DNA of 43,377 bases from a virus: positions 1-43,377 of the IMG/VR virus record IMGVR_UViG_3300030380_005453. One strand, written 5' to 3'. The notes under the pieces are model-generated. The model did no database searches. It had not been told where the DNA came from and saw nothing but the letters and a program-made list of their open reading frames with translations. The first letter of the stretch is position 1; each line of letters opens with the position of its first letter. Shown one piece after another: positions 1 to 43,377 of the stretch. The position numbers and the translations under genes are program-made.

Positions 1-76
1 AGTATTTAACTTTCTTTACTACAGGTTTAAGTCTGAACTTTAAAGTTCCATTTTTATTTATATTTACTAATTTCAT
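1..76 (-). CDS. Partial small protein, C-terminus beyond left edge
   Basis: An ATG at 76-74 on the minus strand opens a frame that stays open to the window edge (25 codons), beginning MKLVNINKNGTLKFR and rich in Lys and Val. It starts one base after the stop of the 64-aa gene to its right (TAATATG), so the two are probably translated from one leftward transcript. I do not recognise the family, and the visible part is too short to infer a function. The tight junction and continuous frame are the only support. Confidence 0.5.
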   Translation of the reverse strand, partial: MKLVNINKNGTLKFRLKPVVKKVKY

Positions 77-77
77 A

Positions 78-272
78 TTATTTACTATATATTTGGTTTA
101 ATAAGTCTTTAACTAACATTTCGTTTGTTTCACCGTCTTCTAAGTCACAATCTCTGTCTACAAAGATTTCAACTTCTTTTTTAATATTTTCAAAACTTTC
201 GTCTAATTCTATTAATTCTTTGAAGATTTCTAAAGTTTCTTCATTCCAATAATATTTGTTTTTATAATTCAT
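78..272 (-). CDS. Small acidic protein of unknown function
   Basis: A 64-aa leftward gene, strongly acidic, with runs such as FKELIELDESFENIKKEVE that look like amphipathic helix; no signal peptide, membrane segment or cysteine motif. The start is preceded by an A/T-rich leader without Shine-Dalgarno, like the other genes here. A 28-bp promoter-like element lies just upstream at 290-317, and the downstream partial gene follows after one base. Small acidic leftward genes of this kind are often early host-takeover genes in phages, but nothing in the sequence shows that here. Confidence 0.6.
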   Translation of the reverse strand: MNYKNKYYWNEETLEIFKELIELDESFENIKKEVEIFVDRDCDLEDGETNEMLVKDLLNQIYSK

Positions 273-289
273 ATTTATTAATTTACACT

Positions 290-317
290 TATATTATCCA
301 ATTAACTTCGTATTAAG
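290..317 (-). promoter_or_regulatory. Leftward promoter-like element, copy 1
   Basis: On the minus strand this reads CTTAATACGAAG followed by TTAATTGGATAATATA. It matches the copy at 1061-1088 at 23 of 28 positions and the copy at 1298-1325 more loosely, with the GGATA-TATA block and the CG core kept. It lies about 18 bp upstream of the start of the 64-aa gene. GATAAT resembles a -10 box. Position and repetition suggest a shared promoter for the leftward genes; this is inference. Confidence 0.5.
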
Positions 318-342
318 TTTGTAAAATAAAAGTATATAAATT

Positions 343-374
343 GTTTACTAATGTAAAATAGTTTACAAATGTAA
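343..374. repeat. Tandem direct repeat, GTTTACWAATGTAA x2
   Basis: GTTTACTAATGTAA (343-356) and GTTTACAAATGTAA (361-374) differ by one base and are spaced 18 bp apart. The 7-mer TTTACTA inside the first copy recurs as TAGTAAA at 392 and 436 and as TTTACTA at 460, so the unit spreads through the whole intergenic stretch. Repeated sites like these are typical of operators or of replication initiator binding sites; which applies is not visible. Confidence 0.5.
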
Positions 375-391
375 CACTATACTTAGTTGTG

Positions 392-466
392 TAGTAAATA
401 AAAAAAAATGTGACAGTAGGTATATATAGTTATAATAGTAAATAGCTTTTGTCACACTATTTACTA
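392..466. repeat. Nested inverted repeats in non-coding DNA
   Basis: TAGTAAATA (392-400) and TGTGACA (409-415) are mirrored by TGTCACA (450-456) and TATTTACTA (458-466). A further direct copy of TAGTAAATA lies at 436-444. The arms are spaced unequally, so this looks more like paired protein-binding sites than one perfect hairpin. It lies between two leftward transcription units in a 317-bp stretch (273-589) with no credible gene. Confidence 0.5.
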
Positions 467-471
467 ATTAT

Positions 472-519
472 TTAGGTAAATGACGAAATGCTATACATGC
501 TATACACCCTATTACCTAA
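472..519. repeat. Inverted repeat enclosing a 9-bp tandem repeat
   Basis: TTAGGTAA (472-479) pairs with TTACCTAA (512-519). The enclosed sequence holds GCTATACAT directly followed by GCTATACAC (490-507). With the repeats to its left it makes this non-coding stretch unusually rich in symmetrical and iterated short sites. Confidence 0.45.
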
Positions 520-550
520 GTACATTTCACCTCAGGCAAGATATATTTAA

Positions 551-570
551 TGAGCAGAGCTTTTTGCTCA
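551..570 (-). terminator. Possible leftward terminator
   Basis: TGAGCA (551-556) and TGCTCA (565-570) can form a 6-bp stem with an 8-nt loop, 20 bp beyond the stop codon of the leftward 98-aa gene. On the minus strand it is followed by TTAAATATAT, a weak T-rich tail. The placement fits an operon end, but the stem is short and the U tract poor. Confidence 0.35.
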
Positions 571-589
571 GTAAGGGTGGAAGAATGGA

Positions 590-886
590 TTATTTAGTTA
601 AATCCACTCTTTCAATTACTACGTCTCTAACATTACTTGGCATGTCAGTTGACTGAGACCAATACTTTCTTTTAATCCAGCAAGGCATTAGTTTCAATTT
701 TGGTAACATTACTTTCAGAACTTCATCATGATTGTAAGTTATTTGTTGTCCTTTATTATTTACAAAGGTTATGATTTGATTTCTTCCGAACCAGTTATCT
801 CTGACAACAAAGTTGTTTCTTGTTAATGGTGGGAATATTTCAGCTAATTCAGCTTTTGATAGTTTAGAGTATATTAATTTATTCAT
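590..886 (-). CDS. 98-aa protein of unknown function
   Basis: A leftward gene for a basic, mixed-composition protein. It has no membrane segment. The C-terminal half contains PCWIKRKYW and ends in a likely strand, VVIERVDL. I do not recognise the family. It starts seven bases after the stop of the upstream 50-aa gene, so the two likely form one unit driven from the element at 1061-1088 and ending near the hairpin at 551-570. The start has the A-rich leader typical of this genome. Base composition is slightly less AT-rich than its neighbour, as expected of a real gene. Confidence 0.65.
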   Translation of the reverse strand: MNKLIYSKLSKAELAEIFPPLTRNNFVVRDNWFGRNQIITFVNNKGQQITYNHDEVLKVMLPKLKLMPCWIKRKYWSQSTDMPSNVRDVVIERVDLTK

Positions 887-892
887 AAGTAT

Positions 893-1045
893 TTATTTTA
901 AAGTATTTATTAATTTATTTATTATTTGATTTATTTCTTTTATATTTTCTAAGTGATAATGTTTAAAGAATTTATTATTTTTATTTATTACTAAGTCAAA
1001 GAGTTTATATTTGTTTGAGTAGTAGATTTGAAATGTATAATTCAT
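893..1045 (-). CDS. 50-aa Asn/Lys/Ile-rich small protein
   Basis: A leftward 50-codon frame beginning MNYTFQIYYSNKYK and ending INKLINTLK. Composition is dominated by Asn, Lys, Ile and Tyr, so the frame is very AT-rich. The first residues resemble those of the 64-aa gene at 78-272 (MNYKNKYYW), which hints at a shared start context. It lies about 15 bp downstream of the promoter-like element at 1061-1088 and seven bases before the 98-aa gene. The family is unknown. Such AT-rich frames can arise by chance, but the promoter element and the spacing favour a gene. Confidence 0.5.
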   Translation of the reverse strand: MNYTFQIYYSNKYKLFDLVINKNNKFFKHYHLENIKEINQIINKLINTLK

Positions 1046-1060
1046 ATTTGTTTATTTGTA

Positions 1061-1088
1061 TATATTATCCATTACACTTCGCATTTAG
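1061..1088 (-). promoter_or_regulatory. Leftward promoter-like element, copy 2
   Basis: On the minus strand this reads CTAAATGCGAAG then TGTAATGGATAATATA, 23 of 28 identical to copy 1 at 290-317. It lies about 15 bp before the ATG of the 50-aa gene and just past the stop of the 56-aa gene at 1100. The same distance to a start codon in copies 1 and 2 supports a promoter role. Confidence 0.5.
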
Positions 1089-1099
1089 TATGTACTATA

Positions 1100-1270
1100 T
1101 TATCTATAGATTCCGAAACTTGCATTGTCAATAACACTCGGGTCGTTGATAATTGTTACGATGATTCCGACGATTCCGATTAATGCTAACGATGTTAAAC
1201 CGATTACTACTGTATCTAGAAACAACTTCCAGACTCTAGCTAACGTGATGTGTGAGAAAATTCTATTCAT
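1100..1270 (-). CDS. 56-aa single-pass membrane protein
   Basis: A leftward 56-codon frame starting MNRIFSHITLARVWKLF. A hydrophobic stretch follows (residues 21-41, rich in Ile, Val, Leu and Gly), then a polar tail ending SFGIYR. The N-terminal Arg/Lys residues suggest an inside N-terminus and a single inner-membrane span. Codon use is unlike the neighbours: isoleucine is mostly ATC, whereas the adjacent leftward genes use ATA and ATT, so the gene stands out as less AT-rich. It has its own promoter-like element at 1298-1325. Function is unknown; small early phage membrane proteins may act in superinfection exclusion or host takeover, which is only a possibility. Confidence 0.65.
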   Translation of the reverse strand: MNRIFSHITLARVWKLFLDTVVIGLTSLALIGIVGIIVTIINDPSVIDNASFGIYR

Positions 1271-1297
1271 AAGTTTATTATTTTTGTGATTAACATA

Positions 1298-1325
1298 TAT
1301 ACTATCCGGGCTAAGGCGTAGTTAG
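1298..1325 (-). promoter_or_regulatory. Leftward promoter-like element, copy 3
   Basis: On the minus strand this reads CTAACTACGCCTTAG then CCCGGATAGTATA. About 17 of 28 positions agree with copy 2, mainly in the CTAA, CG and GGATA-TATA blocks. It lies about 28 bp before the ATG of the 56-aa membrane protein. The divergent middle is GC-rich, unlike copies 1 and 2. Confidence 0.4.
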
Positions 1326-1510
1326 CACGTAAAGTAAAAGGCAAAAAATTACAGGCAAAACGTACAAAACAGGGGGTGGTGGGGTAAATGCAAGTTGTTT
1401 TTGTAAACTGTAATGTAGCGTAAAAGCGGTGTGTAACCCATTACTTCCAAATATGACATAAGCTATTAATGTATACTTAATAATAACCTATTGTCACGTA
1501 ATAATAATGT
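1326..1510. other. Non-coding divergence region
   Basis: Transcription diverges here: leftward genes lie to one side and the long rightward array starts at 1511. The stretch contains no credible frame. It holds AGGCAAAA twice (1339 and 1353) and a G-rich run GGGGGTGGTGGGG (1372-1384) that is striking in AT-rich DNA. The last part, before the first rightward ATG, is A/T-rich and probably contains the rightward promoter, but no box is clear enough to place. Confidence 0.4.
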
Positions 1511-1741
1511 ATGGCACAAAAACTGACTAAAAAAGGTAAAGCCGCTAAAGCAGCGAGAGATAAAAAATACGCTATGACTCCTAATCGTAGGAAGAAAAAA
1601 GCTGAAAATCAGAAAAAACGTAGAGCTGCTAAGAAAAAAGGTATAAATTTACGAGGTAAAGACTACGATCATAAAACACGTAAGTTCACATCGGTCAAAA
1701 AAAATCGAGGTAACAGGGGCAGAGGGACTAAAAAAGAGTAA
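1511..1741 (+). CDS. Small highly basic protein, likely nucleic-acid binding
   Basis: A 76-aa protein almost half Lys and Arg, with Ala-rich basic helices (residues 5-43) resembling histone H1-like tails, then a more conserved-looking C-terminal part with KGKDYDH, KFTSVKKNRG and RGTKKE. It is the first rightward gene. Charge and composition suggest binding to phage DNA or RNA, perhaps packaged with the genome; no enzyme motif is seen. I recall similar DYDH-NRG proteins from uncultured marine phages, but cannot check this. The ATG follows an A/T-rich leader with no Shine-Dalgarno. Confidence 0.7.
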   Translation: MAQKLTKKGKAAKAARDKKYAMTPNRRKKKAENQKKRRAAKKKGINLRGKDYDHKTRKFTSVKKNRGNRGRGTKKE

Positions 1742-1775
1742 AATTGCGTAATTATTATACTATAAAACCAAAACC

Positions 1776-2084
1776 ATGACATTTTATTACAAAACCTATT
1801 CCTTTTCGAATAATAGTACAGAAGGAATATCCGAAGAAACCCGAAAAACATGGGAATTTTTCGCAGACAAGAAAAATTGGAGAATTGTTCAACTACCAAA
1901 TGGCTATTATCAAACCGAATGCCAAAGTTTAGATGCACACAATGAGCCAACAGACGATTGGACTGATATTACAAGACGTGAAACCATAGAATCGGCTGAA
2001 GCTGCAATAGATGCAAGCATAGAACACTACAAAAAGCGACTAGAATTCGCAAAAGGACCAAAAGTAGTTAAAACATTCAAATAA
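1776..2084 (+). CDS. 102-aa protein of unknown function
   Basis: A soluble mixed-composition protein. An aromatic N-terminal part (MTFYYKTYSF) is followed by a Trp- and Thr-rich middle (DDWTDITRRETIESAEAAID) and a helical, charged C-terminus. The ETIESAEAAID stretch looks like the start of a long helix. No signal peptide, membrane span or catalytic motif is visible. It sits directly before groEL, separated by about 20 bases, and likely shares its transcript. I do not recognise the family. Confidence 0.7.
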   Translation: MTFYYKTYSFSNNSTEGISEETRKTWEFFADKKNWRIVQLPNGYYQTECQSLDAHNEPTDDWTDITRRETIESAEAAIDASIEHYKKRLEFAKGPKVVKTFK

Positions 2085-2104
2085 CCACTAATAAATTTAA
2101 TTTA

Positions 2105-3673
2105 ATGGAATATAATCAACCAAGTCAGATTGTAAAAGATCTGAATTTTGGCTATGAAGCTAGAGAAAAAGTAATGCACGGCGTAGATAAGCTAACAAAT
2201 GCAGTAAAATCTACATTAGGTGCATCAGGAAAATGCGTTATCTATGAAGATGCGCAAGGAAAACCGGTGATTACAAAAGATGGTGTAACGGTCGCAGAAT
2301 CCGTAGTCTTATATGATCCGGTTGAAAACATAGGTGCTACGCTTATTAAAGAAGCAGCTAAAAATACAGTGAAAGAAGCAGGTGACGGTACTACAACAGC
2401 TACCGTGCTTGCTCATTCATTATTACATTTAGCAAATGAACAAAAATATGCTCAAAGTGTTAGACCTATAAAAGAAGGTATACTATCAGCTTTAGATAAA
2501 GTAAATAAATATCTTAATAAAAAAGCTGTTGAAGTAAAAGGCGATATGCTAGAAAGCGTAGCAGAAATAAGTTGTAATAACGATAAAACTCTCGGAAAGA
2601 TCATATCGCAAGCCTATTCAAAAGTAGGTAAGGATGGTGTCGTCCTTATGGAAGAGTCCGAGACCCATGACACATACGTTAAAATCGTAGAGGGCACAAG
2701 AATAAATTGCGGACTTAAATCGCCACATTTTGTAACAGACAGAGATAAAGGTAAAGCAGAACTAGATAATCCATATGTATTAATAGTTTCCTCATCTATA
2801 CCTAATATTCGTAAAATACAAAACGTATTGGAGTTTGTTATTAAAAATAAAAGGAGTCTGTTGATCGTCGCAGGCGTAGAACAACAACCAATGGCCGCAT
2901 TGCTAGCAAATAAAGTCAAGGGTAACATAAAAGTAAATGTTGTAGATCTGCCTGGATTTGGTCCAACAAAACAAGATACTATTGAAGACCTTGCGATACT
3001 TACCGGAGCTAAAGTGATTAATGAAGAACTTGGTGATGATCTTGACTTGATCGAGCCTAGTGTTTTAGGTGAAGCTATAAAAGTTATTACTGATGATTAT
3101 ACTACAGTATTGCAAACGCCAGATCTAGTGCATGTAGATTTTGTAGAAAGGGTTAAAGGAATTGAAAAAAGAATAAAGAAAGAAAAAAACCCGTTCTTTA
3201 AGAAGAAGCTACGAGAAAGATTAGCAATGTTAAACGGCAAAGTAGCGATGATTAAAGTCGGCGCGGACTCTAAAGTTGAAATGAAAGAAAAGAAAGATAG
3301 AGTTGAAGACGCTATATATGCTACTAAAGCAGCATTACAAGAAGGTATTATTGCCGGAGGTGGTGTTGCACTGCTTGATGCTGCGCATTCTATTGCGCCG
3401 GAAAATGAAGGAGAAGAAATACTTTTACAAGCAATAAAATCACCATACGCTACAATATTAGATAATGCAGCATTAGAACATTACGAGTCTAAAAAAAGAG
3501 GATTTGGTATAGATGTTGTACAAAATAAAGAAGTTGATATGGTTAAAGCAGGTATTATAGATCCTGTACTTGTAACTAAAACAGCACTAAAAAATGCAGT
3601 TAGTGTTGCTACAACAATATTTTCAGCAGATTGTGTAATTAATAATATTCGAGTATTAAATGAAAGCAGTTAA
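2105..3673 (+). CDS. groEL: Phage-encoded chaperonin GroEL (HSP60)
   Basis: A 522-aa group I chaperonin that folds proteins in an ATP-driven ring in the cytoplasm. The ATP-binding VITKDG (55-60), GDGTTT (93-98, with D94 matching the family's D87) and the hydrolytic aspartate in RVEDA (D402, E. coli D398) are present. So are the hinge and apical landmarks LPGFG and AGGGVAL. The position of E. coli D52 appears to be Glu48. In the substrate and GroES-binding face, the E. coli motif GYLSPYF reads GLKSPHF, so two tyrosines are replaced. The C-terminus stops without the Gly-Gly-Met tail and is about 25 residues shorter than E. coli GroEL. The gene overlaps groES by 14 bases in reverse order to bacterial operons. 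Confidence 0.97.
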
Positions 3674-3917
3674 TTATTACGTCATTGTTGAAAAAATAAA
3701 AGAAGCACCAAAGAAAGTTGGTGGTTTAGAACTTACCGAAGATCAAAATAAAGATGTTAGGTATTTAAAAGGGAAAGTAGTTTCGGCTGGGCCACTAGCT
3801 GATGTCCTTGATAAAGATGATATAGTTCATTATGATAAAGTTGCCGGGCACGGTATTGAACTTAATAATAAATTATATTACGTGTTAAAACTTGGAGACA
3901 TAGTACTGGTAGAATGA
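3660..3917 (+). CDS. groES: Phage-encoded co-chaperonin GroES
   Basis: An 85-aa GroES-type lid protein, somewhat shorter than the usual 95-100. The N-terminus has the strand [10 protein letters not shown], then a mobile loop (about 15-32) with GGLEL at 21-25 in place of GGIVL, then LKGKVVSAG, the barrel turn and the C-terminal LKLGDIVLVE. It should cap the GroEL ring encoded just upstream. Its start lies inside the end of groEL (14-base overlap), which implies translational coupling. Encoding both partners suggests the pair works without the host co-chaperonin. The changed apical face of the phage GroEL may have co-evolved with this loop; that is inference. Confidence 0.92.
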   Translation: MKAVNYYVIVEKIKEAPKKVGGLELTEDQNKDVRYLKGKVVSAGPLADVLDKDDIVHYDKVAGHGIELNNKLYYVLKLGDIVLVE

Positions 3918-4354
3918 AGCTAAGTGCTAGTGACATAAAAGATTTAAATTTATTAAAATACTACAGGCTCATTCGTAAATGGGCCTGTAAAAGTTATAGC
4001 CTAACCGATGCTGATTTAGAACTTTTAATATATTTAGATTGCAAAAAAAGATTTACACGTAATGATTTTATAGATGGGACCTATACTTATTCGTGGGATA
4101 AGAACAGATGGGAAAGATTAAGAAGAGACGGATGGATTGAAGTATGGAGGCATCGTAATAGAACTACAATTAAGTATAGTATATATAAAACTTCTTTTAA
4201 ATGTTCACAGTTAATATCTAGAATATATAGAATAATGTTAGCTGAAGAAGATTTACCCACAAGTGAAAGAAGTACTTTCTACAATAACCGATCATATACA
4301 GATAAAGTTTATAACAAAGCTATAGATGATATGATCAAAGATAAAGACAGGTAA
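3914..4354 (+). CDS. Winged-helix DNA-binding protein (MarR-like fold)
   Basis: A 146-aa basic protein. Helical LTDADLELLIYLDC (30-43) leads to KRFTRNDFI (46-53), then a recognition-like helix WDKNRWERLRRDGWIE (61-76) and a two-stranded wing (WRHRNRTTIKYSIYKT, 78-93). That order matches winged helix-turn-helix proteins of the MarR class. The rest is helical and ends in basic residues. It overlaps groES by four bases (ATGA), so it is made from the chaperonin transcript. A role as a regulator of phage late transcription fits but is not shown; a DNA-binding role in packaging is another option. Confidence 0.7.
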   Translation: MKLSASDIKDLNLLKYYRLIRKWACKSYSLTDADLELLIYLDCKKRFTRNDFIDGTYTYSWDKNRWERLRRDGWIEVWRHRNRTTIKYSIYKTSFKCSQLISRIYRIMLAEEDLPTSERSTFYNNRSYTDKVYNKAIDDMIKDKDR

Positions 4355-4356
4355 TT

Positions 4357-4611
4357 ATGAATTGTCCAAAAGGTTTTTCAAAAGATAAAAACGGAAACTG
4401 TGTTGAAGATGCAATCCTTAACGCAAGAAATAACCCTAATATTAGTAATAGACATAAAAAAATGTTAGAAAACTTTTTTACTAAAAAGTCTACATCTACA
4501 AAAAAGCAAATGCTTAGTAAAAAATTAGATTCGTTAAATAAGATAATATTAGAATCTAATACGCCCATGTTCTATACTCGAAAATCAAACACTACACAAT
4601 TACCAAAATAA
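4357..4611 (+). CDS. Small protein with N-terminal Cys loop CPxGFxKxxNGxC
   Basis: An 84-aa protein starting MNCPKGFSKDKNGNC, where Cys3 and Cys15 could close a disulfide or metal loop. A Lys/Ser-rich helical region follows, and the rest is low in structure. The same loop, CPQGFTKNSNGDC, appears near the N-terminus of the 2645-aa virion protein (Cys77 and Cys89) with identical 12-residue spacing, so this may be a short module shared by virion components. The gene starts two bases after the winged-helix gene. No membrane segment is seen. Function is unknown. Confidence 0.65.
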   Translation: MNCPKGFSKDKNGNCVEDAILNARNNPNISNRHKKMLENFFTKKSTSTKKQMLSKKLDSLNKIILESNTPMFYTRKSNTTQLPK

Positions 4612-4633
4612 CTAACCTATAAAAATTAAAATT

Positions 4634-4708
4634 ATGCCTTACGGAAAACCAATGCAATACAAAAAGAAAGCATCTAAGCCAAAAGCTAAGAAAAAAAAGA
4701 AGAAGTAA
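4634..4708 (+). CDS. 24-aa poly-lysine peptide
   Basis: A 24-codon frame, MPYGKPMQYKKKASKPKAKK and onward, ending in an unbroken lysine run. It has the standard A/T-rich leader (AAAATTAAAATT) and its stop overlaps the next start (TAATG), so translation is probably coupled. Lys-rich micropeptides of this kind are common between late genes of marine phages. It may bind nucleic acid by charge alone. A chance frame cannot be excluded at this length, but the junctions argue for a gene. Confidence 0.5.
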   Translation: MPYGKPMQYKKKASKPKAKKKKKK

Positions 4709-4830
4709 TGGAAAAACAACTCTCAGAAAAACAACAATACATAGCTAAGCAAACGGCTCCTTTTGATAAAATTACAGGTAGTGATTTTACTAAGCTAAAA
4801 ATTAAAAAACGTAATCCTCAGAAACAATGA
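4708..4830 (+). CDS. 40-aa Lys/Gln-rich small protein
   Basis: A 40-codon frame, MEKQLSEKQQYIAKQTAPFD and onward, ending KIKKRNPQKQ. It joins both neighbours by overlap: TAATG with the 24-aa peptide and ATGA with the 171-aa gene. This is the strongest evidence that it is translated. The central part APFDKITGSDF looks more conserved than the charged ends. No membrane or catalytic feature is seen and the family is unknown. Confidence 0.55.
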   Translation: MEKQLSEKQQYIAKQTAPFDKITGSDFTKLKIKKRNPQKQ

Positions 4831-5342
4831 ATTTTAAAAAAGGAAATTTTGTAGATCCAAATAAAGGATTTAAACCAGGAGATTTTAAACAAGTTATTAT
4901 CTCAAAAACAACTGGAGGATCAATTAATCCTTCGCCAAGTAAAACAACTCAATTTTTTAGACAAGTAAAAAATAATCCACAATATAGCTTTTTAAGAAAT
5001 ATTGGAGTAGGATTATCATTCTTGCCTATTGGTAAAGGTATTAGTGCTGGTCTTAATTTAATTAAAAACAAATTAACTGTTAGCACTGCAAAAACAATAG
5101 GTACTAAAGTAACTGGGCCTAATACCAATAAATATATACAAAGTATTGTAGATAATAAAATACAAAAACTTACTAATGATATTAAGCCTGTAACAAATAG
5201 AGAAAGAGTTACTGGAATGTCAGAAGAATTTTTTAAAAACGTAGCAAAAAATAATCCAGATGCCGTAAGCAGAACAGGCGGAAATTTTCCTTTTATTCAA
5301 GGTTCAGGCAGAATTAAAGATCCTTTAAAAAGATTTAAATAA
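4827..5342 (+). CDS. 171-aa protein of unknown function
   Basis: A basic protein with a Gly/Phe/Lys-rich N-terminus (KKGNFVDPNKGFKPGDF), a weakly hydrophobic middle (NIGVGLSFLPIGKGISAGLN, about 58-77) and a helical C-terminal half. The hydrophobic stretch is glycine-rich and could insert in membrane or be a packed helix. It overlaps the upstream gene by ATGA and the downstream basic protein by TAATG. Nothing identifies its role. The position among small genes before the holin suggests a minor virion or lysis-associated protein, which is only context. Confidence 0.6.
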   Translation: MNFKKGNFVDPNKGFKPGDFKQVIISKTTGGSINPSPSKTTQFFRQVKNNPQYSFLRNIGVGLSFLPIGKGISAGLNLIKNKLTVSTAKTIGTKVTGPNTNKYIQSIVDNKIQKLTNDIKPVTNRERVTGMSEEFFKNVAKNNPDAVSRTGGNFPFIQGSGRIKDPLKRFK

Positions 5343-5629
5343 TGGCAAGTAAAAACGCACCATCAAGAAAAAAATCAAAAGGTTACTACGCCAAAGTTAA
5401 AAAAGGCGGAGGCACTGGTAAAAAAGCTGGTGGTGGAATGACAGCCAAAGGGGTTGCTAAATATAGAAGAGATAACCCGGGAAGTAAATTAAAGACAGCG
5501 GTTACAACACCGCCTTCTAAATTAAAGAAAGGAAGTAAAGCTTATAAAAGAAGAAAAGCATTTTGCGCTAGATCTAGAAAATGGAAATCTGAAAGAGGTT
5601 TAGCGGCAAGAAGAAAATGGAATTGTTAA
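5342..5629 (+). CDS. Small basic protein, GGGMTAKG / KLKxGSKAxKRRKxFCAR type
   Basis: A 95-aa basic protein with an ordered conserved-looking core: GGGMTAKGVAKYRRDNPGSK, then KTAVTTPPSKLKKGSKAYK, RRKAFCARSR and a C-terminal RKWNC. I recall a very similar core in tiny proteins from tailed phages and from giant eukaryotic viruses, usually labelled as a domain of unknown function. Two cysteines and many Arg/Lys suggest nucleic-acid or nucleoprotein association. It resembles in style the tiny basic proteins at 41931-43035, so the genome has two such groups. Confidence 0.75.
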   Translation: MASKNAPSRKKSKGYYAKVKKGGGTGKKAGGGMTAKGVAKYRRDNPGSKLKTAVTTPPSKLKKGSKAYKRRKAFCARSRKWKSERGLAARRKWNC

Positions 5630-5630
5630 T

Positions 5631-5804
5631 ATGATTAGAAATAAACCAAAGGGTCTAGGAGACTCAATAGAAAATTTTACAACAAGAACAGGAATTAAAA
5701 AAGCAGTTGATTTTGCTTCTGCTAAACTTAATATACCATGCGGCTGTGAAGGCAGGCGTAAGGCTATGAATATTATGTTTCCTTATAAAAATAAAGAAAA
5801 TTAA
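5631..5804 (+). CDS. 57-aa protein with CGC motif and FPY tail
   Basis: A 57-codon frame with KGLGDSIENFTTRTGIKKAV, IPCGCEGRRKAMN and IMFPYKNK. The order of GLGD, GIKKAVD, CGC-R and FPY gives it the look of a conserved mini-protein. The paired Cys-Gly-Cys may bind metal, perhaps with a partner. I recall the pattern from phages of Bacteroidota, but without a search this stays tentative. It starts one base after the previous stop (TAATATG) and ends four bases before the 186-aa gene. Confidence 0.7.
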   Translation: MIRNKPKGLGDSIENFTTRTGIKKAVDFASAKLNIPCGCEGRRKAMNIMFPYKNKEN

Positions 5805-5808
5805 AATT

Positions 5809-6369
5809 ATGGCATTCTCATTTACATCAAAAGGTTTTAAAGGGTTCGACCCCAGCATAGGTAAAAAAATAGGAATGAATGTTTTATCTGTTCAATCTTT
5901 ATTTAGAAAATTTAATGAAGACGGAAAAAGAATAAAACACGAAGGTTATCCTTTTTTAAATAGCAGATATTCTACTAGTAATACCGGAATGAAAAATCCA
6001 ATGACTAGTATCTATAGAGGACGAGGACCTAATCAAGAACTATTGGAAAAATTTAACATAGAAAAAAATCTTAGAACTTATTATGGTGGAAATGAAAAAA
6101 TGAGAGGGTTTGCAGAAAAACAAGCAAAAAGCTCTTATAAAACTTATAGAATGCTAAATAAAAATTTATATAAAGCTAGTAAAATATATGATAAAAATCC
6201 TTTAAAAGCTAATACAATGTTTTCAAAGTCAATTGCTAAAGCTTATGAAATGCACCGTAAAAACGCTCATGATACTAATATTGCAACTCATAATAAAAAC
6301 ATGATTACAGAATTTGCTTCTGCATTTATAGCACCACAGGTTAGACCATTATTTAGAAGCTTCAGATAA
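5809..6369 (+). CDS. 186-aa basic protein of unknown function
   Basis: A Lys/Asn/Tyr-rich, largely helical protein. The N-terminus MAFSFTSKGFKGFD is followed by a Ser/Gly-rich segment (about 50-75) and long charged helices rich in Lys, Tyr and Met (100-170). It ends in RPLFRSFR. No signal peptide, membrane span or catalytic motif. It lies directly before the holin in a tight array of small genes and is probably late-expressed. The family is not recognised. Confidence 0.65.
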   Translation: MAFSFTSKGFKGFDPSIGKKIGMNVLSVQSLFRKFNEDGKRIKHEGYPFLNSRYSTSNTGMKNPMTSIYRGRGPNQELLEKFNIEKNLRTYYGGNEKMRGFAEKQAKSSYKTYRMLNKNLYKASKIYDKNPLKANTMFSKSIAKAYEMHRKNAHDTNIATHNKNMITEFASAFIAPQVRPLFRSFR

Positions 6370-6370
6370 C

Positions 6371-6832
6371 ATGAGTAAACCAAAGAAAAAATTCGCAGAA
6401 ACTACCGTAGGTAAGCTTTTATTTGGTGCGGCCTCTATGGCTAATCCAACTTTAGGTAATATACTTAAAGGTGTAACATCACCTCAAGAAGCTATAGCTG
6501 CTATCGGTAAATCAGACGTAAGTGCTGATGAAAAAATTAAACTACAACAATTAATATACGAGCAACAAAATAAAGAGATGGAGTCTATTACATCAAGATG
6601 GGAAGCAGACTCCGCATCCGATTCGTGGCTTTCGAAAAATGTACGTCCATTAGTTTTAGTATGGTGTATTGTTGTGTTTTCACTAGCAGGATTACTGGAT
6701 AGTGTGGACACGATACCATTTCACATAGGAGAAACATGGAATGACACTTTTGAAAAGGTCATGATGGCCGTTGTTCTAGCCTATTTCGGTGGGCGTAGTG
6801 GAGAAAAGGTTACAAGTATATTTAAAAAATAA
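6371..6832 (+). CDS. Holin, GTA/3TM-holin-like
   Basis: A 153-aa membrane protein expected to form lesions in the inner membrane at lysis. After a charged helical N-terminal half (residues 36-75, with DEKIKLQQLIYEQQ) come SRWEADSASDSWLSKNVRP and two hydrophobic segments: about 93-110 (VLVWCIVVFSLAGLL) and 129-140 (VMMAVVLAYFGG). It ends GRSGEKVTSIFKK. The W-x-RP-hydrophobic then YFGGRSxEK order matches the GTA_holin_3TM family as I know it. No endolysin is visible nearby; it may lie outside the window. An amphipathic N-terminal helix could count as a third segment. Confidence 0.8.
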   Translation: MSKPKKKFAETTVGKLLFGAASMANPTLGNILKGVTSPQEAIAAIGKSDVSADEKIKLQQLIYEQQNKEMESITSRWEADSASDSWLSKNVRPLVLVWCIVVFSLAGLLDSVDTIPFHIGETWNDTFEKVMMAVVLAYFGGRSGEKVTSIFKK

Positions 6833-6837
6833 TCACC

Positions 6838-7167
6838 ATGCCTAGAATAAAAAACATAGAAATAGACGGTAATATTACTAATGACGATAAATTACTAGGT
6901 AGTGACGTTGATGGAACAACGAAAAATTTTAGTGTAGGAAACTTAGCATCTTTTTTTCAGAGCACTCAATTTGTATTTAATCAGTCCAGTGCTTCAACTA
7001 CATGGACAATAGCTCATAACTTAAACAAATTTCCAAGTGTTGTTATAAAATTTTCAACAGGGGAATATACTAATGTCGGAGCAATCGGCGGAGTAACATA
7101 TACTGACGCAAACAACTTAACAATAAATCTCGCAGCTGCTGAAAGCGGCGTCGCATACTTAAACTAA
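6838..7167 (+). CDS. Small tail-fibre-type beta protein
   Basis: A 109-aa protein. The N-terminus (IDGNITNDDKLLGSDVDGTT) resembles anchoring parts of marine phage fibres. Residues 58-109 carry TTWTIAHNLNKFPSVVIKF, GAIGGVTYTDANNLTINL and SGVAYLN: the W-I-HNL-PSV then N-L-TI-L-SG-AYLN pattern of phage fibre-tip beta domains. It has no membrane or signal sequence. It opens the adsorption gene block, six bases after the holin, and probably forms a minor fibre or tail-tip part. Confidence 0.65.
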   Translation: MPRIKNIEIDGNITNDDKLLGSDVDGTTKNFSVGNLASFFQSTQFVFNQSSASTTWTIAHNLNKFPSVVIKFSTGEYTNVGAIGGVTYTDANNLTINLAAAESGVAYLN

Positions 7168-7173
7168 AAAACA

Positions 7174-8907
7174 ATGGCAATACCAATTTTAAATCACTTA
7201 GACTTAAGAAGTGTATCGGAGCTGCAGAATGCAATACTCCACAAAACAACAACAAGCTCTGCATCAAATGTAGAGGGTAAACTTATATATGACACTAGTT
7301 CAGATACTCTTAAATTTTATAATGGAAGCAACTGGCTAGAATTAGGAACATCAGGCGGTAGCGTTACCTCAGTAGCAATAGCTGGTACTGATGGTATACA
7401 GGTTGACTCTGGGTCTCCTATAACAAGCGCAGGAACAATAACATTAGGATTATCTAATATTGCAAATAATAAATTATTATTCTCTACTGTATCTTACGGT
7501 GGTGTTGAATTAGCATTAGGTGAAACAGACGCTACACCGGCTTTTGACCTACAAGACGCAACGGGTTATCCAACTTCTTCATTAACTGGAACAATTACTA
7601 ACGCTCAACTTGCTGGTTCAATAGCAAATGCTAAATTAGCGAATTCATCGATTACAATTAATGGTTCAGCTATCGCATTAGGTGGTTCTGTAACTACTCC
7701 AAATGATAATACACAATTATCAACAGAGCAGGTACAAGATATAGTTGGTGCAATGTTTAGTAGTAATACAGAAACAAGAATTGCTGCTACATATCAAGAC
7801 AGCGACGGAACAATTGATTTAGTTGTTGACGATATGACAGCTAATACTGATGTAGATGTATCTAACGCTAACTTATTAAGTAGATTAGCAAACTTAGAAT
7901 CTACAAGTGGCGCTGCAAATGAAAACATTACAATTGGTGCTGATAGTGGTGATACAATAGTAATAACCGGTAACTTACAAGTTTCAGGTACTACTACAAC
8001 AGTAAACTCAACTACAGTAAATCTTAATGATCATAACATAGTACTTGACAGTGGTAACAGTACATCAGCAGTTGTTGATGGTGCTGGTATTACACTTGAA
8101 GGTGGTTCTGGCGATGATGCTACATTTACTTATAACGCTTCAACAAACGCTTTTGATTTTAAATTAGGATCTGCGTTTGAAGATATTAAAGCTGCTAAAT
8201 TTACAGGTACTGAGTTAGACATATCTGGAAACGTTGATGTTGATGGAACTTTAGAAGCTGATGCAATTACAATTAACGGAACTGCAACAGGTGCTTTAGC
8301 ATTATTAGACACTGTGGCTGCGGCGCAAATTGATTCTAATGCGGTAACTACTGCTAAAATAAATGCTGATGCAGTAACCGGTGCTAAAATTGCTGATGAT
8401 GCTATTAACTCTGAACATATTACTGATGGTTCTGTTGATAATGTTCATTTAGCTGGTTCGATAGCAAATGCTAAACTTGCTAATAGCGCTATCACAATTG
8501 ATGGTTCTTCTGTTTCATTAGGCGGGTCTATAACTACAAATAATACTCAATTAAGTTTAGCTTCTAAGGCTGAAGTTCAAACAGGTACTAACACTACTAA
8601 AGCTGTAACACCTGACACATTAGCTTCTAAATCTGTACATGCTACAATTGATGTATCTGACTCAAACTTTACATCTAACTTATATGCTGAAATAACGCAT
8701 TCATTAGGCAGTGAAGATGTAATTGTTCAATGTTTCGATTCTAGCTCAAAAGAAACAATTTTTGCTGATGTTGCTAGAACAGACAAATCAGATAGTGCAT
8801 CAACTAGCAAAATTAAAATAAGTTTTTCAGCAGCTCCAACCAACGATATAGAAGTTTTAATTACTTCAATTGAAGGTTCAACCGCTGGGAGTGTAGCTTA
8901 CGCATAA
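7174..8907 (+). CDS. Tail fibre protein
   Basis: A 577-aa beta-rich fibre. The N-terminus MAIPILNHLDLRSVSELQNA and GKLIYDTSSDTLKFYNGSNW look like the anchor and first fibre domain. Repetitive Gly/Thr/Asn/Ala stretches follow, including TIVITGNLQVSGTTTTVNST, typical of marine phage fibres. The motif LAGSIANAKLAN with a shared continuation occurs twice (from codons at 7609 and 8449). The C-terminus (about 490-577) is a separate beta domain ITHSLGSEDVIVQCFDSS, related in pattern to the tip of the 109-aa gene upstream. It probably acts in host recognition. A stable UUCG-loop hairpin follows the gene. Confidence 0.8.
   Translation: MAIPILNHLDLRSVSELQNAILHKTTTSSASNVEGKLIYDTSSDTLKFYNGSNWLELGTSGGSVTSVAIAGTDGIQVDSGSPITSAGTITLGLSNIANNKLLFSTVSYGGVELALGETDATPAFDLQDATGYPTSSLTGTITNAQLAGSIANAKLANSSITINGSAIALGGSVTTPNDNTQLSTEQVQDIVGAMFSSNTETRIAATYQDSDGTIDLVVDDMTANTDVDVSNANLLSRLANLESTSGAANENITIGADSGDTIVITGNLQVSGTTTTVNSTTVNLNDHNIVLDSGNSTSAVVDGAGITLEGGSGDDATFTYNASTNAFDFKLGSAFEDIKAAKFTGTELDISGNVDVDGTLEADAITINGTATGALALLDTVAAAQIDSNAVTTAKINADAVTGAKIADDAINSEHITDGSVDNVHLAGSIANAKLANSAITIDGSSVSLGGSITTNNTQLSLASKAEVQTGTNTTKAVTPDTLASKSVHATIDVSDSNFTSNLYAEITHSLGSEDVIVQCFDSSSKETIFADVARTDKSDSASTSKIKISFSAAPTNDIEVLITSIEGSTAGSVAYA
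7609..7697 (+). repeat. Internal fibre repeat, copy 1
   Basis: Encodes LAGSIANAKLANSSITINGS with a following GGSVTT. The second copy at 8449-8538 encodes the same residues with few changes, but with many synonymous base differences, so the duplication is old or kept by protein selection. Confidence 0.7.
8449..8538 (+). repeat. Internal fibre repeat, copy 2
   Basis: Encodes LAGSIANAKLANSAITIDGS and a following GGSITT, matching the copy at 7609-7697 in protein more than in DNA. It is preceded by short isoleucine/alanine repeats (TTAKINADAVTGAKIADDAI) of the same style. Confidence 0.7.
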
Positions 8908-8915
8908 TAACAATT

Positions 8916-8949
8916 AAAATACAGCGGCACTTCGGTGCCGTTGGTATTT
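8916..8949 (+). terminator. UUCG-loop terminator after the fibre gene
   Basis: CAGCGGCAC, loop TTCG, then GTGCCGTTG (8922-8943) form a nine-pair stem with one G-U pair, flanked by A-rich and T-rich arms (AAAATA and TATTTATTT). It starts about 14 bases after the stop of the 577-aa gene and lies before the 144-aa gene, so transcription is probably attenuated here. The U tract is interrupted, so termination may be partial. Confidence 0.7.
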
Positions 8950-8965
8950 ATTTAAATATATTAAT

Positions 8966-9400
8966 ATGTCAAGAAAAAGCATAAATTTTTATAATGAAAT
9001 AAAAACCCACGGGCATAAAGATAATATTGATCAAGTTTCTGCAACAGGCGGCAATAAGCTTTTGATTAATCTTGATAGAGGTGCTAACGTATATGATTGT
9101 GCTGTTCCTAATGCAGCTAACGTGCAAATTGAATTTGATTATGATGGAGCGCACGACCCACTTGAAACTAGAAGTATTGGCATGAGTGGTACTATAATTT
9201 TACAAAACCCTGCTGACGCAAGTAGCTTAAGCTTTCATAGTACAACACCTATTGTAGGTTCTATAATGACACCAGGCGGCGGTAACCCTTCTTTCAATAC
9301 AGATAACGGTCATATTGCTGTAATTACTTTTACTATATTTTCTAGAGATGTAGATAGTAACCCTTATGCGTTGATAAATTATGTAGGTGGATTTGAATAA
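8966..9400 (+). CDS. Beta-rich tail/fibre-associated protein
   Basis: A 144-aa protein predicted to be mostly beta strands: VYDCAVPNAANVQIEFDYD, a Gly/Pro-rich loop (TPGGGNPSFNTDNGH) and a C-terminal IAVITFTIFSRDVDSNPYAL with VGGFE. The ending N-Y-VGGF resembles tip domains that follow phage fibres. It has no cysteine cluster, membrane span or enzyme motif. It sits between the fibre gene with its terminator and the Thr-rich fibre, which suggests a tail-tip or fibre-adaptor role. Function is inferred from position and fold style only. Confidence 0.6.
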   Translation: MSRKSINFYNEIKTHGHKDNIDQVSATGGNKLLINLDRGANVYDCAVPNAANVQIEFDYDGAHDPLETRSIGMSGTIILQNPADASSLSFHSTTPIVGSIMTPGGGNPSFNTDNGHIAVITFTIFSRDVDSNPYALINYVGGFE

Positions 9401-9417
9401 GCTTAAAAATTAGTAGA

Positions 9418-11397
9418 ATGAGAAACTTTCTTGGATTTAAAATAGACACTTGGGGTACAAGCACGACAAGAAGCACAACTACTACAAAGAGCACTAGTAC
9501 AACTAAAGTTATTAGTACTACTAGAAATACAACTAAGAATACAACCACTGAATACGTTTCAGGTACTATTACAATATATAATACTTCCACTACAACAACC
9601 GAAAGTAGAAGCACTCAAGAACAAAGAGTAACTACTATTAGTACAAGCAAAAGTACAACAACTTCTTTTAATACCTCTAGAACAACTAATAAAGACACTA
9701 CAACTACATTTGCTACATCTAAAAGCACAACAACTACTTTTAGTACTAATAAAAATACAACCGAAAGCAGAAACACAACTACGGCATATAGTACTACAAC
9801 TGTATATAGTACAAGTAGATCTACATCTACAAGTAGAACAACTACGATTTCAACTAATAAAAATACAACAACTACTTTCGCTACAAGCAGATCTACAACT
9901 ACTACATTCGCGACATCAAAAAATACGACGGAGAGTAGAACAACTACTATATCAACTTCAAAAAGTACAACAACCACGTTCGCTACTAGTCGAAATACTA
10001 CAGAGCAAAGAAGCACTACAACTGTATATACAACAAGCACTGTTTTTAATACAAGCAGATCTACAAGTACGAGCACTATTACAACATTTGCTACTAGTAG
10101 AAATACTACGGAACAAAGAAGTACAACAACAACATACACGACAAGTACTGTTTTTAACACTAGTACTTCAACAACAACAGTATATACAACAACGTTTGCA
10201 ACTTCAAGAAGTACAACAACTACTTTTGCAACTAGCAGATCAACTCAAGAAACTAGAAGCACATCCAGATCAACTACAACAGTTTATACTACAACTTTTG
10301 CAACATCTAGAAACACAACCGAAAGTAGAAGCACAACCACTGTATATACAACTAATACAGTATTTAATACAAGTACATCAACAGTTACAACTTTTGCAAC
10401 GTCTAAAACAACTAGCAGAAGCACAACAACTACTTTTGCTACAAGTAGAAACACTACTACTACATTTGCTACTAGCCGATCAACAACGACAACGTTTGCT
10501 ACTAGTAAGTCAACTACAACAACGTTTAATACATCTACAACAACTACGACAACTTATACAACAACATTTGCTACAAGTAGAAGTACTAGCACAAGCAGGT
10601 CTACGACAACAACTTATACAACAACATTCCAAACAAGTGTTGTTACGTCTAGAACAACCACATTTGGAACAAGCAGAAATACTACCACAACATTTAATAC
10701 AGTAACTGCTTACAATACGACTACTACATATAATACGTCTAGAAATACAGCTGAAAGTAGAGCAACAGGAACATCAGTAGCAACAACTACAGTTTATGCT
10801 ACAAGCAGAAGCACGGGTGAAAGCAGGAGTACAACAACAGTGTATGGAACTACAACCACTTTTAATACTAGTAAGAGTACAACTACAGTATATCAAACAA
10901 CGGTTTCATTAACATCATTTACTTCAACTGGTAGTAGTAGTTCAAATTTTGTATGTTTTGAATTTTTAGGTAATACATTCTTTGGAACTAATGTATCTAG
11001 TGGTTTACCTCAGACAGGCTCACAGGTTTATGCACAAAATAATACAAGCTTCCCGTTATCATCTGGTTTTTATGGAGCTCAAAATGCATCTGGATTTTCG
11101 CCAACACATAAATACGAAATTGGCGCAGGCGGAACTGTAACGTCACTTACTTCTTGTGGTGGTGGATTTTCGGATAGATCATTAAAGCGAGATATTAAAT
11201 TAATAGGTATATCGCCAAGCGGATTAAATATATATTCATTTAAATTTATAGACGCTAAGTACGGTGAAGGAACATGGCAAGGTGTTATGGCTGATGAAGT
11301 TGAACACATACCGGGAGCTGTTATAGAATGGAAAGGATTAAAATATGTTAACTATAACGAAGTAGATGAAATTGACGTAGAATTTAAACAAATATAA
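9418..11397 (+). CDS. Thr/Ser-repeat fibre with C-terminal Peptidase_S74 chaperone
   Basis: A 659-aa protein. Residues 15 to about 500 are almost pure Thr/Ser in units such as TSRSTTTTFA, TSRNTTES and RSTTTVYTTSTVFN. Aromatic residues recur at even spacings (4, 6, 10, 14, 16, 22, 24), with Arg/Lys/Glu in the same register, as expected of one face of an extended beta structure. A globular Gly/Ser/Phe part follows (about 505-584). Residues 585-659 match the Peptidase_S74 intramolecular chaperone: FSDRSLKRDI with Ser585 as the likely self-cleavage residue, then QGVMADEVEHIPG and YNEVDE. Such domains trimerise fibres and may be released. All four Thr codons are used, so the repeat is not simple DNA slippage. 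Confidence 0.85.
   Translation: MRNFLGFKIDTWGTSTTRSTTTTKSTSTTKVISTTRNTTKNTTTEYVSGTITIYNTSTTTTESRSTQEQRVTTISTSKSTTTSFNTSRTTNKDTTTTFATSKSTTTTFSTNKNTTESRNTTTAYSTTTVYSTSRSTSTSRTTTISTNKNTTTTFATSRSTTTTFATSKNTTESRTTTISTSKSTTTTFATSRNTTEQRSTTTVYTTSTVFNTSRSTSTSTITTFATSRNTTEQRSTTTTYTTSTVFNTSTSTTTVYTTTFATSRSTTTTFATSRSTQETRSTSRSTTTVYTTTFATSRNTTESRSTTTVYTTNTVFNTSTSTVTTFATSKTTSRSTTTTFATSRNTTTTFATSRSTTTTFATSKSTTTTFNTSTTTTTTYTTTFATSRSTSTSRSTTTTYTTTFQTSVVTSRTTTFGTSRNTTTTFNTVTAYNTTTTYNTSRNTAESRATGTSVATTTVYATSRSTGESRSTTTVYGTTTTFNTSKSTTTVYQTTVSLTSFTSTGSSSSNFVCFEFLGNTFFGTNVSSGLPQTGSQVYAQNNTSFPLSSGFYGAQNASGFSPTHKYEIGAGGTVTSLTSCGGGFSDRSLKRDIKLIGISPSGLNIYSFKFIDAKYGEGTWQGVMADEVEHIPGAVIEWKGLKYVNYNEVDEIDVEFKQI
9430..10900 (+). 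repeat. Degenerate Thr/Ser-coding repeat array 1
   Basis: Roughly 490 codons of Thr/Ser-rich repeats inside the fibre gene. The protein pattern repeats closely, but Thr codons ACA, ACT, ACG and ACC and all Ser codon types alternate, so neighbouring units differ at synonymous positions. Antisense and shifted frames stay open here because ACN, AGN and TTT rarely give stops in other frames; those frames are not genes. Confidence 0.85.
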
Positions 11398-11398
11398 T

Positions 11399-11965
11399 AT
11401 GGAAACTTATTTTGATGAAAGCTTAATACCAGCGCACAACGGAGAAAATTTTGTTGTAGAAAAAGTTAATAAACAAAAAAATGAATCAGACTGGTATACT
11501 ATGTCCTTGTTTAAATACAAACAAGATGTATTACATCAAAGATATAATCATGAAATACCCGCTAAAAATTTTGCAGGCGATGGTGGTGGATGTTGTGGAT
11601 GGGATGTAACTGCTGCTCAATACGATGGATTAGCGTGGGCTGATATATTATATTTAGGTTTATACTTAGGTAATGCTCCCGATTATATTTATAAAAATAA
11701 ATCTGTAGATTCTTTAGATGTTATTGAATCAGACCAAGAAATAATAGATTATGTTACTTGGATAGATAATGATATTAATGTTATACAACATAATGAATGG
11801 ACATATAATACATCAAAACAATATAATATTATAATATGTGATTTATGGGCTGTACCAGGTGATGTAACACAAGACCATAAAACAAAATTATTAAATAATT
11901 ATAGTAATAATTTAAAAATTGGTGGTAAAATAATAATTCCTATATCGGGAGAAACAATAAATTAA
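11399..11965 (+). CDS. SAM-dependent methyltransferase-like protein
   Basis: A 188-aa Rossmann-type protein. DILYLGLYLGNAP (82-94) stands where the Gly-rich SAM-binding motif I lies. SLDVIESDQEI (105-115) has the acidic residue after strand 2, YNIIICDLW (142-150) is a motif like the catalytic-site strand, and LKIGGKIIIP (172-181) matches the late strand. Spacing recalls spermidine-synthase-like and small-molecule methyltransferases. Just before motif I is an unusual GDGGGCCGWD. The gene lies between the two Thr-repeat proteins with one-base gaps, so a role in modifying them or another virion part is attractive but unproven. Confidence 0.65.
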   Translation: METYFDESLIPAHNGENFVVEKVNKQKNESDWYTMSLFKYKQDVLHQRYNHEIPAKNFAGDGGGCCGWDVTAAQYDGLAWADILYLGLYLGNAPDYIYKNKSVDSLDVIESDQEIIDYVTWIDNDINVIQHNEWTYNTSKQYNIIICDLWAVPGDVTQDHKTKLLNNYSNNLKIGGKIIIPISGETIN

Positions 11966-11966
11966 A

Positions 11967-13505
11967 ATGCCAAATACTAGTAGAAGTACAACAACAACAT
12001 TCGCTACAAGTGATCTTACCGTCGAAAGCAGAAGTACGACAACAGCGTATAATACTACTACTACGTATAATACCAGTAGAAGTACTACTTCGTCTTTTAA
12101 TACCACAACAACATATAATACAACTACAACTTATAATACTTCCAGAAGTACCGGAGAGAGTAGAAATACAGCTACATCTAGAGCAACAAGCACAGCTTTT
12201 AATACAAGTAGAACAACAACATATACAAGTTTTTTTAATACTAGTAGAGTCACTGATAAAAGTACCACTACAACATTTAATACTACCACAACTTTTAATA
12301 CAAGTAGAACAACAAGCCGAAGTACGACCACAACGTTTGCGACATCTAGATCAACTACAACAACATTTAATACGAGTAGAAGTACGACTACAACTTTTAA
12401 TACAAGTAAAAGTACAACAACAACTTTTAACACTAGCACAGTAACTGTAACGGTATTTACAACTACTTTTAATACTAGTAGAAGTACTACTACAACATTT
12501 GCAACTTCAAGAAATACAACAGAGTCTAGAAGTACTACTACAACATATACAACAACAACAACGTTTAACACGTCGACTATAACTTCAAAAAGCACCACTA
12601 CAACTTTTAACACTGTATATGCAACAACAACAGTGTTTAATACAAGTACCAATACTACGACAACATTTAATACGAGTAAAAGCACAAGTAAATCAACTAC
12701 CACGACGTTTTCAACAAGCAGAAATACTATTGAAAGTAGAAGTACAACAACAACATATACTACATCTACTACATTCAACACGTCAACTGCTACAACAACT
12801 GTATATACTACGACTTTTTCTACGTCAAAAAATACAACTGAATCTAGAAGTACGACTACAACGTATACCACAAGTACTACGTTCAATACTAGTACAAACA
12901 CAACAACAGTTTTTAACACTAGTACAACTACAGTATATACAACCAGTACTGTATTTAATACAAGTAAAAGCACTACTACTACATTTAATACTTCGACTGC
13001 AACAAATACAGTATTTAATACTAGTACCACCACTACGTTTAATACAACAACAACGTTTAATACTAGTACAACGACAATAGAGAGTAGGCAGACATCAACC
13101 GTATATACAACTAATACAGTGTTTAATACTAGTACTACTACAACAACAACATTCAATACTAGTACTACTACTAATACAGTATATACAACAACATTTGGAA
13201 CTAGTAAATCAACTACAACAGTATTCAACACTAGCACCACAACTGTATACACAACAACTACGGTATATACAACGACTACAACATTTGAAGAATCTAGAAG
13301 TACATCTGCTGATGAATTAGAAGGTATTCCAGTATCAACGCTTAGAACAACATCAACAACATTTAGTACAACATTTAATACAAGTACTGTTACTACATTT
13401 AACACTAGCACTGCAACAGTTACAGTTTTTTCAACAACTACTAGTTTTTGGGGTGGTGGTGATTTTGGACAATTAGGTGGTCATTCATTTGGCGACGGTA
13501 GGTAA
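11967..13505 (+). CDS. Second Thr/Ser-repeat fibre-like protein
   Basis: A 512-aa protein that enters the repeat at once (MPNTSRSTTTTFATSD) and stays in it to about residue 485, using units like those of the 659-aa protein and the same even spacing of Phe/Tyr. It is richer in TTTTFNTS and TTTYNTS units. Near residue 445 a short non-repeat insert (SADELEGIPVSTLR) interrupts it. The C-terminus switches to a Gly/Phe-rich tail (FWGGGDFGQLGGHSFGDGR) and lacks the S74 domain. It probably forms a fibre shaft or a surface-coating appendage; the missing trimerisation domain suggests co-assembly with the first protein or a glycine-rich tip. No anchor motif is recognised. Confidence 0.8.
   Translation: MPNTSRSTTTTFATSDLTVESRSTTTAYNTTTTYNTSRSTTSSFNTTTTYNTTTTYNTSRSTGESRNTATSRATSTAFNTSRTTTYTSFFNTSRVTDKSTTTTFNTTTTFNTSRTTSRSTTTTFATSRSTTTTFNTSRSTTTTFNTSKSTTTTFNTSTVTVTVFTTTFNTSRSTTTTFATSRNTTESRSTTTTYTTTTTFNTSTITSKSTTTTFNTVYATTTVFNTSTNTTTTFNTSKSTSKSTTTTFSTSRNTIESRSTTTTYTTSTTFNTSTATTTVYTTTFSTSKNTTESRSTTTTYTTSTTFNTSTNTTTVFNTSTTTVYTTSTVFNTSKSTTTTFNTSTATNTVFNTSTTTTFNTTTTFNTSTTTIESRQTSTVYTTNTVFNTSTTTTTTFNTSTTTNTVYTTTFGTSKSTTTVFNTSTTTVYTTTTVYTTTTTFEESRSTSADELEGIPVSTLRTTSTTFSTTFNTSTVTTFNTSTATVTVFSTTTSFWGGGDFGQLGGHSFGDGR
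11970..13430 (+). repeat. Degenerate Thr/Ser-coding repeat array 2
   Basis: About 480 codons repeating TTTTFNTS-type units, related to the array at 9430-10900 but separated from it by the methyltransferase-like gene. Synonymous codons are again mixed. The long antisense frame across 12131-13411 (Val/Leu-rich) is a by-product of this composition. Confidence 0.8.
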
Positions 13506-13566
13506 TTATATTAGTATTGAATAAAAGTATGTAATAAATATATTATGTTCAATTAAATCAAATTTT

Positions 13567-14457
13567 ATGGAAATGTTTAATAAAACGGAGCTAAATAAAC
13601 GCATAGGTCCGTTAAAAAAATCAAAACAATTATATGACCTAGAAGCGGTGGAGGGTTATGTAATTAGAAAGTGTGGGGAACACGGGTTAGAGCATAGTTA
13701 CGATGTTCTAGCTGAAGAAATGCCATATTTTAAAACAATGGCATATACAGAATATGCAGGATGTTTTTATTTGCAACCTTTAAATTTTAAAATAAGAAAT
13801 GAACAGATGATAGACGCGGCTACCCCTAGTAGCTCTGAAATTCTTGATTACTCTTCATGGCTTATAGATAGAATTGTAAATAATGATGCAAATAAGTATC
13901 AAAATAGAAGAGAAGAGTACGATAAATATCCTTCAAAAGATTATATAGTTATTTTACCTGGATCTAATAAAGTACGTGAAAACGTATGTTTAAATAGATT
14001 GAAATATATATCTAAAAAACACGGTGATAATATTTATTTTAAACCTCATCCGATTACAACGCATCAAATTATAGGTGAGTTGAAAGATTTTTTTGGTGAA
14101 GATAATATACTACCTAGAGATATAAACATGTACTACTATTTGCAAAAAGCAACAGGTGTATATACAACACATATAAGTGAAAGTTGTGTATATGGCGTAG
14201 TTACTGGTAAAAAAACAGAACCTATTGATGTTTGGAATAATATACAAAGAGGTTCATTTTATTGTATAAATAATCATTTATTAGCAAACCAATGGAACGC
14301 TAAAGAATATATTAATAAAACTTTTTCAAATTATAAATCAGGAATTATTAATCCAGAAATAGATAAAAATTGGAAACAAAAAGTTGATTTATATTTTGAT
14401 TATGTATGTAAAAAAAGAGAAACTTATAAAGATTGGTTTCTTGCAGATAAAAAATAA
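13567..14457 (+). CDS. Glycosyltransferase-like protein (GT-B type, tentative)
   Basis: A 296-aa soluble protein. The C-terminal half reads as a nucleotide-sugar-binding Rossmann domain: DYIVILPGSNK (125-135), NIYFKPHPITTHQ (155-167), ILPRDINMYYYLQKATGVYT (181-200), then HISESCVYGVVTGKKTEP (202-219). The KPHP, then SE and GK order is that of polysialyl, capsule and CDP-glycerol-type transferases. The N-terminal half is unfamiliar. It follows the second Thr-repeat protein after a 61-bp gap, so O-linked sugar addition to the Thr/Ser arrays is a natural hypothesis. Modification of host or phage glycan is an alternative. Family assignment is moderate. Confidence 0.6.
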   Translation: MEMFNKTELNKRIGPLKKSKQLYDLEAVEGYVIRKCGEHGLEHSYDVLAEEMPYFKTMAYTEYAGCFYLQPLNFKIRNEQMIDAATPSSSEILDYSSWLIDRIVNNDANKYQNRREEYDKYPSKDYIVILPGSNKVRENVCLNRLKYISKKHGDNIYFKPHPITTHQIIGELKDFFGEDNILPRDINMYYYLQKATGVYTTHISESCVYGVVTGKKTEPIDVWNNIQRGSFYCINNHLLANQWNAKEYINKTFSNYKSGIINPEIDKNWKQKVDLYFDYVCKKRETYKDWFLADKK

Positions 14458-14468
14458 TTTAATTTAAT

Positions 14469-14702
14469 ATGGCAAAAAAAGTAAACAAAAACGAATTAGA
14501 GCAAATCCAAGATTTTGCTAAAAAAATAAATAATGCAACTTCCAGAGTTGGTCAACTTGAAATGGAAAAACATGCGATACTACACGCAATACATGATGTT
14601 CAAGGCGACTTTGCTACATTCCAAAAGGAATTAAAAGATAAATACGGAGACGTAAAAATAAATATGCAAACTGGAAAACTAGAATCAAATTTAGAAGTGT
14701 AA
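14469..14702 (+). CDS. Small coiled-coil phage protein
   Basis: A 77-aa protein that is mostly one long amphipathic helix (residues 5-60, with heptad-like Ile/Leu spacing in ELEQIQDFAKKINNATSRVG). A short beta ending KYGDVKINMQTGKLES follows. A helix closed by a G-x-V-x-I-x-x-x-T-G turn is common to a class of small conserved proteins in marine phage head modules, as I recall. It overlaps the next gene by one base (TAATG). It could be a chaperone or small structural protein; no enzyme motif is present. Confidence 0.65.
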   Translation: MAKKVNKNELEQIQDFAKKINNATSRVGQLEMEKHAILHAIHDVQGDFATFQKELKDKYGDVKINMQTGKLESNLEV

Positions 14703-14923
14703 TGACATCTTTAGTAAGAAAAATTAGTATAGGAAGAGATTATAAAAATGACGCAATGCACTACTCAGTAGGCCAAGATGTATATGGAGGCCATACAATA
14801 GATTCAATAGTAGAAGAAGAAGATAAATTTTCTATTTATATTAAAAAAGGTAAAGAAGTATTGCCTTGGAAAGATTTTAATAAAAACATGGCTATTGCTG
14901 TTGAATATAATTTAGAATATTAA
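14702..14923 (+). CDS. Small conserved-looking phage protein
   Basis: A 73-aa beta-type protein: VRKISIGRDYKNDAMHYSVG (5-24), VYGGHTIDSIVEEED, FSIYIKKGKEVLPWKDF and a C-terminal AVEYNLEY. The order IGxDxxxAMHYxVGQ, W, VEYNL looks conserved and recalls small proteins that sit before the terminase in marine Bacteroidota phages. It is joined to both neighbours by TAATG overlaps and so belongs firmly to the packaging/head operon. Role unknown. Confidence 0.65.
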   Translation: MTSLVRKISIGRDYKNDAMHYSVGQDVYGGHTIDSIVEEEDKFSIYIKKGKEVLPWKDFNKNMAIAVEYNLEY

Positions 14924-15522
14924 TGCAAAGTTTATTTAGCTTTATAGTTAAACCTAAAAACGAAAGATACGATAATATAAAAAAAATTGGAAATAAAAAT
15001 TTAATATTAAATTCAGAAATTTCTGATCACAGATATGTAAGTCGTACTGGAATAGTTTTAGCGGTACCTAAAGAAAATAATACAAAAATAAAAGTTAATG
15101 ATGAAGTTATTGTTCATCATAATGTTTTTAGAAGGTGGTATAATCAAAAAGGTAAAGAAGTAAATACAAAAAGTTTTTATAAAGAAAACAAATACTTAGT
15201 ATACCCAGATCAAATATTTTTATATAAAAGAAATAATAAATGGTATGCACCTGATGAATATTGTTTTGTAAAACCGATTATATCTAATAATATATTATCA
15301 AATAACAAAGAAGTTCCTTATAGAGGAATTATAAAATATATAAGTAAAAATCTTGATGATATTAATATAGGAGATTTAGTTGGCTTTAGACCAAATAGCG
15401 AATATGAGTTTGTTGTTGATGGTGAAAGACTATATAGAGTATTAACTAAATTTATAACAATTAAGTATGAACGTCAAGGAAACGAAAAAGAATATAATCC
15501 AAGCTGGGCAAAAGGCAGTTGA
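14923..15522 (+). CDS. Double GroES-like barrel protein (co-chaperonin-like)
   Basis: A 199-aa protein that looks like two GroES-type beta barrels in tandem. The first has RTGIVLAVPK (41-50), KVNDEVIVHHNVFRRW (57-72) and YPDQIFLY (94-101). The second has PYRGIIKYIS (132-141), INIGDLVGFR (147-156) and GERLYRVLTKFITIKYE (167-183). RG-V then GD-V then a late strand is the order of GroES around its roof and base. No GroEL-binding mobile loop of the GGIVL kind is clear. It might fold capsid or fibre proteins with the phage GroEL, or be a structural protein that reused the fold. Confidence 0.6.
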   Translation: MQSLFSFIVKPKNERYDNIKKIGNKNLILNSEISDHRYVSRTGIVLAVPKENNTKIKVNDEVIVHHNVFRRWYNQKGKEVNTKSFYKENKYLVYPDQIFLYKRNNKWYAPDEYCFVKPIISNNILSNNKEVPYRGIIKYISKNLDDINIGDLVGFRPNSEYEFVVDGERLYRVLTKFITIKYERQGNEKEYNPSWAKGS

Positions 15523-15739
15523 TGAATTAATTAAAGTTGCAAAAGAGCCTATTGTTGATTCAGAAGAAGATGTAGCAGCAGATAGATTAAAAAATGCTGC
15601 AGCTACAAAAAAGCTAGCTATATTCGATGCTTTTGAAATACTTAATCGTATTGAACAAGAAAAGGCATTGATAGAGGGCACAACAGTACAAGAAAAAGAT
15701 GACACCTTTAAGGGGTTTGCTGAAAGAAGATCTAAATAA
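15467..15739 (+). CDS. Candidate small terminase subunit or TerL partner
   Basis: A 90-aa helical protein starting MNVKETKKNIIQAGQKAVDE. A dense helix follows (DEEDVAADRLKNAAA-like, residues 31-47), then KKLAIFDAFEILNRIEQEK (48-66). It overlaps the preceding gene by 56 bases in another frame and TerL by one base. Its place directly before TerL, small size and helical content fit a small terminase subunit, but it is shorter than most and has no clear helix-turn-helix. It may instead be a conserved partner protein. The start inside the upstream gene is supported by the acid/Ala-rich region continuing in frame. Confidence 0.55.
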   Translation: MNVKETKKNIIQAGQKAVDELIKVAKEPIVDSEEDVAADRLKNAAATKKLAIFDAFEILNRIEQEKALIEGTTVQEKDDTFKGFAERRSK

Positions 15740-17952
15740 TGTACGAACAAACTTTATATAAGATAGTTGAGCCTGTAAAAATTAATACTATTAAAAGGCT
15801 TAATAAATCAAAAAAATGGAACTATGGCTACAATAAAGAAAATGATATTATCGTTATATCAAAAACTGGTCAAATTGGTGAAATATATCAAATCCAAAAT
15901 CTTAAAATAGCATTACCACCTGCACCAAAAAATATTAGTAAAGGAAATAACAAATGGGAGGTACAAGAATACCCAAAACAATTATCAAAATTAAAAACGA
16001 TATTTGATTGGAAAGATTTACCAACAGAGTTTAAAAATAAGTGGCATGTTTATATTGATAGAGAATTTACCAAACGCGATGAAGGCTATTGGTTTTACAA
16101 CAAAAATAATCTTACTTATATCACTGGCGCTCATTATATGTACTTGCAGTGGACCAAGATTGATGTTGGGAAGCCAGAGTTTAGAGAAGCAAATAGATTA
16201 TTCTTTATATTCTGGGAAGCTTGCAAAGCAGATACAAGATGCTACGGAATGTGCTACCTCAAAAATAGACGTAGTGGCTTTTCATTCATGGCATCATCGG
16301 AAACTGTTAACCAAGCTACTATCTCCTCGGACGCTAGATATGGTATCTTATCAAAATCCGGGGCTGATGCTAAAAAAATGTTTACCGACAAGGTTGTACC
16401 AATATCCGTCAATTATCCATTCTTCTTTAAACCAATACAAGACGGGATGGATAGACCTAAAACAGAATTGGCTTATAGAGTTCCCGCAAGTAAATTTACT
16501 AGACGTAAAATAATTGTAAATGAAAAAGTTGAAGAGCTGGCTGGTCTTGATACCACAATTGATTGGAAAAATACTGGTGATAATAGTTACGATGGTGAAA
16601 AGCTTGCGTTACTTGTACATGATGAGGCCGGCAAATGGGAAAGACCAGAAAACATATTAAACAACTGGCGTGTAACTAAAACCACATTAAGATTAGGTTC
16701 AAGAGTTATAGGTAAATGTATGATGGGTTCAACTAGTAACTCATTAGATAAAGGAGGCGAAAACTTTAAAAAACTATATAATGACTCAGACGTTACAAAA
16801 AGAAATCGCAATGGACAGACTCGCTCGGGACTATATAGTTTGTTCATACCTATGGAATGGAACTTCGAAGGATTCATTGATTCTTTTGGATTACCTGTAT
16901 TCAATACGCCAGAAAAACCGATTAAAGACAATTATGGGCAATTCATCGATGTTGGGGTTATCGAGCATTGGGAAAATGAAGTTGAAGGATTAAAAGGAGA
17001 TCAAGACGCATTAAATGAATTTTATAGACAGTTCCCCCGCACCGAGGAACATGCGTTTAGAGATGAAACTAAAAATAGTATATTTAATTTAGCTAAAATT
17101 TATGAACAAATTGATTATAATGAAGAAGCTAGATATAATGCTCTTGTTACTCGCGGAAGTTTTTCGTGGAAAAACGGAATGCAAGATACAAAAGTAGAGT
17201 TTACACCAAATCCAAACGGAAGATTTAATGTTAGTTGGGTGCCTCAAAAACATTTACAAAATAAAGTAATTATTAAAAATGGAATTAAATATCCTGCTAA
17301 TGATCATGTTGGAGCTTTTGGTTGTGACAGTTATGATATATCCGGTACAACAGATGGTAAAGGATCTAAAGGATCTTTGCATGGCCTTACAAAGTTTAGT
17401 ATGGAAGAAGTTCCTGCTAATATGTTTTTTTTAGAATATATAGCTAGGCCTCAAACAGCTGAAATATTTTTTGAAGATATATTAATGGCTTTGCATTTTT
17501 ATGGTATGCCATTGCTTGCAGAAAATAATAAACCAAGATTATTATACTATTTAAAAAGAAGGGGCTACAGAGGTTATTCAATGAATAGACCTGATAAAGT
17601 TTGGAATAAATTATCTACAGCAGAAAAAGAAATAGGCGGTATACCAAACTCTAGTGAAGATATAAGGCAAGCTCATGCGGCTGCCATAGAAAGTTACATT
17701 AATGTATATGTTGGAGAAAAACCTGATGGTTTATACGGTGATATGTATTTTAATAAAACTTTAAACGATTGGGCAAAATTTGATATAAATAAAAGAACTA
17801 AATTTGATGCCGCTATAAGTTCTGGTTTAGCAATTATGGCATGTAATAAAAACAGATATGCGCCCAATACGCAAAAGCAAATAAAAAAAGAAGTAAGTTT
17901 TAGCTTTGCTAAATACAACAATAAAGGAAACATTTCAAAAATAATACAATAA
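15739..17952 (+). CDS. terL: Terminase large subunit (TerL)
   Basis: A 737-aa motor that packages DNA through the portal and cuts concatemers. The ATPase part has LKNRRSGFSF (174-183) at the Walker A position, LLVHDEAG with D295-E296 as Walker B and catalytic Glu, and GSTSNSLDKGGENF as the coupling motif. The RNase H-like nuclease part offers GCDSYD (D530), LLAENNK (E595) and TKFDAAIS (D690) as the acidic triad. Walker A lacks the usual Gly-Lys-Ser/Thr, having Gly-Phe-Ser. It is longer than the 500-650 aa of most TerL proteins, nearer the size in crAss-like and some marine phages. It follows the 90-aa gene with TAATG overlap and abuts the portal. Confidence 0.9.
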   Translation: MYEQTLYKIVEPVKINTIKRLNKSKKWNYGYNKENDIIVISKTGQIGEIYQIQNLKIALPPAPKNISKGNNKWEVQEYPKQLSKLKTIFDWKDLPTEFKNKWHVYIDREFTKRDEGYWFYNKNNLTYITGAHYMYLQWTKIDVGKPEFREANRLFFIFWEACKADTRCYGMCYLKNRRSGFSFMASSETVNQATISSDARYGILSKSGADAKKMFTDKVVPISVNYPFFFKPIQDGMDRPKTELAYRVPASKFTRRKIIVNEKVEELAGLDTTIDWKNTGDNSYDGEKLALLVHDEAGKWERPENILNNWRVTKTTLRLGSRVIGKCMMGSTSNSLDKGGENFKKLYNDSDVTKRNRNGQTRSGLYSLFIPMEWNFEGFIDSFGLPVFNTPEKPIKDNYGQFIDVGVIEHWENEVEGLKGDQDALNEFYRQFPRTEEHAFRDETKNSIFNLAKIYEQIDYNEEARYNALVTRGSFSWKNGMQDTKVEFTPNPNGRFNVSWVPQKHLQNKVIIKNGIKYPANDHVGAFGCDSYDISGTTDGKGSKGSLHGLTKFSMEEVPANMFFLEYIARPQTAEIFFEDILMALHFYGMPLLAENNKPRLLYYLKRRGYRGYSMNRPDKVWNKLSTAEKEIGGIPNSSEDIRQAHAAAIESYINVYVGEKPDGLYGDMYFNKTLNDWAKFDINKRTKFDAAISSGLAIMACNKNRYAPNTQKQIKKEVSFSFAKYNNKGNISKIIQ

Positions 17953-20370
17953 ATGAAATACGATACTAAAGGTATTTTTCCAAGTCAATCATTAAGCGAC
18001 GTTGAGAAAGCAGATCCTAAATACGGTTTACAAGTTGGTAAAGCTATAGAGTCCGAATGGTTTAAAAAAGATGCCGGTAATACGCGCTATTTTTCAAACA
18101 GAGATAATTTTCATAGATTAAAATTATACGCAAGAGGAGAGCAAAGTATACAAAAATACAAAGATGAATTATCAATAAATGGCGACTTAAGTTATTTAAA
18201 TTTAGATTGGAAACCAGTTCCTATTATACCTAAATTTGTTGATATAGTAGTAAACGGAATTGGAGAAAGATTATATGATGTTAAATGTTATTCAGTAGAT
18301 GAAGCTAGTAGCAAAGAAAGAACTACTTATGTAAAAGATATATTATTAGAAATGGAAAATCAACAGATTTTTAATGCTGTTGAACAACAATTAGGTATTA
18401 AAGCTTTTAAAAACGATAAAAATAATTTACCAGCTAATAATCAAGAATTAGAATTACATATGCAGCTTGATTATAAACAAGCTATAGAAATTGCTGAAGA
18501 ACAAGCTATAAATAATATATTAGATTTAAATAAATATCATTTATTAAAGAAAAGGTTAGATTATGATATAGTTGTATTGGGTATTGCTTGTGTTAAAAAT
18601 AGTTTTAATACAGCTGAAGGTATTAAATTAGAATATGTTGATCCAGCTGATATTGTTTATTCATATACAGAATCACCTTATTTTGATGATTTATATTATG
18701 TGGGGGAAGTTAAAAAAATAAATTTTGTTGAATTAAAAAAACAATTTCCTTATTTAACTAATGAAGATATAAAAGAAATACAAGATGCTGGCGCTAATAA
18801 TTCTAAACTATATAACTATAGTCAAAAAATTGAAGATAATGATAAAGATTATGTTGATGTTTTATATTTTGAATATAAAACTTTTGAAAATCAAGTTTAC
18901 AAAATAAAAGAAACCGCAACAGGAGCTGAAAAAGCAATAGAAAAAACAGATCAATTTAATCCTCCTAAAGACGCTGAAGCAAGATTTAAAAAAGTTAATA
19001 GAGCAATAGAATGTTTATATGAAGGTGTTAAAATTGTAGGAAGAGATAAGTTGTTAAAATGGAATAAGGCTGTAAACATGACAAGGCCCAAGTCAGATAT
19101 TACAAAAGTACAAATGAGCTACAATATAGTTGCACCAAGAATTTACAAAGGTAAAGCTGAATCATTAGTTAGCAGAATGACCACGTTTGCTGACATGATA
19201 CAATTAACTCATTTAAAATTACAACAAGTGCTTTCTAGATTAGTTCCAGATGGAGTTTATTTAGATGCTGATGGTTTAGCTGAAATTGATTTAGGTAATG
19301 GCACAAATTATAATCCACAAGAAGCTTTAAATATGTATTTTCAAACGGGTTCTGTTATTGGTAGATCTATGACTCAGGATGGTGATTTTAACGGTGCAGC
19401 AAGAATGCCTATACAAGAATTACGTGCAAGTGGCGGTAATCAGAAAATAGCTGCTTTAATACAATCATATAATTATTATTTGCAAATGATGCGTGATGTT
19501 ACAGGGTTGAATGAAGCAAGAGATGGAAGCAAGCCTGACCCTAATGCTCTAGTAGGATTACAAAAAATAGCAGCAGCAAATAGTAACACAGCTACACGCC
19601 ATGTGCTACAAGCTGGTTTATATTTAACGCTAAAAACAGCAGAAGCTGTATCTTTAAGAATATCTGATGTTTTAGAATTTAGTAACACTAAAAATTCTTT
19701 AATGGAATCCATAGGTCAATTTAATACGATGGCTTTATCAGAAATATCTGAGTTACATTTACATGACTTTGGTATATTTATTGAATTAATGCCAGACGAA
19801 GAGCAAAAACAAATTTTAGAAAATAATATACAAATGGCACTTCAACAACAACAAATAAATTTAGAAGATGCTATTGATGTGCGTGAAGTTAAAAATTTAA
19901 AATTAGCTAATCAATTATTAAAATTAAAAAGAAGAAAAAAGTTTGAGCAAGATAGAATAATACAACAACAAAATATACAGGCTCAAGCAAATTCTAACGC
20001 ACAATCTTCTCAGGCTGCAGCCGCTGCTGAAATACAAAAACAACAAGGTATTGCTGAAAGTAAAGTACAACTTGCACAAGCACAAAGTGGGTTTGATGTA
20101 CAAAAAATGGAAAAAGAGGCTGCAATTAAAAAAGAATTAATGCAATATGAGTTTGAATTAAACATGCAGCTTAAAGAAAAAGAAATGCAGGTAATTACAA
20201 ATAGAGAGAGTAATAAAGAAGATAGAAAAGATAAAAGAACTAAAATACAGGCGTCTCAACAGAGTGAACTGATAGACCAGCGAAAAACTGGTAAACCACC
20301 TAAAAACTTTGAATCCGCAGGTATGGATAACTTAGGTGGCTTTGGTTTAGAGCAATTTGAACCAAGATAA
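17953..20370 (+). CDS. Portal protein
   Basis: An 805-aa portal, the ring at the capsid vertex through which DNA enters. The body (residues 30-620) is mixed alpha/beta with PIIPKFVDIVVNGIGERLYD, a clip-like acidic central part and DVTGLNEARDGSKPDP, a motif position common in large podovirus portals. The C-terminal 130 residues are a Gln-rich, coiled-coil helix (QQQNIQAQANSNAQSSQAAA onward), as a barrel or tunnel helix would be. It starts directly after TerL and precedes the scaffold and capsid genes, the usual order. Identification rests on size, order and motif style; I cannot align it here. Confidence 0.85.
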   Translation: MKYDTKGIFPSQSLSDVEKADPKYGLQVGKAIESEWFKKDAGNTRYFSNRDNFHRLKLYARGEQSIQKYKDELSINGDLSYLNLDWKPVPIIPKFVDIVVNGIGERLYDVKCYSVDEASSKERTTYVKDILLEMENQQIFNAVEQQLGIKAFKNDKNNLPANNQELELHMQLDYKQAIEIAEEQAINNILDLNKYHLLKKRLDYDIVVLGIACVKNSFNTAEGIKLEYVDPADIVYSYTESPYFDDLYYVGEVKKINFVELKKQFPYLTNEDIKEIQDAGANNSKLYNYSQKIEDNDKDYVDVLYFEYKTFENQVYKIKETATGAEKAIEKTDQFNPPKDAEARFKKVNRAIECLYEGVKIVGRDKLLKWNKAVNMTRPKSDITKVQMSYNIVAPRIYKGKAESLVSRMTTFADMIQLTHLKLQQVLSRLVPDGVYLDADGLAEIDLGNGTNYNPQEALNMYFQTGSVIGRSMTQDGDFNGAARMPIQELRASGGNQKIAALIQSYNYYLQMMRDVTGLNEARDGSKPDPNALVGLQKIAAANSNTATRHVLQAGLYLTLKTAEAVSLRISDVLEFSNTKNSLMESIGQFNTMALSEISELHLHDFGIFIELMPDEEQKQILENNIQMALQQQQINLEDAIDVREVKNLKLANQLLKLKRRKKFEQDRIIQQQNIQAQANSNAQSSQAAAAAEIQKQQGIAESKVQLAQAQSGFDVQKMEKEAAIKKELMQYEFELNMQLKEKEMQVITNRESNKEDRKDKRTKIQASQQSELIDQRKTGKPPKNFESAGMDNLGGFGLEQFEPR

Positions 20371-20399
20371 ATTTTTAAATAATTATATAATATTTTATT

Positions 20400-21632
20400 A
20401 TGGCAGAAAAAATAGAAGCTAAAGTTTTAGATACTGAAGAAGTGTCTTTACAACAAAAAGAAAAAGAAGTACAAAAAAACGCTGGTGTTAAACTTGAAGA
20501 CGGCGTTTATAAAGTTGATTTAACAAAAATAAATAAAGAAAATGCCGTTCAAGAGTCGAGCACAAATGACAGCAATGCTGTTGTCGAACAATCCGAAAAC
20601 AGTAGCGACAGCCAAGAAGTGGCTGAAGAAGTACGGGAAACCAAAAAAGAAGAAGTAGAATCACCTATAGTAGAAGAAATAACCGATGAAACAAATAACC
20701 CTAACGAGGCAGGAGTGGCTGGAAGCCCTGAAACTGCCAACCCCACACCGCAACAAGAAGAAGTATTACAGGAAGGTGAAGCACAAGAACAAATAAAACT
20801 ACCAGAAAACATTACAAGCCTAGTGGATTTTATGAATGAAACTGGTGGTAGTATAGAAGATTATGTTAGATTAAGCGCAGATTATGCTGACGCTGATCAA
20901 AAAACATTATTAAGAGAATATTACAAACAAACAAAACCTCATTTAAATGATGATGAGGTATCTTTTCTTATGGAATCTGATTTTTCTTGGGATGAAGAAA
21001 CTGAAGAACCAAAAGATATAAAGAAAAAGCAAATTGCTTTGAAAGAAGAGGTTGCAAAAGCAAAAAACTTTTTGACAGGATTAAAAGATCAATACTACAA
21101 AGAGGTCAAGTTGGGCTCTAAGTTATTACCTGAACAACAAAAAGCTATTGAATTTTTCAACCGCTACAATGAAGAGCAAAAATCAAATCAAGAGTTATTA
21201 GAAAAACAAGCAACGCATTTTAACAATGAAACTCAAAAAGTTTTTAATACTGAATTTAAAGGTTTTAATTTCAAAGTTGGGGACAAAAAATTTAGGTTTA
21301 ATGTTAAAGATGTTAATAAAGTAAAAGAAACTCAAGCAGATTTATTAAATGTTTTTGATAAATATGTCAATAAAGATAATAATCTTTTAAATGACGCTGC
21401 TGGTTATCATAAAGCTTTATTTGCTGCTGGTAACGCTGACGAAATAGCAAATCATTTTTATGAGCAAGGCAAAGCAGATGCCATTAAAGAAACTATGGCA
21501 AACGCTAAAAATATAAACATGGACCCACGCAAAAGTGCGGAAGGTTATGTTGATGCTGGTAGCGGAGTAAAAGTAAGAGCTGTTTCAGGTGATAATAATT
21601 CTGGTTTAAAATTAAAGTTAAAAAATTATTAA
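20400..21632 (+). CDS. Capsid scaffolding protein
   Basis: A 410-aa protein whose N-terminal 135 residues are very acidic and rich in Glu, Ser, Asn and Gln (for example EEVRETKKEEVESPIVEEIT). A helical domain comes next: PENITSLVDFMNETGGSIED (about 137-156), DYADADQKTLLREYYKQTKP and charged coiled coils to about 310. A Lys/Gly C-terminus carries the basic residues expected to touch coat protein. An acidic disordered start, helical core and basic end between portal and coat genes is the classic scaffold arrangement. No protease is seen nearby. Confidence 0.8.
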   Translation: MAEKIEAKVLDTEEVSLQQKEKEVQKNAGVKLEDGVYKVDLTKINKENAVQESSTNDSNAVVEQSENSSDSQEVAEEVRETKKEEVESPIVEEITDETNNPNEAGVAGSPETANPTPQQEEVLQEGEAQEQIKLPENITSLVDFMNETGGSIEDYVRLSADYADADQKTLLREYYKQTKPHLNDDEVSFLMESDFSWDEETEEPKDIKKKQIALKEEVAKAKNFLTGLKDQYYKEVKLGSKLLPEQQKAIEFFNRYNEEQKSNQELLEKQATHFNNETQKVFNTEFKGFNFKVGDKKFRFNVKDVNKVKETQADLLNVFDKYVNKDNNLLNDAAGYHKALFAAGNADEIANHFYEQGKADAIKETMANAKNINMDPRKSAEGYVDAGSGVKVRAVSGDNNSGLKLKLKNY

Positions 21633-21652
21633 ACTAAAAAAGTTAATTTAAA

Positions 21653-23068
21653 ATGGCAAACGATAATACAATTAATGCTCCTATAGCAGGAAGTCTTGTC
21701 ACCCCAGCTTATAAAAAAATGACTACTCTTGGTAGTTATTTAGATATTCAAAATGACGGTTGGGCTAAACAATACTTACCTGAATTATATGAGCAAGAAG
21801 TAACTAGATATGGAGATAGAACTATATCTGGATTTATTCAAATGATGGGTGCTGAAATGCCTATGGCTTCTGATCAAGTAATTTGGTCTGAGCAAGGTAG
21901 ATTACACCTAGCATATCAAGGTACTGTTGCAACAAGCAGCGGCCTTGTAACAGCAATTAAAAACATTGATCAACCAGGACAAGCAGAAGTACACGCAGTA
22001 AGAAAAGGTGCTACTGTAGTATGTGTTGTATCAAATGTAGTTTTTAAAGGATTTGTTACAGAAGGAATTGAAGCATCTGATACTCAGTTAAAAATCAAAC
22101 CTTACGCTGGAACAAATATGGACAACCTATCTGGAATAGCAGACACATCAACAACAATTAAGTTTTTTGTTTATGGTTCTGAATTCGGAAAAGGAACTGA
22201 TAAAATGGAAGGTTCTATTGAGCCCCAATTTAAAACTTTTACAAATAACCCTTTAATCATTAAAGATCACTTTGAAATCAATGGTTCTGACACTGCTCAA
22301 ATCGGTTGGATCGAAGTATCTGGGGAATCTGGAAATAGCGGGTACTTATGGTACTTAAAATCAGAAGGAGACACTAGAGCAAGATTTAATGACTATTTGG
22401 AAATGGTAATGGTTGAAGCAGAAAAAGCTGCATCAGACGCAAGTGCTGGTGTACCTGCTGGTTCTGAAGGTTTATTAGCCGCTATTGGTTCAAGAGGTAT
22501 GGTAGCAACAAATCAATTCAACGACTCAACAGGTGGGTTAGGTGAATTTGATGAAATTCTTACTGAACTAGACAAACAAGGTGCTATTGAAGAAAACATG
22601 CTTTTCTTAGATAGAGGTGCAAATCTTATTTTTGATGACATGCTAGCTGGTATATCTGCAGGATCTGCGGGTGGTACTGCTTATGGTGTTTTTGAAAACT
22701 CAGAAGATATGGCTTTAAACCTTGGGTTTAGAGGTTTCAGAAGAGGCTCATATGACTTTTACAAAACTGACTGGAAATATTTAAACAATCCTTCTACAAG
22801 AGGATTAGTTGGTGGATTAAAAGGATTATTAGTTCCTGCTGGTACAACTTCAGTATACGATCAAGGATTAGGTAATGCTGTTAGAAGACCTTTCTTACAT
22901 GTAAGATATAGAGCTTCTCAGGCTGATGATAGAAAACTAAAAACTTGGGTAACAGGTTCAGTAGGTGGCGGAACATCTTCTGGCTTTGACAAGATGGAAG
23001 TTCACTATCTATCAGAAAGATGTTTAGTAGTACAAGCTGCAAACAACTTCATTAGATTTGATTCTTAA
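21653..23068 (+). CDS. Major capsid protein
   Basis: A 471-aa protein with the layout of an HK97-fold coat: an N-terminal arm (ITAPIAGS-like start, residues 8-40), a region with IQMMGAEMPMASDQVIWSEQ (60-79), and a long beta/alpha body with a Gly/Ser-rich A-domain. It lies between the scaffold and a capsid-associated protein and is followed by a strong UUCG-loop terminator, as expected for the most highly expressed gene. Codons are less extreme in AT content than those of neighbours (more GGT and GAA than AAT/ATA), consistent with high expression. No direct fold match was possible. Confidence 0.85.
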   Translation: MANDNTINAPIAGSLVTPAYKKMTTLGSYLDIQNDGWAKQYLPELYEQEVTRYGDRTISGFIQMMGAEMPMASDQVIWSEQGRLHLAYQGTVATSSGLVTAIKNIDQPGQAEVHAVRKGATVVCVVSNVVFKGFVTEGIEASDTQLKIKPYAGTNMDNLSGIADTSTTIKFFVYGSEFGKGTDKMEGSIEPQFKTFTNNPLIIKDHFEINGSDTAQIGWIEVSGESGNSGYLWYLKSEGDTRARFNDYLEMVMVEAEKAASDASAGVPAGSEGLLAAIGSRGMVATNQFNDSTGGLGEFDEILTELDKQGAIEENMLFLDRGANLIFDDMLAGISAGSAGGTAYGVFENSEDMALNLGFRGFRRGSYDFYKTDWKYLNNPSTRGLVGGLKGLLVPAGTTSVYDQGLGNAVRRPFLHVRYRASQADDRKLKTWVTGSVGGGTSSGFDKMEVHYLSERCLVVQAANNFIRFDS

Positions 23069-23076
23069 TATCAATT

Positions 23077-23120
23077 AAAGGTATGGGTGCTTCGGCGCCC
23101 AGCCTTTATTTTTAATTTTT
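23077..23120 (+). terminator. UUCG-loop terminator after the capsid gene
   Basis: AAAGG and GGGTGC, loop TTCG, then GCGCCC and CCTTT (23077-23107) form a two-part stem with a small internal loop, followed by ATTTTTAATTTTT. The long T tract and the UUCG tetraloop are typical of intrinsic terminators. It begins eight bases after the coat protein stop. Confidence 0.85.
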
Positions 23121-23133
23121 ATTATATTATATT

Positions 23134-23940
23134 ATGGAAAAAACAAAACAAGAAAAAGTTGTTGAACCAAAAGTTGTTCAACAAGTAGAAAAACCTAAAA
23201 AAGTTTCTACAACAAAAAAAATCAAACCAGTTTATAAGGATAAGCTTTATAACTTAAGCACTAATATGAAACCTATTGCATTTAAAATTAAAAGCAGGGG
23301 TATAATGTGGTTTGATGAAGAAAAAGGATATGAAAGAGAAATTAAATATTGTGAAAACCAAAAAACAGTATTTGTAGATGAAATGGAAGGCCCTCAAAGA
23401 CTAGCTCATATTACTTTTAGAGATGGCATACTTTATGTGCCAAAAGAAAAACAAACATTACAAAAATTTCTTGCAATTCATCCAGATAATGGAAGATATT
23501 TTGTAGAAGAAGACCTTGTAAAAGAAGCGGAAGACGATTTAGATTATTTACATTTAGAAGTAACAGCATTAAATACTGCAATGGATTTAGATATTGACAT
23601 AGCAGAAGCTATTTTAAGAGCTGAGGTTGGTTCTAAGGTATCTCAGATGACTTCTAAGGAGCTTAAAAGAGATTTATTAGTGTTTGCTAGAAGTAATCCC
23701 GCTTTATTCTTAGAATTAGCGCATGATGATAACCTTAATATTAGAAATATTGGCATAAAAGCTGTAGAAAATGGAATTATTAAGTTATCTAACGATCAAA
23801 GAACTTTTGTATGGGGTGCTAATGATAGAAAATTAATGACAGTTCCTTTTGATGAAAATCCATATTCAGCATTAGCTGCGTGGTTTAAAACAGATGAAGG
23901 TATTGAAGTTTATAAAAGCGTAGAAAAAAAACTAAAATAA
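23134..23940 (+). CDS. Capsid-associated / head morphogenesis protein
   Basis: A 268-aa protein. The N-terminal 35 residues are Lys/Val-rich and low in structure. The body has MWFDEEKGYEREIKY (54-68), VFVDEMEGPQRLAHITFRDG (75-94), LQKFLAIHPDNGRYF and then helical SKELKRDLLVFARSNPALFL (about 173-192). The C-terminus has FDENPYSALAAWFKTDEG. These ordered blocks look like a conserved family that follows the coat gene in marine phages. It is isolated between two terminators, which suggests its own stoichiometry, as for a cement or decoration protein. The exact role is unproven. Confidence 0.65.
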   Translation: MEKTKQEKVVEPKVVQQVEKPKKVSTTKKIKPVYKDKLYNLSTNMKPIAFKIKSRGIMWFDEEKGYEREIKYCENQKTVFVDEMEGPQRLAHITFRDGILYVPKEKQTLQKFLAIHPDNGRYFVEEDLVKEAEDDLDYLHLEVTALNTAMDLDIDIAEAILRAEVGSKVSQMTSKELKRDLLVFARSNPALFLELAHDDNLNIRNIGIKAVENGIIKLSNDQRTFVWGANDRKLMTVPFDENPYSALAAWFKTDEGIEVYKSVEKKLK

Positions 23941-23944
23941 AGCT

Positions 23945-23983
23945 TATAGTGGTTGAGCCGCTATATGCGGCTTAATCATTATA
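23945..23983 (+). terminator. Strong hairpin terminator
   Basis: TTATAGTGGTTGAGCCGC, loop TATAT, GCGGCTTAATCATTATA: a stem of about 17 pairs with a few G-U pairs. It starts a few bases after the stop of the 268-aa gene and is followed by an A-rich rather than T-rich run, so it could also act in the opposite sense or as an RNA stabiliser. Confidence 0.65.
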
Positions 23984-23995
23984 TAAAAAAAAATT

Positions 23996-24997
23996 ATGGC
24001 TATAAGTGTTGATAAAATCTATAAAACCGTACTTACTATATTAAATAGAGAGCAAAGAGGACAATTGCGTCCTGGCCAATTTAATAGATTAGCACAGCAA
24101 GCTCAAATGGAGCTTTTAGAAAAAGCTTATTATGATTATAGTAGATCATTAAATAAAAGAATTAATGCCGGTGAAGATAATGATTATGGCAACATGCCTA
24201 AAAATTTAAAAGAAAAACTAGACGTATTTTCTAAAGAAGCTGAATTGCATATTCCAGCTGGAAAAAATGCAGTAAAGCCCGGTATCGAAGTTAAATCAAG
24301 ATCAGGTATTAGTTTACCATCACAAGTTACAGCTGGAACATATTCAAATTTAGCCACCACATCAAACGGCAGCGGAAGTGGATTAACAGTTACTGTAGTA
24401 GCAACAACAAATACTTTTTCAACTATAACAATAATAAATGGCGGAAGTGGATATGCTACAGGCGATGTAATTACTATTCCACAAGCTTCTATGACAGGAG
24501 CAAATGCTAATTGTACTTTTCCTTTATTAGCTACAGATTTAAATACTCACGGCTTCACAATATTACCAACAGATTTATATAGAATATCAAATATATCAAG
24601 AGTTAATAGGTCAATAAATCTAGAAAAGTTACATAAATCTGAATTTACATATGTTAATTCTTCAAAATTAACAACTCCTTCTTCAACATACCCTGTATAT
24701 TATAGAGACATAAATGGTATTAAAATTAGCCCGTCAACTTTAGCGGAAGAATATGTTACAATAGATTATGTAAAAACACCCGCTGCTCCTCAATGGAATG
24801 CTAGCTCTACTACCGGGCCTCATGGATCTATAGTTATAGATGACGCAACAAGTGTAAATTTTGAATTACATCCTTCAGATGAAACAAATTTAGTAATAAG
24901 AATTCTTTCTTATGTTGGTGTAGTAATAAAAGATCCACTTATTATTCAAAAAATACAACAAGAAGAACAAACTAATTTTCAAAAAGAAAATATATAA
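23996..24997 (+). CDS. Head-tail connector protein with inserted beta domain
   Basis: A 333-aa structural protein. Helical N-terminus RPGQFNRLAQQAQMELLEKA (23-42) and the C-terminal ILSYVGVVIKDPLIIQKIQQ match the helical frame of connector/adaptor proteins. Between them, residues of about 112-175 form a Gly/Thr-rich beta insertion with TITIINGGSGYATGDVITIP, the GGSGY-GD pattern seen in many marine phage virion proteins. The central part ILPTDLYRISNISRVN is typical of the adaptor core. It follows the hairpin at 23945 and precedes the 386-aa protein by three bases. Confidence 0.65.
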   Translation: MAISVDKIYKTVLTILNREQRGQLRPGQFNRLAQQAQMELLEKAYYDYSRSLNKRINAGEDNDYGNMPKNLKEKLDVFSKEAELHIPAGKNAVKPGIEVKSRSGISLPSQVTAGTYSNLATTSNGSGSGLTVTVVATTNTFSTITIINGGSGYATGDVITIPQASMTGANANCTFPLLATDLNTHGFTILPTDLYRISNISRVNRSINLEKLHKSEFTYVNSSKLTTPSSTYPVYYRDINGIKISPSTLAEEYVTIDYVKTPAAPQWNASSTTGPHGSIVIDDATSVNFELHPSDETNLVIRILSYVGVVIKDPLIIQKIQQEEQTNFQKENI

Positions 24998-25000
24998 TAA

Positions 25001-26161
25001 ATGGGACTACTAACTAAAACAGCAGAATCGTACTATAATCAGTCACAGAGTTTTACAGGCAATGGAACTTTAACAGAGTTTACATTAACTAATGCGTCCT
25101 TTCCAACTTTACCAACAGCTAAATCACAAATAAAAATAACTATAAGTGGCAAAGAAATAAATAGCGCTAATTATAATTATCCTAAAGCTGGTACTACAAG
25201 CACAGTGCAATTTATTTCAAATACTAATAATACTGATTTATTAGAATCGGACGGTAGAGTTAAAGATCTTTTAAAAATAATTGTATCAGAATCTATTCCT
25301 GCAGAAAAGTTTGGAAATTATAGATATATATCAATGAATGATTTAATAAACAACTATATGGTTGCTTATGTTGGAGACGGCAAGCTTATAAGTAATGTAA
25401 GAAAATCAGAAGTTTTATTTCATGCTAAAAGAGGCATACAGGAGTTTAGCTATGATATGTCTAGAGTTGAAAAAATACAAGAAATAGAAGTTGGGCCTAG
25501 CTTATCAATACCTATGCCTCAGGACTATATTAATTATGTTAGAATATCTTCTGTAGATGATGCGGGTATAGAGCATATTATATATCCTGCTTCTATAACA
25601 TCAAGCCCTTCTGAATCTCCTTTACAAGATAATGATTACAACTATATATTCGGTGCTGATGGTTCTTTATTATCAGGTACGCCTGAAATATCTCAAAGAT
25701 TTGAAGACTTTGATATAAGTAAATTACTTTCAAACAATAAAGACTCTAGTGTAACTTATGATTCTGATCGTGATTCAGAAACAGTAATTACTCCTGGTGG
25801 TAGATACGGGTTAGACCCTGAATATTCACATGAAAATGGTCTTTTTGTTATTGATGAATTAAATGGCAAAATTAGTTTTTCAAGTGATATATCCGGAAGA
25901 ATTATTACATTAAAATATATTTCAGATGGATTAGGAACTGACGACGAAATGAAAATTCATAAATATGCCGAAGATGCAATGTATAAATATATAACTCATG
26001 CTTTAGCAAGTACGAGAGCAAGTTTTCCTGAATTTATAATAAATAGATTTAGAAAAGAAAGAAGAGCCGCTATGAGAAATGCTAAGTTAAGATTATCAAA
26101 TATAAAAATTGGTGAGTTAGCTCAGATTATGAGGGGTAAATCTAAACATATTAAACATTAA
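25001..26161 (+). CDS. Tail/connector structural protein
   Basis: A 386-aa protein. The N-terminus MGLLTKTAESYYNQSQSFTG leads into a small beta insert (about 16-72) with FTGNGTLTEFTLTNASFP, like an extra fibre-type domain. The core has GNYRYISMNDLINNYMVAYV (104-123), RGIQEFSYDM and LSIPMPQDYINYVRI (about 167-181), followed by IEHIIYPAS. The C-terminus is a basic helix with RFRKERRAAMRNAKLR. The AxRG-Q-E-YD then P-DYVNYV order is that of short-tail connector proteins I associate with marine podovirus-like phages. It stands between two other connector-region genes. Confidence 0.65.
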   Translation: MGLLTKTAESYYNQSQSFTGNGTLTEFTLTNASFPTLPTAKSQIKITISGKEINSANYNYPKAGTTSTVQFISNTNNTDLLESDGRVKDLLKIIVSESIPAEKFGNYRYISMNDLINNYMVAYVGDGKLISNVRKSEVLFHAKRGIQEFSYDMSRVEKIQEIEVGPSLSIPMPQDYINYVRISSVDDAGIEHIIYPASITSSPSESPLQDNDYNYIFGADGSLLSGTPEISQRFEDFDISKLLSNNKDSSVTYDSDRDSETVITPGGRYGLDPEYSHENGLFVIDELNGKISFSSDISGRIITLKYISDGLGTDDEMKIHKYAEDAMYKYITHALASTRASFPEFIINRFRKERRAAMRNAKLRLSNIKIGELAQIMRGKSKHIKH

Positions 26162-26164
26162 CAA

Positions 26165-29100
26165 ATGCCAAAACAAACTACTAGTTTCATAAAGGGTAAA
26201 ATGAATAAAGACCTTGACCCCAGGATAATACCTGTTGGAGAGTATTTAGATGCTGAAAATATAATGGTAGGGCAATCTGAAACTAGTGATGTTGGTAGTG
26301 TTGAAGCATTAAAAGATAATCTTAAACTAACATCTGGCACTGTAGCCACTGAAGATTATGGTTACGTAATAGGTTATTGTTTAGACTCAGAAAATGATAA
26401 AGTATATTATTTTGTAACTAAATTTAATAGCCAAGGCGGTTCTGCTAAACCTGAGTCTTCAGATAAATCTGCTATTATTCAATTTAATTTTTTTAATAAC
26501 TCTACAACTATTCTTATTGAATCTAAATATCTTAATTTTGATAAATTTTTTCCTATAACAGGTTGTAATGTTATTAATGATTATTTATATTTTACAGATA
26601 ATAGAAATCAACCAAGAGTTTTTAATGTAAATGATGCTGGCTCTTATTCAACATCTAGTATATTAGAAGATCAGCTTAGCGTAGCAAAATACGCTCCTTT
26701 TTGTGCACCTAAATTATTACAACCTAAATATGTATTATTAGTTAATGGTGCGGTTGGTGCAAAGGCTATAGTAAACGGCGCAGTAAATAATAGTGCTAAT
26801 GTTGCTGTTGATGGCAATATAGCAGGAACTACTATTGCTGTAGGTATGAGAGTAACGGGTACTGGTATAACTGGAACAGTAACAGTTAATACAGTAACTA
26901 GCCAATCGGCCATAGTATTATCTACAGCTGTAACCTTAGCTGACAATACTATATTAACATTTGCATCAACAACTGTAACCATAACAACTGCTAATGCGGC
27001 TTTACAAACAGAAATTGGTAATGGTGTAAAATTTAAAGTGTTAGATGGAGACAAAATATCTTTTCAGGATGTTTCGCATATTGGAACACCTGGTCAAGAC
27101 CCACCGCATCCATTTGAAACAAATACTCAAACCTTTCCAGATGACATTGCCGTATCAAGTTTAAGCGGTACTACATTAACTTTAAATAAACCAGTTACTA
27201 TATCCGATGGTACTAAATTAACATTGCTTTGTTGCTCAATGGTTGACAACTCAGCCAATGATTCTGCAATAGATACAGAATTTTTAAAAGAAAAATTTGT
27301 AAAATTTTCTTATAGATTTAAATTTAAAGATAATACATACTCATTAATGGCTCCTTTTAGCCAAACTGCATTTATTCCAGCTATTGATACTTTTACTGCC
27401 CAATTACAAGAAGACGCCTACGAACAAGCCGAGGTGCTTACTTTTATAAATTCAATAAATCAATTAGAATTAAAAATTGACTTACCATTTGAAAATCCTA
27501 TTATTACTTTACATATAAAAGAAGTTGAAATATTAATTAAAGAATCTGATACAGTTGCCGTAAAAGTAGTTGATAGTATAAAAGTTGATCAGACCAGCAT
27601 AGCTAGCATGAAACAAACAATGGGTACGGGAGCAAATTTAACTCCTGTAACATTTGGAAAAGTTGGAACAACAAAATTACAAGCATATATACATAACATA
27701 TTTAAAAGACGACATGAAATGTATTATGTGTATAGATCAGAAGATCCATATAAAGTTTTACCAGAAAATCAAACAACTAGAGTTTTTGATAATGTGCCTA
27801 ATAAAGCTTTAGCACAAGAATTAGTAAGTAACAGAATTGTTTATGGAAATTTTATAGAAGGAAAAGAAATACCTACAAATTTAGATTTTAAATTAACTGT
27901 AGGAAATAAAACAGAAGATGATGAGTTTACATATGGTGAATACAAAAGACATACTTTAAAACAAAATAGAACATATTCTGTTGGTTTAGTTTTAGCTGAT
28001 AGGTACGGAAGACAGTCGCCTGTTTTATTATCAAAAAAACATTCATCATCTATTTTAAATAAAAGAGCAGAATTAGGTTCAGAAGTTGGTAAATGTTTGA
28101 AAGTAATATTTAATGAAAAAATTACTACAAATCTTTATGATACTGAAACCAATCCTTTAGGTTGGTATTCTTATAGAATAGTTGTTAAACAAAAACAACA
28201 AGATTATTATAATGTATATACTCCTGGCGCAACAATTTACGATAGACCTACAGATGGAGATGGTTATAGTTACTTTGCGCTTTTTGGTGATAATATAAAT
28301 AAAATACCTAGAGATGAAATAACAGAGGGTGCGGCTAATATTGCTATGAATTTAGCAACTAGTAGTGTAAACTTAGATGATATTGTTGAAAACGGAGATG
28401 ACGCTTTGCAAACAGGTGGTAGAAGTGTAATTGCTATTGCAACATTAGATGATTTTTTAGACCCGGAAGATAATGCAAAAAAAGCAGACCAGGCTGCATT
28501 TTATGATGAAACTAAAGATTACCTACATGTGCAAACCGTTGGTAATTATGGTAAAAGTGCTGATAATAGCGGTAGTTTAGTTAATAATTCTAGCATTAAA
28601 GGACTTGCTGTATTTGAAACACAACCTTTTATATCTAAACTAGATATATTTTTTGAAACATCAACTTGTGGTTTAATATCTGATTTAAATAATAAAATTG
28701 ATGAAGGTTTAAGCGGTGGTGTTGCTGCTGATCTTAAATTACGTGATTTAGCCACAGGTAATACTGATAAAAACGATTTTAATGAAAGTGTAACAAACGG
28801 AACTGAAATACTTAGATTAAGAGCATTTGACGCTGATGGCGTTGAACTAACAGTTGGCGGCAATGATTTAACTATAGCTATTAATTCAGTAACGTGTAAT
28901 AATTTAATATCTCGTAACGACCAGAGTGATTTAAAAAATTCTTTTACAGTAGTAGATGATAGTGGTATATTAAAATTAGAAGTATCGCATGCGCAAGAAT
29001 TTTTACCAATTCCTGAAAATACATATAATATAGAATTTCAAGTAACAACTACCGATGGAACCGCTACATTTGAAAAAACAATAGAAGTAAAAAATGTTGT

Positions 29101-30319
29101 TCCAACCTTAGCTTTTTCAGCCGGTAACACAGGCAACTGTGTAAGTTATACCGCTAATACAACAGGGTTTTTAACTAAAGTAAATGTAGCACCTAGAAAA
29201 ATAGAAGCTAGAAACGGTAGTGGTGATACATCTCATGATGAAACTAATTTGGCCGGTACGGCAACATCAATTTTTCATTATGAGAAAGTAAGTGGCGATT
29301 CAAGAGTACAGGTTGATAGAGATGGTACAATAAGTTTATCATCAGGCATTGGAGCAAGTGAAACAGGATTATCATTCGTTTTAAAAGTAACAGATATAGG
29401 GGGCGACGACGGTGCTGGTAATTTTACAGCCACTCTTACAGTTCCTTTATGTATTGTTGCTGCTGATAGCATAAATGTAGCTAATAGTACTTGTTCAACT
29501 CCTAAGTTTAATTATTATGATAGATGTTATGGCTATTCACAACAAGGTGGAGAGGATCCCGGCGATTTATATAAAGAACATTTTATACCATCTACATTAA
29601 CATATTGTTCAGAAACTGGTTCTTGTAATACTGATCATGAAGATATATTAAGCAACCATGTTACCGTTGATACTACACAAGGCGGCACTACCACTGCAAA
29701 TTGGCGTAATAACCAAAGATTTAAACAAATATTTTTAGGTGGTAAAGCTTTAGTAAATGGCGCTATTACAAGCGGTGGTAACAGTAATAGTTCTCCGTTA
29801 AATGTAAATGGCCTTTCTACTGGTCTTGTTCTTTCGGTTGATATGAAAGTTGCAGGTACTGGGATACCAGCTAATACAAAAATAACAGCGGTTAATAGCC
29901 AAACACAAGTAATATTAAATAACGCGGTAACTGTTGCTGATAATGCTACATTAATTTTTGAAGAAAAAGATCCTATTTTAGGTAAAGTAGGAACATCTAC
30001 TGAAACTTTTCAAGGACCGCACGATCACGATAATGACCCTAGCACACCTAATAGAAGCGCTACGGGACTTCTTAACTATTTTATTAGAGTTGCCCCACAT
30101 GATGACGATACTCCAGGATTTGCAGGGTTTAAAGGTGCTAGTGATAGTAATTTTATTGTGGATATAGGTGGAGTAACTTATGAATATATAATAGGTGTTA
30201 GCGCACACAGTGGATTAGAAGCTGACCCTGATAATGCGTTTCCAGGCGTTAGAAAGCTTATAAGAAGAAGCACAATAAACGGTATAACAAATACTAAATT
30301 TACAGGAACAGTAACTTAA
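26165..30319 (+). CDS. Large tail-hub / stabilisation-like protein with inserted domains
   Basis: A 1384-aa virion protein. The start FIKGKMNKDLDPRIIPVGEY (8-27) with AENIMVGQSE is a motif I associate with tail-hub/stabilisation proteins of marine and crAss-like phages. Repeated YFVTKF/YLYFTDNRNQPRVF strands suggest a beta propeller. Two related beta domains are inserted, at about 195-275 and 1195-1280; each has V-x-GTGI, then V-N-T/S-Q, then AVT-ADN-L-F. A cadherin/Ig-like block with IPENTYNIEFQVTTTDG lies at about 880-1130. The C-terminus is His/Asp-rich (GPHDHDNDP). The next gene appears to continue the propeller theme. Confidence 0.7.
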   Translation: MPKQTTSFIKGKMNKDLDPRIIPVGEYLDAENIMVGQSETSDVGSVEALKDNLKLTSGTVATEDYGYVIGYCLDSENDKVYYFVTKFNSQGGSAKPESSDKSAIIQFNFFNNSTTILIESKYLNFDKFFPITGCNVINDYLYFTDNRNQPRVFNVNDAGSYSTSSILEDQLSVAKYAPFCAPKLLQPKYVLLVNGAVGAKAIVNGAVNNSANVAVDGNIAGTTIAVGMRVTGTGITGTVTVNTVTSQSAIVLSTAVTLADNTILTFASTTVTITTANAALQTEIGNGVKFKVLDGDKISFQDVSHIGTPGQDPPHPFETNTQTFPDDIAVSSLSGTTLTLNKPVTISDGTKLTLLCCSMVDNSANDSAIDTEFLKEKFVKFSYRFKFKDNTYSLMAPFSQTAFIPAIDTFTAQLQEDAYEQAEVLTFINSINQLELKIDLPFENPIITLHIKEVEILIKESDTVAVKVVDSIKVDQTSIASMKQTMGTGANLTPVTFGKVGTTKLQAYIHNIFKRRHEMYYVYRSEDPYKVLPENQTTRVFDNVPNKALAQELVSNRIVYGNFIEGKEIPTNLDFKLTVGNKTEDDEFTYGEYKRHTLKQNRTYSVGLVLADRYGRQSPVLLSKKHSSSILNKRAELGSEVGKCLKVIFNEKITTNLYDTETNPLGWYSYRIVVKQKQQDYYNVYTPGATIYDRPTDGDGYSYFALFGDNINKIPRDEITEGAANIAMNLATSSVNLDDIVENGDDALQTGGRSVIAIATLDDFLDPEDNAKKADQAAFYDETKDYLHVQTVGNYGKSADNSGSLVNNSSIKGLAVFETQPFISKLDIFFETSTCGLISDLNNKIDEGLSGGVAADLKLRDLATGNTDKNDFNESVTNGTEILRLRAFDADGVELTVGGNDLTIAINSVTCNNLISRNDQSDLKNSFTVVDDSGILKLEVSHAQEFLPIPENTYNIEFQVTTTDGTATFEKTIEVKNVVPTLAFSAGNTGNCVSYTANTTGFLTKVNVAPRKIEARNGSGDTSHDETNLAGTATSIFHYEKVSGDSRVQVDRDGTISLSSGIGASETGLSFVLKVTDIGGDDGAGNFTATLTVPLCIVAADSINVANSTCSTPKFNYYDRCYGYSQQGGEDPGDLYKEHFIPSTLTYCSETGSCNTDHEDILSNHVTVDTTQGGTTTANWRNNQRFKQIFLGGKALVNGAITSGGNSNSSPLNVNGLSTGLVLSVDMKVAGTGIPANTKITAVNSQTQVILNNAVTVADNATLIFEEKDPILGKVGTSTETFQGPHDHDNDPSTPNRSATGLLNYFIRVAPHDDDTPGFAGFKGASDSNFIVDIGGVTYEYIIGVSAHSGLEADPDNAFPGVRKLIRRSTINGITNTKFTGTVT

Positions 30320-30325
30320 TATAAT

Positions 30326-31651
30326 ATGGCAACAACATTAGATATAGCTTATTTTAATTCCTTTTATATAAAAAGTTCTTCAGGTTCACAAGAGTGGCAC
30401 GTTGAAGAAAGTCGTATTAAAGGAGGTTTTAACGAAGTCGGGTTAGATTTAGGTGTTAAAGCTTATGCAACTAATGAAGAGTATGCTGTAGAGCATAGAA
30501 AAAATGCTATGATATATTCTGGTATAATTAATTCTAGAACTGGCTTGAATGAAACTAATCAGTTTAATATGGCTTTACCTATTACTAAAGCAGTTAATTC
30601 GGCTAATGGAAGTATTCAAAAATTACATGCAGAAGAAACCAACTTACTTATATTACAGGAAGATAAAGTGAGTAAAGCGTTAATTGATAAAGACGCTATA
30701 TTTAGTGCTGAGGGCGGCGGGACTGTAACATCAAGCAATCTAGTTATAGGACAAATTGTTCCTTTTGCTGGTAAATATGGTATAAGTAAAAACCCTGAAA
30801 GTTTTGCCGTTGATGGTACAAGAAAATATTTTTCAGATAAAAATAGAGGTGTAATATTAAGATTATCAAGAGATGGGTTAACACCTATATCAGATTTTGG
30901 TATGCGAGATTTTTTTAGAGATAAGCTAAGAATATCACAAAGAATTGTAGGTATGTATGATACACATCATAATTTATACTATATTTCTTTACAAGGTACT
31001 AAAATTATGAATCCTAAAAGTGATTCAACTGGATTTTTTGAAACTATTAGTTTTAGTGATCCATTAAATGCTTGGACAAGTAGGCATACATTTAGGCCAT
31101 TTTGGGGATTTAGTCATGAAAATCATTTCTATACATTTTATTTAGATAATCTTTATAGACAATATTCAGGAAACGGATTTTCAAGTCAATACGGAGATGG
31201 TGAAAAAACACCTCCAAGTATTACATTTTCAGTAAATCAAAATTCTGCTTCTGAAAATTATTTTTATGCAATAGATTATGAAGGTGATCCTACATGGAGT
31301 GTTAAAGATATAAAAACTAATACTGAGCCTAGTGGTGATCTATTTGCAGATAAAGCTAAAGATATAGCCTCATTTGAGCAACAAACTGATTCTATGGATG
31401 CTTATATAGATCCTGCTATATTTTATAAAAAAGGTTTACAATATTGTGCTGCATTACAAAATGATTTATTTGTAAAAAAAGATGAATTATTAATTAATGA
31501 ATCGTTAGTTGAAGGCTTAGATGTAACAGGTTTAAAGGGAAATTATTTACAAATGACTTTTTTCATTGAAGAAGACAGTGAAAAACAACCTGGTTATGGT
31601 AATAGTAGAGCTGAATTAGCCAATGTAAAAACAGAGTTCAATCCTCTATAA
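30326..31651 (+). CDS. Tail-hub protein, probable beta propeller
   Basis: A 441-aa protein rich in Tyr, Phe, Ser and Asp with repeating blade-like stretches: KYFSDKNRGVILRLSRDGL (about 168-186), VGMYDTHHNLYYISLQGTK, FWGFSHENHFYTFYLDNLYR. Such D-x-x-N-x-x-Y-x-S repeats are common in tail propellers. The N-terminus continues the kind of sequence ending the 1384-aa protein six bases before, so the two genes may encode parts of one hub. The C-terminus ends in a small helical part and an acidic strand. It has no signal or membrane segment. Confidence 0.6.
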   Translation: MATTLDIAYFNSFYIKSSSGSQEWHVEESRIKGGFNEVGLDLGVKAYATNEEYAVEHRKNAMIYSGIINSRTGLNETNQFNMALPITKAVNSANGSIQKLHAEETNLLILQEDKVSKALIDKDAIFSAEGGGTVTSSNLVIGQIVPFAGKYGISKNPESFAVDGTRKYFSDKNRGVILRLSRDGLTPISDFGMRDFFRDKLRISQRIVGMYDTHHNLYYISLQGTKIMNPKSDSTGFFETISFSDPLNAWTSRHTFRPFWGFSHENHFYTFYLDNLYRQYSGNGFSSQYGDGEKTPPSITFSVNQNSASENYFYAIDYEGDPTWSVKDIKTNTEPSGDLFADKAKDIASFEQQTDSMDAYIDPAIFYKKGLQYCAALQNDLFVKKDELLINESLVEGLDVTGLKGNYLQMTFFIEEDSEKQPGYGNSRAELANVKTEFNPL

Positions 31652-31687
31652 AATGCGTAATAATATAAATATAAATAAAAAACGAAT

Positions 31688-32455
31688 ATGAGCTTACAAT
31701 TATTAGGTTTGGGCTTGAGCTTTTTTGGAGGCCTTATGCAATCAAAAAGAGCTAAACAAGCACAACAAGATGCTTTAAGCCAACAAAGGGCTTTAGAAAA
31801 ACAAATTTCTGATCTTGAAGGTTCAAGACAAGATGTTATAAATCCCTACGCTAATATTAAAAATTTAAGTAGCATGATTAGGAATCCTTATGCTAATTTA
31901 CAAGTTGCTACAAGAGCAGCTGATTTAAGAGCTGAAGAAACTGATATATCTTTAGCTAATACTTTAGACACATTAAGAGCAACAGGAGCCGGTTCAGGTG
32001 GTGCTACAGCATTAGCTACCGCTGCAATGAGAGCTAAACTTAATATTGGTTCAACATTAGAGCAACAGGAAGCGCAAAATGCAAGATTAAGAGCGCAGGG
32101 TGAATTTCAATCGGATCAATTAAGAATGAAAGAAGCAATAAGAATACAAGGAGCACAAGCTCAGGGTGAAGCATTTAAATTTCAAATGCAAGAAAGAAGA
32201 GATTTAGAAAAATTAAATAGGCTATCTGCTATGTCCGGCGGTTTTGCACGACAAGCAGCTAGTTATGGTCAACAAGCAGGCGCTGGAATGGGACAGGCTT
32301 TAGGTAGTTTGGCTGGTTTAGGTTTTTCATTTGCTAATAGTGGCAGTGGCGCTGTTGGTAAAAATTCTGAATTTTATAAAAATTATTTTGCTGATAAGGC
32401 CAATAATTTACCGAATTATACCTTACCGCCATTACCACCATTAAAAATAAATTAA
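31688..32455 (+). CDS. Internal virion (ejection) protein, Ala/Gln-rich
   Basis: A 255-aa protein. The first residues LQLLGLGLSFFGGLMQ form a hydrophobic amphipathic segment that could enter a membrane. Residues 18-200 are a long Ala/Gln/Arg coiled coil (AQQDALSQQRALEKQISDLE and similar). The C-terminus has Gly/Ala/Ser-rich stretches and ends PLPPLKIN. That composition is usual for small ejection proteins packed inside the head, such as T7 gp14 and P22 gp7. It lies just before the 508-aa and the giant virion proteins, the expected order for an ejection module. Confidence 0.65.
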   Translation: MSLQLLGLGLSFFGGLMQSKRAKQAQQDALSQQRALEKQISDLEGSRQDVINPYANIKNLSSMIRNPYANLQVATRAADLRAEETDISLANTLDTLRATGAGSGGATALATAAMRAKLNIGSTLEQQEAQNARLRAQGEFQSDQLRMKEAIRIQGAQAQGEAFKFQMQERRDLEKLNRLSAMSGGFARQAASYGQQAGAGMGQALGSLAGLGFSFANSGSGAVGKNSEFYKNYFADKANNLPNYTLPPLPPLKIN

Positions 32456-32457
32456 CT

Positions 32458-33984
32458 ATGGGAGCATACGAAAATCCAACATATTACGGTATAGCGCAAG
32501 ATTATACAGCCTTTAATAAGGCTATGATGGGCGCTTTTGATAGATACACGTCTATATACATGCAAATGCAAAAAGCTACAGCAACGCAAGAAGGAGATAC
32601 CAACCAAGGTTACTATAAACTTTTAGAAACATTAACTGATGTTCCTGAAAAATTTAATATGGCAAATACTAGGGTGTTTGGTTTAGACGGAACTGTACGA
32701 AGTTTTTTACCTGGAGCTAATGATGATCAAAAAAGAGGTATTGAATCTTTAGTAGTTGGTGTGCGTGGAGCTTATAACAATATAAATGACTTTTATGAAA
32801 ATCCAGAAAAATATCTAGAATTAGACGTAGAATCAAAAATTATTTTAAACGGTTTACCTTCTGATAAAACAAAAATTCAAGAATATTCAGATCCAAAAAA
32901 TCCATGGGGTAATATATATTTTTCACACCCTGTATATGGAAACGTATCTGTTACTGATATAGGACAAAGGTTAGCTTTAGCAGAAAGAGATTTTTCAAAC
33001 GAAAATTTTGGTAGGCAAATAGTTAATGGTAGCGTTAGTACAGTTACAAATCAAATTGAATTTTGGCAGAATCAAAATAAAAGAAACGCATTTGCTGGCT
33101 CAAATGAAAGAAATGATATAATTGAAAAGTATTCAGATAATCTTAAAATAGGTGAAAATTGGGCTGGATATTGGCATAATGAAATGGAAGCTGCTGATAA
33201 AATAATTCCAGTAGAAGGTGAAGCAAAAGATGCTTACTTAAAAATAAAATCAAAAAATAAGCTACCATTGGATAGTAACACTATAGATCTTAGCATGTTT
33301 GGTTTTAGTTTTGTTGATTTTAGTGATGCTGATAATAAAATTTTAAAGAAACTTAGAGATATTGCTATAAGAAAACATATTGAAGGCGAGCTTAAAAATC
33401 AAGTTACACCTGATTTTTATACTTTACCTGGAGATAATACAACTCAAACTCAAATAAAATTAAATAATGAAACAGATATTAGACAAAATGTAATTGATTT
33501 ATCAAATTCATATAATAAACAACCTGTTTTAGGACCTGTAACTAATTTTAATACAGGTGCTTCTGGGTTTTTAAATTATTTACAAAAAAATAAAATTTTT
33601 CCATCTGCAAATAATTTTCAAAATTATGAAATATCTGATAGAGTTTTAGAAAATTATTTAACAGGAAATGAAGGTTTAACAAAGGCTAAACAAGTAATAA
33701 TTGAAAGAATTTCTAAGTCTAGATTTGGAATAGAATATGCTGACTTAAATCAAAAAGAAAGAAAAATTGTAGATGATTTAGTTAAAGAATCTATAGCTGT
33801 TTATGAAGAAGCTGCAAATTCAAATAAAGTTTTTAAAGCTAGTGACGGTAGCGCTTTAGACTTTAGAAATTTTATAAACGATTTAAGCTTTGATATATAT
33901 AATAATAATAAATACAGTGAAACACTAATAGACCCTAGAATACCTAATGAAGAGGGTACAACATTACCAGTATTTCAAAATTAA
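32458..33984 (+). CDS. Internal virion / structural protein of unknown fold
   Basis: A 508-aa soluble protein with mixed alpha/beta sequence. Visible parts are PTYYGIAQDYTAFNKAMMGA (7-26), TRVFGLDGTVRSFLPGANDD (about 71-90), NPWGNIYFSHPVYGNVSVTD (about 149-168) and a Gln/Asn-rich C-terminal half. No signal, membrane or enzyme motif. It begins three bases after the ejection protein and ends six bases before the giant protein, so it is likely an internal virion protein made with both. I recognise the location, not the family. Confidence 0.55.
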   Translation: MGAYENPTYYGIAQDYTAFNKAMMGAFDRYTSIYMQMQKATATQEGDTNQGYYKLLETLTDVPEKFNMANTRVFGLDGTVRSFLPGANDDQKRGIESLVVGVRGAYNNINDFYENPEKYLELDVESKIILNGLPSDKTKIQEYSDPKNPWGNIYFSHPVYGNVSVTDIGQRLALAERDFSNENFGRQIVNGSVSTVTNQIEFWQNQNKRNAFAGSNERNDIIEKYSDNLKIGENWAGYWHNEMEAADKIIPVEGEAKDAYLKIKSKNKLPLDSNTIDLSMFGFSFVDFSDADNKILKKLRDIAIRKHIEGELKNQVTPDFYTLPGDNTTQTQIKLNNETDIRQNVIDLSNSYNKQPVLGPVTNFNTGASGFLNYLQKNKIFPSANNFQNYEISDRVLENYLTGNEGLTKAKQVIIERISKSRFGIEYADLNQKERKIVDDLVKESIAVYEEAANSNKVFKASDGSALDFRNFINDLSFDIYNNNKYSETLIDPRIPNEEGTTLPVFQN

Positions 33985-33989
33985 ATAAT

Positions 33990-36900
33990 ATGTACAAATT
34001 TAAAGAAAAAGTATTTTCGTTAGATGAAATAAGCAAAGCAGCTAATACTTCTAACATGAGTATAGACGATTATATTCAAAAAGCTGGCATAACTCAAGAG
34101 CCAGATGAAGAGCAGGATTTTCTAAACCCCACAGCACCGGGTGCGGTTGTGGGAGAAACTACAGCGCCCGATACGGAATCTCCGTCGGTAGATGGTTCAT
34201 TGGAATCACTAAATGAATGTCCACAGGGCTTCACAAAAAATAGTAATGGAGATTGTGAAAAAATTGAATTTCAAGGTCAGGGCTTTGGGGTTAGAAAAAA
34301 GAAAATAATTCTTACTCCTGAACAAAGTAATTTATTACTAGAACAAGACAAAAAATCTAAAGAACAAGCACAAAAGTTTGGAAAAGATGCTTTTGATTTA
34401 TTTAATAGTAATATAGGTTTTGGTATAGCTCAAGACTTAGGAATAGAATACTTAACAGATTTACAGAAAGTTAACAATCCTGAATTTATTGAAGCTTATA
34501 AAGAATATGTTTATAGTAATTCTAAATTTGATGTAGATAATCTAAAATATAAAGATGAAGCTTTTTCAATAGCTATTTCAAATATTCAAGAAAAAGAATT
34601 TGAATTAGACATGGCTAATAAAATAAAAAAGTTTGGCCCTAGTCTAGATAATAAAATATTATTAGGAGAAAGGCAAAGAAGGGGTAAAACAAATTTTATT
34701 AATAGATATAAAAAAGAAGATGGTTCGAATGATTTATTAGAATTAATAACTATTAATGCAGATTTACAAAAGCTAATGAGCGATAAGGATATTGACGGCT
34801 TTGACAATCAAGAACAAATAAAAAAATTAAATGATAGAAAAAGTGTTCTTGCTAAAAATTTAGGTTTTGAAGATGATCAGCCTTTTATGTTTAGAACAAG
34901 TAATAGAGGTTGGGTTAGAGCTGATATGGAAGAAAAATTACCTGATGATGAACAAAAAATAGATTTAGCTGAATACATGGAAGCTATGTTTAACTATTTT
35001 AGCACGGAACAACAAGAAGACCAAGCAGATATTGATAGCATTTTTGATAGTAATGGTGATAATGTTGTTACTGATTATGAAAGATTAAAAGGTAATTTAG
35101 ATTTAACATATTTAGAATTAAATGATTTAGATAAAAATTTAAATAAAACATACGATATAAAACATACCAGCTTTACTATTGGAAAAGCTCTTGGTAATAA
35201 ATTAGGTTATACACTAGGTGATGACGGAGTATATAGAAACGTTTCTTTACGTGATATGGTTTCTGTAGCTCATATGCAAAATAATAAAATTGACGGCGGT
35301 GTATTTACAGTTCATTATGACGACGGCGCTACAGAAGGCGGTGAAATTAGACAAATAGATTTATACGATACTACAAAAGAATATCAAACCACAAACGCAG
35401 AATTATTAGCAAAAAAAGATGCTTTAGAAAGAATAGTTTTTACAGGTATAAATCCTAAATCATATATACAAAAACCAGGTAAAGAATTATTATATTCTTT
35501 TAGAAGCTCATTTTTAAATAAAGTAGATTTAGAAAGAGCTAAATTTGGTATTGAAAATAGAAAAACAATATTAGATACAGAATTTTCAGACACATGGGGT
35601 TTTAAAAATACATTTGATGATGTATTTCAAGAAGATATATCATTCACAATTGGAATGATGAATACCTTAGATATACCTATAACACCTGAACAAATACAAA
35701 ATTCTAAACCAACTAATTTAACGGCTGTTTCACAAGCTGTAGGGCATGTTCCTGTTATGGCTCTTGAATTTGGTGTAGTTGGTGGTGGATTAAGTCTTAT
35801 GTCTAGGGCCGCTGGAGCTGCAGGCTATTTTAATGCTTTAAGAACACCTACATATATAACGCCGCAGGGTAGATCAGTAACTTTACCTGTTATTGAACAA
35901 GTAGCTAGAAGATTTGGTTTTGATGATGCTGCCGCTTATATAAAAGCAAAAGGACTAAAGTTAACTAAAGGAAATACACTTGATCAATTAAAAGTATTTG
36001 GATATGATGCGCTTTTAGCAGAAGGAACATTAAGAATAGTTGAAGGCGACGATATGGCATATGTTGGTGTTGGTTTTGTTTTTTCCGATAGAGTGTTAGG
36101 TGGTGCGGCTGGTAAACTTAAAAGATTAGTATTTGGTGAAAGAAATCCTGCATTAATTAAAGCTTATAATAGTATACCTTCTTTTTATAGAACAGTCGTT
36201 GAAGGTGGTGTTAAATTTGTTCCTGGTACAGAAGCAGGTCTTGCTTTGCAAGCTATTGAAAAAGACTTAATGGGTAATCAAGCTTTTGCTACATTTATAA
36301 AAGATAATTATGGTAATGAAGATGAAGTTACACAAAGATTTATAACAAGTTTTGTTTCTGGTATGGCTTTTTCCGGCGCTAATAGTGGTTTTAGAACTAA
36401 TACTATGCTGCCTGAAAGCTGGCTTACGGGTAGAAGAAGTAAATTAAGAAAAAAATATACTACAGACGGTAAATTTAATTTAGAAAATATGTCTGCAGCT
36501 GACAGAGGCTTGTATGATATGTTAGGACAAGAATTAGCTATAAGACATGATACCAAAGTTCAAAGCAATACATATGTTGAGCAATGGTGGACTAAGCAAA
36601 TGAATAAGCTAAATAAAACAGAAGACATTCAAGTGCCTTTTAAATTTATACGAGATGTAAAAGCTAAGCCAGTAAGCTTAAAGTTTGGACCAGATGGTAA
36701 AGCATTTATGGTTTTAAATACGCCTAAATTAACTGAAAACATGGTACCTCATGAATTTTGGCATATATTTAGCCGTCAAAAAATAAAAGATCCTGAGTTT
36801 GCTATAAGTGTTAAGAAAAAAATTGATCCTTTATTAGATAAGCTATTTAAACAAGCTGGAGCTAATGAAACTTTTAGTAATGTTATAAAAGAAATTTACG

Positions 36901-39900
36901 GAGCTGATGCTGATTTAAGAACAAAAGAAGGAAAAGAATTTATAGCAGAAGAATATTTTGGTAATTTATTAGAGTTATTAGCTAATAAAAGTATAAGAAA
37001 AGATATAGTAGAATCAGGATTATTACCCGATTTAAAAGGTACTATGCAAAACATGCTTATAGATTTAGTAGCTAAAAATCCTAGACTATTTGAAACTACT
37101 TTATTTAAAAGTTTACCAAAAAAATTATTGCCTGAACAATGGACTCCAGAACAAACTATAGAGTATTTAACACAAATGGCTTTAACTGGTAAAAAAGGTA
37201 ATGTTTCAAAATTTGCAGAGCAATTAAGCTATTTATCAAAATATCAATTTGAAGGAAAAAATGGTAATGATTTAAAAACACCTGACGGTAAAGTTATAGA
37301 ATATAATTCTATAGGTGGTAAACTATTAGAAAGGTTAGAATTAGAGTCTAAAAAAATACAAGAAGATTACAATGTATTTAAAAACTCTGGGAAAGAATTT
37401 CCAGTTGAACTTATAAACCCTTATGCAAAAGAGGGAACATCGGCTGATATTATAAATAAATATGTAAGAGGATGGGTTTTAAGAAGATTTGGTAAAGACG
37501 CTGAGGGTAATGTAAGAGAATTAACAAAAGATCAAATAGAAGAGCTTACGTTACATACATTATATGATCCAAGAGGTGTATTAGGCATAATACAAAAATA
37601 CAAGGGTGGCCAACCAATTACGAAAACTATAAAACAACATTTAGATGGTAAAATGTTTTCAAGATTTGGAGATATAAGAGCAAGCTCTATATTTGGTAGT
37701 AGAAGGTTAGAAGAAGGCGGTGAAACAATAATTGATCCTACATATGTTGAAACAAAAAATAGAATAGAATTTGAATCATTTAAAAAATCTGACGGAACAA
37801 AATTAGATTTATCAAATGTATTATCTAAAGTTGACATAGAAGTAGATAAGCTATTAGTAACAACAGGTAGACAAACTGAGCTTACATTTATGGATTTTGC
37901 AAGCGGTCCTTTTGATTTTTTATCAACCGCTAAAAAACCTCCAATGAAGCTAATGTCCAGCATTAAAGAAGCTTTTGGATCTACTACAGCGGAAAGAAAC
38001 GCTAATATAAAAGCTAATATAGAAAGAATATATGAAATGATACCTGAAAGCTTTGATACAAAGTCTCAGCAATCTACACAGGTTATTAAGGGTCAATCTA
38101 TATTTAAAGAATTTTTTGATATTTCAAAAACTGAAAGATATCCTAAAAGTAAAGTTGGCGATAATCAACCCTTTAAAGCTAATAAGAAACAACTAAAATA
38201 TGACGAAAACGGTCAGTTAACTCCTGAATCACAACAATTATTAAATAGATTTACAGAGGTACTTACAGAGGGTAGAGTTGATGCAAAGCATACTAGGTTA
38301 TTTAATGTGTTATCACAAGCAATACAGGTTAGAAGAGCTACTGATAAATTAAATAACATGTCTCAAGAAGGTGCTGACATACCTAGTAATATAAAAGACG
38401 CGGCATACCTATCTACACTATTCCAAAGTATAGGTAATTTAAAGAGTGTTCAAGGTCAAGCATTTGCAAGTACTGGAGAAATTGAGTTAATTCAACAATT
38501 ACAAAAAAAAGGTATAACAACATTAGATAGCGGTTTAACTTTTTTAAGAAACTTTAATCCACTCACGGCATCAACAGAAGATATTGCCCTTAAAAATGCT
38601 TTAGCTTTTGCAAGAGAGCCTTTCTTAGAAAAAAATGGTAAAACTTATAGTGCTTTCTTAAAAGAGTATAAAGATGGTATTTATTCTAAACATGACAATA
38701 AATTTAAATCAACATTCCATTCTGTGCAAGGTTATGAAATGAAAGTAACAGAATTAATGGTTAAAGGCGATATTAAAAAAGCCGAGGAACTATTTAAAGA
38801 AATTGAAGAACAATACAAAATTCAAGAAAATCATTCAAAAGGATTTTTGAATGAAATAGCACCATTTATCCCTGAAAATGTTATTGCGGCATTTCCGGGT
38901 GAAAAATTTAGTCTCTTAAAAAGCATGTTTAATTTAAGAGGGGATAGATTAGCTGGTAAGCCTAATGGCAGATATGGAAAAGCCTTTATAGAATCATTGT
39001 TAAACTTTAAAAATAAACACAAATACGAAAATCCTAAATACGAAAAAATAATACAAGATGGAGTAGATGCTTTAAATAACGGAAAATTCTTATTTGAAGT
39101 TGGAGAGTTTGCTAAAAAAGTTGATCCTATAATAGAAAGAACTGACATAGATGTAACTAAAAAGCTTGAGTTAATTGAAAAAGTATACGGACCAGAGTTC
39201 GGTAAAAATTTAGAAGCTATTGATAAGATGATGGGCGTATTCTATGAATCATATTTAAATGCTAAGCCTTCACCTATAAAAGGTGAATCACCTGCTCAAT
39301 TCAATAAAAGAGTGGATGCACAAAGATTAGAAAGAGAAAGAAGATTAGCTGATCATTTTCAAATGCAGTCTAGTAATCCTTTTTCAGTAAGAGGTATAGC
39401 TCAATACACGTCTGTTTATATTCCTTCACCTAGAAAAGGTGAATCACCTACTGAATTTAATAAAAGATTAGGTGAATATATGAAGAAGAAAAGGAAGGGT
39501 GAACACATAAAAGATTCATCAACTTTTGCTTTTGAAACGTTTAAAGATTTAGTAGAAAATAATTTCTTTAAAAATTACGATACTAGAAAACTTGGGTTTG
39601 AACAAAGTTATGGCCCTGAAGGAAGCAGTAAACCAGGACAAAAAACAGGCTGGAATTTAGTAGATAATTTTGGTAGAAATAATAATCAAGGTTACGATAG
39701 AATGTTAGCAAACCATGACATATTTAGGAATACCTATGATATATCTACTAAAAAATCTTATTATGATTTGTATGCTGAAGCTCAAATGATAAAAGAATTT
39801 TCTGGTAAAAAATTATTAGAATTTAATCAATTAAGGGTAGATCAGCAAGCCAAAAGAAACGAGTTACAAACAGAGTATAATTCAAGAAACTTATCAGAAT

Positions 39901-41927
39901 ATTTAAATAAAGAAATATTTGAACAAAACTTTGAAATACCTGCAGATGCTATTATAAGCCCTAATAAAGCTAAAATAAGAGGTAGAGAAAATAAACAATG
40001 GAATTTATTTTCAAGTAAAGCAGCTGACGCTGAACTTTTAATATATAGAACATTAGGCAAAGGCGAAGTAGGAAATAAACAATTTGAATGGTGGAAAGAA
40101 AACTTTCTTAAACCTTTTGCTAGAGCAGACAATGCTGTTAATGCTTTTGAAGTTAAAGCTATAAAAGATTTAAAAACAATATTAAATTCTAATAAACCAT
40201 TAAAGAAAGAGTTAAATCAGGTAAATAATAAAACAGGTTACAAAAATTCTGAAGCTTTAAGAATATATATGTGGGCTAGACAAGGAGAAAAAATACCTGG
40301 ATTAACTAAAACAGATTTAAATGCTGTTGTAAAAGAAGTTGAAAACAATCCTGAACTTGTTAAATTAGCTAATAGCTTATCTTTTATTACAGGAGGCTAT
40401 GGCTGGGGCAAGCCTAGAGAAAACTGGATTGATACAACTTTACATGGAGATATTTTAAATATTGTAAGAAATAGCGCAAGACCAGATATATTTAGGCAAT
40501 GGGTTGAAAATAAAAATGAAATATTTAGCCAAAATAATTTACGTAAAATGGAATATCAGTTTGGCGAGAATTATGTGGAAGCATGGAAAAACATGCTATG
40601 GCGAATGGAAACTGGCCAGAGTAGAAGACAAGACATGGGTAAATTTGAAAGAGGATTGAACGATTATATAACAGGTGGTCAATCCACTATAATGTTCTGG
40701 AACATGAAAACCTCTCTTACTCAGTTAACTTCAATGCCTAACTATATAAACTGGGGAGATAATAACTTTTTTGCCGCAAGTAAAGCTGTTGCTAATATAC
40801 CTCAATTTGCTAAAGACGTAAGAACATTATTTATGTCTGATTTTGCAGTAGGTAGAAGAGATAATTTGAAAATGAATGTAAACGAAGCTGAACTTGCTAC
40901 TATAATGCAAAGAGGTGGTGGTTTTAATGGGGTATTAAATTATGTATTAAAACAAGGTTATACTCCTACAAGAGCAGCTGATGGTATAGCTATTTCTGTT
41001 GGCGGGGCTAGTTTTTATAGAAATAGAATAAATACATATAAAAGAGAAGGTTTCAAAGAAACTGAAGCTGAGAAAAAAGCAATGGAAGATTGGATTGAAG
41101 TAACGCAAGAAAATCAGCAATCATCAAGAGCAGATAGAATTTCATATCAGCAAGCTTCAACATTAGGTAAAGCAGTATTAAATTTTGCTAATACACCTAT
41201 GCAATATAATAGAATAATGTATAGAGCATATAAAGATTTAGTTAACAGAAGAGGCGATGATAAAACAAATTTATCTAAAATAGTTCATTACGGTGCATTG
41301 CAAAGCACTCTATTTACTTCTTTACAACAAGCTGTATTTGCTTTATACACCGGAGACGCAAGACCAGAAGACGCAGATAAAAAAGCATTTAAAATGATAG
41401 ATTCAATGACACAAACTTGGTTAAGAGGATTTGGATTTGGTGGAGCAGGTGCAGATATGACTAAGCAAGTATTTATTGATTTATATAAAAGAGCGCAGGG
41501 TGATAAGTATAATAAAGATTTAGGAGAAGCGGCGTGGAAAGTATTTAGTATTTCTCCACCTATTTCTTCTAAGGTTGATAAATTAAGAAGGTCTTTTCAA
41601 ACATATGAATATGAAGGCGATATGATGTTAAGAAAACCATTAGATCCAGATGACCCATTTTATTCTATGCTAGGGCAAGGATTAGAAGGTGTATTCAACA
41701 TACCTATGAATAGAGCTTTAATTAAATTAAAAAATATAGAAAACTTTTTAGATGAAGAGTTAGAATGGTACAATAGATTATTTTCAATATTAGGATATAA
41801 TGAGCATGCACTATTAATAGCTCCTCCGGACCCTAAACCAGGGCGTGTAAAAACAGATATATTTGGTCAAGAAAATATATTTAAAGGAAACGATATATTT
41901 GAAACAGATAATATTTTTAAAAAATAA
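33990..41927 (+). CDS. Giant virion/ejection polyvalent protein with metallopeptidase motif
   Basis: A 2645-aa protein, by far the largest here. In order: Cys loop CPQGFTKNSNGDC (77-89); two EF-hand-like loops, DKDIDGFDNQEQ (265-276, weak) and DSNGDNVVTDYE (353-364, canonical Asp/Asn/Asp/Glu spacing); a Gly/Ala-rich hydrophobic part (about 580-615); a zincin motif VPHEFWHIF (His921, Glu922, His925) with IAEEYFG (Glu987-988) as a possible third ligand. A later pair of KGESPxxFNKR repeats sits near 1763 and 1815. The C-terminal third (from about 2229) resembles late parts of phage polyvalent proteins, with FANTPMQYNRIMYRA. The last residues repeat NIF/DIF four times. It probably enters the host with the DNA. 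No RNA polymerase DxDGD motif was found. Confidence 0.75.
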   Translation: MYKFKEKVFSLDEISKAANTSNMSIDDYIQKAGITQEPDEEQDFLNPTAPGAVVGETTAPDTESPSVDGSLESLNECPQGFTKNSNGDCEKIEFQGQGFGVRKKKIILTPEQSNLLLEQDKKSKEQAQKFGKDAFDLFNSNIGFGIAQDLGIEYLTDLQKVNNPEFIEAYKEYVYSNSKFDVDNLKYKDEAFSIAISNIQEKEFELDMANKIKKFGPSLDNKILLGERQRRGKTNFINRYKKEDGSNDLLELITINADLQKLMSDKDIDGFDNQEQIKKLNDRKSVLAKNLGFEDDQPFMFRTSNRGWVRADMEEKLPDDEQKIDLAEYMEAMFNYFSTEQQEDQADIDSIFDSNGDNVVTDYERLKGNLDLTYLELNDLDKNLNKTYDIKHTSFTIGKALGNKLGYTLGDDGVYRNVSLRDMVSVAHMQNNKIDGGVFTVHYDDGATEGGEIRQIDLYDTTKEYQTTNAELLAKKDALERIVFTGINPKSYIQKPGKELLYSFRSSFLNKVDLERAKFGIENRKTILDTEFSDTWGFKNTFDDVFQEDISFTIGMMNTLDIPITPEQIQNSKPTNLTAVSQAVGHVPVMALEFGVVGGGLSLMSRAAGAAGYFNALRTPTYITPQGRSVTLPVIEQVARRFGFDDAAAYIKAKGLKLTKGNTLDQLKVFGYDALLAEGTLRIVEGDDMAYVGVGFVFSDRVLGGAAGKLKRLVFGERNPALIKAYNSIPSFYRTVVEGGVKFVPGTEAGLALQAIEKDLMGNQAFATFIKDNYGNEDEVTQRFITSFVSGMAFSGANSGFRTNTMLPESWLTGRRSKLRKKYTTDGKFNLENMSAADRGLYDMLGQELAIRHDTKVQSNTYVEQWWTKQMNKLNKTEDIQVPFKFIRDVKAKPVSLKFGPDGKAFMVLNTPKLTENMVPHEFWHIFSRQKIKDPEFAISVKKKIDPLLDKLFKQAGANETFSNVIKEIYGADADLRTKEGKEFIAEEYFGNLLELLANKSIRKDIVESGLLPDLKGTMQNMLIDLVAKNPRLFETTLFKSLPKKLLPEQWTPEQTIEYLTQMALTGKKGNVSKFAEQLSYLSKYQFEGKNGNDLKTPDGKVIEYNSIGGKLLERLELESKKIQEDYNVFKNSGKEFPVELINPYAKEGTSADIINKYVRGWVLRRFGKDAEGNVRELTKDQIEELTLHTLYDPRGVLGIIQKYKGGQPITKTIKQHLDGKMFSRFGDIRASSIFGSRRLEEGGETIIDPTYVETKNRIEFESFKKSDGTKLDLSNVLSKVDIEVDKLLVTTGRQTELTFMDFASGPFDFLSTAKKPPMKLMSSIKEAFGSTTAERNANIKANIERIYEMIPESFDTKSQQSTQVIKGQSIFKEFFDISKTERYPKSKVGDNQPFKANKKQLKYDENGQLTPESQQLLNRFTEVLTEGRVDAKHTRLFNVLSQAIQVRRATDKLNNMSQEGADIPSNIKDAAYLSTLFQSIGNLKSVQGQAFASTGEIELIQQLQKKGITTLDSGLTFLRNFNPLTASTEDIALKNALAFAREPFLEKNGKTYSAFLKEYKDGIYSKHDNKFKSTFHSVQGYEMKVTELMVKGDIKKAEELFKEIEEQYKIQENHSKGFLNEIAPFIPENVIAAFPGEKFSLLKSMFNLRGDRLAGKPNGRYGKAFIESLLNFKNKHKYENPKYEKIIQDGVDALNNGKFLFEVGEFAKKVDPIIERTDIDVTKKLELIEKVYGPEFGKNLEAIDKMMGVFYESYLNAKPSPIKGESPAQFNKRVDAQRLERERRLADHFQMQSSNPFSVRGIAQYTSVYIPSPRKGESPTEFNKRLGEYMKKKRKGEHIKDSSTFAFETFKDLVENNFFKNYDTRKLGFEQSYGPEGSSKPGQKTGWNLVDNFGRNNNQGYDRMLANHDIFRNTYDISTKKSYYDLYAEAQMIKEFSGKKLLEFNQLRVDQQAKRNELQTEYNSRNLSEYLNKEIFEQNFEIPADAIISPNKAKIRGRENKQWNLFSSKAADAELLIYRTLGKGEVGNKQFEWWKENFLKPFARADNAVNAFEVKAIKDLKTILNSNKPLKKELNQVNNKTGYKNSEALRIYMWARQGEKIPGLTKTDLNAVVKEVENNPELVKLANSLSFITGGYGWGKPRENWIDTTLHGDILNIVRNSARPDIFRQWVENKNEIFSQNNLRKMEYQFGENYVEAWKNMLWRMETGQSRRQDMGKFERGLNDYITGGQSTIMFWNMKTSLTQLTSMPNYINWGDNNFFAASKAVANIPQFAKDVRTLFMSDFAVGRRDNLKMNVNEAELATIMQRGGGFNGVLNYVLKQGYTPTRAADGIAISVGGASFYRNRINTYKREGFKETEAEKKAMEDWIEVTQENQQSSRADRISYQQASTLGKAVLNFANTPMQYNRIMYRAYKDLVNRRGDDKTNLSKIVHYGALQSTLFTSLQQAVFALYTGDARPEDADKKAFKMIDSMTQTWLRGFGFGGAGADMTKQVFIDLYKRAQGDKYNKDLGEAAWKVFSISPPISSKVDKLRRSFQTYEYEGDMMLRKPLDPDDPFYSMLGQGLEGVFNIPMNRALIKLKNIENFLDEELEWYNRLFSILGYNEHALLIAPPDPKPGRVKTDIFGQENIFKGNDIFETDNIFKK

Positions 41928-41930
41928 GAT

Positions 41931-42077
41931 ATGGCAAAAAAAAGCGGTAAAAAAGACGCATGTTATCATAAAGTAAAGGCAAGGTACAAGGTATTTCCTT
42001 CTGCATATGCAAGTGGCGCATTATCAAAATGTAGAAAAGTTGGTGCCGCAAATTGGGGTAATAAATCAGATAAATAA
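41931..42077 (+). CDS. 48-aa CYHKVKARYKVFPSAYASGA mini-protein
   Basis: A 48-codon frame with DACYHKVKARYKVFPSAYAS, then GALSKCRKVGAANWGNK. It starts three bases after the giant gene and its codon pattern fits the neighbours. I recall this compact Cys-His-Arg/Lys sequence as widespread in marine phages and also found in giant eukaryotic viruses, but its function is not known. Two cysteines and a histidine could bind zinc. It is the first of five consecutive tiny basic genes. Confidence 0.75.
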   Translation: MAKKSGKKDACYHKVKARYKVFPSAYASGALSKCRKVGAANWGNKSDK

Positions 42078-42083
42078 AAAACT

Positions 42084-42260
42084 ATGAAAAAAGATAAAAT
42101 GACAATGCACAAAATGTATTGTCCAGACGGTAAAGTGCATAGTGTCAATACTATGAAGAAACATAAAGACTTAATGAAAAAAGGTTGTGACCATAAAAAA
42201 AGCACTTTGAAAAAAGGACAAAGTGGTAAAAACACTATGGTTAAAGATAAAGAAAAATAA
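42084..42260 (+). CDS. 58-aa Lys/Met-rich mini-protein
   Basis: A 58-codon frame, MKKDKMTMHKMYCPDGKVHS, continuing with MKKHKDLMKKGCDH and ending in a Lys-rich tail. It has a CPDGK turn and a second Cys with His, a possible metal site. It overlaps the next gene by one base (TAATG). Its A/T-rich leader matches the genome's start context. Family unknown. Confidence 0.6.
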   Translation: MKKDKMTMHKMYCPDGKVHSVNTMKKHKDLMKKGCDHKKSTLKKGQSGKNTMVKDKEK

Positions 42261-42538
42261 TGGCTGATCCTAAAAAAGGAACTGGAAAAAAACCAAAAGG
42301 CTCGGGCAGACGTTTATACACAGACGAAAACCCTAAAGATACCGTTAGTATTAAATATGCAACTGTAAAAGACGCTAGAGCAACTTGTGCTAAAGTTAAA
42401 AAAATTAACAAGCCTTATGCTCGAAAAATTCAAATACTAACGGTAATGGAGCAAAGAGCACGTTTTGGTAAAAAACCACAGCAAGCAGCTATTGCTAAAA
42501 GATGTAAAGCATCATTAAAAAGAAAACATGGCAAGTAA
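42260..42538 (+). CDS. Small basic protein, KKPKGSGRRLYTDENPKDTV type
   Basis: A 92-aa basic protein with KKPKGSGRRLYTDENPKDTV (11-30), then IKYATVKDARATCAKVKKIN and a helical half with ILTVMEQRARFGKKP. I recall the SGRRLYTDENPKDTVS motif from several marine phages and from giant-virus genomes, where it has no assigned function. The helical C-terminus and charge suggest binding to DNA or to a basic-protein assembly. It overlaps the next gene by 11 bases. Confidence 0.75.
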   Translation: MADPKKGTGKKPKGSGRRLYTDENPKDTVSIKYATVKDARATCAKVKKINKPYARKIQILTVMEQRARFGKKPQQAAIAKRCKASLKRKHGK

Positions 42539-42776
42539 AAGACCTACATGGAAAGATTCCGACGCACCAGATGCTGAAGGTAAATTTAAAAATTTATCTT
42601 GCGGTGCATTAGCTAAATGGATGATTAAATCTAGAAAAGGCGATATGCGTAAAATTGTTGGTAGTTTAAATCAACAATATGTATTCAATAGAAAGAAAAA
42701 TCCTAGCTATGCTAAAAAAATGGTATGTACTAGAAATAAAGTTAAAAAATTATTAAATGGCAGTAAGAAAGACTAA
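42528..42776 (+). CDS. Small basic protein, LAKWMIKSRKGD / VGSLNQQ type
   Basis: An 82-aa protein with LSCGALAKWMIKSRKGDMRK (23-42), KIVGSLNQQYVFNRKKNPSY (42-61) and KKMVCTRNKVKKLL. The helical parts are basic and amphipathic. LAKWxIKxRKGxxxKIxGSLNQQ is a pattern I associate with tiny virus proteins of unknown function. It overlaps the preceding gene by 11 bases and the following one by 20, so these genes are densely coupled. A structural role in packing nucleic acid is possible but not shown. Confidence 0.75.
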   Translation: MASKRPTWKDSDAPDAEGKFKNLSCGALAKWMIKSRKGDMRKIVGSLNQQYVFNRKKNPSYAKKMVCTRNKVKKLLNGSKKD

Positions 42777-43035
42777 AAAAGGAGCAAGCCTTAGGCGTTG
42801 GTTTAAAGAAAAATGGATTGATGTACGAACAGGCAAGCCTTGCGGAAGACGTAAAGGCGAAAAACGTGGTACACCATATTGTAGGCCAAGCAAAAGAGTA
42901 TCAAGTAAAACACCAAAAACAGCTGGAGAAATGTCTGCTTCTGAAAAAGCAGCTAAGGTAAGAGAAAAGAAAAGGTTAGGCCAACCAGCAGGCAAGCCTA
43001 GAAGAGTAAAAAATGTTAAAAGAAACAAAAAATAA
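42757..43035 (+). CDS. Small basic protein, KWIDVRTGKPCGRR / CRPSKRVS type (DUF5872-like?)
   Basis: A 92-aa protein with LRRWFKEKWIDVRTGKPCGR (12-31), GTPYCRPSKRVSSKTPKTAG (38-57) and a helical Lys/Arg tail EKKRLGQPAGKPRRVKN. The WxxEKWIDVRTGKPCGR then CRPSKRVSSKTP order is one I recall as a domain of unknown function (perhaps DUF5872) present in phages and giant viruses; I cannot verify the accession. Two cysteines are placed to bind metal. It overlaps the preceding gene by 20 bases. Confidence 0.75.
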   Translation: MAVRKTKKGASLRRWFKEKWIDVRTGKPCGRRKGEKRGTPYCRPSKRVSSKTPKTAGEMSASEKAAKVREKKRLGQPAGKPRRVKNVKRNKK

Positions 43036-43066
43036 GTAATTACATTAGTATAGAAACTTAATAGTT

Positions 43067-43348
43067 ATGGCAAAAAAATTATCAGAAAATACGGAAGTGC
43101 AACTTGATCTTAAAACTATCGGAATGATTGTTGGTGGAGCTATCGCCTTAGCCGCAACTTATTTTGCGCTACAGGCTGATATAGAGCTTGCTAAGCAACT
43201 ACCCGAACCAGACATATCAAGAACTGAGTTCGATTTGAAAGACGAATTAATTCGTTCGACAATAATTGATATAGACGAGAAAGTTGATAAAAATGCTGAA
43301 AAGCTTGACAATATAGACGAAAAGCTTTATGAGCTAACAAAAAAATAA
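43067..43348 (+). CDS. Membrane-anchored coiled-coil protein
   Basis: A 93-aa protein. A short charged N-terminus leads to one hydrophobic segment (about 17-35, TIGMIVGGAIALAATYFAL). A periplasmic-type linker with Pro (KQLPEPDISRTEFDLKDELI) follows, then a coiled coil ending NAEKLDNIDEKLYELTKK. One N-terminal anchor plus C-terminal helix is the layout of an inner-membrane spanin or a stalk protein. The next gene starts two bases after its stop and opens with a signal-peptide-like sequence, which would fit an outer spanin partner. This is inference from layout. Confidence 0.6.
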   Translation: MAKKLSENTEVQLDLKTIGMIVGGAIALAATYFALQADIELAKQLPEPDISRTEFDLKDELIRSTIIDIDEKVDKNAEKLDNIDEKLYELTKK

Positions 43349-43350
43349 AT

Positions 43351-43377
43351 ATGAAAAATCTAATCACTTTAATATTA
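43351..43377 (+). CDS. Partial gene, signal-peptide-like start, cut by window end
   Basis: Nine codons, MKNLITLIL, run off the right edge. The short basic start followed by hydrophobic residues looks like the beginning of a signal peptide or membrane anchor. It directly follows the membrane-anchored coiled-coil gene. Too short for any functional statement. Confidence 0.35.

Follow-up and report, generated by a model that had tools for sequence, protein, structure and literature searches.

Two phage genes predicted to encode the paired antiparallel arms of a single out-and-back fibre

The window, i.e. the whole stretch of DNA analysed here, covers 43.4 kb of a 43.7-kb IMG/VR virus record and belongs to a podovirus-like phage. 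Its terminase shares 62% identity with that of a Manatee Spring podovirus that has a P22-like portal, and approximately 43% with the terminases of elemo-group Flavobacterium phages; further matches include Cellulophaga phages. Two forward-strand genes, here termed A (9418-11397, 659 aa) and B (11967-13505, 512 aa), encode long Thr/Ser-rich repeat arrays, and their coordinates were verified as given in the initial annotation. Both lie downstream of tail-fibre-like genes, including a match to the phrog_892 tail fibre at 7174-8907 (5e-9). The features of the locus are listed below, with boundaries within A and B taken from a composition model and soft by approximately 10 residues.

9418..9456, + strand: putative base anchor of A, aa 1-13, MRNFLGFKIDTWG, a GF..[IV]..[WF]-[NSG]T-like start found in A proteins and fused relatives
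9457..10893, + strand: predicted outward arm of A, a Thr/Ser array, aa 14-492, in strict even register, pairing with the B array at iA+jB=498
10894..11394, + strand: C-terminal putative tip domain of A, aa 493-659, with an S74-chaperone-like end at aa 585-630 (weak Pfam S74)
11399..11965, + strand: 188-aa gene between A and B, in the same placement in L066 and L054
11967..13448, + strand: predicted return arm of B, array aa 3-494, array from the very start, with antiparallel complementarity to A
13449..13502, + strand: C-terminal putative base segment of B with the end FGQLGGHSFGDGR, conserved in the relatives L066, L020 and L118
13567..14457, + strand: linked partner gene, 296 aa, phrog_26179, probable GT-B glycosyltransferase

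The 188-aa product of 11399-11965 had no Pfam match; by eye only it resembles a degenerate methyltransferase, and it could possibly be an assembly factor. Large antisense ORFs (e.g. 12131-13411 on the - strand) were rejected as genes, being presumably shadows of the repeat codons. The window genome also encodes GroEL- and GroES-like proteins (2105-3673 and 14923-15522), which could aid fibre folding, and a 2,645-aa protein (33990-41927) without a Pfam match.

Phe and Tyr had been described, for most of the array of A and the first half of that of B, as lying at even distances from one another, with a single Phe-Phe pair as exception, and full counts bear this out. In the array of A (aa 1-510), 38 of 41 steps are even, the 3 odd ones being located at the N-terminal anchor and the array end; in B, 50 of 52 are even and both odd steps derive from F89-F90, which upholds the single exception for this protein. 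Shuffled sequences averaged an even fraction of 0.47-0.48, and the best of 1000 reached approximately 0.73. Unit length varies without breaking the parity, as proposed, with F/Y steps of 4, 6, 8, 10, 14, 16, 22 and so on. The sharing of the aromatic register by Arg, Lys and Glu was likewise confirmed in A (face 1/face 2: R 33/0, K 14/0, E 10/1), where the aromatics divide as F 24/2 and Y 16/0 and the small residues as S 4/85, N 1/27, A 0/19, V 3/17 and Q 0/7. B is split alike (F 37/1, Y 15/0, R 21/0, K 8/0, N 0/40, S 2/75, V 1/21). The second register is thus mostly, as claimed, Ser, Thr, Ala and Asn, but Val, Gln and Gly occur there too.

Other arrays were collected from a viral collection with a DNA pattern of the repeat, giving at least 118 stretches. 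The pattern demands R/K and F/Y in the unit and hence biases composition, though it is incapable of creating a partner-specific register; the same pattern had no match in 84,980 bacterial and archaeal species genomes. Under a two-state register model, with an emission table trained on the window proteins, approximately 100 other arrays among the matches listed (86,906 residues) contained just 131 register switches, compared with roughly 15-75 per long array after shuffling, and one stretch of 3,341 residues contained none.

A relationship between the two proteins was sought at the level of single residues. A naive correlation of residue classes between arms was dropped as useless because a 10-residue periodicity is common to both, and was replaced by phase-lock and complementarity scores, with shuffled units and wrong partners as controls. 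The register score (aromatic:charged minus like pairs, 301 registers scanned) gave one sharp antiparallel peak for the window (z 9.7; score 14.4 against 3.9 at the next best register), while the parallel control reached z 3.8. At this register, iA+jB=498, there are 68 aromatic:cation pairs and no aromatic:aromatic or cation:cation pairs, against 14.1, 8.1 and 5.4 expected, respectively; a further 22 aromatics face neither class. A single antiparallel peak was present in 19 of 19 phages with A and B (z 5.3-9.7), and the pooled counts, in which some phages are closely related, were 1716 aromatic:charged, 17 aromatic:aromatic and 27 charged:charged pairs. Ten less redundant phages gave F:R 284, F:K 157, Y:R 140, Y:K 74, Y:H 56, W:R 93, W:K 72 and W:Q 52, with F:F 0, R:R 0, R:K 0 and K:K 2. 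Glu stands outside the pairing code, mostly opposite Thr. In this set His was paired with Tyr alone (56 against 0 with Phe) and Gln nearly always with Trp (52), which could be due to the small number of phages or point to a finer code.

The complementarity is specific to the partner. A matrix of 18 phages is essentially diagonal: each A scores best with the B of its own phage, the A:B scores of unrelated phages are 2-5, and off-diagonal signal is limited to close relatives (L003/L034, L074/L087), for which it nearly equals that of the own B. When the unit order of the window B was shuffled in 1000 trials, the mean score was 3.0 and the maximum 5.2, against 14.0 observed. L008 and L062 show a partial A/B match of about a third, perhaps reflecting local register slips or bulges.

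The arms also vary together in length. Across 19 phages with arrays of 419 to 1,125 aa, the lengths of A and B arrays correlate at r = 0.98; in proteins that carry both arms in one chain, arm lengths correlate at r=0.9997, and in one such subfamily the second arm exceeds the first by a steady 7 to 9 aa across arms of 217-418 aa. L066 and L020, 98% identical in both A and B, are distinguished by a single 68-aa deletion in either protein (A 125-193, B 303-371), placed at equal height if B is antiparallel but not if it is parallel. In 13 comparisons, some of which share a sequence and hence are not all independent, 25 of 43 arm-1 indels had a mirror partner of equal length within 25 residues, against 0 under parallel mapping. 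Between relatives, 85 of 88 indels are even and 3 are odd, and the six 12-aa indels that separate two giant proteins fall into three mirror pairs. Unit length appears free to vary because the partner arm varies along with it at the mirror position.

In the fused relatives, both arms are found in one chain around a tip, in proteins of up to 3,418 aa. Certain relatives switch register precisely once, mid-protein, at a short linker or a non-repeat domain of 60-110 residues. As A carries a tip and B starts directly with its array, the difference between the split and the fused form amounts to a break at the tip. Each giant is a single ORF of 3,298-3,418 aa with a tight tip. One of them, G001, has its centre of self-complementarity at residue 1714 of 3418, with 231 aromatic:cation pairs against 1 and 0.5 like pairs (z 22.6) and 230 net pairs against at most 37 in the unit-shuffled null. 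G007 gives a weaker signal (168/5/2), and its register is centred off the middle, at 1615 of 3298, perhaps owing to a slip or bulge. In complete array proteins of the fused type the complementarity centre falls at 0.50-0.53 of the length, and in L112 a 4-residue aromatic step faces a 14-residue step at the same height of the other arm in 7 of 7 cases. Phase-lock exceeded 500 unit shuffles in nine of nine fused proteins; in fused L111 it was not above the parallel control.

The linked gene belongs to a family of approximately 300 aa found downstream of the array in 82 of the 83 loci that extend 700 bases or more beyond it, on the same strand and mostly within 165 bases. An invariant K-x-H-P motif together with weak matches to Pfam Capsule_synth (4 of 17 homologues, best 6e-4; the window copy is without a match) suggests a GT-B glycosyltransferase, which is probable from these features. 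Downstream of a giant 3.3-kaa array, L129:9776-18890 holds KdsA/NeuB-like, GT29-like, radical SAM and SDR genes followed by a phage tail sheath gene, and looks like a sugar cassette; a GT29-like gene also occurs near L106. Given such linked glycosyltransferase-like genes, O-glycosylation of the Thr/Ser array is a fair guess.

Masking hides the arrays from BLAST searches against cultured phages, and cultured Caulobacter phages were reached through the partner gene. In BL198 and Lullwater, a Thr-alternating protein of 217 or 215 aa, annotated as hypothetical, lies between the 'tail fiber protein' and the partner gene; its hairpin signal, weak alone, is 9:3:0 and 10:2:0 with the centre at 0.52-0.53. 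In these two phages, whose laboratory host is CB15, the array gene is gp046/gp41 and the partner gene gp047/gp42. Short Thr-alternating proteins in this position were noted in BL198, Lullwater, Quill_5.2 and BL199 (L136, L138, L139, L140), and Cr30 (L137) has a similar 116-aa gene upstream of the partner homologue. These phages already make experimental access through culture possible.

The tip of the window A matched Pfam S74 weakly (E 0.011-0.042; 16.5 bits against a curated cutoff of 22), and 11 of 11 homologous tips matched it with a best E of 1.2e-5. An AF2 prediction of the A tip (mean 55) was confident in this region only and uninformative on the array fold, and a Foldseek search returned no match. 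An AF2 monomer prediction of a small fused member from nine sequences (pLDDT 34) was uninformative on the array fold, and phmmer of B against PDB chains found none at E<=1, i.e. no solved relative of the array. At the C-termini of A in L003, L034, L030, L012, L025 and L053, a Hint/intein-like tip, possibly self-processing, replaces S74.

As far as sequence reaches, the antiparallel register, the complementarity, the partner specificity, the co-varying length, the mirror indels and the fused hairpin form are established. A and B are very probably complementary arms, antiparallel to each other, of a single out-and-back fibre. A would start at the base, reach the tip and bear the tip domain there, and B would set out from the tip and return to the base. 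Each arm would be one near-continuous beta-like strand, whose residues would therefore alternate between two faces. On the coded face, Phe, Tyr or Trp of one arm would tend to stand opposite Arg, Lys or His of the other in cross-strand cation-pi pairs, with Thr:Thr elsewhere; these pairs would occupy the outer face, and the Ser/Thr/Asn/Ala/Val face would be small and probably inside. We infer the beta strands, the cation-pi pairs and the interior position of the small residues from the parity and from established beta-strand geometry. Side-by-side contact of the arms would follow the same model, gene context points to a stalk that presents the tip and is probably part of the tail fibre, and the S74-like tip suggests a trimer. 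The arrays had initially been read as a very long strand or solenoid with two different faces; a long extended beta structure with two faces remains the natural reading of the parity, but a single-chain solenoid per protein gives way to complementary arms of one structure.

Where the contact lies within such a fibre is a separate matter. The complementarity could instead lie between separate hairpins or between the subunits of a trimer, for instance between A of one chain and B of the next: a six-stranded trimer would hold two kinds of A:B contact that are indistinguishable by sequence, and the S74-like tip suggests a trimer. The fused form and the tight tips of the giants make an intramolecular hairpin simplest, with swapping still compatible, and we regard the inter-chain placement as somewhat unlikely. 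It is very improbable that each protein is its own beta-solenoid or single long strand, with A and B as duplicates of similar length for a trivial reason: a strict two-face register within each protein and a shared repeat vocabulary agree with this, but a solenoid requires a constant coil length, whereas steps run 4-26; complementarity is restricted to A with its own B (best A:A and B:B scores 4.8 and 5.0, against 14.0 for A:B); and equal indels are found in mirror order and in no case in parallel order. Equally little weight is given to a disordered, mucin-like, heavily glycosylated stalk in which the register reflects glycosyltransferase spacing, which would suit the Thr/Ser content and the linked probable glycosyltransferase but leaves the residue-level complementarity of two genes and the mirror indels without a reason. 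Pairing at the nucleic acid level (an mRNA or DNA hairpin between the genes, with the protein pattern as a by-product) resembles the data in its antiparallel complementarity and is refuted for the window, where base complementarity is 0.348 against 0.335 +- 0.012 (rank 19 of 101 even registers), leaving this reading next to no credence.

On the out-and-back reading, the arrays likely embody a protein recognition code akin to strand complementarity, in which recognition is aromatic:cation residue by residue, so that the A of each phage would find its own B alone, with mirror indels of even length and arms of tens to approximately 1,700 residues in many uncultivated phages. We know of no description of such residue-matched protein-protein pairing, and literature searches of incomplete coverage found no description of these array proteins. 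If true, this would be a natural pairing code between protein strands with specificity readable from sequence; the host-recognition stalks of many unannotated phages would become interpretable, matching gene pairs predictable, and a scaffold idea for protein design would be at hand. At an upper bound of 0.33 nm per residue, the fibre would measure approximately 150 nm for the window and more than 0.5 micrometre for the giants. The origin of equal indels at mirror positions of two genes poses an evolutionary puzzle.

Several known systems share individual features with these arrays. Serine-rich repeat adhesins are Ser/Thr-rich surface proteins with adjacent glycosyltransferases, and would be analogous to the arrays and their linked probable glycosyltransferase, although their hosts differ; we know of no paired partner arm or register code among them. 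Beta-solenoids and triple beta-spirals have a constant repeat length, unlike the window arrays with F/Y steps of 4 to 22 or more. Designed beta-hairpins and alternating peptides of the MAX1 type show strict alternation and an out-turn-back course (PMC12940918). They differ in being approximately 20 residues long, not natural, and without a long complementarity code. Tail fibres with Peptidase_S74, the endosialidase-type chaperone, would share the S74-like end of A, for which the window match falls below the curated cutoff; the array lies outside the S74 model and some A proteins have the Hint/intein-like tip. In the receptor-binding tip (needle domain) of T4 gp37, each chain runs out and then returns, and the needle holds HxH iron sites. 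The window A and B arrays have no His and therefore no HxH metal-binding motifs, no sequence relation was found for B by phmmer against PDB chains, and the arms here are hundreds to 1,700 residues long, often in two genes, with an aromatic:cation code. The likeness to gp37 lies in arms that would again be antiparallel and run out and back around a tip, as read from sequence covariation and mirror indels only.
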